Shown piece after piece: positions 1-50,885 of a DNA stretch of 50,885 nt. Location: positions 1 to 50,885 of the forward strand of contig JAUZOQ010000012.1 of the NCBI GenBank assembly GCA_030706385.1, in the 5' to 3' direction. The notes under the pieces are model-generated. The model had not been told where the DNA came from, searched no databases, and was given only the letters and a program-made list of their open reading frames with translations. Made by a program: the position numbers and the translations under genes. This DNA is from Bacteroidota bacterium. Lineage in GTDB: Bacteria; Bacteroidota; Ignavibacteria; Palsa-1295. The stretch's first letter is position 1. Every line of letters begins with the position of its first letter.

Positions 1-1
1 C

Positions 2-589
2 AGAAACCCCGTTGCGATCATCACGAAGAACACGGTTTGCCTGCGGGATATCGATATATTGAGTGAAATGGCGAAACTCGACCTTGTAATGGTGAATTTT
101 TCGATTACGACGCTTGACCTCCATTTATCAAGGATGTTGGAGCCGCGGACTGCGGCGCCGTATCGAAAGCTCGAGGCCATAAAGAAACTTGCAGAGGCTG
201 GTATTGCGACCGGCGTTATGAATGCGCCCATCATACCTGGGCTCAATGACGAGGAAACTCCGAAGATCCTCGAAGCTTCTGCCAATGCGGGTGCCATCAG
301 CGCAGGTTTCACTGTAGTCCGATTGAGCTACGGGAATAAGGATATATTTGCCGATTGGCTAAAACGGAATGTGCCAATGGAAGCTGATAAGGTACTGAAG
401 CGTATCATGATGGTACGCGATGGAAAACTCAGCCAGTCCGATTTCGGAAAACGTATGAAGGGCGAAGGGGCTTATGCCGACTATATCAAGCAACAGTTCG
501 GAGTCTATTGCCGCAAATACCATCTGAATGAGAGATCTGTAGGTTTGAGCACCGAGCATTTTACGCGGCCGGGGACGTTGTTTGGCTAA
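2..589 (+). CDS. Radical SAM protein, PA0069/Rv2578c family, 3' part
   Basis: The open frame runs in from the left edge, so the 5' end, including the CxxxCxxC iron-sulfur motif, lies outside the window. The first in-frame ATG is at 59, but the residues before it (NPVAIITKNTVCLRDIDILS) already match the conserved core of the family, so that ATG is internal. The segment holds the second half of the radical SAM barrel: VNFSITTLD, LEPRTAAPYRKLEAI, then GVMNAPIIPGLND, which are family hallmarks. It ends with a short C-terminal extension (FTRPGTLFG). Such proteins are presumed to bind a 4Fe-4S cluster and S-adenosylmethionine; the substrate is unknown. msrA follows 58 bp downstream on the same strand. 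Family assignment is confident, function is not. Confidence 0.85.
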   Translation, partial: RNPVAIITKNTVCLRDIDILSEMAKLDLVMVNFSITTLDLHLSRMLEPRTAAPYRKLEAIKKLAEAGIATGVMNAPIIPGLNDEETPKILEASANAGAISAGFTVVRLSYGNKDIFADWLKRNVPMEADKVLKRIMMVRDGKLSQSDFGKRMKGEGAYADYIKQQFGVYCRKYHLNERSVGLSTEHFTRPGTLFG

Positions 590-647
590 GAGAATGTTGT
601 AACGTTTCCCATTCGAGATCGTATTATCATCTACTGAATATTAAGCT

Positions 648-1124
648 ATGCAAACTCAAAAAGCAACATTTGGCGCAGGTTGTTTCTGGCAGGTGGAAGA
701 AACCTTCCGAACTGCCCCCGGCGTGATCGCTACTGCCTGCGGATATCTCGGCGGGAATCTTGAGAATCCAACCTACCAGGATGTTTGTACGGATGAAACA
801 GGTCATGCAGAAGTAGTCGAAGTGGAATATGATCCGAGTATTGTCAGCTACGACGAGTTGCTGGATATCTTTTGGAATAATCATAATCCGACAACGATTA
901 ACCGTCAAGGACCTGACATTGGTACACAATACCGTTCTGCCATATTCTTTCACTCGCCGGAGCAGGAAGCAATTGCACGTGCATCAAAATCAAAACTTGA
1001 TGCCAGTGGGAAATTCAAAAAACCGATCGTTACCGAAATAACACAGGCCTCAACCTTCTGGCAGGCTGAAGAATATCATCAGAAATATTTGTATAAACGG
1101 GGAATAACGCATTGCCATGTCTAA
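648..1124 (+). CDS. msrA: Peptide-methionine (S)-S-oxide reductase MsrA
   Basis: Reduces methionine S-sulfoxide in proteins or free methionine, repairing oxidative damage in the cytoplasm. The 158-residue protein starts with the MsrA active-site motif GCFWQVE, with catalytic Cys12; the usual GCFWGVE or GCFWCVE has Gly or Cys where this has Gln. The conserved [38 protein letters not shown] and YHQKYL blocks follow in order. Cys156 in the C-terminal THCHV could be the resolving cysteine. There is no MsrB domain, so this is a single-domain enzyme of ordinary length. The ATG at 648 is the only sensible start because Cys12 must lie near the N terminus. No clear Shine-Dalgarno is seen. Confidence 0.95.
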
Positions 1125-1169
1125 TGCGTAGTTGCTGTCAATTACGAATTTTACTTTTTACAACAAAGT

Positions 1170-1712
1170 ATGCCAAATACAATGATTGACGAACTTTGTT
1201 ATCCTATCGGAGGATTTACTCGCCCTGAGATCGTAACCCAGGCAGAATTCAGTGATTATGTAGATGAGATTGAGAAGTTGCCGTACGACCTACGGGAAAG
1301 TGTCGCGGGATTGAACGATGCGCAACTGGATACAAGGTATCGAGAGGGTGGATGGACGCTCAGGCAAGTCGTGCATCATTTGTTCGATAGTCATGTCAAT
1401 AGTTATACACGACTCAAACTTGCTTTGACGGAAGATAATCCGACGATCAAGCCATACGACGAAGAAACCTGGGCTGAGCTTCACGACGCAAAGCATGCTC
1501 CTGTCGATTTGTCGCTCGGAATGCTCGATGCATTACACTCGCGATGGGCGATGACTCTTCGAAGCCTGACGCCTGAGCAGAGACAGCGGACATTCAGACA
1601 TCCCGATTCCACACGGCCTTGGACTATAGATCAGAATACAGCGATGTACGCTTGGCATGGCAAGCATCACGTAGCGCATATAACTCAACTGCGTAAGAAG
1701 ATGGGTTGGTGA
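1170..1712 (+). CDS. DinB-superfamily YfiT/BstA-like metal-dependent protein
   Basis: A 180-residue protein of the DinB four-helix-bundle superfamily, closest to YfiT of Bacillus, called a putative metal-dependent hydrolase or bacillithiol S-transferase. The family N terminus (LCYPIGGF) is present. The metal site is readable: HHLFDSH with His69/His70 on the second helix, and WHGKHHVAH at the C terminus giving His163 and His167. RLKLALTEDNP and IKPYDEETWAEL are family signatures. If it works like BstA it would conjugate a low-molecular-weight thiol to electrophiles, but the thiol used by this organism cannot be told from the window. It lies 45 bp after msrA and may be co-transcribed with it in a stress-related pair. 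It converges with the next gene, leaving 7 bp between stops. Confidence 0.88.
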   Translation: MPNTMIDELCYPIGGFTRPEIVTQAEFSDYVDEIEKLPYDLRESVAGLNDAQLDTRYREGGWTLRQVVHHLFDSHVNSYTRLKLALTEDNPTIKPYDEETWAELHDAKHAPVDLSLGMLDALHSRWAMTLRSLTPEQRQRTFRHPDSTRPWTIDQNTAMYAWHGKHHVAHITQLRKKMGW

Positions 1713-1719
1713 ATGTCGC

Positions 1720-3552
1720 CTATTTTGTAATGATCATCTTCTCCGAGAACGAGGTCGAAGGTGTGACCAGTTTGCAAATGTAGATCCCTCCTGGCAAGTC
1801 TCCGGCATCAAATGTTGCTGAATACTCTCCCCGTTCAACTGTACCACTAAACAGCGTTCTGACTTCTCTGCCTAATAGATCATAGATAGCGAGATGGATG
1901 AGAGTCCGATTGCTTGACGTGAACTGAATCGTTGACGAAGCGGTAAAAGGGTTCGGAAAATTCTGTTTCAGGGACAATGTTGGCGGCTGGGAGTTCGCAC
2001 TCACGGCCGATTTCAGATCATCCGGAGTAAATTTGTAAGCCCGATAATTATAATGTCCGCCGGGAAGAAGCAGTTCAATCGCCGTCGACCCATCGGGCTT
2101 TACTTCTGTAACTGAAGTCTGGTCGCAGATTCCCCAGCCGATGAGAGTATTCCCATTTGGAAGTCGTTGCACGCTTCCCATAGCTCCAGCGAAAATATCA
2201 GGATCATGGCGATATTCCCAGACCTTTGTTGCAGTCTTCGCGACCTCATCGATAGAGTACTCAAGCGCTCGCGAATACGCAAAAGGAGGCTCTCGGAAAT
2301 TTCCATTATCAAAAATAGTGATATTACCGTTCGCCAATCGCCGCATGTCATGCTGATGGAGGAAGGGGATAGTATCGTTCGTTGTGTGAAATTGATTATG
2401 CTTTCCGCCCCATCGCCAGATCATGCTTCCATCCTCTCGATTGATCTTCGTGATCTCATCAAGGCTGCGGCTCGAAAGAAGAAATGAGCCGTCACGATCA
2501 AGCTCAATCGCATTGCAATGTGCGGCATCGATTCTGCGTAAAGAAAAGTCCTGATAGGTTACATCGGTAATTGCGAAATGATCGTTTGTCCGCCAATCGA
2601 AAACGAGATTCTTATCCTTATCGAATTCCTCAATATCGTTATAGACTACAGTTGCTGTACTATCGCCGGACGAAATTACAGACCGCATATCAACGATGTC
2701 CGAATACACTCCAAGCAGTGCATAACCTCCATTGGGTAAAATACGAAGCTCATGCGAATCAGTCTCATATCCATTTGCAGCCTCGAAGCTATCGACAACT
2801 ACATAGTTCGAGTCGAGCCCGTAGAATTTTTTAGCAGCCAGATCAAAGTACGTGAAAAGGCCATTTGGCTGCGGCCTAAAATCTAGCCCGCCCTGCCGTG
2901 TTTTGTGGTACGAGATAGCATGCCCGTATGAATCCAAGATCATTAGGTATGTCCCGAATTGATCGCTGGTGTATTTAAAATCTGATAGATAGATATTACC
3001 TTCGGCAGGCCCATTCAATTTTGTAACTGCGATAACCGGAAAATCGGAAGGGACTGAATCCACAGCACTGCTCGAAAGCCACGGTTCACCCCGAAGATGA
3101 GAGTCTTCCTTTTCCAAAAGAGAATAGGGAAGAATCTTCACCTTGGAGATCTGAAATGAGAATTTGTAAGGAACAGTAAATCCACCGTAGGCACATCGGA
3201 TCGGGATCACCGATACTTGCACCTTTTCTCCTGCGGCAAAAATAATGTCCGGAGTAAAGATGATCGTTCTCTCATCGGTCGCAAGGATGAGTTTGCCCTT
3301 ATGAGATCCACTTAGTGATCCCGTTACGGTTACAGCTGATATAGGCAGCAAATTCCTGGATATCGCCTGTGCATAGCGAATCCCAATTGTGGTTTTCGCA
3401 GATACTTGGGTTGCATTCGCCGAAGGATACGTGTAATTGACCTTAACTTGAGCATCGGCAGTCACGGTGGCGAGCAACATGAAGATAGGTATGATCAACG
3501 CTGCTATCGGAGCGTGCAGTACAACCTGTTTGGGGATTTGATATGCCCGCAT
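1720..3552 (-). CDS. Secreted arylsulfotransferase (ASST)-like protein with T9SS sorting domain
   Basis: A 610-residue exported protein. Residues 1-35 are a signal peptide ending near ADAQ. Residues 38-140 form an Ig-like domain of the SbsA/Big_5 type (YPSANATQVSAKTTIGIRYA and a GEKVQVSV strand). Residues 170-510 are an ASST beta-propeller. The residues matching the arylsulfate sulfotransferase active site can be placed: His267 in DSHE, His345 and Asn347 in AHCN, Arg362 in SSRS and His401 in HQHD, the last being the expected sulfohistidine. Residues about 525-610 are a T9SS type A sorting domain (NFPNPFTASSTI, then GGIYICKL). Family members move sulfate between phenolic compounds; the substrate here is unknown. 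It follows its paralogue with a 3-bp gap and the two are probably translationally coupled. Confidence 0.85.
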   Translation of the reverse strand: MRAYQIPKQVVLHAPIAALIIPIFMLLATVTADAQVKVNYTYPSANATQVSAKTTIGIRYAQAISRNLLPISAVTVTGSLSGSHKGKLILATDERTIIFTPDIIFAAGEKVQVSVIPIRCAYGGFTVPYKFSFQISKVKILPYSLLEKEDSHLRGEPWLSSSAVDSVPSDFPVIAVTKLNGPAEGNIYLSDFKYTSDQFGTYLMILDSYGHAISYHKTRQGGLDFRPQPNGLFTYFDLAAKKFYGLDSNYVVVDSFEAANGYETDSHELRILPNGGYALLGVYSDIVDMRSVISSGDSTATVVYNDIEEFDKDKNLVFDWRTNDHFAITDVTYQDFSLRRIDAAHCNAIELDRDGSFLLSSRSLDEITKINREDGSMIWRWGGKHNQFHTTNDTIPFLHQHDMRRLANGNITIFDNGNFREPPFAYSRALEYSIDEVAKTATKVWEYRHDPDIFAGAMGSVQRLPNGNTLIGWGICDQTSVTEVKPDGSTAIELLLPGGHYNYRAYKFTPDDLKSAVSANSQPPTLSLKQNFPNPFTASSTIQFTSSNRTLIHLAIYDLLGREVRTLFSGTVERGEYSATFDAGDLPGGIYICKLVTPSTSFSEKMIITK

Positions 3553-3555
3553 ACG

Positions 3556-5430
3556 CTATTTGGATAATATCATCATTCGGGTTAACGCTGTAGTTCCGTC
3601 TGTAATTTCATAGAAATAGATTCCGTTCGGAAGCTGGGCGGCATCAAATTTTGCAGAATAACTGCCGGCATCGACAATGCCGTTGAAGAGAGTCTTTACC
3701 TTGACTCCAAGTGCGTTAAACACTTCCAATGAAATAGGAGACCGTACTCCAATCGTGAAGTTGATCGTCGATGATCCCTTGAATGGGTTCGGGTAGTTCT
3801 GTTGAAGTTGGAGAGAAGGGGAAGGAGATGTTGCATCAACTCCTTCCCTCATACCTGCGATATCATTTTTCGTGTATTTGAAAGCCCGGTACGTATAAAT
3901 GCCCGGATCAAATCTGATCTCTAGTGCTGTCGAGCCATCCGGTTTAACTTCAGTAACTGCAACGCTGTCGCAACTTCCCCAGCAGATGAAGGAGTTTCCA
4001 CTTTTAAGCCGTTGCACATAACCCATGGCATTTCCGAATACTTCAGGATCATGGTGATATTCCCAAACCTGGGTTGCAGTTTTGGCTTTCTCATCAAGTT
4101 TATATTCCACAGCTCTTGAGAACGGCATTGCCGTATTGTGAAAATTGCCATTGTCAAACATGATAATATTTCCGTTCAGCAGTCTTCGTACGGCATGTTG
4201 ATGAGAAAAAATGAGGGGATCGTCGACAAAGGTAAACTCATTATGCTTCCCGCCCCACCGCCAAACAATATTGCCAGTTTCTCGATCGATTTTTGTAACT
4301 TCATCCAGGCTACGGGAAGATAGAAGAAAAGTACTATCATTATCGAGTTCGAGGGAGTTGCAATGTGTCAGATCCAGGAATGGCTGTGCGAAATTTTCGT
4401 GGGTCGGATCAGCGTAGCTGAAATGATCCCTGGATCGCCACTCAAAGATGAGGTTTTTCGCGGCATCAAACTCTTGAATGATTCCTTCTGCAACAGTGAC
4501 GCTCGTATCTCCGTCACTTACATATTTGCTCATGTTAACCATTTCATCGACTTGTGCAAGCAGGGCATAGCCTCCATCGGGCAAGAAGATCAATTCATGG
4601 CTATCTGTGCTGTATCCATTGGCCGCTTCAAAGCTATCGACGACTATAAAATTCGAATCGAGTCCGTAAAACTTAAATTTGCTTGGATCTGCATCGAAAT
4701 AGGTATACATCCCATTGGGCTGGGGCTTAAAATCTTGGGCAAAAGCCGGCCACGTACTATGCTGAAAGAGGATATTGCCAGTATTATCCATTACGATCAA
4801 ATAGGTACCACTATCATTACGGGTAAACTTGAAGTTATCCATGTAGATATTCCCCGGTGCAGGACTATTGCTCTTCAGTATTCGAATTGTTGGAAAATCA
4901 TCAGGCAAGGATTCAGGGCTGGATTCATTTGATGGAAAAAATGGAGGCTGCAGATCAGGTGTGGATGGCGCTGGATTGGTCGGTGCAGGATGGACGAGAG
5001 TGCTAGGACGAATCCTTGTTTTCGAGACCTCAAATCCGAAGCTGAACGGGATAGTGCCTTCTCCGTTGACGCAAGTTAGAGATGAAGTACTTACCTGCAC
5101 CTTCTCACCTGCGAAGAAATTCTGATCGGGAGTAAAAATCACCGTTCTCCCATCCAATGCGAGCGTTAACTTGCCTGAGTGAATGCCACTTGAATTTCCT
5201 GAAACGACAAAATATTTGGTTTGAAGAGACGATTTGAGAATGGCTCCGGCGTATCGCACCCCAATTGTTGTTTTCGCGGAGACTTGCGACGCATTGGCCG
5301 ATGGGTAGGTGTAGCAAACTCCAACTGAATTTTTTGCGGTTTGTGCGTCGATCCAATTTGGGTTGATAGCGCATAGTAATATCCAATAAATCAGTAGTCG
5401 GGGAGAGGAATAAAATGATATCTGTTTCAT
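3556..5430 (-). CDS. Secreted arylsulfotransferase (ASST)-like protein with T9SS sorting domain, upstream paralogue
   Basis: Same architecture as the next gene downstream: signal peptide, SbsA/Big_5-type Ig-like domain, a Pro/Ser-rich linker that is longer here, ASST propeller and T9SS type A sorting domain (NYPNPFKGSSTI, LPNGIYFYEI). The active-site set is kept: His278, His356 and Asn358 in THCN, Arg373 in SSRS, His412 in HQHA. The start is placed at the ATG at 5430, giving a 624-residue protein with a good signal peptide (MKQISFYSSPRLLIYWILL). The longer frame to 5478 begins with GTG and adds residues that would spoil the signal. The two genes form a tandem duplication and probably one operon. 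A role in moving sulfate at the cell surface is inferred from the family. Confidence 0.85.
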   Translation of the reverse strand: MKQISFYSSPRLLIYWILLCAINPNWIDAQTAKNSVGVCYTYPSANASQVSAKTTIGVRYAGAILKSSLQTKYFVVSGNSSGIHSGKLTLALDGRTVIFTPDQNFFAGEKVQVSTSSLTCVNGEGTIPFSFGFEVSKTRIRPSTLVHPAPTNPAPSTPDLQPPFFPSNESSPESLPDDFPTIRILKSNSPAPGNIYMDNFKFTRNDSGTYLIVMDNTGNILFQHSTWPAFAQDFKPQPNGMYTYFDADPSKFKFYGLDSNFIVVDSFEAANGYSTDSHELIFLPDGGYALLAQVDEMVNMSKYVSDGDTSVTVAEGIIQEFDAAKNLIFEWRSRDHFSYADPTHENFAQPFLDLTHCNSLELDNDSTFLLSSRSLDEVTKIDRETGNIVWRWGGKHNEFTFVDDPLIFSHQHAVRRLLNGNIIMFDNGNFHNTAMPFSRAVEYKLDEKAKTATQVWEYHHDPEVFGNAMGYVQRLKSGNSFICWGSCDSVAVTEVKPDGSTALEIRFDPGIYTYRAFKYTKNDIAGMREGVDATSPSPSLQLQQNYPNPFKGSSTINFTIGVRSPISLEVFNALGVKVKTLFNGIVDAGSYSAKFDAAQLPNGIYFYEITDGTTALTRMMILSK

Positions 5431-5611
5431 AGTGGTGTGGTACGATGAAAGCATCAAATTGTCAAGTAGATCCAACACTATCTATACAATCCATACTCAC
5501 TTCTCATTCCGCAAATTAGGTGCAGTTTGTATCAGTAATGAGTAGGGACGCAATAAATAGTTTAATAATGCATGGAGAGTACTTTGGCCGGTAAATTGTT
5601 TCAGGCAATAT

Positions 5612-5641
5612 AAAAAGGAACGCGCTCCAAAGAGCGCGTTC
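5612..5641 (-). terminator. Rho-independent terminator after the 5686-6093 gene
   Basis: A perfect 9-bp inverted repeat, GAACGCGCT/AGCGCGTTC, with a 6-nt loop. On the minus strand it is followed directly by a CTTTTTA run. It sits 45 bp past the stop of the small exported protein gene, and ends that transcript before the ASST pair begins. Confidence 0.88.
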
Positions 5642-5685
5642 TAATCATGCATCATCCTTCTTCTGTATAACAGAAGACCAAACTC

Positions 5686-6093
5686 TTATTGCATCCCAGC
5701 CTTCACTAGCGATTTGGCCACTGATATCGTTGTTACGGCAAAATCCTTATCCATCTGCACAGTCTTCGAGGTTGAAGGAGTCTCGATCAACTCATCCTTT
5801 GTCAGGATATCATCACCTTCGAGATGAACCCAGTATTTCTTATTTGCCTGCAGCACTACAAGGTACGCACCGCTTTCGCTGTTGGACTTGCTATTGGTGA
5901 TCTCCAGTGCCCTGTCACCTGCCGCACGTACGCTGACCTTGACAGAGTGTGCTTTTCCTTTATCGGTGCGAACGGTGCCTCTGAGGAGTACAACTGCCTT
6001 TGAAAATTGGGCATCAGCTTGTCTTGTACCGGTAAGGTTGATTATCAACCCCATTACCACGATCGCTGCTATTTTTGTGATTTTGCTAGTCAT
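5686..6093 (-). CDS. Small exported protein with carboxypeptidase-regulatory-like fold
   Basis: A 135-residue protein with an N-terminal signal peptide (hydrophobic IAAIVVMGLIINL, cleavage near ADAQ). The mature part reads like a carboxypeptidase regulatory-like or transthyretin-like beta-sandwich: VVLLRGTVRTDKGKAHSVKVSVRA, then SESGAYLVVLQANKKYWVHLEGDD. The ATG at 6093 is preferred over an upstream in-frame GTG at 6111. It is flanked by terminators on both sides, so it is probably transcribed alone rather than with the sigma/anti-sigma genes upstream. The similar module occurs in 25302-26819 and 30035-30820. Exact role unknown. Confidence 0.65.
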   Translation of the reverse strand: MTSKITKIAAIVVMGLIINLTGTRQADAQFSKAVVLLRGTVRTDKGKAHSVKVSVRAAGDRALEITNSKSNSESGAYLVVLQANKKYWVHLEGDDILTKDELIETPSTSKTVQMDKDFAVTTISVAKSLVKAGMQ

Positions 6094-6193
6094 TTGTATA
6101 GTTTTCAGCACAATTCTAATGGTTATGATAGTAACTATGCAAAAAATCGTGCCAAACTATACTAGGTTTAGAAGAAAAAGAATGGATTATAGG

Positions 6194-6223
6194 AAAAAAG
6201 CGCAAAATGTTGTCAATTTGCGC
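6194..6223 (-). terminator. Rho-independent terminator after the sigma/anti-sigma pair
   Basis: On the minus strand a 7-bp stem GCGCAAA/TTTGCGC with a 10-nt loop is followed by six T residues. It lies 38 bp downstream of the anti-sigma gene stop and closes the sigK-like/rskA-like operon. Confidence 0.8.
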
Positions 6224-6261
6224 CCATTCAAACAAAACCGGACAGAGAATGCGGTAGAAAG

Positions 6262-7191
6262 CTAATTAATGCCCTTCGGGGGGACTTCGCCGGTAAAAAT
6301 GACATTCCCGCGATTATTGCCCCCTCCATTGCCGCTCTCAATTGAGATGGAGAAGGAGTCGGCGGTCTTGAGCTTGGTTGGAAATGTTAGAATTGGCGAA
6401 TTCTTCTTCGAATCGACCCGGAAATTGCCAATGGCAATTGGAGCTTTGCCTCCAACAGTAGCCCATAGCGTATAGGTCTTATTTGCATCCAAAGCCTTGA
6501 GGTTTTCACGAAGGAGGGCTATCATCCTCTGCTTTGGGCTGAAGAAAAGATGTTGCCGAGCAGTGCCAAGCGGTGAACTTGCCAAAGTAACAAGTCTCGA
6601 ATCATTTTCACTGAACATCGCAAAGAAGTGGCTTAGCGCTTGATCGACGCCTGGTCCTGTTTCAGCAGTACTATGAAGCGAATCGTTCTCCATTTTTGTG
6701 CTCGTTCCTGCATTTTCCTGGCGAAGCGAATCTGTCTGCTTAAGTAACGCTCGCATCAAATCGTTGCTTCGATCAAGTTTTGCAGATTTTGAAACGTTCA
6801 GTGCGAGCAACAAACAGAGAAGAAGTCCGGAAAAAATACTTGTACCGATGAAGATGCGTGTTCGCTTTTTCAGCATAGCCGCTTCCGGAGAGGGCTGGCG
6901 TACAGCCTCTTCCTGGTAGGGGTGGGTTGCGTGGAGTTTTTCGACACGAGAAAGGAGTTCAGCCTTGATGGATTGTGGTGGTTCAAACTGTGGGGCGGCG
7001 AGGGCAAGCGCTGCGGAAGCCTCGAGCATTTGTTCAAGAGTTGCAGCTAAAACAGGATCGCCTGATTCGACCAATGCTTCGAATTCGCGCAAGCCTGCCT
7101 CGTCATCGTTCAAGGCGCCGAGAACATAAGCCGAGCTAAGGTCCTCGACGAGTTCGCGGGGCGTATCGGTAATATTTTGATCGTCTAACAT
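6262..7191 (-). CDS. RskA-type membrane anti-sigma factor
   Basis: Anti-sigma factor of the RskA (anti-sigma-K) family, expected to hold the adjacent ECF sigma factor inactive at the inner membrane. The 309-residue protein has a cytoplasmic N-terminal sigma-binding part (about residues 12-90, with AYVLGALNDDEAGLREFE and PPQSIKAELLSRV), one transmembrane helix at about 113-132, a coiled linker, and a periplasmic RskA C-terminal domain (about 215-305: KTYTLWATVGGKAPIAIGNF, then SFSISIESGNGG). It has no HxxxCxxC zinc motif, as is normal for RskA. The gene starts at ATG 7191, 64 bp after the sigma factor stop, and the pair ends at a terminator. Release probably occurs by regulated proteolysis, as for other RskA proteins; this is inferred. 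Confidence 0.88.
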   Translation of the reverse strand: MLDDQNITDTPRELVEDLSSAYVLGALNDDEAGLREFEALVESGDPVLAATLEQMLEASAALALAAPQFEPPQSIKAELLSRVEKLHATHPYQEEAVRQPSPEAAMLKKRTRIFIGTSIFSGLLLCLLLALNVSKSAKLDRSNDLMRALLKQTDSLRQENAGTSTKMENDSLHSTAETGPGVDQALSHFFAMFSENDSRLVTLASSPLGTARQHLFFSPKQRMIALLRENLKALDANKTYTLWATVGGKAPIAIGNFRVDSKKNSPILTFPTKLKTADSFSISIESGNGGGNNRGNVIFTGEVPPKGIN

Positions 7192-7255
7192 GAACTAAGA
7201 ATGATTCGTATGATACAACAGATGAACTAAGATTATTCGCCTATTTCTTTCAAGA

Positions 7256-7846
7256 CTACGTCGGTTGCGACTCACGAAGAAGCGAAACCAATTTCATCAT
7301 CCCTTTTCTCATTCGGGTCTTTATGGTTCCCAGAGGTTCACCGAGCATTTCGGCGATTTCCGACTGAGAATATCCTTCGTAGTACGAAAGATAAAGCGCT
7401 TTGCGTTGCTGCTCGGGTATCTGCTCCAAGGCACTCAATACATGACGTCTCTCATCGTTATCCATTGCTTCACGTAATGGAGTATGATGATCGATCGTTG
7501 CCTCGTGAGAAATATCTCCAATATCCTGCTTTGCTTCTTGTGCCGATTTTTTGTATCTGCGAGAGCGAAGAGTATTAATGGACTTGTTGTGGGCAAGCGT
7601 AACGAGCCAAGTAACGAAACTTCCGCGTTCGTTATCGAAGAGCCCGGCTTTATTCCAGACCTGAAGGAACACGTCTTGCTGTAATTCCTTGGCTTCTTCT
7701 TCATTTCGGACAATGCGGAGGGTTAGCGAATAGATTAGCCTTCCGTATTTATCGTAGAGCAACGCAAGCGATTTCTGGTCCCCTTGCGAAATTAGGGCTA
7801 AGAGCTCTAAATCCTCACGATTCGATTTCTCCTTATCTATACGCAT
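7256..7846 (-). CDS. ECF sigma-70 factor (SigK-like), partner of the RskA-type anti-sigma factor
   Basis: A 196-residue extracytoplasmic-function sigma factor. Region 2 is visible as LALLYDKYGRLIYSLTLRI through the DNA-melting segment FVTWLVTLAHNKSINTLRSRR. Region 4 is LEQIPEQQRKALYLSYYEGY followed by the helix-turn-helix SQSEIAEMLGEPLGTIKTRM. The start is placed at ATG 7846, which gives the usual ECF length. An in-frame GTG at 7930 would add 28 residues with no sign of conservation. It is the first gene of a two-gene unit with the anti-sigma factor, the classic autoregulated SigK/RskA arrangement. The signal sensed and the target promoters are not visible. Confidence 0.92.
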   Translation of the reverse strand: MRIDKEKSNREDLELLALISQGDQKSLALLYDKYGRLIYSLTLRIVRNEEEAKELQQDVFLQVWNKAGLFDNERGSFVTWLVTLAHNKSINTLRSRRYKKSAQEAKQDIGDISHEATIDHHTPLREAMDNDERRHVLSALEQIPEQQRKALYLSYYEGYSQSEIAEMLGEPLGTIKTRMRKGMMKLVSLLRESQPT

Positions 7847-8216
7847 TTTAGGCACCGAGCGGATTTCCCCGTTATTAAGCACGGCGTCTGTCGGTGGCGA
7901 ATTTTTCAATTTTTCTGACGTGCTTTGCACTCTGATCTAAATAGTTAGAGAAAATGGTTGGATTTCGAACATAGCATTCCGTGCTTCTGTCTCAAAACCG
8001 TTCAAAAACCAGCAAGCGAAGGGAATTTTGTGGGGAACTTGAATATAAATTCATTTTCGGCAATTATAATTCCACTCGTTCACTACGAGACGATACAAAA
8101 GGTGTTCCATAACTTCAAATTCTTGCTCAGAAGCGGAGCATACCATACCTCTATAGGATACTATTTGGAAGTACCGCTGCTTATAAGAACATGATGACTA
8201 GTATGAGACTGGCGAT
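7847..8216. other. Intergenic region upstream of the sigma factor gene
   Basis: About 370 bp between the sigma factor start and the stop of the YfhO-like gene. It should carry the sigma factor promoter. I see no convincing gene, hairpin or repeat; a 78-codon frame with a TTG start on the plus strand looks like chance. Confidence 0.6.
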
Positions 8217-10886
8217 CTATTCGATTTTTTCGGTCTGCTTTTTTCTTCTATTCCATTCGAAAACCAGCCCGATCGCCAAGCCGAGTAGGGCAAGTATATT
8301 TGTTGACAGTGAGATTAGTTTGCCAGTTGCGTAACGAGTATCCTTGTAGCGCAGAGTGAGAGTATGAGTCCCGGATGGAATCATAATTGCGCGAAACGCA
8401 TAATTAGCCTTATATATCGGAGTTTCGGATTTGTCGTCAATTGAGGCTTTCCAATCGGGGTACCATGTATCCGAAATAAATAGCAGCCGGTCTCCGCTTG
8501 TAGTTGTTTTGATCTCGATCAGTTCATTTTCATATTTCGCTACAGTCACTTTCTCAAGAGAGTCATTAACTGGACCGGATGCCAATGCTCCGAGACCTTC
8601 CGGTTGTTTTTCGAAGAAAACTTCGTCGCGGGGATTAAATTTGCCATCGCGCATGGCCTGGAGGATCTCCAGCGGTGGCTTCACTTCGAAGCGATTCACA
8701 AAGAATGCGCGGGGAAGTACTTGCGTGTTTTGCCATACGACAGTCTGCGAGGGCTTTCCATCTCTACCCTGCACTTTTTCTTTTGAGATATAGGCCGGTG
8801 TTAAACGCCCGGGAACAGTATCGACAGCTCCATTTGCAATGATATATTTTGTATTGAGCAACGTCCACATGAAAGGATTAAAGATCACCTGGCCTTGCTC
8901 ATTGCCAGTTACATCGACAACATCCTGGTATTCACGCATCTTGGCAGCGCTATAGCCAGCAATTGTTTGCAGCCCCCAGGCAACGGGAGTATTGGATGTT
9001 GATTCGTTAAGATCGAGAATGCGGAATAACGATTTATCTTGTTTTATGAAATCCACATAATCATGAGTGCTGAGATTTTGATCATACTCGGTTTTTGTAA
9101 CGATCTCCATAGGACGAGAACTTACACGCCAAAGGTCGGCTGCAGAAGCAATGAAAACTACAGAGACTGCAATAATCGCTGTCATTCCGCCTTTGCCTTT
9201 TTGGAAGAGCCATAGGACAACTAAAGATGCCAGGGCAAAAAACGAACAAAGCCTTGCATCAGTGACGGCCGTCTTTGTGACGAGATCCGCTAGAAAAGGA
9301 TATTGCGAAGCCGGCTTGCCGCTAGTCGCGATTCCAGATCTAAGAGAACTCTCAATCGCGCCGCCGCCAACAAGAGAAATAACGAAAACAGCTGCAGCAG
9401 CATACATCGCATACGTAGTGATATTCAGGAGACGAGTTTTCAATTGCTTATCATCAGACCGGACAATCTTGAGTATCCTGTCAAGACCCAACGCAGCGAG
9501 AATTGGAAAACACATTTGCATCAGCACCAGGGACATCATTGGTGCTCGAAATTTATTGAACACCGGAAAATATTCGAACATCGGTTTATAGATGATCGAC
9601 CAGTTGTCACCGAATGAAAGCAGCAAGGCAAAAAGGCTGATGATCGCAAGCGGAGGAACGAGAGGGTCCCGTTTCCACAAAGCAAAAATAGCGATCAGAG
9701 CGAGAAAGAATACAACAATGCCGGTATAGTTTGCAGCATCAGTTGTTGTTGCTTGTCCCCAATAGCCCGGCACGCGCTGACCGGGTTGTACTTCAGGCCC
9801 GTCATAAGGAAGCTTCCCGAATCCATACCACCCGGGGACAAGGAATGTGATCATTTCAGCAGGCGAGAACGAATATTGAGTAGCGTAATTCCAATCTAGT
9901 CCTCCTGATTTTGTGGCGCCGGTTGAAGCGTTCGCCTTTGGTTTTTCACCGCTCACGGTTGCCTGATCAACCAGAGGCGATGCCCCGCGAATCGAGTATT
10001 CGTCGTAGCCCAAGGTTGCCATATACCGGTCTGCAGACATCGCGAATGCAGCACCAACCATGAGAAGGGTGATTATTCCCGTTCGAGCAACAGGAATAAT
10101 ATTTCTTTTCTTAATGATATCCGAAATTAACCATGTGAGAAAATAGATCAGGATCGCGAGAAATTGGTAGAATACCATTTGCGGATGCGTCGAATCAAGA
10201 AGGAAGTGAATGGCAACTGCAAGGACTGAAATCCAAAGAAGCAACTGCTTCCAATTCATTTTTTCCTCCCGCATTTTTTCAATGCAGAGGAGGATGTAAG
10301 GAAAACACATGACGGCAAAGATCTTTGTGTTATGACCGATCATCACATAGGTCACGATCCACGTGCTGAACATGCCGCTGAATGCACCGAATAATGCAAC
10401 CAGGTGTGAAGTTTTCCTGCACATTCGTAGGAGAAGATAGATACCGAGACCAAAGATGAAGTAACGCCAAATGTGGATCATCGCTTCGTTACCTCCGAAT
10501 ATCGCAACGGGGATATTGCAGATGAAGTCGAAGGCTTCATGAGCCAGATCGTACGTTCGGGCTCCGGTGGACATCAAAGCCGCAAAGCTTGGCATGCCGC
10601 AAAAAATATTCGGAATCCATTGCGGGACACTTTGTCCTGCAGCTTGAGCAGCATTTATGTAGGGTACGATACTCTCACTAGCGATATTATCACCGGCATT
10701 GAAGGCCTTGTTCGTTCCAAGAACGCCATTGAAGAATACGAGCAAAGCAATAAAGATCGCGAGAATCGAGAGTGGACCGCGTGCTTTTTCGGGAATCATC
10801 GAGCCCTTTGACGAAGAGGATAATTTGCGCACATCATCGATCGATTTCTGCTGCTTATTCTTAACTGCGGGTTTTTGCTGAGCCAT
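8217..10886 (-). CDS. YfhO-family polytopic membrane protein
   Basis: An 889-residue integral membrane protein of the YfhO family, which is linked to glycosylation of lipoteichoic acid or other envelope polymers in Firmicutes and is often of unknown role in Bacteroidota. After a Lys/Ser-rich N-terminal tail there is a first transmembrane helix (LSILAIFIALLVFFNGVLG), a large loop with NIFCGMPSFAALM, and about a dozen further hydrophobic helices. The C-terminal soluble domain has the hallmark SDTWYPDWKASID and IPSGTHTLTLRYKD, then a last helix and a basic tail. The ATG at 10886 (MAQQKPAVKN) is chosen over a GTG at 11018, whose extra 44 residues look non-coding. It appears to be a single-gene unit, divergent from the DUF4412 gene. 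Confidence 0.87.
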   Translation of the reverse strand: MAQQKPAVKNKQQKSIDDVRKLSSSSKGSMIPEKARGPLSILAIFIALLVFFNGVLGTNKAFNAGDNIASESIVPYINAAQAAGQSVPQWIPNIFCGMPSFAALMSTGARTYDLAHEAFDFICNIPVAIFGGNEAMIHIWRYFIFGLGIYLLLRMCRKTSHLVALFGAFSGMFSTWIVTYVMIGHNTKIFAVMCFPYILLCIEKMREEKMNWKQLLLWISVLAVAIHFLLDSTHPQMVFYQFLAILIYFLTWLISDIIKKRNIIPVARTGIITLLMVGAAFAMSADRYMATLGYDEYSIRGASPLVDQATVSGEKPKANASTGATKSGGLDWNYATQYSFSPAEMITFLVPGWYGFGKLPYDGPEVQPGQRVPGYWGQATTTDAANYTGIVVFFLALIAIFALWKRDPLVPPLAIISLFALLLSFGDNWSIIYKPMFEYFPVFNKFRAPMMSLVLMQMCFPILAALGLDRILKIVRSDDKQLKTRLLNITTYAMYAAAAVFVISLVGGGAIESSLRSGIATSGKPASQYPFLADLVTKTAVTDARLCSFFALASLVVLWLFQKGKGGMTAIIAVSVVFIASAADLWRVSSRPMEIVTKTEYDQNLSTHDYVDFIKQDKSLFRILDLNESTSNTPVAWGLQTIAGYSAAKMREYQDVVDVTGNEQGQVIFNPFMWTLLNTKYIIANGAVDTVPGRLTPAYISKEKVQGRDGKPSQTVVWQNTQVLPRAFFVNRFEVKPPLEILQAMRDGKFNPRDEVFFEKQPEGLGALASGPVNDSLEKVTVAKYENELIEIKTTTSGDRLLFISDTWYPDWKASIDDKSETPIYKANYAFRAIMIPSGTHTLTLRYKDTRYATGKLISLSTNILALLGLAIGLVFEWNRRKKQTEKIE

Positions 10887-11140
10887 TGTAAAATGAGTAT
10901 TCAAAAGTAATAGCTCCAAAAATACGGTGAGAAAGGTGTTTCGTTTCTTAATCTCTAATCCGGATTGAATGAACAGTATGGCCCGCGGGCTGATTAACAC
11001 GTGCATATCGAGAACCACCTTTTTAGATTCTTATGGCTTTCGTCGATTAAGTGATCTGCTCGTTCCAGGCGAAGGGGTACTGAAACCCGACTTAGGCTGC
11101 AGTCGTTAGAGGAATTGCTAAAATTATCACGTTGTTTTTC

Positions 11141-11848
11141 ATGAAGTGTCTATTTCAAGCCACGCTCGCCAGTTTGCTGGCATTATGCATATCCGTCCCA
11201 GTATTTGGTCAGGGATTTGAAGGAATCCTAAAAATGGAGATTAGCTCCGTCAAAACTGGTGATAGGAAAATGGAAATGACCATCTACTCCAAGGATACTA
11301 AGACGATGACGGAAATGGAGAGTCCGCAGGGCAAAATCAAGATATACGCTGATTTAGCCGCGGATAAGTCAACTATGGTAATGGAATCGATGAAAACTGG
11401 GATGGAGCTAGACCTAAAGAAAGCCAGAGAAATGCTCAAAACGGCCACGGATTCTGCCGTTCCAAGTGTCGAAGAGACATCGGTGACTAAAGTTGTGAAC
11501 GGGCATAACTGTAAACTGTATCATGTCATCAGCCGCAAAGGTGATACAAGTAATTGGTGGATGACGAAGGACGTTCCGAGTTCAGTTCTGGGCGCTTTAA
11601 AAAATGCTTACCACAATGGTGGGAGTCTGCGAAGCCAGAGACGTGGTCCTGGTTCTGCAGCGGTAGAGGAAATGTTTAAGAAGGGATTAGTACCCATGCA
11701 GGTGGAGTCTTTGAAAGACGGTAAACCCGAATCTACGATCAGCTTTGTTTCCTATGAGCAAAAACATCTCGATGATTCGATCTTCAAGATTGGCGATGAT
11801 ATTAAGATTCGGCCCATGCCAGCTGGGTTTGGCGGCGGAGGGCAGTGA
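11141..11848 (+). CDS. Exported DUF4412-domain protein
   Basis: A 235-residue exported protein. The N terminus (MKCLFQATLASLLALCISVPVFG) is a clear signal peptide cleaved before QGFEG. The mature protein has the DUF4412 pattern: FEGILKMEISS, a MTIYSKDTKTMTEME strand pair, DKSTMVMES, then a VNGHNCKLYHV segment and NWWMTKDVPSS. The Met-rich central strands and the Gly-rich tail (GFGGGGQ) are notable. The fold is probably a LolA/LolB-like or lipoprotein-carrier-like half barrel, but no function is established. ATG 11141 is chosen; a TTG three codons earlier is also in frame. tRNA-Val follows 39 bp downstream. Confidence 0.75.
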   Translation: MKCLFQATLASLLALCISVPVFGQGFEGILKMEISSVKTGDRKMEMTIYSKDTKTMTEMESPQGKIKIYADLAADKSTMVMESMKTGMELDLKKAREMLKTATDSAVPSVEETSVTKVVNGHNCKLYHVISRKGDTSNWWMTKDVPSSVLGALKNAYHNGGSLRSQRRGPGSAAVEEMFKKGLVPMQVESLKDGKPESTISFVSYEQKHLDDSIFKIGDDIKIRPMPAGFGGGGQ

Positions 11849-11887
11849 AAGACAGAAAGGTTGAATATTGATTTTGATGTATTCCCA

Positions 11888-11962
11888 GGGCATTTAGCTC
11901 AGCTGGTCTAGAGCGATCGCCTCACACGCGATAGGTCACAGGTTCAAATCCTGTAATGCCCA
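11888..11962 (+). tRNA. tRNA-Val, anticodon CAC
   Basis: A full cloverleaf can be drawn: acceptor stem GGGCATT/AATGCCC, D arm GCTC...GAGC with GG in the loop, anticodon stem ATCGC/GCGAT with loop CTCACAC giving anticodon CAC, 5-nt variable loop, T arm ACAGG/CCTGT with loop TTCAAAT, and discriminator A73. All stems are fully paired. CCA is not encoded; the next bases are CGA. It decodes the valine codon GTG. Confidence 0.96.
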
Positions 11963-12069
11963 CGAAGCAGGTACGAGGCAGCAAGGATTGGATGCCAGGT
12001 CCGATTTCCTTAGGGCCTTTAACCTGATACTCACTCGAGATCATGCCTGGCCAAATACAAAAAAGAACT

Positions 12070-12588
12070 ATGGCACTACAAGTCAAAACATTCCATATTA
12101 CCGATGAAGCAGGCGAAGCGGCCGTCGGAGCATTCCTGCAAGGTAAACGTGTTCATCATTGGCAATCTGCATACTCCGCCGATCCTTCCGGCTGGAATTT
12201 GCTCATTGCATATGAAGAGGATCGTCGGCACTTCGACCGAGACGAAAGAGACCGTGGACGTGACCGGGAACGAAGGGAGCCTCGTATTTCTCAACCGAGG
12301 ACGGAACCTCGGAAGCCTGAACGAATTGAACATGTTCCTGAGCTGCCACCGGAAGATATGCCCCTTTATGAGAATATTCGCAAATGGCGGAATACTGTTG
12401 CCCGAGAAGAAAAGATCAAGCCATACATTCTTTTTAATAATAAACAACTTGAAGATCTCGTTAAAGCAAAACCCAAAGATGCAGATTCTCTGAAAGCCAT
12501 TACTTCCGACATTACACCGGAGCATTTCGAGAAGTACGGTAATGAGTTGCTCGGCCTGGTAAGTGGTGGTGCTGTTACGGCCGATTGA
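12070..12588 (+). CDS. Stand-alone HRDC-domain protein
   Basis: A 172-residue protein with three parts. Residues 1-52 resemble the N-terminal module of small Bacteroidota HRDC proteins (MALQVKTFHI, then WNLLIAYEED). Residues 53-92 are a very charged Arg/Asp/Glu/Pro linker. Residues 98-165 form an HRDC (helicase and RNase D C-terminal) domain: LYENIRKWRNTVAREEKIKPYILF, NNKQLEDLV, then ITPEHFEKYGNELLGLV. HRDC domains bind nucleic acid and usually sit at the end of RecQ helicases or RNase D; this one has no catalytic partner in the same chain. The ATG at 12070 is preferred to the one at 12043 because it aligns with the family start. A terminator follows. Confidence 0.8.
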   Translation: MALQVKTFHITDEAGEAAVGAFLQGKRVHHWQSAYSADPSGWNLLIAYEEDRRHFDRDERDRGRDRERREPRISQPRTEPRKPERIEHVPELPPEDMPLYENIRKWRNTVAREEKIKPYILFNNKQLEDLVKAKPKDADSLKAITSDITPEHFEKYGNELLGLVSGGAVTAD

Positions 12589-12597
12589 AAAGAAATA

Positions 12598-12629
12598 AAA
12601 GGTCAGATCTTTTCAAGGATCTGACCTTT
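12598..12629 (+). terminator. Terminator after the HRDC gene
   Basis: A 12-bp perfect inverted repeat (AAAGGTCAGATC/GATCTGACCTTT) with an 8-nt loop, starting 10 bp after the HRDC stop codon. The T run is short, so the efficiency is uncertain. Confidence 0.72.
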
Positions 12630-12833
12630 CGATTGTTGTCCTTTTGTCATACGATCCCGGAGGAGGTTCCGGGCGTGCGTGAGGTAGGTGAGAAATAGTT
12701 GTGTCAATTCATACTTTCATTTCACAGATGCAAAATTACTTGTCTGGTATTACGGTACTGTTTCGTTCTCGTGAAGTTTGAATCATTAATCGAATATCGA
12801 TCGAGAACGAGGAGGTATTCTAAAGCTATAGGA

Positions 12834-13223
12834 ATGGAAGTTTACTCTTTTATTGATGATTTTTTTTCACATGATGTCTCAGGGAACCTCAAAGAGCCTG
12901 ACTTGGTACGTCAAGTCCTTGCAGGCTTAGCACCCGATTCTGCAATGTTCTACGAGATCACGTTCCACGGTGCATTCGCCAAGCGTATGTTTGATGTCAT
13001 GAGACGCGAGGGACCCAATACAATAGGATTCGAAAGGATGCAACAAAGCTTTACCGAATCCGTACAAAAAGTACGAACGATTCTTGAGCAGATGGAGGCT
13101 GAGAATCTAGTTAAGAGTGAAGGGCTCACCTCAGCCACACCGGAGGCGAGAGCGAAACTTTCCCGCTTTATCGAGGATCTTTCATTGTTAAAAAATTGGC
13201 TCACAAGCCGCGAAAACCGGTGA
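12834..13223 (+). CDS. Small protein of unknown function, coupled to an RsbW-like ATPase gene
   Basis: A 129-residue soluble protein that I do not recognise. It starts MEVYSFIDDFFSHD and looks mostly alpha-helical, with a likely coiled segment (FTESVQKVRTILEQMEAENLV) and a helical C terminus. There is no signal peptide or membrane segment. ATG 12834 is preferred to a much earlier start, because the upstream 45 codons are Cys/Arg/Leu-rich and look non-coding. Its stop codon overlaps the GTG start of the next gene (GTGA), so the two are translationally coupled and the proteins may act together. As the partner of an RsbW-like ATPase it might be an adaptor or an anti-sigma target; this is inference from position only. 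Confidence 0.62.
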   Translation: MEVYSFIDDFFSHDVSGNLKEPDLVRQVLAGLAPDSAMFYEITFHGAFAKRMFDVMRREGPNTIGFERMQQSFTESVQKVRTILEQMEAENLVKSEGLTSATPEARAKLSRFIEDLSLLKNWLTSRENR

Positions 13224-13648
13224 TCTCAAAAGGAGAACATATTCTTTACCACGAGAAAATACGCATTCCTGCGACACTGGAAGAACTGCATCATGTTTAT
13301 TCATGGGCTGAAGCGCATTTGAGACAGAGTGGAATTGCAGAGTCAAAACGGTTCGATATCATGCTTGCTCTCAGCGAGGCAGTAACGAACGCGATACGCC
13401 ATGGTTGTCATGGCTCGCACGGAGATTTTGTCGATATCGAAGTCACGATCACCGATCACGCCGTCAACATTCGCGTCCATGATTGCGGCACCGGATTCGA
13501 GCCGGAGAAATTGCCGGATCCTACGACAGACGAAAATATTTATGTTCCCAGCGGTCGAGGCGTCTTTCTGATTAAGAGTCTGGCTGATGACGTTCGTTTC
13601 GATTTCAGCGATAATGGAACAACCGTCAGCGTAAAGTTCGCACTTTAG
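13220..13648 (+). CDS. RsbW/SpoIIAB-like ATP-binding (HATPase) regulatory protein
   Basis: A 142-residue protein of the GHKL serine kinase/anti-sigma family. The ATP-binding boxes are present: N box LALSEAVTNAIRHG, G1 VHDCGTGFEP, and G2 SGRGVFLIKSL, with the typical short C-terminal strand (VSVKFAL). RsbW-type proteins phosphorylate anti-sigma-factor antagonists and bind sigma factors, or serve as ATPase modules in partner-switching networks. The GTG at 13220 overlaps the upstream stop as GTGA. A TTG at 13196, inside the upstream gene, would add 8 basic residues. No STAS antagonist or PP2C phosphatase gene is seen nearby, so the partners must be elsewhere, or the small upstream protein fills that role. 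Confidence 0.85.
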   Translation: MISKGEHILYHEKIRIPATLEELHHVYSWAEAHLRQSGIAESKRFDIMLALSEAVTNAIRHGCHGSHGDFVDIEVTITDHAVNIRVHDCGTGFEPEKLPDPTTDENIYVPSGRGVFLIKSLADDVRFDFSDNGTTVSVKFAL

Positions 13649-13658
13649 AATTCATGAG

Positions 13659-14216
13659 ATGCTCTCCAAAAAGCAAATCCTGCTGTTCGCCCTATCGATC
13701 GTCTTTGCAGTAGGGGCCATACTCTTTATTTCTCAGCGTAAAAAAGAGAAGATCGTTATCTGCAAACTTACTATCGATCCATTTTACGAAATGCAGAGTG
13801 GTTCAAGGAGTGTCGAAGTGAGCCTTTCAAATTCCTCAAATCCGGAGGGGAATGTCCAATCCAAATTTCTCGATTCCAACCTAACTGCTACATTCACTGA
13901 CCTCACCGATACAAGCGTTGGTGTATCCTTCCGATTTCATAAGTATTTTTTGCGGCTACGCGGTGGAACAACGGATTTCGATACTATCCAAAAAGTGACG
14001 ATCCATGATTCTCTCACCATTGTCGAACTTGCCTATCCTTTTCTTTCAGAGTTCCGATGCCCGAAATGTCGGCGTTACGATCAGGTAATTCCCATTAAGA
14101 CGGGAATAGGAGTACCCTCAAGGATCGGTTCCAAAATCGTCGGAGTAGATTATGTAGATGGAGGTTGCACGGCATCACGTCGTTGGTACTGCAAACGGGA
14201 TAGTACGGAATTCTGA
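13659..14216 (+). CDS. Membrane-anchored protein with four-Cys zinc-ribbon-like motif
   Basis: A 185-residue protein that I do not recognise. Residues 5-25 (KQILLFALSIVFAVGAILFIS) form one N-terminal hydrophobic helix followed by basic residues (QRKKEK), so it is probably anchored with the rest outside, or it is an uncleaved signal. A beta-rich middle leads to CPKC (Cys134, Cys137) and later Cys170 and Cys178, a CX2C...CX7C set that could bind zinc or form disulfides. It follows the RsbW-like gene by 10 bp on the same strand and is probably co-transcribed. It converges with dapD, leaving only 3 bp between the stops. Confidence 0.6.
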   Translation: MLSKKQILLFALSIVFAVGAILFISQRKKEKIVICKLTIDPFYEMQSGSRSVEVSLSNSSNPEGNVQSKFLDSNLTATFTDLTDTSVGVSFRFHKYFLRLRGGTTDFDTIQKVTIHDSLTIVELAYPFLSEFRCPKCRRYDQVIPIKTGIGVPSRIGSKIVGVDYVDGGCTASRRWYCKRDSTEF

Positions 14217-14219
14217 AGG

Positions 14220-15077
14220 CTAGCGTAAGGCACCTTCAAGCGCAGTCCGAGCGTCGGTCTTTTCATCACGGTATTTGATGATGACCGGAGTATAAAGTGA
14301 AAGTCCTTCCGTTTGTGCGAAATCGGATTTATTTCCAACCGATCTAGAACCTGCTACAATAACTGCACCTTCTGGAATGACGAGCGGCTCATTTTCGCTG
14401 GAGCGGCGGATGATCTTCGAGTTAACCAGGTCATACACCGGTGTTGAGCCGGTAAGGATCACGCCTGAAGCCAGCACCGCACGTTTCTTAACAATGCATC
14501 CTTCATATACTCCGCAATTTCCTCCAATAAGAACATCATCTTCAATTATAACAGGCATCGCACCCGCAGGCTCAAGCACTCCGCCAATCTGTGCCGCAGC
14601 CGAGAGATGCACTCGTTCGCCAAGCTGAGCACAGCTTCCGACAAGGGCATGGGAATCTACTAGTGAACCAGTGCCAACGTATGCTCCAATATTGATGTAT
14701 GCAGGTGGCATCACGATTACTCCCGGAGCAATAAAGGCGCCGTCCCGAATCGTCGAGCCCCCTGGTACGACACGCACATTTTCTTTTTCGAGGAAGTGAC
14801 GAACGGGAAGTGTATCCTTATCAGAGAAGAACCAAGGCGACGGAGTTTCAAGCATTGCCAGTCGGCCAAGTTTAAATCCAAGAAGGATTCCTTGTTTTAC
14901 CCAGGTATTAACTTTCCAACCATTCGTTGAAGAGCTATCAGGTTCGGCCGAACGAACTGAGCCTGTGTTAAGAGCTTTCCGGAGTTCCGAAAATGCATTC
15001 AGAGCTTCCTCGCGATGTGAGGCAAGTTCATCGGCGGAAAGAGTCAACAAAGAAGCGAAACGATCATGAAGGCTCAT
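14220..15077 (-). CDS. dapD: 2,3,4,5-tetrahydropyridine-2,6-dicarboxylate N-succinyltransferase
   Basis: Catalyses the succinyl-CoA-dependent acylation of tetrahydrodipicolinate in the succinylase branch of lysine and meso-diaminopimelate synthesis, in the cytoplasm. The 285-residue protein has the DapD order: an N-terminal helical domain (residues 1-90), [23 protein letters not shown], then a left-handed beta-helix with hexapeptide repeats ([82 protein letters not shown]) and a C-terminal [22 protein letters not shown] 15077 is well placed. A terminator separates it from the lipoprotein gene upstream, so dapD should have its own promoter. No other dap gene is in the window. Confidence 0.93.
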
Positions 15078-15091
15078 AGCGGTTCTGAATG

Positions 15092-15122
15092 AAAAACCCT
15101 CCCCGGATAGTCAGAGAGGGTT
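15092..15122 (-). terminator. Rho-independent terminator after the lipoprotein gene
   Basis: On the minus strand a 7-bp stem AACCCTC/GAGGGTT with a 14-nt loop is followed by TTTTTC. It lies 24 bp beyond the stop of the 15147-16160 gene and upstream of dapD. Confidence 0.8.
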
Positions 15123-15146
15123 ATTAAGAAAAAATTGGATCAAAAA

Positions 15147-16160
15147 TTATTTCAACTTAAAACTCGTGGCCGCTTTCTCGAAGGCGGGGCGGAACGAACT
15201 TTCCAGTTCTTTTGGCCAATTGATCGTTATGCGATATGCATTGGCTCCCTTAACAACGAGGTATGCGCGAGAACCGTAACCGCTCGCTGCAGAATAGTTG
15301 ATCACTTTTGCAGGCTCACCGCCGATTGTTGTTCCGGAAGCCGAGCCGCCTAAGGCTTTTGCAGCAGCGGCCGTGTAGGCGTCAAGAGATGCATTATTCG
15401 ATGGGGTAACATCGACAATGATCGTTGCACCCTTCCATTCGCCTTCAAACTTCACACCCTTGCCGGTTGTCTGAATATTGAAGTTATCGGGATAAGATAT
15501 AGAAAATCCGGCCCCGCTATAACTCGTGAAATTCTCAGAGGGCTTCGTTTCCTCCTTGAGTTTTGCCATGGTAGCACTATCCATCTTGCCCGTAATCTTC
15601 AGGACATATCCAAGGGTAAGTGATTTTTCTGCAAGATCGAAAACGGATTTGTATTTATCCATTCGCTTTTGCCCGAATGTGGAGGCTTCGAAATATGTAA
15701 CAACAGAATCCTTATTACCATAGATACGATAACCCATGTAGGCATCATCGCCAGCACCTGCGCTGAACGAAATTTTCAAGGCAGGGAGGTTCTCCAGCGT
15801 AGCAGGTTCCGGTCCCTTGAATGTAATGCCCTCGAAGCTTTTCTTGAAGTCTTCAATCGCCTGCTCTTTGGTATATCCATCACGCACTCCGACCTCGATC
15901 TTTGCACCATAATCTCCTTCGGTAAATTTCTGGAAGCGGACTTCAGAACCTTGGGAAGAGTAGTACGCCGTTGTTGCACCCGGAACGGATTCTACAACCC
16001 AGGATTTCGGAGCCTTGAAACTGAATTTATAAACTTGATCTCTGAAAACTGTGGTCTCCCCTGGTTGAACAGGTGTCATGTCTTCGGATTTCTTGCCGCA
16101 GCCGATTGCGAGGACCGACGTTAATGCTATGATATATATATAGATAGAAGTTCTTTTCAT
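15147..16160 (-). CDS. Lipoprotein with two PsbP/DcrB-like domains
   Basis: A 337-residue exported lipoprotein. The N terminus (MKRTSIYIYIIALTSVLAIGC) is a lipoprotein signal with lipobox LAIGC at Cys21. The mature part holds two similar alpha/beta domains. The first is about residues 38-195 (YKFSFKAPKSWVVE, RFQKFTEGDYGAKIEVGV). The second is about 215-337 (GFSISYPDNFNIQ, ATIIVDVTPSNNASLDAYT, EPAKVINYSA, TSFKLK). Both read like the PsbP/DcrB fold: a strand pair YxFSFKxPxxW, then a helix-strand with a K-A-F-E-type C-terminal helix. It is more than 100 residues longer than a single-domain family member, consistent with internal duplication. Ends at a terminator; ATG at 16160 preferred over the frame to 16199. 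Confidence 0.72.
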   Translation of the reverse strand: MKRTSIYIYIIALTSVLAIGCGKKSEDMTPVQPGETTVFRDQVYKFSFKAPKSWVVESVPGATTAYYSSQGSEVRFQKFTEGDYGAKIEVGVRDGYTKEQAIEDFKKSFEGITFKGPEPATLENLPALKISFSAGAGDDAYMGYRIYGNKDSVVTYFEASTFGQKRMDKYKSVFDLAEKSLTLGYVLKITGKMDSATMAKLKEETKPSENFTSYSGAGFSISYPDNFNIQTTGKGVKFEGEWKGATIIVDVTPSNNASLDAYTAAAAKALGGSASGTTIGGEPAKVINYSAASGYGSRAYLVVKGANAYRITINWPKELESSFRPAFEKAATSFKLK

Positions 16161-16196
16161 TGGTATTGATTGGTTGAGATGCAAAAGCCCGTCCTG

Positions 16197-16204
16197 CAAA
16201 GTTA
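16197..16204 (-). promoter_or_regulatory. Candidate TAnnTTTG -7 promoter element upstream of the lipoprotein gene
   Basis: TAACTTTG on the minus strand matches the Bacteroidota -7 consensus, 36 bp upstream of the ATG at 16160. No good -33 TTTG was seen. The surrounding TGTAACTTTGCAGG also resembles the element upstream of the cytochrome peroxidase gene at 24654. Confidence 0.5.
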
Positions 16205-16297
16205 CAGAATTTTTTCGTTACTTTTTATTCACTGCCATTTTGAAACCGTTTTTCCCTCAAAACGTTTAATAGATTGTTAAATAAATCTCAATTACGC

Positions 16298-16729
16298 ATG
16301 AAAAAAGTATACGCCCTCTTCGCTGCCATCCTCATTATTGCCTCGACGACTACGAGCTTTGCCGAAGTGCACTTCAAGAACATTACCTATGCCGATGCCC
16401 TTAAGCAAGCTGCTAAGGAAAAGAAAATTGTAATGATCGATTTCTATACTGATTGGTGCGGTTGGTGCAAAAGGCTTGATCGCGACACCTATTCCAGTGA
16501 TGAACTCGGGAAATACGCAGACGACAATGTGATTGCAATTAAGATCAATGCCGATGATAAAGGAGGAGTTGGTTCCGCTTTTTCGAACAAACTCGGAATC
16601 TCCGGTTTTCCTACTATCGTCTTCTTTGATGCCGATGGAAAAGAGCTGCATCGCGTAGTCGGTTACAAACCGGCGCCGGGTTTCATGCAGGAAATGATAA
16701 AAGCAGTTGATAAGAACGCGAAATCATAA
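16298..16729 (+). CDS. Exported thioredoxin-fold protein with CGWC motif
   Basis: A 143-residue protein with a signal peptide (MKKVYALFAAILIIASTTTSFA) and one thioredoxin domain of the DUF255/thioredoxin_7 type. The redox motif is DWCGWCKRLDRDTY, with Cys54 and Cys57. The cis-proline segment is SGFPTIVFFDADGKE, and VGYKPAPGFMQEM closes the domain. It would reduce or oxidise disulfides in the periplasm, probably passing electrons from an inner-membrane DsbD-like protein. ATG 16298 is chosen; a TTG at 16274 adds nothing signal-like. A strong terminator follows the stop, so it is likely a single-gene transcript. Confidence 0.86.
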   Translation: MKKVYALFAAILIIASTTTSFAEVHFKNITYADALKQAAKEKKIVMIDFYTDWCGWCKRLDRDTYSSDELGKYADDNVIAIKINADDKGGVGSAFSNKLGISGFPTIVFFDADGKELHRVVGYKPAPGFMQEMIKAVDKNAKS

Positions 16730-16753
16730 TAATCCCTTTACGAAGAATGTCTT

Positions 16754-16785
16754 AAAAGATCGGCTCTTACTGGCCGATCTTTTTT
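16754..16785 (+). terminator. Rho-independent terminator after the thioredoxin gene
   Basis: An 11-bp stem AAAAGATCGGC/GCCGATCTTTT with an 8-nt loop runs into a six-T stretch, 24 bp after the thioredoxin stop codon. Textbook intrinsic terminator on the plus strand. Confidence 0.93.
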
Positions 16786-16873
16786 GTTGGGGGCATTTTG
16801 AGCAAATCGGTAAGAGATGGTTTTATCTCGAACAAGGGGAGTAATTCGACGAATTTGGTGTTTTTAGAGCCCA

Positions 16874-17563
16874 ATGCAGAAACGAAATCCTGTGATCATT
16901 GCTCCGTCGCTTCTGTCGGCGAATTTCGCCAGGCTTGAAGAAGACGTTCGAATGCTTGAGAAAGCAGGAGCGGATTGGTTGCATATCGATGTTATGGACG
17001 GTCATTTTGTGCCGAACATTACGATCGGGCCTCTTGTAGTTGCTGCACTGCGAAAGATTACCAAGCTTCCGCTTGATTGCCACCTCATGATCACCGAACC
17101 GGATCGTTACATCCCGGATTTTGTAAAAGCCGGCGCGAACATCATCACCGTGCACGTGGAGGCTTGCCCTCACCTGCACCGTACAGTTCAACATATCAAA
17201 TCGCTGGGCGTGAAGGCTGGAGTTACACTCAATCCTGCGACGCCGGTTAGTTCGGTCAAGGAGATACTTCCCGATGCTGATATGATCTTGTTAATGAGCG
17301 TCAATCCCGGTTTCGGCGGCCAGGAATTTATTCCCTCGCTCTATCGTCGTGCCGCTACGATCAGCCAATGGATACACTCGCAAGGCCTTAATTGTCTCAT
17401 CGAAGCAGATGGTGGGATCAAACTCGATAATATTGCCGATGTTTATGCTTCCGGCGTCGACGCAATTGTCAGCGGAAGCGGAATTTTCTCAGCCAGCGAT
17501 CCCGGCTCAATGATAGCAAGCATGCGGAAGGCCTGTAGTAATGTCGATACGGTGAGCGTTTGA
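16874..17563 (+). CDS. rpe: Ribulose-phosphate 3-epimerase
   Basis: Interconverts D-ribulose 5-phosphate and D-xylulose 5-phosphate in the pentose phosphate pathway. The 229-residue TIM-barrel protein has the full set of motifs: APSLLSANFARLEEDV at the N terminus, HIDVMDGHFVPNITIGP with the metal-binding His/Asp, LDCHLMITEPDRYI, VHVEACPHLHRT, the phosphate-binding MSVNPGFGGQEFIP, EADGGIKLDN and SGSGIF. ATG 16874 gives the usual length. The aldolase gene follows 49 bp downstream on the same strand and the two may be co-transcribed as a small sugar-phosphate unit. Confidence 0.95.
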   Translation: MQKRNPVIIAPSLLSANFARLEEDVRMLEKAGADWLHIDVMDGHFVPNITIGPLVVAALRKITKLPLDCHLMITEPDRYIPDFVKAGANIITVHVEACPHLHRTVQHIKSLGVKAGVTLNPATPVSSVKEILPDADMILLMSVNPGFGGQEFIPSLYRRAATISQWIHSQGLNCLIEADGGIKLDNIADVYASGVDAIVSGSGIFSASDPGSMIASMRKACSNVDTVSV

Positions 17564-17612
17564 TCGCCGACCTTGGATTCATATTTTATTTGTAAGATTA
17601 TCATTTCCCTTC

Positions 17613-18635
17613 ATGGCTACAATCAAGATCTCTAAAGGAAAATTTAACGGCATCAATTCATGCGCTAACGAAAAAGGAGTGATCAATGCTGCTGCAATGG
17701 ATCAGCGCGGTTCGCTCAAGAAATCAATTGGCAAAGCAATGGGCCATGATGCGACGAACCAAGACCTTACGAACTTCAAGATCTGTGTAACGGAAGTTCT
17801 TACACCTTATGCTTCGGCTATCCTTATGGATCCCGAATATGGCCTGCCAACACTTCCACATCGGGCCCCGGGGACCGGAGTTCTTCTTGCCTATGAAAAG
17901 ACAGGTTACGATGCCGCACATAAGGGCCGATTGCCCGATCTGCTCGATGAATGGAGCGTATATCGTTTGGTAGAGGCCGGTGCTAACGCGATCAAGATAT
18001 TACTTTATTATAACCCTTACGATGAGAAGAGCATCAATGCCCGCAAGCATGCCTTCATTGAGCGTGTAGGCGCGGAATGTAAAGCATTTGATGTTCCATT
18101 CTTTCTTGAGCCACTCGCCTACGATGACGCATACGATGAAAAGGGGTTAGAGTTTGCAAAACTCAAACCGAAGTATGTTGCCGCCTATATGACGGAGTTT
18201 TCGAAGGATCGGTATGGAGTGGATATCCTAAAAGTCGAAGTGCCTGTCAATATGAAGTATGTTTCCGGAACGAAGGCTTATAATGGAAACGAATCTGCAT
18301 ATACGAAAGAGCAGGCAATGAAGCTTTTTAAGGCGGCCTCCGAGGCTGCAACAAAACCCTTTATCTACCTATCAGCAGGAGTCAGCGACGATGTCTTCCG
18401 CGAGACGATTCAGTTAGCCGGCGAGAGCGGCTCGAACTTCAGTGGTGTTCTCTGCGGACGTGCAACCTGGCAAGATGGTGTCGCTATCTTTGGTTCAAAA
18501 GGCGCCGAGGCTCTTGAATCATGGCTCAAAGATAGGGGAGTAGCCAATATTAAATCCCTCAACGAGATCGTATTCAAATATGCAAAGCCCTGGACGACTA
18601 TTTATGGCGGCAGAGAGAACGTAGAAGTTGTTTGA
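17613..18635 (+). CDS. LacD-type class I aldolase (tagatose 1,6-bisphosphate aldolase family)
   Basis: A 340-residue class I aldolase of the LacD family, which cleaves tagatose 1,6-bisphosphate (and related ketose bisphosphates) into dihydroxyacetone phosphate and glyceraldehyde 3-phosphate. Visible motifs: AAAMDQRGSLKKSI near the N terminus, MDPEYGLP, AGANAIKILLYYNPYD (Lys128), FFLEPLAYDD (Glu166, expected acid/base), DILKVEVPV (Lys207, the likely Schiff-base lysine), YLSAGVSDDVF and FSGVLCGRATWQDG. There are no lactose/galactose 6-phosphate genes nearby; its neighbour is rpe. It may therefore serve as a general fructose/tagatose-bisphosphate aldolase, or in catabolism of another sugar such as sulfoquinovose, where LacD-like aldolases also occur. 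The exact substrate is open. Confidence 0.86.
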   Translation: MATIKISKGKFNGINSCANEKGVINAAAMDQRGSLKKSIGKAMGHDATNQDLTNFKICVTEVLTPYASAILMDPEYGLPTLPHRAPGTGVLLAYEKTGYDAAHKGRLPDLLDEWSVYRLVEAGANAIKILLYYNPYDEKSINARKHAFIERVGAECKAFDVPFFLEPLAYDDAYDEKGLEFAKLKPKYVAAYMTEFSKDRYGVDILKVEVPVNMKYVSGTKAYNGNESAYTKEQAMKLFKAASEAATKPFIYLSAGVSDDVFRETIQLAGESGSNFSGVLCGRATWQDGVAIFGSKGAEALESWLKDRGVANIKSLNEIVFKYAKPWTTIYGGRENVEVV

Positions 18636-18821
18636 AGAAACTGTCCTCAGAAAACGCATTCCATTTCTAGCTCACTTTTTTCGCTAGTTCGATTGGAACG
18701 AATGGCCCTTATCAATCTTCAATTATTGGCCTTCTTCCTCGGGAAAACTTTTGTTCGCTTCCGAACCCGAAGGTAGGACTTTCTCCGTAATTTTGCTGTT
18801 AAGATATGTAAAATCCGACGT

Positions 18822-19616
18822 TTGAAGAAAGCTAAACCAACGAAGAAGCCGAAAGCTCTTGCCCCGAAGCCGAAGTTGAAGCCAGTACCGAAACGCGTCA
18901 AAGCAGTTGCGGTGAAAGCAGCTCGTCCTAAAATAGCCCCAAAAGCAATCGCAGAACCCGAGATCAATAAGGCTGCTGTTCCGATCGAAACGACAGAAGA
19001 ATCAGTAAAGAAGGTACCGGAAACGAGCGAGCGACAATTGGAAGACAAGGCTTTGGTCCGGAGGGCCCGAGCAGGCGAGCAGCGCGCCTATAGCGAACTT
19101 GTCAAACGGCATAAGCGAGGCATTGAACGGCTTATCCGTCCTATCACAAGAAATGCAACAACTGATGAAGTCGAAGATCTTGTTCAGGAAGCCTTTACCA
19201 AAGCATTTCTTCATCTGTCCTCCTACTCAGAGGAGTATGCCTTCAGCACATGGCTCTATCGTATTGCCACGAACCATGCCATTGATTACCTGCGCCGTAA
19301 GAAGCTATCCGTTTTTTCGATAAGCGCGCCTCCGGGCGGAGGAGATAAAGGTGAGGATGAATCAAAGGATTTTGAGATCGTCGATACATCCTGGATTCCG
19401 GAGCAGTTGATGCTTTCCGAGGAGCGTTCGCAGATCATTGAGAATGCGATCGAGCAATTGCCGGAAAATTATAAGAAGATCATCAAACTACGTCATAATG
19501 ACGATTTGGAATACGATGAAATAGCTAAGGTTCTCAACCTTCCTATGGGTACTGTCAAAGTTCACCTTCATCGAGCTCGTGCTGCCCTCGGCAAAATGCT
19601 TGAAGGGAAAGTTTAA
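18822..19616 (+). CDS. ECF sigma-70 factor with Lys/Ala/Pro-rich N-terminal tail
   Basis: A 264-residue sigma factor. Residues 1-70 are a low-complexity basic tail (KKAKPTKKPKALAPKPKLK and similar) reminiscent of histone H1. Residues 75-160 are region 2 (LVRRARAGEQRAYSELVKRH, then FSTWLYRIATNHAIDYLRRKK). Residues 200-258 are region 4 (AIEQLPENYKKIIKLRHNDDL, YDEIAKVLNLPMGTVKVHLHRARA). There is no Met between residue 1 and Met197, and the frame is closed upstream at 18774, so translation must use TTG 18822 or another non-ATG codon. The tail is unusual for an ECF factor. The GT-C gene begins 6 bp after its stop. No anti-sigma gene is adjacent. Confidence 0.85.
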   Translation: MKKAKPTKKPKALAPKPKLKPVPKRVKAVAVKAARPKIAPKAIAEPEINKAAVPIETTEESVKKVPETSERQLEDKALVRRARAGEQRAYSELVKRHKRGIERLIRPITRNATTDEVEDLVQEAFTKAFLHLSSYSEEYAFSTWLYRIATNHAIDYLRRKKLSVFSISAPPGGGDKGEDESKDFEIVDTSWIPEQLMLSEERSQIIENAIEQLPENYKKIIKLRHNDDLEYDEIAKVLNLPMGTVKVHLHRARAALGKMLEGKV

Positions 19617-19622
19617 TCTCCG

Positions 19623-21218
19623 ATGGCAGAACTCGTGAGCCCGAAGTCAGCTTTATTTTCTCTTCGTGAAAAGAGATTCCTGCGTTACATCGTCCTTTTC
19701 GTTGTCATCTCGAGAATTGTCCTCATGTTTCGCTCGGAAGAGCGTATTTACACTCGACCGTATCTTGAGGACTCATTCTACTTGTTTAATTGTGCCGAAC
19801 ACTTTGCCAATGGTGAAGGATTTACGTGCGATGGCACGCAAGCGACGAATGGAGTGCAGCCGCTCGTTGTGATTTTTTATGCTCCACTATTTCTCGTAGC
19901 GGGTGCAAATAAACTGCTCGCACTTAAATTGGCATTTATATTGATTGCATTATTCGATGTCATCAGTACGTTATTAGCAGCTCGGTTAGTTCGGCTGCTG
20001 CAGAAGAAGCCGGATATTGAAGGATCACCGTGGTTCTCTCCGCCGATCGTTGCTGCAGTCTTGTGGGCGTGCCTCTATCCGATCTTTGTTCACACCGGCA
20101 GCGGACTGGAGACAGGACTATACTCGACGATGTTATTAGCCTCGCTTTGCTATTACAGCAACCTTTCCAGGTTGCGTGATGCAGGTCAGAGGATAAGTCT
20201 ATTCCAATGGATGCTGTGCGGTCTTATTCTGGGTTTTACCGTTCTTGCCCGGATCGATTCGGTGTTCCTCGTGATCGCAATAGCGTGTTACGAAATTTAT
20301 AGACTTCGTGCCAAGGGCATCCTTAGCGGAATGGTAATATCAATCGTGGCATTTATCGTTTCAAGTCCGTGGTGGATCTACAACTATAGAGTATTCGGCA
20401 GTATTATGCCTCAAAGCGGAGTTTCAGAATCTCTTGAACCGGGACTTCTTGCCGAAAATCTGCGTCGCGGAGCGATCGTTATCGGCGATATTTTTACCGT
20501 TTTCTTCTTTTTGCCAAACTACGAACTGCCGGCATGGTTTCACTTCTTTTGGTTTGCGGCGCTAACAGCCATTGTGGTCTTAGTCGCAAAACGATCAGGT
20601 GCACGTGAGTATCTGCAAACAACCTATTCGCTATCTTCGCTTACTCCATATTATTTTTTCTGTGCGGCAATCGTTATATATTATATCTTTTTTTTCAGCG
20701 CGCCTCACTTCTTGCCGCGTTATTTTCAACCATTTCGAATTGTATGGCTTGTCCTCTTTGCTTGTATTACGCCGAAGTTTATTTCATCGCTTCGGGACTT
20801 CCAGGTTAGGAGTAAACGCGCTGTTCTCGCATTTATTTGGGTCTTTGCGCTCTGTGCATTCGGTTTTAGCGCGTCAAGATACGGATATTATTTTCTTATT
20901 GAGAAGTCAAGTGATTTCTACCGAACGGGAAAGTATGCACTCGAACATTCTGATAAAAAAATAGGTATGGAGCAATCCGGGACGGCCGGATTTATCGCTT
21001 CCAATGTGGTAAATCTCGATGGCAAAGTCAACTTCGCCGCGTTGCAGGCAATCCAGAAAGGTGATATCGGTGGCTACGTGCAGAGTGCAAAACTCGATTA
21101 TATCGCCGACTGGAGAGAGTTCAGTGAACGAATTGTTGAATCGGCTGCGAAGCATGGTGCGAGGTTTCAGGAGATTGATTCAATAGGAAGAATTGTCATC
21201 TTTAAGCGGGTAGAGTAA
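19623..21218 (+). CDS. Polytopic GT-C-type glycosyltransferase-like membrane protein
   Basis: A 531-residue integral membrane protein with about 10-12 hydrophobic helices. After the first helix (YIVLFVVISRIVLMF) comes a periplasmic loop with an acidic pair (YLEDSFYLFNCAEHFANGEGF), the position where GT-C enzymes of the ArnT/PMT group keep their catalytic acid. Later loops contain VHTGSGLETGLYS and SSPWWIYNYRVFG, both typical of GT-C proteins. The C terminus is a soluble stretch of about 100 residues. It would transfer a sugar from a polyprenyl-phosphate donor to an envelope acceptor, but donor and acceptor are unknown. It follows the ECF sigma gene by 6 bp and is very likely in the same operon. 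Confidence 0.75.
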   Translation: MAELVSPKSALFSLREKRFLRYIVLFVVISRIVLMFRSEERIYTRPYLEDSFYLFNCAEHFANGEGFTCDGTQATNGVQPLVVIFYAPLFLVAGANKLLALKLAFILIALFDVISTLLAARLVRLLQKKPDIEGSPWFSPPIVAAVLWACLYPIFVHTGSGLETGLYSTMLLASLCYYSNLSRLRDAGQRISLFQWMLCGLILGFTVLARIDSVFLVIAIACYEIYRLRAKGILSGMVISIVAFIVSSPWWIYNYRVFGSIMPQSGVSESLEPGLLAENLRRGAIVIGDIFTVFFFLPNYELPAWFHFFWFAALTAIVVLVAKRSGAREYLQTTYSLSSLTPYYFFCAAIVIYYIFFFSAPHFLPRYFQPFRIVWLVLFACITPKFISSLRDFQVRSKRAVLAFIWVFALCAFGFSASRYGYYFLIEKSSDFYRTGKYALEHSDKKIGMEQSGTAGFIASNVVNLDGKVNFAALQAIQKGDIGGYVQSAKLDYIADWREFSERIVESAAKHGARFQEIDSIGRIVIFKRVE

Positions 21219-21270
21219 CATAGATCAGTAGGTAAGGATTGTTGAATAAGCCATTTGCGTTTGAATATTG

Positions 21271-22002
21271 ATGAAAAAAGCAACGATCGTTCTGGATATA
21301 CCTGCTCCTGAGCCGCCATTCGAGGGCTTTTCACAGGAGACTTTCAAGTTTCTTCACGGCCTTAAAAAAAACAATACGAAAGCGTGGTTCGAGGCGCATA
21401 GGTCTGACTACGAGCAGTATCTACGCGAACCGAGTATTCGCCTCGTCAGCACAATGGGTCAGGAATTTGCGCATGCAAAGCTACCTCTTATTTCCGACCG
21501 AAAACGATCCCTTTTTCGTATCAATCGTGATATCCGCTTCTCCAAGGACAAGTCACCTTACAAAACACACATTGGAATTGTTTTTCCTGTGGCCGGATTG
21601 AAAGAAGATGAATGGTCGGGGATGTATCTGGGGTTCGAGCCCTCAGGGAAAGGTGACATCAAGGCTCATATCGGAGGAGGCTGCTATATGCCTTCCAGCG
21701 CGTATTTGAAGCGAATTCGCAAACTAGTGAACACAAATCATAAGGAGCTTGAAAAGCTCAATTCGCAAAAGAACTTCAAGCGAGACTATCCGAGAGGAGT
21801 AGTTGACAGTGGCGACTCGCTTAAGCGAATGCCTAAGGGTTATGAAGAGGATCACCCTGCTGCAAAATGGCTGAAGATGAAGAGTTTTACTTTTGACTCA
21901 GCCCTTACGAAGAAGGATCTCCTCAGCCCAAGTCTTCCGGACATAATAGTGAAGAAGATAAAAGCAGCCAGGCAGGTACTGGAGTTCTTCGCAAAGGCGT
22001 GA
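21271..22002 (+). CDS. DUF2461-domain protein
   Basis: A 243-residue cytoplasmic protein of the DUF2461 family. The family blocks are clear: FSQETFKFLHGLKKNNTKAWFEAHR near the N terminus, SLFRINRDIRFSKDKSPYKTHIGIVF in the middle, then GMYLGFEPSG, HIGGGCYMPSS and a C-terminal YEEDHPAAKWLKMKSF. The function of the family is unknown. ATG 21271 is used rather than the TTG just before it. It converges with the cytochrome peroxidase gene, and a bidirectional terminator lies between them. Confidence 0.88.
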   Translation: MKKATIVLDIPAPEPPFEGFSQETFKFLHGLKKNNTKAWFEAHRSDYEQYLREPSIRLVSTMGQEFAHAKLPLISDRKRSLFRINRDIRFSKDKSPYKTHIGIVFPVAGLKEDEWSGMYLGFEPSGKGDIKAHIGGGCYMPSSAYLKRIRKLVNTNHKELEKLNSQKNFKRDYPRGVVDSGDSLKRMPKGYEEDHPAAKWLKMKSFTFDSALTKKDLLSPSLPDIIVKKIKAARQVLEFFAKA

Positions 22003-22029
22003 ATCGGGATTTCTTTCACAGTAAATAAC

Positions 22030-22058
22030 AAAAAAGGCGGGGTGAACCCGCCTTTTTT
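22030..22058. terminator. Bidirectional rho-independent terminator
   Basis: A perfect 12-bp inverted repeat AAAAAAGGCGGG/CCCGCCTTTTTT with a 5-nt loop, between the convergent DUF2461 and cytochrome peroxidase genes. The A run and T run allow it to work in both directions. Confidence 0.94.
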
Positions 22059-22075
22059 CTTGATCGGAATATTGC

Positions 22076-23269
22076 TTAATCCCCCCAAGGGTTGCTGAAT
22101 GCCTGGTTGGATTTATCAGCAAATTTGAAATCGGTCAGTGTCTTGAGGAATTCAACGATATCGTTGACGTCTGCATCGGAAAGGCTCATCTGTCCGATCT
22201 TCTCGATCTTATCGTCTTGATAAGGCGTGGTATGTGCGCCGCCCTTGCGGTAGCTGCCCAAAACATCGTAAAGCGACGCGAATCGCCCGTCATGCATATA
22301 TGGTCCGGAGAGTGCAACATTGCGCAGTGATGGCGTCTTAAATTTGTAATCGTCTTGAGAGTTTTGGGAGACATCGGATCTGCCCTTATCGGGTGGCTGC
22401 ATATTCATCTTCGGACCAAGACCGATTCCATTATCATGGAATTGCTGATCTGTAAAGTTGTATCCCGAATGGCATGATATACAATTTGCACCATTTACAT
22501 CTGTGAAGAGCTGTAGACCATGAAGTGCGGAGGCATTACCCTTGAGAGCAGAGGCATCGCCATTATTGTACTTATCAAATGCGCTCTGAGTGCTGATGAG
22601 CGTACGCTCGAAAGCAGCGATCGACTTTGCAATTCGCTCCATGGAAACGCGCGAATCGCCCCATGCAGCAGTAAACATCTCACCATAGGTCTTTCCAATT
22701 AGATCTCCTGGCCTGCCGCTCAGACGCTTAAAGAGCATGAGCGTATCATTGCTCCCAGGCTTAGAATTATAACCACTCGGTACGCTATCCTGCGCTTTAG
22801 GATCATTCGTGAAATTGTTTCCCATTTCAAGCGAATTAAAGATAGGTCCGGGTGCATGTTTTTCAAGGGATGCGAATCTGCCGTCCCAGGTAAAAGCCGT
22901 ATTATAGGCCACATTTGCGAGGGCCGGAGCGTTGCGATTGCCGTGTTGATGCTCGAAGCCAATGCTTGTGCTCGTGACATCAGAAAATCCATTGGCGACC
23001 TGATGGCAACTTCCGCAGGAGGTAGAGCCATCGACACTGAGCGCCTTATCGTAGAATAAGTGTCTTCCCAGTTCGATCTTCGCAGCAGAAGATGGGTTAT
23101 CCGCTGGCTCCACGACAGCGCCGGGCGATTTTGGGATTGAAGTATTGATCAAAGGCTGATCCTGAGTATTCGATCCGGCATCTTTGCAGCTTGCCAGGAA
23201 TGTCATCGATGCAACAACACCGAGAATTACGCCACCGAGGCGAAAAAAGGGAATGCGCTTATTTTTCAT
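22076..23269 (-). CDS. Di-haem cytochrome c peroxidase-family lipoprotein (downstream copy)
   Basis: A 397-residue periplasmic or outer-membrane lipoprotein of the CCP/MauG family, which reduces hydrogen peroxide with electrons from small cytochromes or oxidises other substrates. The signal ends in lipobox FLASC (Cys28). Two haem c motifs are present: CGSCH (Cys85, Cys88, His89) and CISCH (Cys263, Cys266, His267). Conserved CCP segments are ELGRHLFYDKALS, GNRNAPALANVAYN, WDGRF, and KTPSLRNVALSGPYMHDGRF. ATG 23269 is preferred over the GTG at 23284. A close paralogue lies 173 bp upstream on the same strand, and a terminator follows. It needs cytochrome c maturation genes, not seen here. Confidence 0.92.
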   Translation of the reverse strand: MKNKRIPFFRLGGVILGVVASMTFLASCKDAGSNTQDQPLINTSIPKSPGAVVEPADNPSSAAKIELGRHLFYDKALSVDGSTSCGSCHQVANGFSDVTSTSIGFEHQHGNRNAPALANVAYNTAFTWDGRFASLEKHAPGPIFNSLEMGNNFTNDPKAQDSVPSGYNSKPGSNDTLMLFKRLSGRPGDLIGKTYGEMFTAAWGDSRVSMERIAKSIAAFERTLISTQSAFDKYNNGDASALKGNASALHGLQLFTDVNGANCISCHSGYNFTDQQFHDNGIGLGPKMNMQPPDKGRSDVSQNSQDDYKFKTPSLRNVALSGPYMHDGRFASLYDVLGSYRKGGAHTTPYQDDKIEKIGQMSLSDADVNDIVEFLKTLTDFKFADKSNQAFSNPWGD

Positions 23270-23364
23270 GGTCAGTTTCTCCACTAGAGAAGTAATTAAT
23301 GATGCAATGAAAACTCTTCAAGTCAAATGCGTAAGAACTTCTGTATTTTAACACAAAGTCGCTT

Positions 23365-23373
23365 CAAAAGTTA
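23365..23373 (-). promoter_or_regulatory. Shared TAACTTTTG element upstream of the downstream cytochrome peroxidase gene
   Basis: TGTAACTTTTG on the minus strand, 96 bp upstream of the ATG. It is a one-base-longer version of the Bacteroidota TAnnTTTG element, and the same string stands upstream of the paralogue at 24785-24793. It may be a promoter or a shared regulator site. Confidence 0.4.
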
Positions 23374-23442
23374 CAGCCTGCCATTGCGAAAATTAGGGCA
23401 TTATCTGATCCATTCGCCTCCCCGCAATCCAGGCTAAACCTC

Positions 23443-24654
23443 CTAATTTCCCCAAGGATTAGCATATCTTCCTGCTTTATCGGCAGTGAATGAATAATCC
23501 GTTAGAGTATTCAAGAAAGCTACAAGATCAGCAATATCCTCATCGCTTAATGTCAACGGCTTGATGTTAGCGTCCTTATTCGCTGTATTATGCTTGCCAC
23601 CTTTGAGATAGTTATCACGAATGACCATCTCAAGAGTCTTGTACCTTCCATCGTGCATATAGGGTGCGCTCAGAGCCACGTTTCGCAGCGATGGAGTCTT
23701 AAATTTCCCCACATCTGATTTTAATTTTGTGATAGCAAATCTACCCTCGTCTCCTTGCTGGTTGATTCCGATCCCATTGTCGTGGTAGCTCTGATCAGTG
23801 AAGTTGTATCCGGAGTGGCAGGAGACACAATTAGCGCCTTTTGTATCAGTAAAGAGTTGGAATCCGTGAATTGCAGAAGCATTATATTTGAGCACTTCCT
23901 TATCGCCGTTATTATACTTGTCGAAATCGCTGCGGGTACTAATGAATGTACGCTCAAAAGCCGCAATTGACTTGGCGATCATATCCAAAGTGAATCGATC
24001 GGCTCCCGGACCCCAAGCTGCTTTCCGGAGATCGTCATAGGTCTTGCCATTGATATCCTTCCTGAGGGCTTTAGGTTCGCCGTTAAGGCGCTTGAATAGG
24101 AAATTCGTATCGTTATTGCCGGGTTTTGAATTGTAGCCACTGGGAATACTATCGAAAGCACTTTGGGAGAAATTATTACCCATCTCGACTGAATTAAAGA
24201 TCGGCCCCGGTGCATGCTTCTCCAAAGTGCCAAATCTTCCATCCCACGTGAAAGAGGTGTTGTAGGCTACATTAGCCAGAGAGGGTGCATTGCGATTTCC
24301 CATTTGACCATCGAACCCCATACTCGTTGCAAGTGAGCGACTGTCAGAAAAACCTGAACTGACATCATGGCACGATGCGCAAGAAGTTGAATGGTCAACG
24401 CTCATTTCTTTATCGTAAAAGAGATGTCTGCCGAGTTCAACTTTAGCTGCAGTTGTAGGATTATCCGCTGGGTCGACGAGCGGAGCCAAAGACTTAGGTA
24501 TCGATGAATTGACCGGCGTCTGATCGTTTGGATTGATAGAAGAGGGGTTCGTGGCGACATTTTCCTGTTTGCAACTTACAAGAAATAATGACAGTGCAAA
24601 AACAAGAATAGAGGCGCTGCCATGGCGCAGGGACACAGTGCGGGTAATGTGCAT
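23443..24654 (-). CDS. Di-haem cytochrome c peroxidase-family lipoprotein (upstream copy)
   Basis: A 403-residue paralogue of the next gene. The signal peptide ends in lipobox FLVSC (Cys28). The two haem c attachment motifs are CASCH (Cys92, Cys95, His96) and CVSCH (Cys276, Cys279, His280). The CCP core segments (ELGRHLFYDKEMS, GNRNAPSLANVAYN, KTPSLRNVALSAPYMHDGRY) are nearly the same as in the other copy. A short insertion (KALRKDINGKTYDDL) sits before the second haem. ATG 24654 is chosen; the frame extends to a TTG at 24717 but the extra part would break the lipoprotein signal. Two copies may differ in expression or partner cytochrome. It shares a TGTAACTTTTG upstream element with its neighbour. 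Confidence 0.92.
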   Translation of the reverse strand: MHITRTVSLRHGSASILVFALSLFLVSCKQENVATNPSSINPNDQTPVNSSIPKSLAPLVDPADNPTTAAKVELGRHLFYDKEMSVDHSTSCASCHDVSSGFSDSRSLATSMGFDGQMGNRNAPSLANVAYNTSFTWDGRFGTLEKHAPGPIFNSVEMGNNFSQSAFDSIPSGYNSKPGNNDTNFLFKRLNGEPKALRKDINGKTYDDLRKAAWGPGADRFTLDMIAKSIAAFERTFISTRSDFDKYNNGDKEVLKYNASAIHGFQLFTDTKGANCVSCHSGYNFTDQSYHDNGIGINQQGDEGRFAITKLKSDVGKFKTPSLRNVALSAPYMHDGRYKTLEMVIRDNYLKGGKHNTANKDANIKPLTLSDEDIADLVAFLNTLTDYSFTADKAGRYANPWGN

Positions 24655-24784
24655 AGCTTGTTTCTCCAGAGAGGTATAAAAGAACGATGCCTTAGTTGTG
24701 CTTAAGAACTTCTCCAACCTACAAATGACTAACTCCCGATACCGCGAGAAGTTCTATTCTATTGAAAAGAACACCCGCCGTCTG

Positions 24785-24793
24785 CAAAAGTTA
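24785..24793 (-). promoter_or_regulatory. Shared TAACTTTTG element upstream of the upstream cytochrome peroxidase gene
   Basis: TGTAACTTTTGCAGACGG on the minus strand, 131 bp upstream of the ATG. It shares TGTAACTTTTG with the element before the second peroxidase gene and closely resembles TGTAACTTTGCAGGACGG before the 15147-16160 lipoprotein gene. Confidence 0.4.
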
Positions 24794-24960
24794 CACCTAA
24801 AAGTGAAATTAATGCGGTAAAAAAATGTACACTAGTTATTAGTCCAGGATAGGCAAAATAATCCTGTTTGTCGCAAAATACCTTTCAAAGTGTGAGAATC
24901 GAATTCCTCGAAACTATCCACAAAAAGCGAAGTATAATAGGATATTGTAAAGGAATGTTC

Positions 24961-24968
24961 TATATTTG
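24961..24968 (+). promoter_or_regulatory. TAnnTTTG -7 promoter element before the MIase-like gene
   Basis: TATATTTG matches the Bacteroidota -7 consensus exactly and lies 21 bp upstream of the ATG at 24990. A -33 TTTG at the usual spacing was not found. Confidence 0.55.
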
Positions 24969-24989
24969 TGCACAGAAAGGGATAAACGT

Positions 24990-25286
24990 ATGGAAATGTT
25001 TATGGTTGAGATCGGATTACCGTACTATAAAGATGAAGAATTTATGGCACTGATCCCGCGACAAAGGGAGCAGATAGGCACACTTCTTCAAACCGGAATT
25101 CTTCTCAGTTTCAGCCTGAACCAGGATAGGACAAAGATCTGGATCGTCATGGCTGCCCAAAATGAGGATGCTGCACTTAAGGTTCTTGAGCAACTCGCCT
25201 TATTCAAGTTTATGGATCTCGATCTTCAATCGCTCATGGCATTTGACCGAGGTACTTTTAGCTTGCCACCATTGGTCATGAACTAA
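24990..25286 (+). CDS. Small muconolactone-isomerase-like (MIase/YciI-fold) protein
   Basis: A 98-residue cytoplasmic protein. MFMVEIGLPYYKDEEFMALIPRQREQI, TGILLSFSLNQDRTKIWIVMAA and DAALKVLEQLALFKFMDLDL follow the pattern of the muconolactone delta-isomerase-like ferredoxin-like fold: a strand, a helix with R-Q, a strand pair ending in D-R, then a helix and a strand before a short tail. These proteins often act as small dimers or decamers; no aromatic degradation genes are near, so the reaction is unknown. The start at 24990 has a purine-rich ribosome site (GAAAGGGA) 7 nt upstream, uncommon in this window. It converges with the OmpA-like gene. Confidence 0.55.
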   Translation: MEMFMVEIGLPYYKDEEFMALIPRQREQIGTLLQTGILLSFSLNQDRTKIWIVMAAQNEDAALKVLEQLALFKFMDLDLQSLMAFDRGTFSLPPLVMN

Positions 25287-25301
25287 TATTGACGGGAATA
25301 T

Positions 25302-26819
25302 TCACATCCCCTTGACAATCCTGAATTCTACTCGTCTGTTCTGCGCCTTGCCTTCTTCGTTATCGTTCGATGCGACTGGCTTCTCGGCTGCGTAGCCGTG
25401 AGCCTGCAACCGCCCTTTTGAAACTCCTTTGTTGATCAGATATTCCACAACGGCATTCGCTCGCCCGAGTGACAGAATCTTATTGTGTGATTCTGAGCCA
25501 CTATTATCCGTATGTCCTTCGATGGCGATGTGGAGTGATGTATCTTTCTCCAATAGTTCGCTTAGTCGATCAAGCTCCGCGTAAGACGCCGGCAGCAATT
25601 CCACCTTGTCGGTTTCAAAGAAGATATTATTCAAGCGGATTGTCGCATTTTCCTTGATCCGGACAAGGATCAGATTTTTCTCGATCGTTTTGAATGCAAT
25701 GACATTCTTAGCATCGAATGATTCACTCGCTGGAAGATACCCACCCTTTTGTGCATAGAGACTGTACGCCTCGCCAGATGGAAGTGTGATCTGGTAGGAA
25801 CCTGTAGATGGATCGCTATGCGCCAGGCCAAGGCGTTTGCCATCGGAAAGCCTGTCATATCTTATCTCTGCCTCCAGTGGGGCTCCGGCTTCATCGGTAA
25901 CCTTGCCGGTGATCAGTGTGACTGAATTTTCACGCTTAGGTGCTGCGGCACGGAAAATATCCGATTGAGAATTTGCGTCACGACGCCAAACGAAATAAGC
26001 ATACTTGCCCTGTGCATCTTCAGTGTAATATGACGTTCGTCCTCTTCGGTTGATCGAGGGACCGATGTTTTCCGGTTTGGACCAATGCTTCCAGGATTCA
26101 TCCAGACGGACAGAGCGATAAACATCAAGCTCACCAAACCCGCCCGGCCTATCAGATGAAAAATACAAAGTCTTATTATCGGCGGCAAGGTAAGGGGTTA
26201 CCTCGTTATCACTTGAATTTACGTCCGGTCCAAGCCACAGCGGTACGGACCAAGAGTTCGCAGTTTCATCGAGAAAGCAGACGTAGAGATCACGGCCGCC
26301 GAGAGCCGAATCCCTAGTCACGGACATAATAAGTGTCCGTTGATCAGGTCCGAAAGAGTAATCAGTGACCATTCCTTCTAAATTCAATCCCTTGATCCGG
26401 ATCGGAGTCGGAACGCTCCAGCCGGATTTCATCCGATGTGACACCATTACGCGATCCTCTGGAGGAGTATCGGCATGTAATTTGCCAACGAGGTAGAGCG
26501 AATTGTTATCCGGTGATGTACTGGTAACAGCAATGCTGTAGCGAGAGCGCAGATTCCCGCCAAGTACTTCAGGCTCCTCAAATGAGCCATCTGGCCGGAC
26601 AATGCTTCTCCAGACGTCAAGAACAGTCGATCCGTCGAATCCTTCGCGGGCACGAGTAAAAAATAGGTTCTTTCCATCCACGCTAATGACTGGTAAGGCC
26701 TCGCTTCGATTCGGATCGCTAATCGAAACTGGGAGTTTCTCAATCTGTGAGTCCTGAGCCTGAAGAGCGCAGGTTGGAAGTACTATTATGGCCAAGAATG
26801 CTGCGAAGTAGCGTACCAT
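25302..26819 (-). CDS. OmpA-family outer-membrane protein with PD40 propeller and carboxypeptidase-regulatory-like domain
   Basis: A 505-residue exported protein. A signal peptide (MVRYFAAFLAIIVLPTCALQAQ) leads into a beta-propeller of PD40/WD40-like repeats (about residues 25-280: DGKNLFFTRAREGFDGS, NKTLYFSSDRPGGFGELDVY). A carboxypeptidase-regulatory-like domain follows at about 300-370 (TGKVTDEAGAPLEAEIRYD). The C-terminal OmpA domain (about 390-505) has FFETDKVELLPAS, IEGHTDNSG, and NKILSLGRANAVVEYL, the peptidoglycan-binding pattern. The ATG at 26819 is clearly better than the frame to 27122, whose first 101 codons look non-coding. Such proteins tether the outer membrane to peptidoglycan, and in T9SS bacteria PorE-type proteins of this architecture serve the secretion machine. 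Whether this is a PorE-like component is an open inference. Confidence 0.88.
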   Translation of the reverse strand: MVRYFAAFLAIIVLPTCALQAQDSQIEKLPVSISDPNRSEALPVISVDGKNLFFTRAREGFDGSTVLDVWRSIVRPDGSFEEPEVLGGNLRSRYSIAVTSTSPDNNSLYLVGKLHADTPPEDRVMVSHRMKSGWSVPTPIRIKGLNLEGMVTDYSFGPDQRTLIMSVTRDSALGGRDLYVCFLDETANSWSVPLWLGPDVNSSDNEVTPYLAADNKTLYFSSDRPGGFGELDVYRSVRLDESWKHWSKPENIGPSINRRGRTSYYTEDAQGKYAYFVWRRDANSQSDIFRAAAPKRENSVTLITGKVTDEAGAPLEAEIRYDRLSDGKRLGLAHSDPSTGSYQITLPSGEAYSLYAQKGGYLPASESFDAKNVIAFKTIEKNLILVRIKENATIRLNNIFFETDKVELLPASYAELDRLSELLEKDTSLHIAIEGHTDNSGSESHNKILSLGRANAVVEYLINKGVSKGRLQAHGYAAEKPVASNDNEEGKAQNRRVEFRIVKGM

Positions 26820-26925
26820 TTCAAATATTCGAATTATTTCTCCAACGAATCGGGTTATTAAATAGGATGAGTGCAAGCGAAATACCGACATCTTACGCAC
26901 AGAATACCTAAAAAGAAACAGAATA

Positions 26926-29900
26926 ATGCCGTTTATTTTCAATAGCAAGATCGTCTTCTTTTTCTTGCTTTTTATCAGCCTCGGATTCCAGACGACAGCT
27001 TCCTCTGGGCAAACAAGAGATGGAGTAATCCAAAAGCGAACGATTGCGCCGGTCGTTAAAAAGAAACATTCGAAAAAACGTGTTTCGAGATCACAAGTAG
27101 TTGCGACCAAGCGAAGCCGCAAACTGAATCATATCGTGGCTGTCAAGCATTACCCACCTCCTGGGTCGAGCGGGGAAGAACGGGACTTCGATTGGCTTCG
27201 CAAACGTGCTTTCCCGAACGAATTCCTTGACCCGGACTACTATTCAAATGCCCTTACAGAAGCCCGCAGGCTTCCAACGTTCAGATCATATTCGCATTCG
27301 GCAATTCAATCCGAAATGCAGTGGCAACCCATCGGACCATTTGCGATTGGTGGAAGAGTGACTGCCATCGCAACGCATCCTACAGATCCAAATACCTTTT
27401 ATGTTGGCGCAGCTTCCGGCGGCTTATGGAAAACCTCGGACCATGGTAACTCTTGGCAGGCACTGACCGATACGTTTGCTTCTCTTCCGATCGGTTGCAT
27501 CACCCTTGATCCGCACGATGCGAACACTATCTATATTGGTATGGGCGAATGCAATTCCAGCGGCGACTCATACCCAGGTAACGGTCTGTGGCGCAGCAAT
27601 GATGGCGGATTAACATGGTCCTATCTCGGTCTCAGCAAGACGCAATATATAGCCAAGATCATTGTCGATCCTGTTGACAAGAATACGATCTATGCCTGTG
27701 TACCGGGCCCGACAGCAACGGGCGATTCAAATCGCGGAATTTGGAAATCGGTAGATTATGGAGCATCATGGAGCAGGTCACTTCTTGTGCGCGCAGGCTC
27801 CGGAAAGAATTCGGCACCTGTGCCGGCTATCGATCTTGTTATGAATCCTACCGATCGAGGCGATCTCATTGCCGCCATGTGGCAGCATATTGATTTTAAC
27901 AATACTACTTCACCATATACGGGACTTTGGCGGACGCGCGATACGGGAAAGACATGGTATCGGATCGATACGATCTCTTCCTCTGCATATCCAAATGGTT
28001 TGAAGTTGAAACGACTTTCCCGGACTTCGCTCTTGTGGACCGTTAATGGCAAGGGCGTTCCAACCCTTTACAGTGTCATCTCAAAAGTCGATAAGAATCC
28101 AGTGACAGGATTTAATTTTGATGAAAATTTTTACGGACTTTTTGTTACGACTGATCCGCTAAACGTCCCATGGCAGATAAAGCTTGATTCGAACTACCGG
28201 TTGCCGTTTCTCGGAAATAATATTGATAGTGTCGATCTCTTCAACAAGCAAGGAGGGTATGACAATCTGATAATTGGTCGTCCCGGATCTGATGCGACCG
28301 GCAAAGATATTGAGCTGCTTATTGGTGGTATTGACGTGATCCGGTCAATCGATGGCGGCACGACATGGACGAATATTACGCGTGCCTACCCACACTATTT
28401 TTCTAACGACCGCTCCCAACATTCGGATCAGCATGCTCTGGCATTCACATCTGCAAAGTCTGGCACCGATCTGCTGAATGGACAAGACGGAGGTGTATTC
28501 AATACGCACGATTTCGGCGCATCCTGGACGCAGCTTAAGGGTCTGCCAATCACAATGTTCTATCATCTTGAGACATGGGCAGCTGGCATGGCAAATCTTC
28601 CGGGCAATTTCCCGGCTGATTCCCTCAAACTCATTGGCGGAACACAAGACAATGGAACAGTCGCTCACGGTTTCAGTGCTAATCCGGACTGGGATTGGAT
28701 CAATCGTGGAGATGGAGGTCAGGCCCAAACAGATCCAAACAATAGAGACCACATAGTCACTTCGCTTCAGCTCGGGAAAATATTTTTCCGAACTACGCTA
28801 GACTCTCTACGGCCTAATCTTTTCAGCGACAACGGAAATCATGATCCGAATGCAAAGAAGTGGTTTGAATTATTGACAATAATGCAGCGCCGTGGAATAA
28901 CAGATTCATCCGAATCGTGTGCCTTTATCCCTCCTGTTGTTCTTGATAAGAATCGGAGCGATGAACTATACACGGGACGACTCCACGTATACCGTGCGAA
29001 GCTCGATTTTACTAATCCAGATACCGGCACGACGATTCAGTTGTGGTCACCACAAATAGCCGGTAATGGAAAAGCTTGGTACAATGGAACAATCGATTGT
29101 ATTGCGCTCGGCGTACGCGACGGAAATGGACGACCGATGCTCTGGGCAGGTGGTCTACTTAATGGCTCGACAAGTCTCTATCGAACAGTATATGATCCTA
29201 CTATTTCGCAGGACTCAGCGCCACGTTGGATAAAAGTAACCACTGGTCTGCCGCCGGCATTTGTTGAATCGATAGCATGCGATAGGACAGACTCAATGAC
29301 TGCTTTTTGCGGCTTGACCGGAACAAGCTCGGGCCACGTTTACAAGACCACAACAGGCGGAAAGAAATGGACCAACATCTCCGGTAATTTACCGAACATC
29401 GGAGTCAATGCGATCATCATTGACTCACTGGCTGAGACTTCGGATCCGCTGACCAGGAATCAATGCCTTATTGCAGCAACCGATGTTGGTGTCTTCGTAA
29501 CGACAGATGGAGGACGCTCGTGGGCGAATCTTGGTACCGGAATGCCGCACTTAGTCGTTGGCACCATCACTCAATACAAAAATTGGCTCATTGCCGGAAC
29601 CCATGGAAGATCTGCTTGGGCGCTGGATATAAGCGCGCTCCATGCTCTGCCACTCAGCGTTGAGGAAAGAAGAACCTCACCAGATCAAGTAGCGATAACT
29701 TCAATTTATCCAAATCCTCTGCAGATCAATTCCGGCAGTGCCCTCCATATCCAAGTTAGTTCTCAATCAACCGGAAAGCTCGGAGTTGAGATCATGAATG
29801 CAGCCACCGGTGCATTGGTCTTTGGTACAAATCTTCAACCGTTGGAAGGATCGTTCGATTTGCACGTTCCCGCAACGCTTTCCTCCGGAAGTTATCTGCT

Positions 29901-29958
29901 GCGTATTCAAGCCGAAGAAGGTGCAGTTGCTACGAAGCAGTTCATAATCGTCAAGTAA
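26926..29958 (+). CDS. T9SS-secreted BNR/sortilin-like beta-propeller protein
   Basis: A 1010-residue secreted protein. The signal peptide (MPFIFNSKIVFFFLLFISLGF, cleaved after the SSGQ region) is followed by a Lys/Arg-rich stretch (VVKKKHSKKRVSRSQ). Most of the chain is a propeller of BNR/Asp-box repeats of the VPS10/sortilin kind: GGLWKTSDHGNSWQAL, NGLWRSNDGGLTWSYL, GIWKSVDYGASWSR, GLWRTRDTGKTWYRI, IRSIDGGTTWTNI, VYKTTTGGKKWTNI, VFVTTDGGRSWANL. The opening WQPIGPFAIGGRVTAIATHP is typical. The last 80 residues are a T9SS type A sorting domain (ITSIYPNPLQI, then SGSYLLRIQAEEG). No glycosidase motif was recognised, so the ligand or activity is unknown. Divergent from the OmpA-like gene, ends at a strong terminator. 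Confidence 0.88.
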   Translation: MPFIFNSKIVFFFLLFISLGFQTTASSGQTRDGVIQKRTIAPVVKKKHSKKRVSRSQVVATKRSRKLNHIVAVKHYPPPGSSGEERDFDWLRKRAFPNEFLDPDYYSNALTEARRLPTFRSYSHSAIQSEMQWQPIGPFAIGGRVTAIATHPTDPNTFYVGAASGGLWKTSDHGNSWQALTDTFASLPIGCITLDPHDANTIYIGMGECNSSGDSYPGNGLWRSNDGGLTWSYLGLSKTQYIAKIIVDPVDKNTIYACVPGPTATGDSNRGIWKSVDYGASWSRSLLVRAGSGKNSAPVPAIDLVMNPTDRGDLIAAMWQHIDFNNTTSPYTGLWRTRDTGKTWYRIDTISSSAYPNGLKLKRLSRTSLLWTVNGKGVPTLYSVISKVDKNPVTGFNFDENFYGLFVTTDPLNVPWQIKLDSNYRLPFLGNNIDSVDLFNKQGGYDNLIIGRPGSDATGKDIELLIGGIDVIRSIDGGTTWTNITRAYPHYFSNDRSQHSDQHALAFTSAKSGTDLLNGQDGGVFNTHDFGASWTQLKGLPITMFYHLETWAAGMANLPGNFPADSLKLIGGTQDNGTVAHGFSANPDWDWINRGDGGQAQTDPNNRDHIVTSLQLGKIFFRTTLDSLRPNLFSDNGNHDPNAKKWFELLTIMQRRGITDSSESCAFIPPVVLDKNRSDELYTGRLHVYRAKLDFTNPDTGTTIQLWSPQIAGNGKAWYNGTIDCIALGVRDGNGRPMLWAGGLLNGSTSLYRTVYDPTISQDSAPRWIKVTTGLPPAFVESIACDRTDSMTAFCGLTGTSSGHVYKTTTGGKKWTNISGNLPNIGVNAIIIDSLAETSDPLTRNQCLIAATDVGVFVTTDGGRSWANLGTGMPHLVVGTITQYKNWLIAGTHGRSAWALDISALHALPLSVEERRTSPDQVAITSIYPNPLQINSGSALHIQVSSQSTGKLGVEIMNAATGALVFGTNLQPLEGSFDLHVPATLSSGSYLLRIQAEEGAVATKQFIIVK

Positions 29959-29977
29959 ATTGCAGCCTTAAGGGAAT

Positions 29978-30007
29978 AAAAAAGCCGACTATAGAGTCGG
30001 CTTTTTT
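29978..30007. terminator. Bidirectional rho-independent terminator
   Basis: A 13-bp perfect inverted repeat AAAAAAGCCGACT/AGTCGGCTTTTTT with a 4-nt loop, between the convergent BNR protein gene and the OmpA-like gene at 30035. Confidence 0.94.
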
Positions 30008-30034
30008 GCTACTATACAATTCTATTCTAATCAA

Positions 30035-30820
30035 TTAAGATGGCACTTGCATAATGATCTGCGCATACTGCGGGACCATAATCTTCTTTGTGGAGACAGT
30101 TGTCGCTGCCCCTTTCTTTTTCTTCTTTCCTTTTGTTGCGGGTTGCTCCGCAGTTGCAGTTCGTTCGAACGCTCCGTTGCCAGGGACATTCGTACTTACC
30201 TCTATGGAAATATTAGATGCCGGAATATTCTTTGATGAGAAAAAGGCGATCAAAGCAGTCCGGCGTGACGCGGCAAGGCTATTCTGGGCCGATGCTTTCT
30301 TGCCGGCAGGAGTTTCGTCAGGATATACCGTTCCGGTTACTGTCAACTTCGGATTGTGCTTCATCGCGGAGGCAATATTTTCGAAGTCGGCCATAACGTT
30401 GGGAGATATATTCGAGCTTTTTGGTTCGAACACCAAATCGCTGAACGAATAGGGTCTTCCGAGTTCAAGTTCTTTCAACGAGACCTGCACAGGAACTTCC
30501 AGATACTTGTCAGACTGCTGAATGGAGAGGGGCTCCTCATGGAAATAGTATTTGGCACTAACAAAACTTAGTCGATACACCGTCCCCGGTTTAAGAACAA
30601 GGGTGAATTTTCCTTCCGGAGTTGATTTCGTCGTGCGAACCTGCTCCGTCCCTTTATAGGCAGTAATAGTGACACCTTCTGCAGGTGCACCGGAGGTATT
30701 CGATACACTACCTTTTACGAGGGCATTAATTCCACCGATCTGCGCAGATGAAATTTTTGGAATAGATATAAAAAAGAGCGCACATAGCGCTGTAAGAGAT
30801 GCGATCCTATGTAACTTCAT
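30035..30820 (-). CDS. Exported protein with carboxypeptidase-regulatory-like and degenerate OmpA-like domains
   Basis: A 261-residue exported protein. The signal peptide is MKLHRIASLTALCALFFISI, cleaved after SSAQ. Residues about 30-115 are a carboxypeptidase-regulatory-like domain (LVKGSVSNTSGAPAEGVTIT, EGKFTLVLKPGTVYRLSF). Residues about 125-215 keep the outline of an OmpA domain (DLVFEPKSSNISPNVMADFENI, then NSLAASRRTALIAFFSSKNI), but the TD-x-G peptidoglycan-binding sequence is replaced by TVYPDETPAG, so binding may be lost. A Lys-rich run (TKGKKKKKGAA) lies near the C terminus. ATG 30820 is used; the frame to 30880 adds 20 non-signal residues. A likely promoter lies upstream. It reads like a reduced relative of the 25302-26819 gene product. 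Confidence 0.75.
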   Translation of the reverse strand: MKLHRIASLTALCALFFISIPKISSAQIGGINALVKGSVSNTSGAPAEGVTITAYKGTEQVRTTKSTPEGKFTLVLKPGTVYRLSFVSAKYYFHEEPLSIQQSDKYLEVPVQVSLKELELGRPYSFSDLVFEPKSSNISPNVMADFENIASAMKHNPKLTVTGTVYPDETPAGKKASAQNSLAASRRTALIAFFSSKNIPASNISIEVSTNVPGNGAFERTATAEQPATKGKKKKKGAATTVSTKKIMVPQYAQIIMQVPS

Positions 30821-30847
30821 GCAATTTATTCGAATGATGGTGTTTTG

Positions 30848-30880
30848 CAAAGATACCCTAATAACACAATTTTTGTCCAA
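30848..30880 (-). promoter_or_regulatory. Bacteroidota-type promoter (-33 TTG, -7 TATCTTTG) for the 30035-30820 gene
   Basis: On the minus strand TATCTTTG (30848-30855) matches the TAnnTTTG consensus, and a TTG (30878-30880) stands 22 bp upstream of it. The ATG is 28 bp downstream of the -7 element. Confidence 0.65.
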
Positions 30881-30943
30881 GTGTTACACATGCAGACGTG
30901 AATTTTTAGTCACGGTTCATACTGATTACCGGTGAGGTTGCCG

Positions 30944-30980
30944 AAATAAAAAGACCGGATACTCCCCATGAATATCCGGC
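30944..30980 (-). terminator. Rho-independent terminator of the efflux operon
   Basis: On the minus strand a 7-bp stem CCGGATA/TATCCGG (plus a terminal G-T pair) is followed by TCTTTTTATTT. It lies about 90 bp past the stop of the RND pump gene. Confidence 0.82.
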
Positions 30981-31069
30981 CCATCTTACCGCATCCGTCT
31001 GCGCAGGCTTTCACCTTATTCAATCATCATCCATATACCCGCACAGCCGACACGACAACTTCTTATCAA

Positions 31070-34000
31070 TTATGCTTCACCAAGCGCGACCGGTTCATCA
31101 CCTGCATATCCCGGCCTCGGTTTTCTGAATTTCTTTAAGAAGAGAATTCTGCCAAAGAAGCGAGGGAATTTCGTACGCCAGCCTTCGACGAACGTGTACA
31201 TGACGGGAACAAGTAACAACGTCAGAAGCATCGAACTCGTCAAACCGCCAATGATCGCAATAGCCATTCCTTGTCGGAACTCCGAGCCCTCTCCAGCTCC
31301 AAGAGCAAGAGGTAGCATTCCAAGGATCATCGTAACTGTCGTCATGATAATCGGCCGCAAGCGTGTCGGTCCTGCTTCGAGTAATGATTCGAACAGGCCA
31401 TGCCCCAAAGCTCTTCGAGCGTTCGTTCGATCAACGATGAGAATAGCGTTCTTCGTGACGAGACCCATCAACATGATCATACCAACCATCGTAAAGATGG
31501 AGAGCGTCTTATGCCCGAGCCATAACATGGTCAACGCTCCGATCAGCGCCACAGGAAGACTGAACATAATGGTGAACGGATGCACATAGCTTTCGAAAAG
31601 TGCTACCATGATCATATAAACGAAGAGAATTGCCAGCAGGAAAGCGATCATCATGTCGCCGCCTGATCGTTGCTGGTTTTCGGCATCACCTGCAAAATAC
31701 GGTTCCGAGATACCGCTCCGTCTACTTACCTTTGCGATCTCCTTGCGAATATCCTTTACGACATCTCCTAAAGGTCTGCCGATCAAGTTTCCATAGACGA
31801 TGACAACTCGCTCTCGATTCTTTCTGCCGATTTGTGAGGGACCTTTGCCATAGGTAAGAGTCGCAATGTCGGAGACCTTTACTTGCTGGCCGAGATGGTT
31901 AAGTAAAGTCAGACGTGCTACATCTTTAGCATTTGAGCGATTCACACGATCCAGAATTACGTTGATATCGTATTCAGTCTCACCCTCTTTGTATTTTGCG
32001 TCGGTATTGCCCGAGAGTGCCGTACGCAGAGCAAATGCCGCTTCGCCGAGCGACATGTTATTAGCGGCAAGCCTGTCGCGATCAAAGATGATCTTGACTT
32101 CCGGCTGGCCCTCTTCATATGAGCTCTTAAGGTCTCGCAATCCGGGAATATTCTTAATATGCTCGATGAGTGTATCAGAGTATGAGCTGATGGCACCCAG
32201 ATCATCGCCTCGAGTTTCCATTTGAATTGGTGATTGATTTGCCGATCCGAAGATTCCTATAGGCTGCGTGCGAATCAGTAGTCCGGGAATTTGTGCCGCC
32301 ATCGCCGTTACATTTTTCATCTCGTCATCGGTCGAGCGGATACGTTTATCACGCTCCGGTAGGCGTACAGATATTTGTCCGACATTCTGTCGTTCAACAA
32401 CGCCCCAAGCATTCTCTTGCCTACCGACAACGGTTTGGAAGCGCACAACATTTGAATCCTTTGCAAGCAACCCTTCGTAGAGCTGAATGAGTGAATCAGT
32501 TGTCTCAACGTTGGTGCCGGCCGGGAAATCAAAGTTGGCAGCAAATTCACCTCGGTCCGGCTGAGTAATGAATTCCGTTCCGATCTTGCCATTAATGACA
32601 AGACTGCAACTTCCAAGAAATAGAAGCGCTGAACTAGTAACAATGACCCATCGATGCTTCAGCGACCAGCCAAGGATATTCTTGTACTTAACTTCAAGCC
32701 AGTCCTGAAAGCGCTCGAACTTGTCCGAGAGCCAGCGCAATGGCGGAAATTTGATCCCTTCATGGGCCTTACCAAACTTCGCAGCCAGCATTGGTGTAAG
32801 CGTGAAGCTGACAAAAAGTGACATCAAGGTCGATACAACCACAGTGAGACCGAATTCGCGGAAGATCTTGCCCGTGATTCCGCTGACAAGTGAAATAGGC
32901 AAGAACACCACGACGTCTACGAGCGTGATTGCAAGCGCTGCAAAACCTATCTCGTTTCGCCCTTTGATCGCAGCGTTCACCGGAGTTTCACCTTCGTCAA
33001 GTTTGCGATGGATATTCTCCAGAACGACGATCGAGTCATCGACCAGGATTCCTATCACAAGCGACAGGGCCATCATCGACATCATATTGATGGTAAATCC
33101 AAATACCCACATGAAAATAAAGGTGGATACCAGTGATGTCGGTATTGCGATCAATACGATAAGCGCATTCCGGCCGGATCGCAAGAAGAGGAAGAGCACG
33201 CAAGATACAAGTAAGATGGCGAGTCCAAGATCCCGAAACACTTCTCTGATGGATGACCTCGTAAACTGCGTGGCATCCTGAGCTATATCGAATTTTATCC
33301 CGTCGGGCTGATATTCGTTTGTCAAATTGGCAAGCATTGCCTGTACATTATCGGCCGTTTGATTCGCATTCGCATCGGAAGTCTTGATGACGTTAATGCC
33401 AACTGCATCTTTACCGGAGAGGCGAGTAGGTTTGTAGTTCTCGTTATATGTGTCCTCCACTTTTGCAACGTCACCGAGGTAGATCGTCGAGCCCGAAGCC
33501 AACGTAGCGATCGGAAGGGTCTTGATCTCATTCGTAGATTGAAATTTGCCCTTCACACGAACGATGTACTGATCGGTCGGTTGTTTTACAGTACCGGTTG
33601 GGAAATCAAGATTCTCCGTAGCAAGAGCTTGCTGGATCTGGACGATCGAAAGGTTATATGAGCGGAGTTTGTCATTATCAACGCTGACTTTGATCTGACG
33701 CTCCCTTCCACCGGTGATTTCTACCTGCCCAACTCCTTCAGTGGATTCCAGACGTGCTTTAAGCTTGTCCTTCGCTAGCTGATACAGTTCTGTCGGAGTA
33801 AGTACGGTCGATGAAAGAGCAATTCGAAGGATCGGCATTGCACCAATATCGTTCTTTTGCACTTTGGGTGGATCGGCATCCTTCGGAAGTTTCGAGCGTA
33901 TCTGATCGACGCGGCGCTGAACATCGGCTGCTGCCTCATCGGAATTTGCGCTCAGCAAGTACTGGCCGAGAACGACGGAGTACCCCTCATTTGAGAATGA

Positions 34001-34243
34001 GCGGACGTTATCGAGATTGCTCGTTCCTGCAACTGCCTCTTCGATCGGCTTGGTAACTAAATCCTCTATCTCCTCCGGGCCGGCGCCGGGATAGGTGGTC
34101 AATACGGTGATATACGGCCAATCCATTTTCGGAAGCAGATCAGTGCCTAGTCGTGAAAGACCGAACAAACCCATGACGGCGAGCGCAACGAAAACGATCG
34201 TAATAAATGCTGGCCGTTTTATCGAAAGTTCTGTAATAGTCAT
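31070..34243 (-). CDS. RND efflux pump inner-membrane subunit, AcrB/HAE1 family
   Basis: Proton-driven inner-membrane pump of a tripartite drug efflux system. The 1057-residue protein has the RND layout: first helix at residues 10-30, periplasmic porter and docking domains, helices 2-6 at about 340-560, a second periplasmic domain, and helices 8-12 near the C terminus. Opening PAFITIVFVALAVMGLFGL and LLPKMDWPYITVLTTYPGAGPEEIE are typical of the HAE family. Helix 4 has GILVDDSIVVLENIHRK, with Asp402 and Asp403 matching the proton-relay pair of AcrB. It is the last gene of the tetR-tolC-acrA-acrB unit, 65 bp after the adaptor gene. The substrate range cannot be predicted. Confidence 0.95.
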   Translation of the reverse strand: MTITELSIKRPAFITIVFVALAVMGLFGLSRLGTDLLPKMDWPYITVLTTYPGAGPEEIEDLVTKPIEEAVAGTSNLDNVRSFSNEGYSVVLGQYLLSANSDEAAADVQRRVDQIRSKLPKDADPPKVQKNDIGAMPILRIALSSTVLTPTELYQLAKDKLKARLESTEGVGQVEITGGRERQIKVSVDNDKLRSYNLSIVQIQQALATENLDFPTGTVKQPTDQYIVRVKGKFQSTNEIKTLPIATLASGSTIYLGDVAKVEDTYNENYKPTRLSGKDAVGINVIKTSDANANQTADNVQAMLANLTNEYQPDGIKFDIAQDATQFTRSSIREVFRDLGLAILLVSCVLFLFLRSGRNALIVLIAIPTSLVSTFIFMWVFGFTINMMSMMALSLVIGILVDDSIVVLENIHRKLDEGETPVNAAIKGRNEIGFAALAITLVDVVVFLPISLVSGITGKIFREFGLTVVVSTLMSLFVSFTLTPMLAAKFGKAHEGIKFPPLRWLSDKFERFQDWLEVKYKNILGWSLKHRWVIVTSSALLFLGSCSLVINGKIGTEFITQPDRGEFAANFDFPAGTNVETTDSLIQLYEGLLAKDSNVVRFQTVVGRQENAWGVVERQNVGQISVRLPERDKRIRSTDDEMKNVTAMAAQIPGLLIRTQPIGIFGSANQSPIQMETRGDDLGAISSYSDTLIEHIKNIPGLRDLKSSYEEGQPEVKIIFDRDRLAANNMSLGEAAFALRTALSGNTDAKYKEGETEYDINVILDRVNRSNAKDVARLTLLNHLGQQVKVSDIATLTYGKGPSQIGRKNRERVVIVYGNLIGRPLGDVVKDIRKEIAKVSRRSGISEPYFAGDAENQQRSGGDMMIAFLLAILFVYMIMVALFESYVHPFTIMFSLPVALIGALTMLWLGHKTLSIFTMVGMIMLMGLVTKNAILIVDRTNARRALGHGLFESLLEAGPTRLRPIIMTTVTMILGMLPLALGAGEGSEFRQGMAIAIIGGLTSSMLLTLLLVPVMYTFVEGWRTKFPRFFGRILFLKKFRKPRPGYAGDEPVALGEA

Positions 34244-34308
34244 GTTCTTATCTGTAAAATGAGAATTGCAATTTTCTGATTATCGATTGTGAGTGGTCAT
34301 CGATGGTC

Positions 34309-35388
34309 TTATTGCTGAATTTTTACATGAGATCCATCTTTCAATTGCGGCTGACCAAATGTCACGACCGTTTCTCCTTGATTGAGTCCTTCGACGATTT
34401 CCGCGCGATCGGTTGATGTCGTTCCAATCTTCACACCGCGAAGGTGTGCAATTCCTTTGTCATCTACTGCGAATACTTGAGTGCGTGTTCCGTTATTGAT
34501 AACGGCAGTTGCCGGAACCGACGGCACGTTGCGCGCTGCTTCGCGTTCGATCTCCGCTCGGGCGAACATTCCGCTTTTGAGCAGCCTGTCATTGTTGGGG
34601 ATCTCGACCTCCACAGTGTATGAGCGCGCCATATCTGCTTTGCTGGAGATCGTTGAAATTACTCCGGCAAATTCTTGACCTGGCATTGCGTCCACAGATA
34701 CCTTTACTTTATCTCCAACTTTGATGAGGGGTACGTCCAGTTCTCCGACTCCGATGCGCAATTTCATCTTTGAGTCGTCGACGATCGTGGCTACCTTCGT
34801 ACCGGGGCTCAGCAATTCGCCCTGATTGACATATCGAACGGCGACAATTCCGGGGAATGGAGATTTGACGATCGCATCAGACAATTGTCGTTTGGCAAGC
34901 GACTCACCGGATTGTGCAGCCTTCAGAGAAGCATCTGCACTCTTAACTTGAAGTTCAGCAAGTTCAATCTGGCTCTTCGTCACAACGCTGGACTTGATCA
35001 ACTCCTGCATTCTTCCGAGATCGATCTTCGCTTTTTCGAGAGCTGCCTCTGCAGTAAGACGCTGGGCTTCGGCCTGTTGCACAGCGATAGCCTTCAATTC
35101 GTTATCAACGACGACAAGGGCTGAGCCTTGTCCAACGCGTGAGCCATTGTTCACTGAGACATTGAGTATGCGCCCCTGCGTTTCGCTGTTGACATTCGCT
35201 TCGCGAATGCCTTCAAGTGTTCCATTAGCTTTAAATGTTGCCGTCATCGGTGCGAGTGCAACTGTTCCTGTTCTGACGGTGAAAATATCCTCCGGCTTTT
35301 GTCCGTTGCCTGCTCCATCGGTCTTGCTGCAGGAAGAAAGTGAAGCCATAGAAATGGCGATGATCGAGTAGAAAAGAAATTGTTTCAT
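34309..35388 (-). CDS. RND efflux periplasmic adaptor lipoprotein, AcrA/HlyD family
   Basis: Membrane fusion protein linking the RND pump to the TolC-like channel. The 359-residue protein has a lipoprotein signal (MKQFLFYSIIAISMASLSSC, lipobox LSSC at Cys20). It continues with the first beta-strand region (FKANGTLEGIREANVNSETQGRI), the lipoyl half motif VNNGSRVGQGSALVVVD, an alpha-hairpin of about residues 95-165 rich in Ala/Gln/Lys, the second lipoyl half and beta-barrel (IVKSPFPGIVAVRYVNQGELL; IVDDSKMKLRIGV) and a C-terminal membrane-proximal domain (IVEGLNQGETVVTFG). The order is typical of the RND type. Gaps of 41 bp before it and 65 bp after it fit one operon. Confidence 0.94.
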   Translation of the reverse strand: MKQFLFYSIIAISMASLSSCSKTDGAGNGQKPEDIFTVRTGTVALAPMTATFKANGTLEGIREANVNSETQGRILNVSVNNGSRVGQGSALVVVDNELKAIAVQQAEAQRLTAEAALEKAKIDLGRMQELIKSSVVTKSQIELAELQVKSADASLKAAQSGESLAKRQLSDAIVKSPFPGIVAVRYVNQGELLSPGTKVATIVDDSKMKLRIGVGELDVPLIKVGDKVKVSVDAMPGQEFAGVISTISSKADMARSYTVEVEIPNNDRLLKSGMFARAEIEREAARNVPSVPATAVINNGTRTQVFAVDDKGIAHLRGVKIGTTSTDRAEIVEGLNQGETVVTFGQPQLKDGSHVKIQQ

Positions 35389-35429
35389 GATGTAGTTTGG
35401 GTAGAAAAAATTGAGTTAGAAATAATGTA

Positions 35430-36785
35430 TTATCGAGTGCCCAGCGCTTTTCTGTATTTAGCATCGGCGATCAAGACATCATAGGTCGTAGTCGATAGGT
35501 TTGCCTTTGCATTTGCAAGTGTGGTCTGCGCGTCCAGCAAAGTTATAAGCGGAGTCGTGCCGTTGTCGTACTGTAGTTTTGTGATGCGGTAATTTTCTTC
35601 AGCGCTGGCAATTTGCTTCTTAGCGATGCCAAGGCGTTCAGTTGCATTAACTTTCTCCAATCGCGCATTCTCGATCTCCAAGCGAACACTATTGAATGCC
35701 GATTCTGCCCTGAAGCGAAGTTCTTCGATCTGAGCCTCAGTTTCCTGCATTTTCGCATTCGTACCGAACCCGGAAAAGAGATTCCATTTGAGCTGCACTC
35801 CGCCGACGAAAAGATCAGCATCCGGTGAGAACTGGAGTTTTGTTTCCATCCATCCATAACTTGCGAAGAGCGCGACGTTCGGAAGATAATCTGAGAAATT
35901 CATTCTTGCCGTTGCTCCAAGAGCATCACCAGTACGCAGGATCTGAAGCAGTTCCGGACGATTCTCAAATGCACGGTCCTCATCTTCGTGAAGAGGCGGA
36001 AGCGTCAGAGAGCTTGTACCATCGGTATTCTTCGATGCCAATTCCTGGCTTGCTCCGGCGATGGAAGCGATCTCGGAAGGCGATGGGGTTTCGATGGGAG
36101 CGTCGTAATCTCTCTTGAGCAAATTATTAAAATGTGTTTTAGCAAGTGTTGCCATGTTCTCTGCCGAGAGCACATCTCCTTGTGCAGCCGCAACACCAAC
36201 GTCGGCGCGTAGCACATCATTTTTTGGAACCCTGTCATTAGCAAAGAGCGCATTCGAAACTTTCAGGTTTTCTTCTGCAAGGGCAAGAGCGTTCTTTCTG
36301 ATCGAAACGAGTTCGTTTGCTTTCGAATAGTTGTAATAGGCCTCGCTTACTTCATAAATTGTCGAAAGCTCCTTTGCCGATACTTCTGCCGTTGATGCAT
36401 CGCGGTAAGATTTCGAAACGGACATTCCCTGCCAAATTCCAAAGTTTGCGATGGGCCAGCTCACTGTGAATTCATTGTCCCAAGGGACGATCCCAAGCGC
36501 TGCTGTATTGAATTTGCCGACACTTGGGATATCCAGTACGCGGCCGCCGGAGTACTGCGAAAATTTCGAAGTGAAGTCCAACCTAGGATAAAGGTATGAT
36601 GAAGCTTCTTTTACCTGTGCATCGATATTTTTCCAACGAGCGCGGCTTGCATTGACGTCGGGGTTATGGGCCAGCGCTGTTTCTATGTAGCCAGGCAATG
36701 GTTGTGGCATCGGAGCTGTCTGCGAATAGCCATGTGAAGCTCCAAGGAGTAATCCAAGCGATAGTAGACGGAGAAGGCGTTTCAT
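35430..36785 (-). CDS. TolC-family outer-membrane efflux channel
   Basis: Outer-membrane exit duct of the efflux pump. The 451-residue protein has a signal peptide (MKRLLRLLSLGLLLGASHGYS) and two OEP repeats, each with long helices and a beta-barrel segment. Examples are PGYIETALAHNPDVNASRARW and ASSYLYPRLDFTSKFSQYSG at the N terminus, then NRPELLQILRTGDALGATARMN, YLPNVALFASYGWM and FVGGVQLKWNLFSGFGTNAK in the second half, with the closing helix KLQYDNGTTPLITLLDAQTTLANAK. It is the second gene of the efflux operon, 27 bp after tetR. Confidence 0.93.
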   Translation of the reverse strand: MKRLLRLLSLGLLLGASHGYSQTAPMPQPLPGYIETALAHNPDVNASRARWKNIDAQVKEASSYLYPRLDFTSKFSQYSGGRVLDIPSVGKFNTAALGIVPWDNEFTVSWPIANFGIWQGMSVSKSYRDASTAEVSAKELSTIYEVSEAYYNYSKANELVSIRKNALALAEENLKVSNALFANDRVPKNDVLRADVGVAAAQGDVLSAENMATLAKTHFNNLLKRDYDAPIETPSPSEIASIAGASQELASKNTDGTSSLTLPPLHEDEDRAFENRPELLQILRTGDALGATARMNFSDYLPNVALFASYGWMETKLQFSPDADLFVGGVQLKWNLFSGFGTNAKMQETEAQIEELRFRAESAFNSVRLEIENARLEKVNATERLGIAKKQIASAEENYRITKLQYDNGTTPLITLLDAQTTLANAKANLSTTTYDVLIADAKYRKALGTR

Positions 36786-36812
36786 ATCAATTGATGGTGG
36801 TTATGTATGAAT

Positions 36813-37601
36813 TCAAGATATTATTTTCTCATTTAAATCGGCGTTTACATTCATGTCGTCGAGTGCAGTACCCGGACTTATTCCGAGCTCGGCCATTGAA
36901 GGAAAGTAGATCGGCTGAAGATATTTTGCCCCTTCCGGTGTGACAATATGAGACATCAGAATTCCGAGAGATAGATCATATACCTTCCGAAAATCCATAG
37001 AGCAGAAGTTGAAGGCCTGCTTTTGAATCGCAATGCTTCCTTTTCGCTGATTCTCTTGTACTTTCTCATACATCCGGAGAACAGACATCGAGTTCAGCCA
37101 GGAAAGGAGGGACGATGAGAAGCTATCGACTTCGGCCTTGATTGTTCCTTCCGCTTTACCTTCTTCGATCGTACCAATGAGTAATCTCCAGACCCAATTA
37201 TTTTGCTCATTCATCTCTGCCAGAAGTTCATCGGAGATTTGGTCACGCATCGGGAAATCGGCATTGCACATCATGCCGAAATGGAAAGGATGCTCAGCGG
37301 CAAAACTCCAATAGGCATCACCAATTGCCATGATCTTCTTAATCCCAAGATTTTCCTTTTCTACAGCTTTTGCAAATCCCTCATTCATCATTTCAATAGC
37401 CCGGAGCATGATTCCGACCTGCAGTTCTTCCTTATTTCTGTAGTAGAGATAGATCGTCCCTTTAGCCAGCTCGGCGTCTCGGGCAATATCATCCATTGTC
37501 GATTGTTGAATGCCCTTTGCTTGAAAAACCCGTTCTGTTGCATCCAGAATCTGGTTTCTTCGAGCTTCTTTTTCACGTTCTTTCCTCTCAATAATACCCA
37601 T
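36813..37601 (-). CDS. TetR/AcrR-family transcriptional regulator of the efflux operon
   Basis: A 262-residue regulator, somewhat longer than most TetR proteins. The N-terminal helix-turn-helix is residues 16-62 (RRNQILDATERVFQAKG, then TMDDIARDAELAKGTIYLYYRNKEEL). The rest is a helical ligand-binding domain. It is the first gene of the operon and its promoter region holds a perfect 17-bp palindrome of TetR type at 37670-37686, so it probably represses its own operon and is released by a ligand that the pump exports. ATG 37601 fits the family start. The inducer cannot be inferred. Confidence 0.92.
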   Translation of the reverse strand: MGIIERKEREKEARRNQILDATERVFQAKGIQQSTMDDIARDAELAKGTIYLYYRNKEELQVGIMLRAIEMMNEGFAKAVEKENLGIKKIMAIGDAYWSFAAEHPFHFGMMCNADFPMRDQISDELLAEMNEQNNWVWRLLIGTIEEGKAEGTIKAEVDSFSSSLLSWLNSMSVLRMYEKVQENQRKGSIAIQKQAFNFCSMDFRKVYDLSLGILMSHIVTPEGAKYLQPIYFPSMAELGISPGTALDDMNVNADLNEKIIS

Positions 37602-37669
37602 AAGTCTCTTATAATTATCAATTACAGACTAATTACGGAGCAGAGCCGATAATGTTTCATCATATAATG

Positions 37670-37686
37670 ACTGACTGTCAGTCAGT
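37670..37686. promoter_or_regulatory. Palindromic TetR-type operator upstream of the efflux operon
   Basis: ACTGACTGTCAGTCAGT is a perfect palindrome (8-bp arms around a central T), 69 bp upstream of the tetR start. The ACTGAC/GTCAGT half-sites are the common operator form of TetR/AcrR proteins. Binding here would cover the promoter of tetR-tolC-acrA-acrB, and possibly the divergent DUF3108 gene. Confidence 0.85.
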
Positions 37687-37852
37687 GTATGTATGCAAAT
37701 ATACGATGACATTTCTTTCTCCATTCAAATTCGATATTCCGGTTCAGATTGCCCTCACGGAACATTTAGACTAAATCTCACGTAGGATATTGATCCCTTA
37801 GGACAATCCGCTAATAATCACATTTAATAATTCCGAAGATACTTACGAGTAA

Positions 37853-38659
37853 ATGATCTTTTCTAAGACCTTTCCAAATATTTTTCCGTCAGTCAAGCGA
37901 CGCACAGTAGTAATATTTCTCATCAGTTTTCTCTTTATCGGTCCGATCGGAGAAGCATTTGGACAAAAGAAGAATGCTGTATTCCAAACCGGAGAGCGCC
38001 TAACGTACAAAGTGAAGTTCGGCTTTGTCAAACTTGGGACGCTCATCATGGAAACCGGAGCCCCAGCGGCCGGAAATCGTGTCAATGCCCGGATGAAATT
38101 TTGGACAGCACAGGTACCTTTTCTTGATTCGAAAGATGTTGTCGATGATATCATTGATACCAGCGCCGTCTGCCTGATGCGATTCGAAGAGCATGGTCAC
38201 GACGGCAGTAAGAAAATGGAACGAACGTTTACCTACGACCCGGTGAAGCGAGAGATCTCATACTCAGACGCAACAGTCCAGAATAGGATCATCTCAGACG
38301 TGCGTCCATTTAGTGACGCCGTCGCACTCTTCTTCAATCTACGAGCCTGGAATGGCTCCGGTGGAAAATATTTCTTTCCGTTGCGAGGCCATGAAGGTGA
38401 AAAAATTGTGAACTGCTATTTTTCGAAGAACGAAAAAGAACAGGAATGCCCTGCCTTTGAAGACAAGGAAATCCAGACGTATGTTGTCGAAGGTCGTGCC
38501 GAGATGGGCGATAGCGCACCGCTTGGAGCAAGCGGAAAATTTACTGCCTTCATCACGAAGGATGAGGCATCAATTCCGATCAGGATTGACATGAAAATCG
38601 CTATCGGATCGATCAGCCTCATACTCGATAAGGTTGAGCGAACCGGCTGGCAACCGTGA
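37853..38659 (+). CDS. Exported DUF3108-domain protein
   Basis: A 268-residue exported protein. The N terminus has a hydrophobic signal (TVVIFLISFLFIGPIGEAFG) ahead of QKKNAVF. The DUF3108 pattern is clear: GERLTYKVKFGFVKLGTLIMETG, then AQVPFLDSKDVVDDIID, EEHGHDGSKKMERTFTYDPVKREI, and at the end FTAFITKDEASIPIRIDMKIAIGSISLILDKVE. Members are predicted periplasmic beta-barrel or lipocalin-like proteins with no known activity. ATG 37853 is used. It is divergent from the efflux operon and convergent with the next gene. The TetR operator lies 167 bp upstream, so joint control is possible but not shown. Confidence 0.83.
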   Translation: MIFSKTFPNIFPSVKRRTVVIFLISFLFIGPIGEAFGQKKNAVFQTGERLTYKVKFGFVKLGTLIMETGAPAAGNRVNARMKFWTAQVPFLDSKDVVDDIIDTSAVCLMRFEEHGHDGSKKMERTFTYDPVKREISYSDATVQNRIISDVRPFSDAVALFFNLRAWNGSGGKYFFPLRGHEGEKIVNCYFSKNEKEQECPAFEDKEIQTYVVEGRAEMGDSAPLGASGKFTAFITKDEASIPIRIDMKIAIGSISLILDKVERTGWQP

Positions 38660-38721
38660 TGATCAATGAGATGTCAATGAACAAGTAACTCCTAATTCGG
38701 TAGTATTTTCCGCTAACATAG

Positions 38722-39099
38722 TTATGAAGCGGCACTCTGGCTGCTTTCCGAATTCTTCTCCGGACCCGGGTAGCACCATTCATTCTTGATGTTTCTCTTC
38801 CAGGCCTCGCGTTCTTCCGGAGTCATCTTCATGAATTTTTCTTCCCAGCCTTGCCAGTTGCCCGCATTCCAATATTTTCCCCAATGACGATTCCTGCCAT
38901 GGCAGTGACGTTTGTGGCCACCATGGAATCCCCCAAAAAATATTTTGGATAGAAAGAGCAAGCCTAATGCCTGCCAGTAAGTAAGCACTGGGCCGTGGAA
39001 GAGATCCGGGATAAGTGCATTCCATAAGCTCATCGAAATAAATCCGAAGAGGAATAGGAATATTGCAAAAAATATGAGTCCTTTCAAAAATCTAAACAT
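38722..39099 (-). CDS. Small His/Trp-rich membrane protein encoded after an ECF sigma factor
   Basis: A 125-residue protein. Residues 5-28 (LKGLIFFAIFLFLFGFISMSL) and about 40-56 (YWQALGLLFLSKIFFG) are two hydrophobic helices. Residues 57-85 hold a His/Gly/Trp-rich stretch (GGFHGGHKRHCHGRNRHWGK, then NAGNWQGWEE) that could bind metal. The C-terminal segment (KFMKMTPEEREAWKRNIK) is basic and helical. Similar small proteins often follow ECF sigma genes in Bacteroidota. It starts 27 bp after the sigma stop, with a clear ribosome site. A role as an anti-sigma factor or metal-responsive sensor is only inference. Confidence 0.7.
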   Translation of the reverse strand: MFRFLKGLIFFAIFLFLFGFISMSLWNALIPDLFHGPVLTYWQALGLLFLSKIFFGGFHGGHKRHCHGRNRHWGKYWNAGNWQGWEEKFMKMTPEEREAWKRNIKNEWCYPGPEKNSESSQSAAS

Positions 39100-39106
39100 G
39101 GTATTC

Positions 39107-39113
39107 TCCTTTG
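39107..39113 (-). promoter_or_regulatory. Strong Shine-Dalgarno site (AAAGGAG)
   Basis: AAAGGAG on the minus strand, 7 nt before the ATG at 39099. Most genes in the window lack such a site, so this one marks the start of the small membrane protein and suggests efficient translation. Confidence 0.75.
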
Positions 39114-39126
39114 ATTGACTTTTTTG

Positions 39127-39705
39127 CTATGGAGTCTCTTGACTCGTCGTGTTGAAAATTTCTAATCTCTCGCGCAAGAACTTCACTGCATATCGTTTGC
39201 GCGAAAGTAGTGTATTTATTGGCGCTCCGGTAATTCGAGCTATTTCCTCGAAGGGAATTCCTTCGATCTCATGCATGATGAAGACGTCGCGCTGAGCTCC
39301 CGGCAGCTCGTCCAGAGCTTTCGCCATTGCCTCTCGGAATAGTTTTTGTTCCACGTATTCCTCAGGTGAAACAGAAAACTCATCTGCTAATTCATCAATA
39401 CCGTTCTCAGAGGAATCATCTGCATCAAATCTGCTAAATGATTGTGGCTTCTTCTTGCGGTACCAATCCGTAATTTTATTCCGCGCGACCGTGAAAAGCC
39501 ATGATGAAACCTGAGCAATAGGCTCTTCGGGGTCCGTTGCTTCGACGAATTGATAGAATACATCCTGCAAGATATCTTCTGCCTCTTCACTATCGCGTAC
39601 CCGTGAACGAATGAAGCGTAAGAGCTTATCCTTGGTAGATCGGACAGTCCGGTCAATGTTCTCGTCCAAAGTTCTCTGGTTCGTTATGGTAATTACTGCG
39701 TCCAC
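39127..39705 (-). CDS. ECF sigma-70 factor paired with a His-rich membrane protein
   Basis: A 192-residue ECF sigma factor. Region 2 spans about residues 24-95 (KDKLLRFIRSRVRDSEEAEDILQDVFYQFVEA, then WLFTVARNKITDWYRKKKP). Region 4 spans about 132-182 (ALDELPGAQRDVFIMHEIEGI, PFEEIARITGAPINTLLSRKRYAVKFLRE). The RNA polymerase-binding QDVFYQF and the region 2.4 sequence NKITDWYRKKK are typical. The start codon is GTG 39705; there is no ATG for the first 60 residues and no better upstream start. The small membrane gene follows directly. The group resembles heavy-metal or envelope-stress ECF factors, but that is not certain. Confidence 0.86.
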   Translation of the reverse strand: MDAVITITNQRTLDENIDRTVRSTKDKLLRFIRSRVRDSEEAEDILQDVFYQFVEATDPEEPIAQVSSWLFTVARNKITDWYRKKKPQSFSRFDADDSSENGIDELADEFSVSPEEYVEQKLFREAMAKALDELPGAQRDVFIMHEIEGIPFEEIARITGAPINTLLSRKRYAVKFLRERLEIFNTTSQETP

Positions 39706-39800
39706 TGTAAGCAGGTCTTCATACTGCTTAGGACGAATGATGTTGCAAAATATTGTAAGAAAAAAGGAAGGCCTTCAAATTATGCAGGTTGGGGAGATTG

Positions 39801-40571
39801 CTACCGTCCGTCTACAACAGGCACTGACTCTTCGTTTGTCAGGACAAACTTGCGGGAGGGTTTCTCGTAATTCCAGAATTTGATGGACTTTGCTGCATTA
39901 CTTTTATTCCAGGAGAGTTCGACATCTGCGGCCTGCAATCTCAGATGATCAGGATATTTTTCAAGTTTCACGGCTTGCCCGTAAAGGGCCTTAAGCGGGA
40001 AATCAACGAGGGCTTTCAGACGCGGCAGCATAGGGGTGAGATCGTTGATCGAGCAGGAACTCGGGTTACCCTCAGATCCCTTTCGCTCACGGAACGTAAA
40101 AACAGATGCAATGACAAATGGGCTGCTGCCGTTCTCTCCTTCTTTAATCAACACAACGGACTCTTTGCCGAATCCCCGGCTTTGAATTTCGTGGTAGGAA
40201 TCGGCATAATTCGATTGCCAGCATTTACTATGATGAAGCGGTGCAGGGTATCCGCCTGCTTCTATCCGAAAGATTGCAAGTTGGCAGACTTCCTGTTTCC
40301 ACGAACCCGTAAAGATCACGATCGCATATTTAGCACCATGTTGTTTAAGAACGTCGTAGGTGATTCGTTCTTCCGTGATCTTTCCAATTCCGCGAGCCGA
40401 GCGTCGCAACGTGCGAGCGGGGAAAAGCTCGCCGAGCGTCCGCTCCAGATTCTGCTCCTGGCGGATGGATAAAAGATGCGCAACTGAACCTATAGGTCGA
40501 ACAAATTCAATCGCTTGTGAGTAAGCAGACTGAGCGCAAAATAGCAGTAATATGGTGGCGATTCGAAGCAT
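39801..40571 (-). CDS. Exported protein of unknown function
   Basis: A 256-residue exported protein that I do not recognise. The signal peptide is clear (MLRIATILLLFCAQSAYSQ). The mature protein is mixed alpha/beta with no repeats: IEFVRPIGSVAHLLSIRQEQ, a TLGELFPARTLRRSARGIGKI region, YAIVIFTGSWKQEVCQLAIF, and a Lys/Leu-rich C-terminal half. Three cysteines in the mature part (QEVC, SKCW, SSCS) could form one disulfide. ATG 40571 is chosen over the adjacent GTG 40574. It has a well-formed Bacteroidota-type promoter just upstream, so it is likely a real, separately transcribed gene. Confidence 0.6.
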   Translation of the reverse strand: MLRIATILLLFCAQSAYSQAIEFVRPIGSVAHLLSIRQEQNLERTLGELFPARTLRRSARGIGKITEERITYDVLKQHGAKYAIVIFTGSWKQEVCQLAIFRIEAGGYPAPLHHSKCWQSNYADSYHEIQSRGFGKESVVLIKEGENGSSPFVIASVFTFRERKGSEGNPSSCSINDLTPMLPRLKALVDFPLKALYGQAVKLEKYPDHLRLQAADVELSWNKSNAAKSIKFWNYEKPSRKFVLTNEESVPVVDGR

Positions 40572-40587
40572 CACATCCTATGGCCAC

Positions 40588-40618
40588 CAAACATACGAAA
40601 TTCACGAAGGAAATCCAA
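40588..40618 (-). promoter_or_regulatory. Bacteroidota-type promoter (-33 TTG, 20 bp, -7 TATGTTTG)
   Basis: On the minus strand TATGTTTG (40588-40595) matches TAnnTTTG, and TTG (40616-40618) lies exactly 20 bp upstream, as in the Bacteroidota consensus. The gene starts 17 bp downstream of the -7 element, so the leader is short. This is the best-formed promoter in the window. Confidence 0.75.
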
Positions 40619-40657
40619 GTACTCAGATCGTTACAATTGTTGGGCGTGTAAATCGCT

Positions 40658-42667
40658 TTAATGTGATACGATCAACTTTCCCTCTGAAAATTTCCCGGCC
40701 TGTTCAGTTGAGTAATAATAAATGCCCGATGGAATACCTGAACAATCAAATGTGATTTCATTCTCGTTTATCCGTTCTATGGCAACATCGACTAATCGGC
40801 CAAGTCCATCCCGAAGGGAAAATTTCATATTCTTTTGCAGTTCAGAAGGATATCGCAGAGTGCCCAATGATGATACGGGATTCGGATACACCGAAGTAAC
40901 TACTGAATTAAGGTGAGAGTCGTCGACTTTCGAAACAGGACTCTTGAACCAGTTCAGAATTTTTCCGGTCATAAACGAAACGGTGGCCGGGTCTTGAATA
41001 TCGGAAAGTGGGAAAGTCAGGTAAGCGATCTTTCCAAAAGCCGATTCGATTGACATTCCGACGTTCGAACCACCTTGCTCAAGGACAAGCGGTTTCGAGA
41101 ATGTATCGGTTGGTACGAGTGGCTGCACAGGACGTTGGCTTAAACTGAACGCAGAAGGCAGTGTATCGGTAAAGACATTCCCCGGAACCACATTTCCTTT
41201 TGTCCATTGAGTGGGACCACTACCCGTAGGGATAGTCTGGAAGATCTTCTCGAAATTAACTGCGTATTTGTCCTTTGTCGTATCAACGATACTAGTACTA
41301 AAATATGTGAGGACGCTATTCGAATTGAAGATCAGTCTTCCGCCATGCAGCATATAGCTTCGTATGCTTTCGAGAGCAGTAGAATCCCCATAGTTCGCTC
41401 GTTGCACGTAAACTGTCCGGAAGTGCAAAAGATTATTGTTGAAAAGATCTCCGACTGCATCGTCATTCATGATCGCAGCATCGAGACCGAATTCCTTCCA
41501 TGTTACAATATCCGGATCCTGCGGATAAACGGATGCCGCCCAATTCTTGATGATGAGATCGCGTGAATCGTTACCTACCAGTGTTCCGGAAATATTTGCA
41601 ACGACGATTCCCGGATTCGTGCGGAGAAGGAGTGTAAAATCGCAAGATCCACGGAATGGTCCCAGCTTTTCCGAAATGAATGTTCCGGTTGCACTGGTAT
41701 GCGCGCGAAGAACAAAGGAAGGGTACTCCATGCCGTTAAGTTTCAGATCCCATTCCGAAGGTGCGTTATGAGTGAGTTGAGGAAAGATCGTCATATCGGA
41801 ATCCGTCATATTCCGTATTTGGAATTGACATGGCGTTGAGCCATTAAGGAAAAGAAAAGTGCTCACGCTTGGCCGCATGAACTGAACCTCCGGCACCGTC
41901 CAATTACATTGCAGGACCTCGCGTGTCGATTTGTTCTGAATTACAACCACACTTGCCAATCCATCCCGATCCCAATCCACGCCGATCTTTGAAGCAAAGC
42001 GGAAAGTCACAACCGTTTGCCCTTGCATTGCCAGAGCGAAGGGAAGTGCGTCTCTGATCTCGCCACTCTTCGGGTCGAGCGAGGGAAGAACGGTTCGCAC
42101 GATATTGGTATGAAAGGGGATGTGGTTTACATCGGGGATAGGGAATCTGTCGTTGTAACGCTCCGTCACGATGACACCGATCGCCAGTTGTGTAAGATCG
42201 ATCGCTGTATCGAGCTGGCGAACAGTTACATTAGCGATCACACTGTCGCCAATTACTTGCTGAGTAATATCGAGAATGAACGGAGAAGTTTTAGAGTATT
42301 CAGTCGAGATCCGGGCTCTAAGAGAATCAATTGGTAGTCCGGTCGGATCGAAATGTTTTCCCCCATTGAGAAAGATCTTTGGCACCGTATCGTTACCATA
42401 ATATTGGCTGCGCACAAGTGAGAGCGGATAATCCGTGTAGAAAGGATTTACCCCTCCGTTTGTGCCATAAGGCAAGTACCATTTCACAATACAAAAATGT
42501 CCGGGCGCCTCGCCTTCGAATTGATCGATGACTTTATCGCTGATCGCGCAGGCATCATTCGAACTCGACGTGAATTCCTCGACAAGAGTACGGCGTGTCG
42601 TGTGTAATTGAGCCAGCACCGCCTGGCTCGAAAAAAGGATGAGAAGCAGGATGAGAAGTTTTTTCAT
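40658..42667 (-). CDS. Omp28-like T9SS-secreted protein
   Basis: A 669-residue secreted protein. The signal peptide is MKKLLILLLILFSSQAVLA. Residues about 24-250 form an Omp28-type domain with a thioredoxin-like start (RRTLVEEFTSSSNDACAISD) and the typical PKIFLNGG segment. Where most relatives have a CxxC motif this one has NDAC (Asn37, Cys40), so it has lost one cysteine. A middle region of about 250-590 includes a second alpha/beta domain (KNWAASVYPQDPDIVTWKEFGLD, then ESIRSYMLHGGRLIFNSNSVL). The last 80 residues are a T9SS type A sorting domain (VTSVYPNPVSSLG, then SGIYYYSTEQAG). No catalytic function is visible. It is transcribed ahead of the 39801 gene, which has its own promoter. Confidence 0.8.
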   Translation of the reverse strand: MKKLLILLLILFSSQAVLAQLHTTRRTLVEEFTSSSNDACAISDKVIDQFEGEAPGHFCIVKWYLPYGTNGGVNPFYTDYPLSLVRSQYYGNDTVPKIFLNGGKHFDPTGLPIDSLRARISTEYSKTSPFILDITQQVIGDSVIANVTVRQLDTAIDLTQLAIGVIVTERYNDRFPIPDVNHIPFHTNIVRTVLPSLDPKSGEIRDALPFALAMQGQTVVTFRFASKIGVDWDRDGLASVVVIQNKSTREVLQCNWTVPEVQFMRPSVSTFLFLNGSTPCQFQIRNMTDSDMTIFPQLTHNAPSEWDLKLNGMEYPSFVLRAHTSATGTFISEKLGPFRGSCDFTLLLRTNPGIVVANISGTLVGNDSRDLIIKNWAASVYPQDPDIVTWKEFGLDAAIMNDDAVGDLFNNNLLHFRTVYVQRANYGDSTALESIRSYMLHGGRLIFNSNSVLTYFSTSIVDTTKDKYAVNFEKIFQTIPTGSGPTQWTKGNVVPGNVFTDTLPSAFSLSQRPVQPLVPTDTFSKPLVLEQGGSNVGMSIESAFGKIAYLTFPLSDIQDPATVSFMTGKILNWFKSPVSKVDDSHLNSVVTSVYPNPVSSLGTLRYPSELQKNMKFSLRDGLGRLVDVAIERINENEITFDCSGIPSGIYYYSTEQAGKFSEGKLIVSH

Positions 42668-42770
42668 GAGAATGGTAACAATACTTTATTTAAATAACTT
42701 CACGAAATGTAAAGTGTTACATCGATCGGTCGGCTGATTCGCGGTCCCTGGAAGTCTGAAAGCAGGTTCT

Positions 42771-45700
42771 CTATCTTATCTTGAGGAATGTCTGAGATGC
42801 CGAATTCTCGCCGGCCCGAATCCGGATCACGAATACCCCGGCTCCGAATGAGTGTGTATTGAGATTAATCTTGTTTAATCCCGATTCGAGAATCTTATCC
42901 GCTGCAAATATTCTTGCTCCTAAAGCGTCAAGAATTTCGATTTTGGCTGTTGCTACTTCCGGAGATTGGAGTGCAATTTCGAATTCTTCTTGCACGGGAT
43001 TTGGGCGAATCGAGAATCCCATCACTTGCCCGTGCATTGATTTCCGTATCAATCGATCGTCACAACTATTCAAATACGTAAACTCAATGCCTGAAGAAAG
43101 CGGATAGGCAACACAACCCGTAAATTTCGGTTCATCTGCATTGAGTACGATCGAGTTGAGCGAGAATGGAGTGATCGTATCTTTTGTCAGGTACACTTCG
43201 AACTCTAGCTCAGCTATAGAACTATCGGCATCGGCAGCAATGAGCGGAAAGCCGGAAATGGTGAAATTCTTTCCATCCGAAGAAGTGATCGAATTTAATC
43301 CGGAGGATTTATTCTGTAAATAACCGAGAAGATCGGAGTCATAACCGGCGGCAATATGAAGAGTTCGAACATCGGTCAGTTCATTCGGAAGAGCTTTTAG
43401 TCTTACTTTCCATACGCTCTGAGCAGTGAGTGAAGCTTTATCCGCATCGAGCCAGATGTGAACCGGATGAGGGAAAAGATAGCTGTGGGTGAGTGTGATC
43501 GGAGCAACTGCATTATCGGCATTTGAAATAAAATGCAGTGATGCAGTATTCACACCGGTACCCCCGCTCGTATCAAGTAAGGTAAAAACCATGATAGATC
43601 TTTCCTCGTAAGGCGGAATTACGATTGGGAATATTCCGCTTTGCACAGCGAACCCTCTACCTGTGATCCACGTGCCGAATATTGTAATGCTATCGCAACA
43701 GTGGTTGGTCAGTTTTACGGCTGTGTCTCTGTATTCACAGGTTAGATGCGTGCCGAGATCCATTATGTCACTCGGGCCAGAGCTAAGAATTCGCACCGGT
43801 CGTGCAATTGAGGCTGTAAGAGGTATGGTAGTCTTAGATCCATCGGCGAGGGTGATCGTGACCACAGCCTGTTTGCTTCCTCCCGAAAGAGGATTGAGGG
43901 CGACATCAAGCACGATCGAATCTCCTGCTGCGATATTCCTTTTGCCGTTCTCCGAAAGTGAAAAATCCGGATCGCCGGAAAGAACTATGGAGTTGAGAGG
44001 AAGAGAATCGCAACCGACACTATAGAACACGAAATGGCTTTTTGCACTATCGCATAAATGCACGGTATCGAAATCCAGACTCTTTGCCGAAAGCGCGAAT
44101 GCTGAAGGTCCGTGAGTTGCAAAACCGTTTAATGTGATCGCCGTATCAAAATGCTCATCGCCATACGGTAGCGAAAAGACTAAGTGCGCTTTCGCAGTCA
44201 CTTGCGAGCTGCCTCTCTGTGAAGGTGAGAAATGCACATGCAGTAACACCGAATCGCCCGGATCGAGGATGACGGGAAGCCTGACCGGAAGAAGTCGATA
44301 GGGAGGAGGGAATCTCAAAGAATCCAGCCGTATTTCTCTGCAGCTTAGGTTGCGAAAATATATTGTTCCGTCAGAACTATCGCAGATCGGCGATTGAAAA
44401 GAACTCATATTCATGATAAGGATCTTCGGATCGGGCAGAACAACTGCAGAGATCGGAATTGTATCGCTGCCGATACTCGTCTCGATGATCAAATTCCCAT
44501 TCTTAATGCCCGGAGTTATCGGACGGAAGTTAATAACGATCGTCTTCGTCGGTGTGCCGCGCCCGAGTGTTATCTGACTCGACGCTGCAAAGCTAAAGTC
44601 GTACTTCGTCATCTGATCCGCTTCGAAGTGGATGTAGCCGACTTTCAATCCTCTGCAACTCAGGTTCGATAGATGGATCGTTTCTTTGCCGCCGGCAAAG
44701 CATAAGGTATTTGCTGCAAATCGAATTGTATCCGTTTTGTCAATTGTCAGAGTAGCCGGATTGGCAGATACGACAATAACCAAGGGCAGTGTCGTATCGG
44801 AGCCAGACCAATCGGAAGCAGCAAGATGGAAGTGCAAACCGAGATTATAGGTCCCTGCAGCAGTTGGAAAGAAGGTAATCGAAGCAGGCGCAGAGATCCC
44901 CGTACGCACAATACTATTAGGGCTATAGGAGAGCCTATATGCCGCTGGCGGCAAGCTATCAATCTGAAGGGATTGAAAACGAATGAAGTCGCAGGCTGAA
45001 AAACCAAGACTCAGAGAAATTTTCGCAGAGTCGCATTCGCTGAGAAAAAGCGTATCGGGAAAGGGCCGGCTAATCTTTGTATCTAATAGTATCGGCCGCA
45101 GAAGAGATGAATCAATGAATCGAAGAAGCGGATCTCCGAACTTATACGTCATTGCATGGCATATGGCGCCGCGAGATGTTACTCCGCATAGCGGTGCATC
45201 GTCTCTTCCAACCGGGCCTCCGATAGCCTGCCATGTTGTTCCCAGATCGGTCGAGCGAAGTATTCCACCTTTGCCGGTCGTATCGGTTGCCATTGTTTGA
45301 GCGAATATGACGCAGCCATCACCGCCAAATCCGTCCGATAGATATTCCGATAGTACCGGTCCATAGGCATTTTGCCAGGTGGCGCCTCCATCAAAGGAGC
45401 GCTGGATCGCATCGCTTCCATCGCCACCGGAGCGAAAATATGTTCTGCTAAATGGAACCGCATATCCGAAATCCGATTCGACTCCGACTTCGCCATTTCG
45501 CCAGGACTTCCCATAGTTCGTCGTGTAAAGAGTCGGATCCTCATTCCTGTTTCCGATGGCGAAACTTCCACCCCATATTGCAATTCCGTTATCAAGATTT
45601 CCTACGATGCTTTCGCCGTCACGGAAATTCTTATCGATCGTATCCCACGTCTTCGCATGATCGTAACTTACTCTCCCGCTTGCATCGTAGAAAATATTAT

Positions 45701-46058
45701 CTTTGATGTAGAGATTTCCGCTTGATGCTGGTTCCGGCAGCAATCTCCAATTTATTCCGCTATCCTGACTCTCCCATGCACCGGCGAAGAAAATATTGGC
45801 AGGAGTATAAAAATAGAATTGGGACTTTCCGACATTCCCAACAAAACTTAGATGTGTCCATGTTTTTCCGCCGTCAGTCGTGCGATAGGTCGATCCCGGT
45901 ACGCTGACAAATCCATAGTCGGCATTCAGGAAGGAAGCTCCGATAGGAGGACTGCCATTTATTTTGGTGACAAAGGGTTTCCACTTCCCTTGCGCGAAAA
46001 GGCTGGGAATAGAGATCCAAGAATAAAGTATTACGGCAACAATGGTACGAACACGCAT
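42771..46058 (-). CDS. Large T9SS-secreted protein with YCF48-like propeller and five Cys-paired Ig-like repeats
   Basis: A 1095-residue secreted protein. After the signal peptide (MRVRTIVAVILYSWISIPSLFAQ) residues 25-320 form a YCF48/BNR-type propeller (TYRTTDGGKTWTHL, IQRSFDGGATWQNA, ILRSTDLGTTWQAI). Residues 325-860 hold five Ig-like repeats of about 107 residues, like the choice-of-anchor D/ASH group. Each repeat carries a Cys pair about 14 residues apart: 342/356, 453/468, 559/573, 669/683 and 774/788. Residues about 865-985 resemble a cohesin-like beta-sandwich. The C terminus (1015-1095) is a T9SS type A sorting domain (GFSIRPNPVQEEFEI, then GAGVFVIRI). No enzyme motif is seen; it is probably an adhesin or surface scaffold. 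Confidence 0.82.
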   Translation of the reverse strand: MRVRTIVAVILYSWISIPSLFAQGKWKPFVTKINGSPPIGASFLNADYGFVSVPGSTYRTTDGGKTWTHLSFVGNVGKSQFYFYTPANIFFAGAWESQDSGINWRLLPEPASSGNLYIKDNIFYDASGRVSYDHAKTWDTIDKNFRDGESIVGNLDNGIAIWGGSFAIGNRNEDPTLYTTNYGKSWRNGEVGVESDFGYAVPFSRTYFRSGGDGSDAIQRSFDGGATWQNAYGPVLSEYLSDGFGGDGCVIFAQTMATDTTGKGGILRSTDLGTTWQAIGGPVGRDDAPLCGVTSRGAICHAMTYKFGDPLLRFIDSSLLRPILLDTKISRPFPDTLFLSECDSAKISLSLGFSACDFIRFQSLQIDSLPPAAYRLSYSPNSIVRTGISAPASITFFPTAAGTYNLGLHFHLAASDWSGSDTTLPLVIVVSANPATLTIDKTDTIRFAANTLCFAGGKETIHLSNLSCRGLKVGYIHFEADQMTKYDFSFAASSQITLGRGTPTKTIVINFRPITPGIKNGNLIIETSIGSDTIPISAVVLPDPKILIMNMSSFQSPICDSSDGTIYFRNLSCREIRLDSLRFPPPYRLLPVRLPVILDPGDSVLLHVHFSPSQRGSSQVTAKAHLVFSLPYGDEHFDTAITLNGFATHGPSAFALSAKSLDFDTVHLCDSAKSHFVFYSVGCDSLPLNSIVLSGDPDFSLSENGKRNIAAGDSIVLDVALNPLSGGSKQAVVTITLADGSKTTIPLTASIARPVRILSSGPSDIMDLGTHLTCEYRDTAVKLTNHCCDSITIFGTWITGRGFAVQSGIFPIVIPPYEERSIMVFTLLDTSGGTGVNTASLHFISNADNAVAPITLTHSYLFPHPVHIWLDADKASLTAQSVWKVRLKALPNELTDVRTLHIAAGYDSDLLGYLQNKSSGLNSITSSDGKNFTISGFPLIAADADSSIAELEFEVYLTKDTITPFSLNSIVLNADEPKFTGCVAYPLSSGIEFTYLNSCDDRLIRKSMHGQVMGFSIRPNPVQEEFEIALQSPEVATAKIEILDALGARIFAADKILESGLNKINLNTHSFGAGVFVIRIRAGENSASQTFLKIR

Positions 46059-46430
46059 GTATCCTGTATTACGGCGGAGATATAAACGGCTTCCGACGGA
46101 TAATTATTACAGCTTTTTGGGGAGGAAAGTGGGGGCAAAACCTACCTAACCTTCATAAATACTTGAGATACGGTGTGCGAGGACGTGATAATTCGGAGGA
46201 GATAAATTTCTTTTATCATGAATGTGCTGTTATTTGTATGAAGTTACCAGTTCATGTGTCTGGATTGCAATCTGGGGTGGAGTCTAAGGTTACCATGCTC
46301 TTGCGTGATATCAAGCAAGTAGTCGATCCTGAGTGAGATGTCCAACTATTTCTCTGTCACTTAACCCGGCAAAACTGCGTTATAAGTCGTTCACCACCAT
46401 ATTATTCATTATCCATATTTGTGAACCCCC
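46059..46430. other. Intergenic region upstream of the methyltransferase gene
   Basis: About 372 bp between divergent genes. The only candidate signal is CATATTTG at 46410-46417, one base off the TAnnTTTG consensus, 14 bp before the methyltransferase ATG. No gene, terminator or repeat was found. Confidence 0.55.
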
Positions 46431-47639
46431 ATGACGACTGAAGAGATACGTTCGAAAAAACTCACCGACCTCGTAATTGTAAGAGATCCGAAAGTAGCAT
46501 CGCAATATAAAAACGGCGTAAAAGTACCCATAACGACCTTCATTGAAGATTATATGAATGGCCGGGTCGATATAACCTGCGACGTTCAACAGCTTCTGCA
46601 AAACCGCACTCTGTTCTTTAATTATCGTTATGTTGGGCACCACCTGAAATTCCTATTTAGCCAATTCATTCCACAAGTTGTTATTCACTCGAAGAAGCAG
46701 GATGAACGCGTGATTCGCGATCATTATGACCGCGGAAATGATTTCTTCGGTGCATTCTTGGGAGATAGAATGATCTACACCTCTGCCTTCTTTAAGACGG
46801 GCAAGGAAGATCTCGAGACAGCGCAGGACAACAAGTTAAATCTTGTCTGCCAAAAGCTCCAGCTCAAAAAAGGCGAGCGCCTTCTCGATATCGGATGCGG
46901 ATGGGGTACACTTGCTGCACATTCGGCAAAATATTACGGCACCGATTCGACAGGTATTACGATCGCCCAGGCAGGAGCAGATTATGCTAATGCTCAGATC
47001 GAACGTTGGGGCGTAAAGGATCATGCGCGCGTAAACCGTATGGATTACCGATCGATCCCGCCTGATAAGTACGACAAGATCTCTTGCCTGGAAATGGCAG
47101 AGCACGTCGGAATCAAGAACTTCCAGAAATTCATGAGGCAGATCGCCGGTCTTCTTAAGGATGACGGTTTGTTCTATCTTCAGATCGCTGGTCTACGTGC
47201 GGGTTACCATCAGGAGTCTCTCATCTGGGGTGGGTTCATGGGCCAATATATTTTCCCGGGTGCTGACGCAAGCATGCCGCTTTCTTTCGTCGTCAAACGT
47301 CTCGAAGGCGCCGGATTCGAAATTCATAGTGTCGAAAACATTGGCATTCATTACTCGCAGACGATACAGCTTTGGTATTATAACTGGCAATCTCACAAGG
47401 AAGCAGTTCTCAAAGCATACGGCGAATGGTGGTTCAGATGCTGGGAAATTTTCCTCGGCTGGTCGGTCGATATCGCCAAGCAGGGCAATTCGACATGTTT
47501 CCAGATCGTTTGCAATAAGAACAAAGATGAGTTCGATCGTCGCCGCTGGTTTGGCGGAGTCAATCTCGGCGAGCGCGACCTACATACAAATGGGCAAAAA
47601 TATGGTGGTGCACCTATCTTGGAGAAGGCCCACCTATAA
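46431..47639 (+). CDS. SAM-dependent methyltransferase, cyclopropane synthase superfamily, sphingolipid C9-methyltransferase-like
   Basis: A 402-residue enzyme of the cyclopropane-fatty-acyl-phospholipid synthase/mycolic acid cyclopropane synthase superfamily, which adds a carbon from S-adenosylmethionine to a lipid. Residues 1-90 are a soluble N-terminal domain. The catalytic part has DHYDRGNDFF, MIYTSAFF, the SAM-binding LLDIGCGWGT (residues 151-160), MDYRSIP, and CLEMAEHVG (Glu224, His225). It then carries FYLQIAGLR, FPGADAS, and a C-terminal IGIHYSQTIQLWYYNW. The cysteine of E. coli Cfa that helps bind bicarbonate (YSC) is replaced by Ser118 (YTS). From memory these motifs match fungal sphingolipid C9-methyltransferases better than bacterial Cfa. 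No N-terminal membrane helices are present, unlike the fungal enzymes. A strong terminator follows. Confidence 0.85.
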   Translation: MTTEEIRSKKLTDLVIVRDPKVASQYKNGVKVPITTFIEDYMNGRVDITCDVQQLLQNRTLFFNYRYVGHHLKFLFSQFIPQVVIHSKKQDERVIRDHYDRGNDFFGAFLGDRMIYTSAFFKTGKEDLETAQDNKLNLVCQKLQLKKGERLLDIGCGWGTLAAHSAKYYGTDSTGITIAQAGADYANAQIERWGVKDHARVNRMDYRSIPPDKYDKISCLEMAEHVGIKNFQKFMRQIAGLLKDDGLFYLQIAGLRAGYHQESLIWGGFMGQYIFPGADASMPLSFVVKRLEGAGFEIHSVENIGIHYSQTIQLWYYNWQSHKEAVLKAYGEWWFRCWEIFLGWSVDIAKQGNSTCFQIVCNKNKDEFDRRRWFGGVNLGERDLHTNGQKYGGAPILEKAHL

Positions 47640-47663
47640 ATAGTTAAGTATTAATAATAAGAG

Positions 47664-47695
47664 AGGCGCGATCCGAAAGGAATTGCGCCTTTTTT
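47664..47695 (+). terminator. Rho-independent terminator after the methyltransferase gene
   Basis: A stem with AGGCGC/GCGCCT at its base, extended past a bulge, is followed by six T residues (47690-47695), 25 bp after the methyltransferase stop. The T run is directly followed by the next gene's promoter element. Confidence 0.88.
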
Positions 47696-47698
47696 ATG

Positions 47699-47706
47699 TA
47701 TCTTTG
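47699..47706 (+). promoter_or_regulatory. TAnnTTTG -7 promoter element for the YCF48 lipoprotein gene
   Basis: TATCTTTG, continuing as GCACCG, matches the Bacteroidota -7 consensus perfectly and lies 37 bp upstream of the ATG at 47744. The -33 position would fall inside the preceding terminator stem; no TTTG is seen there. Confidence 0.6.
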
Positions 47707-47743
47707 CACCGAAAATAGTTTTCACCCTTACATAACGAACCTC

Positions 47744-48976
47744 ATGTCACGGAAACTTGGACCTTCTTTTATTCTCCTTTTCTTTGTTATTTTGATCGCC
47801 GGTTGCAGCAAGACGGTAACAGAACCCAATAATGGAGCGCCTGCTCGCGGAGTGTTATCCGGAGTGATCCTCGATGGCGCCAGTGGCGATCCACTACCGG
47901 GCGCGACAATTACTTCGGAAGGACGAACTGCGATCACAAATTCCTCAGGAACGTTTGAGATCGATAGTCTCCTCACAGGCAAAGATGCGATTACTATTTC
48001 GAAGCTCGGCTACGATGGAATTACCGATACCGTGATTATTATTACCGATCATCTCACTCAATATACCGGCAGTATTTTCCCATCATCTCAAGGATTGATC
48101 GGAAGCTGGGAACAGGTAACAAGCGGGACTTTAGAAAATCTATCGAGTGCATGCTACGCAACGAAGACTACGATCTATGCCTGCGGCTTCGACGGAACAT
48201 TGCTTCGCAGTTCAGATGCTGGGCAGAGCTGGTCTCTTATCCCAACTCCTACACAAGAGAATCTCTACTGTGTACATTTTAGCGATGCAAATAAGGGTGT
48301 TATTATGGGTAATAACGGAGCGATCTACACGACTGCAGATGCGGGTAAGACGTGGTCTGCTTCTCCTGACGGGAATGGATATGCGTTCAGAAACGTGTCC
48401 TTCGTCGATGCATTGCATGGATATGCTGTCGGAGGCGTCAGTAGCTTTTCTTGTGCCATCGTGAAGACGACCGATGGCGGGGCCACATGGTCGGATGAAT
48501 CCAGTAATCTTCTTGCAGGTCCGCTTTATGGAGTACACTTTACGAGTTCGACAACCGGTTTCGTAGGTACGTATGATGGCTACGTTTTTAAGACGACCGA
48601 TGGCGGTACAACATGGAATAAAGTCTACGCAAGCAATGCTTGGGTCCGTTCGATTTTCTTCACTGCTCCGAGCCTCGGGACATTTGTCGGAACCGTTGGT
48701 ACCATCCAACACACGAATGATGGCGGATTAACATGGAGCGAGCAAGGTCAGATCAGGAACATTTCACTCAATAGTGTGGCCTATTCGGATTTCAAGCACG
48801 GTCTTACCGCAGGGGAAAGCGGATCGATCTATCTCACCAGAGATGGCGGTGCGAATTGGTTAGACCAAACCGTCACAGGTTTAAACCTATCGCTTCTTGG
48901 TGTTGCTCTCGCCGACTCAACACATGGTGTTATCGTCGGAGAGAATGGAACGATCCTGAAACCCATAATTAAATGA
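47744..48976 (+). CDS. YCF48-like beta-propeller lipoprotein with carboxypeptidase-regulatory-like domain
   Basis: A 410-residue lipoprotein. The signal ends in lipobox LIAGC (MSRKLGPSFILLFFVILIAGC, Cys21). Residues about 35-110 form a carboxypeptidase-regulatory-like domain (GVLSGVILDGASGDPLPGAT, SGTFEIDSLLTG). The rest is a propeller of YCF48/BNR type with repeats such as LLRSSDAGQSWSLI, IYTTADAGKTWSAS, IVKTTDGGATWSDE, VFKTTDGGTTWNKV and IYLTRDGGANWLDQ, alternating with VHFSDANKGVIMGNNG-type turns. The ATG at 47744 is used because the earlier in-frame ATG at 47696 lies in the terminator and precedes the promoter element. It may serve as an outer-membrane assembly or binding factor; this is not established. 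It converges with the TonB-like gene. Confidence 0.85.
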   Translation: MSRKLGPSFILLFFVILIAGCSKTVTEPNNGAPARGVLSGVILDGASGDPLPGATITSEGRTAITNSSGTFEIDSLLTGKDAITISKLGYDGITDTVIIITDHLTQYTGSIFPSSQGLIGSWEQVTSGTLENLSSACYATKTTIYACGFDGTLLRSSDAGQSWSLIPTPTQENLYCVHFSDANKGVIMGNNGAIYTTADAGKTWSASPDGNGYAFRNVSFVDALHGYAVGGVSSFSCAIVKTTDGGATWSDESSNLLAGPLYGVHFTSSTTGFVGTYDGYVFKTTDGGTTWNKVYASNAWVRSIFFTAPSLGTFVGTVGTIQHTNDGGLTWSEQGQIRNISLNSVAYSDFKHGLTAGESGSIYLTRDGGANWLDQTVTGLNLSLLGVALADSTHGVIVGENGTILKPIIK

Positions 48977-48998
48977 GGAAGGTCGCTCTCTTACCGTC

Positions 48999-50669
48999 TT
49001 AGTTCAACCGGAAACTCACCGATTGAGTATACCAAATCCGCACAGGAGTGGTATTCTGAAGTGCCGGTTTAAAATGCACTTTCGAAATAGCGTCAAGTAC
49101 AGCTTGGTTGAAAATGAGATTGTCGGATTTAACGATATCGACTTTTTCGACCTTGCCGGTCTTTCCGATCAGAACTTCAAAAGTTACCTTGCCTTCAAGC
49201 CCGGCCTTCTTCGCTTCTTCGGGATAGACGATTAGGGATTGGATATTTTCAATTGGTTCTGGCTCTTTCGTCACTTCAATGAATTCATCCCGAGCAGGTT
49301 CAGCTTCTTCGACCGGTGCAGCAGGAGCCGGAGCAGGTACAACCTCCGTCGTCATAGCCATCATTGTATCGGCTGAGCCTGATCCCGAAGAGTGAGGAGT
49401 AAAATAGCGATATTGAAGCTTTTCAGGATGACTTTCATTGTATATTTCTGCCTGATCGTCATAGACCATTTGCGCCATGCGTACGTCGCTTCCCAGCGTC
49501 ATGAGTTTAATAACATCTTCTTTGGTCTTGACTTTGGAATGTCCTTGAATGATCCCAGAGATCTTCCCGAGCGCATCATCAAGTTCTTGTTGGCTTTTCA
49601 TGTGATTCGAAAGGGCAACGGAATCCTTCAGCATTTCCGATGTCAGCGACACGGATTGCGCCTTAGCAACGGCTTTCAGCACCGATTCAAGAGCCTCGCG
49701 ATCTGAAAAGTGACCTTTAAGTCTTGCTACCAGTTTTGTCGCATAATCCTCCCTGGCACGGTACGCTTTTTGCAATTTTTCGATCTGAGTTCTGAAGCCG
49801 TTCTCTTCGTCAGCCAGGCGTTGTTTCTTTAATGCGCGAAGAGCAGGAACAGATTCTTCGATCCTTTCTCCCGTCGCCTTTATTGCCGCCTTAATATCTG
49901 AGTCTTGACCGACTTTCTCGATCAATGCTTCGGCGCGAAGAGGATTGTAGCCATGTGCCAAGAAAAGATCGTGGAGAGTGCCAGTAAAAGCGCCCACGTA
50001 AACACTTTCGTTCATTATCGACGCCATGAACTTCGCACTATCCTGTGGTAGCTGCTGCAGGCGGGCCGAAAGGCGGTCCCCGAAGGAATTAATGATAGCA
50101 AACATTTCCGGCCGTTGCATAGCAAGCGGATCTTTCAACTTTTCATACTCGGCCGTTAGCTTGCTGTTATACATTGTAAAGGCAAATAATCCGCCGGGAT
50201 TCTTTCCTGTAGCTTTGATAGCTTCAGACAAATTTTCCTGGCTATTGCTCGCGCCAAAACCATGTACTTCGGCAGATAGGACCATTTCTCCTCTGTCCGT
50301 AATCAAAAAGTACCCCACTTCGACGGTCGAGTCGCCTTTCCTTTGTATCAAAAAGAGTCTGCCTTTTGCTTGAGCAGAATCAAAGATAACTTTCAGCAAT
50401 GGCATCCTATTTTCATTTGCGTCGCGAGTTTCGCTGCGTGTTTCTTCTTTACTTCCCGAAGTACCGGTATTCGGTGAAGGAACTGAGAGGAATTGCGGCA
50501 TGCCCGCGCCGGATCCATGGACGGGGGAGGCAATAATTTCGTGTTCGGTGATCGTAATTCGGATCATCGATCCCATCAATGCCGTAGTCCAGGTATCGTA
50601 AAGCTTTGGTGTTTGTGCGAAAGAAGTTGCAGCCCCAAAGAGCACACAAAAGAGAATAATGCGTTTCAT
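48999..50669 (-). CDS. Exported protein with C-terminal TonB domain
   Basis: A 556-residue exported protein. A signal peptide (MKRIILFCVLFGAATSFAQ) leads to a long N-terminal region of unknown fold. A coiled-coil-like stretch follows at about residues 275-340 (LRALKKQRLADEENGFRTQIEK, LQKAYRAREDYATKLVARLK). A Pro/Glu-rich linker (PAPAPAAPVEEAEPARDEF) ends in a TonB C-terminal domain (residues about 475-556: VYPEEAKKAGLEGKVTFEVL, VDIVKSDNLIFNQAVLDAI, VHFKPALQNTTPVRIWYTQSV). Unlike classic TonB there is no N-terminal membrane anchor, only a cleavable signal, so the protein should be periplasmic or outer-membrane associated and probably not an energy transducer. A tandem paralogue starts just upstream. 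Confidence 0.82.
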   Translation of the reverse strand: MKRIILFCVLFGAATSFAQTPKLYDTWTTALMGSMIRITITEHEIIASPVHGSGAGMPQFLSVPSPNTGTSGSKEETRSETRDANENRMPLLKVIFDSAQAKGRLFLIQRKGDSTVEVGYFLITDRGEMVLSAEVHGFGASNSQENLSEAIKATGKNPGGLFAFTMYNSKLTAEYEKLKDPLAMQRPEMFAIINSFGDRLSARLQQLPQDSAKFMASIMNESVYVGAFTGTLHDLFLAHGYNPLRAEALIEKVGQDSDIKAAIKATGERIEESVPALRALKKQRLADEENGFRTQIEKLQKAYRAREDYATKLVARLKGHFSDREALESVLKAVAKAQSVSLTSEMLKDSVALSNHMKSQQELDDALGKISGIIQGHSKVKTKEDVIKLMTLGSDVRMAQMVYDDQAEIYNESHPEKLQYRYFTPHSSGSGSADTMMAMTTEVVPAPAPAAPVEEAEPARDEFIEVTKEPEPIENIQSLIVYPEEAKKAGLEGKVTFEVLIGKTGKVEKVDIVKSDNLIFNQAVLDAISKVHFKPALQNTTPVRIWYTQSVSFRLN

Positions 50670-50691
50670 GTTTTTGTAGTTATAGAGTGGC

Positions 50692-50885
50692 TTAGCGTTT
50701 ACCGGAGTTGCTATCGGATGAATTCAGTTTGAACGATACGCTTTGCGTATACCAGACCATCGTCGGCTTGCCATGAAGCTTCGCCGGAGTAAAATGAACT
50801 TTCATAATTGCGTCGATCACGGGCTGACGGAAGATATCGTTATCGGCTTTAGAAATATCTATTTTCTTGACGGAGCCATCTTTGC
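50692..50885 (-). CDS. TonB-domain protein, C-terminal fragment (runs off the window)
   Basis: The frame enters from the right edge and stops at 50692; only the last 64 residues are in the window. They read KDGSVKKIDISKADNDIF, RQPVIDAIMKVHFTPAKLHGK and PTMVWYTQSVSFKLN, followed by a Ser-rich tail ending in GKR. This is the same TonB C-terminal fold as the next gene, with the WYTQSVSF strand nearly identical. The stop is 23 bp before the ATG of the downstream paralogue, so the two are probably co-transcribed. The N terminus is unknown. Confidence 0.85.
   Translation of the reverse strand, partial: KDGSVKKIDISKADNDIFRQPVIDAIMKVHFTPAKLHGKPTMVWYTQSVSFKLNSSDSNSGKR

Follow-up and report, generated by a model that had tools for sequence, protein, structure and literature searches.

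A C9-methyl branch on sphingolipids counts as a hallmark of fungi and has been discussed as an antifungal target. The C9-methyltransferase that introduces it has been described as an enzyme found only in fungi (PMC9325734; PMC13161914), where Delta8 desaturation of the sphingolipid comes first and C9 methylation second (PMC3887071). The Neurospora crassa enzyme has 525 aa, with helices at residues 53-75 and 87-109, an EHV triplet at about residue 341 and a tail of 185 aa, and the scumbo allele 5801 of Neurospora has lost the EHV triplet (PMC9325734). This protein (NCU07859/scumbo) and its counterparts in C. neoformans (Smt1) and F. graminearum (MT2) have a CMAS-like catalysis domain, as does the bacterial protein examined here. 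No bacterial C9-methyltransferase was found described in the literature searched, which left out most subscription papers; no mention of the peptide CLEMAEHVG was found there, and no C9-methyltransferase was among the matches of the PDB searches.

The gene considered here lies in a stretch of 50,885 nucleotides (the window) from a member of the Bacteroidota whose 3.5 Mb genome is 96% complete, and occupies positions 46431..47639 of the forward strand as an open reading frame of 402 aa with an ATG start and a TAA stop. We propose, with a probability of about 0.6, that its product uses SAM to methylate one carbon of a double bond in a bacterial sphingoid base or ceramide, in the manner of the fungal C9-methyltransferase. 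Residues 86-359 (46686..47507) make up a CMAS domain with the cyclopropane synthase fold (Pfam E=2.8e-66, and an AlphaFold model), so that the earlier note was right to recognise a cyclopropane synthase core, and the motifs that it singled out are all in place on the forward strand: MIYTS (residues 114-118, 46770..46784), CLEMAEHVG (219-227, 47085..47111), FYLQIAGLR (248-256, 47172..47198), FPGADAS (275-281, 47253..47273), and IHYS (306-309) and WYYNW (315-319) within a segment that begins GIHYS (305-319, 47343..47387). These motifs resemble those of the fungal sphingolipid C9-methyltransferases. The SAM-binding motif I, LDIGCGWGT (152-160, 46884..46910, forward strand), is invariant across 15 aligned members of the family defined below, and the ADAS of FPGADAS (278-281) is a signature of that family which is absent from the Cfa group. 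Among PDB structures, Cfa and mycolic acid cyclopropane synthases come closest to the AlphaFold model (pLDDT 80.6), so that Cfa and the window protein have the fold in common but differ in the catalytic pocket. The mycolic acid enzymes CmaA1, MmaA2 and UmaA are alike in catalytic fold (rmsd 1.6-2 A over about 280 columns) but only about 24-26% identical to the window protein and without its N-terminal domain, and UmaA keeps a Cys where the window protein has Ser118.

Scored with the NCBIfam Cfa models, the protein reaches 197-212 bits against equivalog cut-offs of 400-650, and is thereby rejected as Cfa. A search of the phylum returned ten full-length homologues at 53-87% identity, followed after a gap by next-best matches at no more than 36%, and a genome collection supplied five more at 52-56%, two of them in Myxococcota MAGs and one each in a Kiritimatiellae, an Aureispira and a Bacteroidetes MAG, with the remainder at 39% or less. 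The closest relatives of the window protein are up to 91% identical to it and the Myxococcota homologues about 41-57%, and a search of viral contigs gave just ordinary Cfa-like or weak matches. In a 69-protein tree these proteins form a single clade of 16 (SH-aLRT 100, stem 1.61) that leaves outside the Cfa of E. coli, Lactobacillus and Aquifex. A 52-protein tree of a wider set, to which 18 Myxococcota homologues had been added, likewise has a single clade of 34 (support 100/100, stem 1.99), in which the window protein is joined by 33 relatives whose hosts are Bacteroidota, Myxococcota and a Kiritimatiellota sponge symbiont, and which lies outside all Cfa. The grouping with bacterial Cfa that the earlier note had named as evidence against its proposal was thus found in neither tree. 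Mean column identity within the family is 66% (15 sequences), a degree of conservation that is far beyond chance, and on these comparisons the proteins constitute a bacterial family, previously unremarked, of predicted lipid methyltransferases, a family that is separate from the ordinary cyclopropane synthases. The annotation of its members, otherwise called cyclopropane synthases, would be corrected accordingly.

The separation extends to the active site. We take the residues with which E. coli Cfa holds bicarbonate to be Cys139, Glu239, His266, Ile268 and Tyr317, and in an alignment with 6bqc their equivalents in the window protein are Ser118, Glu224, Gln251, Ala253 and Tyr308; the fold, the SAM motif, Glu224 and Tyr308 are common to both proteins, but three of the five residues are replaced (Cys139 by Ser118, as had been surmised at the outset, His266 by Gln251 and Ile268 by Ala253). 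Among the 16 family members of the first tree, to which all of these residue counts refer, Ser stands at the Cys139 site and Gln at the His266 site in every one, and Ala at the Ile268 site in 14, with Thr in the other two. Cys, His and Ile predominate at the three sites in 98 other CMAS proteins, 94 of which have the Cys. A 12-site signature, SLEQ[AT]ADASWW[CA], is matched at 11 or more sites by 16/16 members and at no more than three of the 12 by the 98 other proteins; some of the 18 Myxococcota rows added later, e.g., the L265/L266 and L252b group, depart from the residue pattern. That the bicarbonate base is lost is in keeping with a reaction that would end without ring closure. This loss also bears on the reading of the window protein as a divergent cyclopropane fatty acid synthase that functions as E. 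coli Cfa does, for which one can cite the identical fold, the top PDB matches to Cfa in both sequence and structure, the retention of Glu224 and Tyr308, and the finding that this is the sole full CMAS protein in the host genome (three further PF02353 matches there are weak and partial). We consider that reading improbable in view of the replacement of the three residues across the family, its monophyly far from all Cfa, a score half that of the NCBIfam Cfa cut-off (212 vs 400 bits), and co-occurrence, set out below, with one rare desaturase and not with unsaturated fatty acids generally.

The window protein itself has no N-terminal membrane helix (top 19-residue hydropathy 0.85) and is the short, soluble form of its family. 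The earlier note, which had remarked that the N-terminal helices of the fungal enzyme are missing, was correct for this protein but not for the family, since seven Myxococcota homologues carry two such membrane helices (hydropathy 2.0-2.8). In these seven the helices start 269-273 and 240-247 aa before the EHV, as compared with 288 and 254 aa in the N. crassa enzyme (from the coordinates in PMC9325734), and the proteins are predicted to have 504-525 aa with a tail of 175 aa. The window protein has its EHV at residues 224-226 and, counted from the E of that triplet, a tail of 179 aa to the 185 of N. crassa. Homologues of the family occur in 29/241 genomes of a Myxococcota class sample, and in the 52-protein tree the helix-bearing group falls together with the Bacteroidota and Kiritimatiellota proteins, nested among the diverse soluble forms of Myxococcota. 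One Myxococcota genome (G699, L252:7438-11128) has two methyltransferase paralogs in divergent orientation, one membrane-anchored and one soluble, within 4 kb. The N. crassa primer OEB392 reads DPNKEE, which fits the DPxE found after TSG[IM]F in several of the Myxococcota proteins, a match too short to weigh. The two helices at similar spacing are a likeness between the fungal enzyme and these bacterial relatives that the window protein lacks, and because they are absent we do not file it as a member of the fungal type; it is a relative of that type which probably works like one. The membrane-anchored relatives, together with the desaturase partnership described below, point to a lipid substrate and make it very improbable that the protein methylates a nitrogen or carbon of some small molecule, in the way of the plant N-methyltransferases and with no link to membrane lipids, a notion that derives from the plant coclaurine-type N-methyltransferases, which have the same fold and appear among the search matches, albeit more weakly than Cfa.

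A sphingolipid gene is to be found elsewhere in the genome. The check that the earlier note had proposed, a search for serine palmitoyltransferase (SPT), turned up an 801-aa host protein (G000:C94:5823-8225, i.e., L117:1372-3774 or L152:5823-8225; PDB and profile searches) whose N-terminal half matches PDB 3a2b at E=6.5e-111 and whose best NCBIfam matches are SPT models, yet below their strict cut-offs. The other alpha-oxoamine synthases of the host are Kbl (over its cut-off) and BioF (adjoining bioB and bioA). The C-terminal half of the 801-aa protein is a GNAT-like acyltransferase domain. The same SPT-GNAT fusion occurs in three other genomes (G208, G164 and G128), the two being separate genes elsewhere, and the fusion, a Rosetta-stone hint, makes the SPT-linked GNAT a candidate ceramide synthase. 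SPT and GNAT are both present in 11/11 methyltransferase-positive Bacteroidota genomes of the phylum sample. SPT is common in the phylum (225/297 genomes), however, and to find it is by itself weak evidence. The Aureispira MAG, which may be incomplete, has a homologue and Kbl with no clear SPT, and in a Polyangia MAG the SPT was seen only as a fragment at a contig edge. In no genome examined does the methyltransferase gene stand beside SPT, and a comparison of its neighbours across Bacteroidota and Myxococcota showed no conservation, the operon and the sponge symbiont described below excepted.

A more specific partner is a membrane desaturase of 290 aa (PF00487, no cytochrome b5; G000:C118:39236-40105, i.e., L126:1375-2244), which we call the L126 type. 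For it no NCBIfam match was found and a PDB search gave nothing useful. Its orthologs occur in 20/297 genomes of the phylum (host counted, one weak match left out), and they are distributed over 11/11 methyltransferase-positive and 9/286 methyltransferase-negative genomes (Fisher 5e-15). Counted by family the co-occurrence has a value of 1e-5 and within gene-carrying families, where listed family members only were used, 6e-4, and in all of these tests ancestry is not fully corrected for. In a class sample that overlaps the phylum sample, the desaturase is present in 23/25 positive vs 28/230 negative genomes; the two positives that lack it are 67%-complete MAGs. In one genome (G481) the methyltransferase and desaturase genes are immediate neighbours on one strand, with about 46 bases between them, and form an operon. 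In G144 the desaturase gene shares a strand with SPT at a distance of 1.9 kb; in G027, of the same genus, the distance to SPT is about 9.5 kb, and in both genomes a short-chain dehydrogenase that is a candidate ketosphinganine reductase follows SPT; in G133 the desaturase gene is 3.9 kb from a GNAT gene. Occurrence is nested, the methyltransferase within the desaturase and the desaturase within SPT, as the fungal order of Delta8 desaturation and then C9 methylation predicts (PMC3887071). The L126 type is named here as a candidate sphingoid-base desaturase without cytochrome b5, and as the candidate to stand in for a Delta8 desaturase in the host. Both PF00487 proteins of the host lack cytochrome b5, and no Delta8-type desaturase fused to cytochrome b5 was found in its genome, a difference from fungi, in which the Delta8 desaturase carries that fusion; a partner desaturase and SPT in the same genome are common to the fungal systems and the host. 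The other host desaturase, L127 (DesA family), was rejected as a partner, as it occurs in only 2/11 positive genomes.

A desaturase of the L126 type could also be an acyl-lipid desaturase, and those relatives with the CMAS fold whose function is known act on acyl chains of phospholipids or mycolates. The methyltransferase might then act on an unsaturated acyl chain of a glycerophospholipid, or on the N-acyl chain of a ceramide, made by that desaturase, with a methyl-branched or methylene fatty acid as its product, and the wide occurrence of SPT in the phylum suits this alternative. We regard it as possible but unlikely, given that in two unrelated families SPT or GNAT genes are found close to the desaturase, that relatives of the window protein have the layout of the fungal enzyme, and that the partner in the Kiritimatiellae symbiont G297 is a cytochrome-b5 front-end desaturase with a motif like that of Delta8-sphingolipid desaturases. 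This MAG is presumably from a sponge, to judge from its isolate name (Mycale hentscheli). Its methyltransferase homologue comes directly after the cytochrome-b5/FA_desaturase gene, which includes the stretch NTHHLVSNSIEHDPDIQYLPIFAV, typical of Delta8-sphingolipid desaturases. BLAST found no ortholog of this desaturase among those compared. Both genes (L035:8446-11095) contain in-frame TAG stops, and the desaturase a frameshift as well; they are either decayed genes or products of assembly errors. A second G297 locus (L216:7114-10561) groups an FA_hydroxylase fragment, a GNAT, an NAD-epimerase and a desaturase amid many transposase remnants, and has the look of a gene set for ceramide modification similar to that of eukaryotes; its desaturase is DES1-like, and a PDB search with that protein gave nothing useful. 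An SPT/BioF-like gene of G297 adjoins yet another desaturase.

Under the proposed sphingolipid reading, ceramide would be made by the SPT together with the GNAT-type N-acyltransferase fused to it, which is probably the ceramide synthase, and the L126-type membrane desaturase would introduce a double bond. As a cytosolic (peripheral) C-methyltransferase with the CMAS fold, the window enzyme would then place a methyl group, donated by SAM, on one carbon of the C=C of the sphingoid base in a bacterial (dihydro)ceramide; loss of a proton would leave a methyl-branched alkene in place of a cyclopropane ring. We infer the lipid substrate, the order of the steps, the survival of the double bond and C9 as the methylated carbon. 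The claim of the earlier note that the protein resembles the fungal enzyme rather than Cfa is partly supported: neither of the two findings that it had named as refuting was made, since the protein does not group with Cfa and the genome has SPT, and the desaturase co-occurrence and operon and the two-helix relatives speak for it as well. Kinship with the fungal proteins rests on architecture, pathway context and motif resemblance and not on a tree; the host is bacterial, and the fungal comparison drew on published coordinates, one primer and motif resemblance.

Some bacteria may thus make methylated sphingolipids in the fungal style. Were this so, C9-methylation chemistry would be extended to bacteria and an undetected class of bacterial sphingolipids would be predicted, soluble versions of the enzyme would become available for structural work, and the evolutionary origin of the fungal enzyme would become testable. 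Rather more tentatively, and at well under even odds, we suggest that Bacteroidota, Myxococcota and a sponge-associated member of the Kiritimatiellota make or once made methyl-branched unsaturated sphingolipids of the fungal kind by means of a C9-methyltransferase/desaturase pair, that the membrane-anchored form in Myxococcota gave rise to the fungal enzyme or is its sister, and that this lipid modification is bacterial in origin or shared between domains.

At the locus itself, a terminator-like GC-rich hairpin with a T-run (47665..47695, forward strand), recognised by eye rather than scored by a program, lies just 3' of the methyltransferase gene and, together with a divergent upstream gene, suggests a single-gene transcript. 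The GC content of the gene is 0.47, and its GC and GC3 are like those of the adjoining genes, which gives no hint of recent foreign origin. The window contains no SPT, desaturase or other sphingolipid gene by tblastn or Pfam, in agreement with what had been noted from the sequence earlier. Elsewhere it holds a tandem pair of arylsulfotransferase-like (ASST) proteins, each with a type IX secretion sorting tail (1720-5478), a tandem pair of MauG/di-haem cytochrome c peroxidase-like proteins (22076-24717), and an apparent RND efflux operon with an AcrB-type pump, an HlyD-type adaptor, an outer-membrane efflux protein and a TetR regulator (31070-37601).
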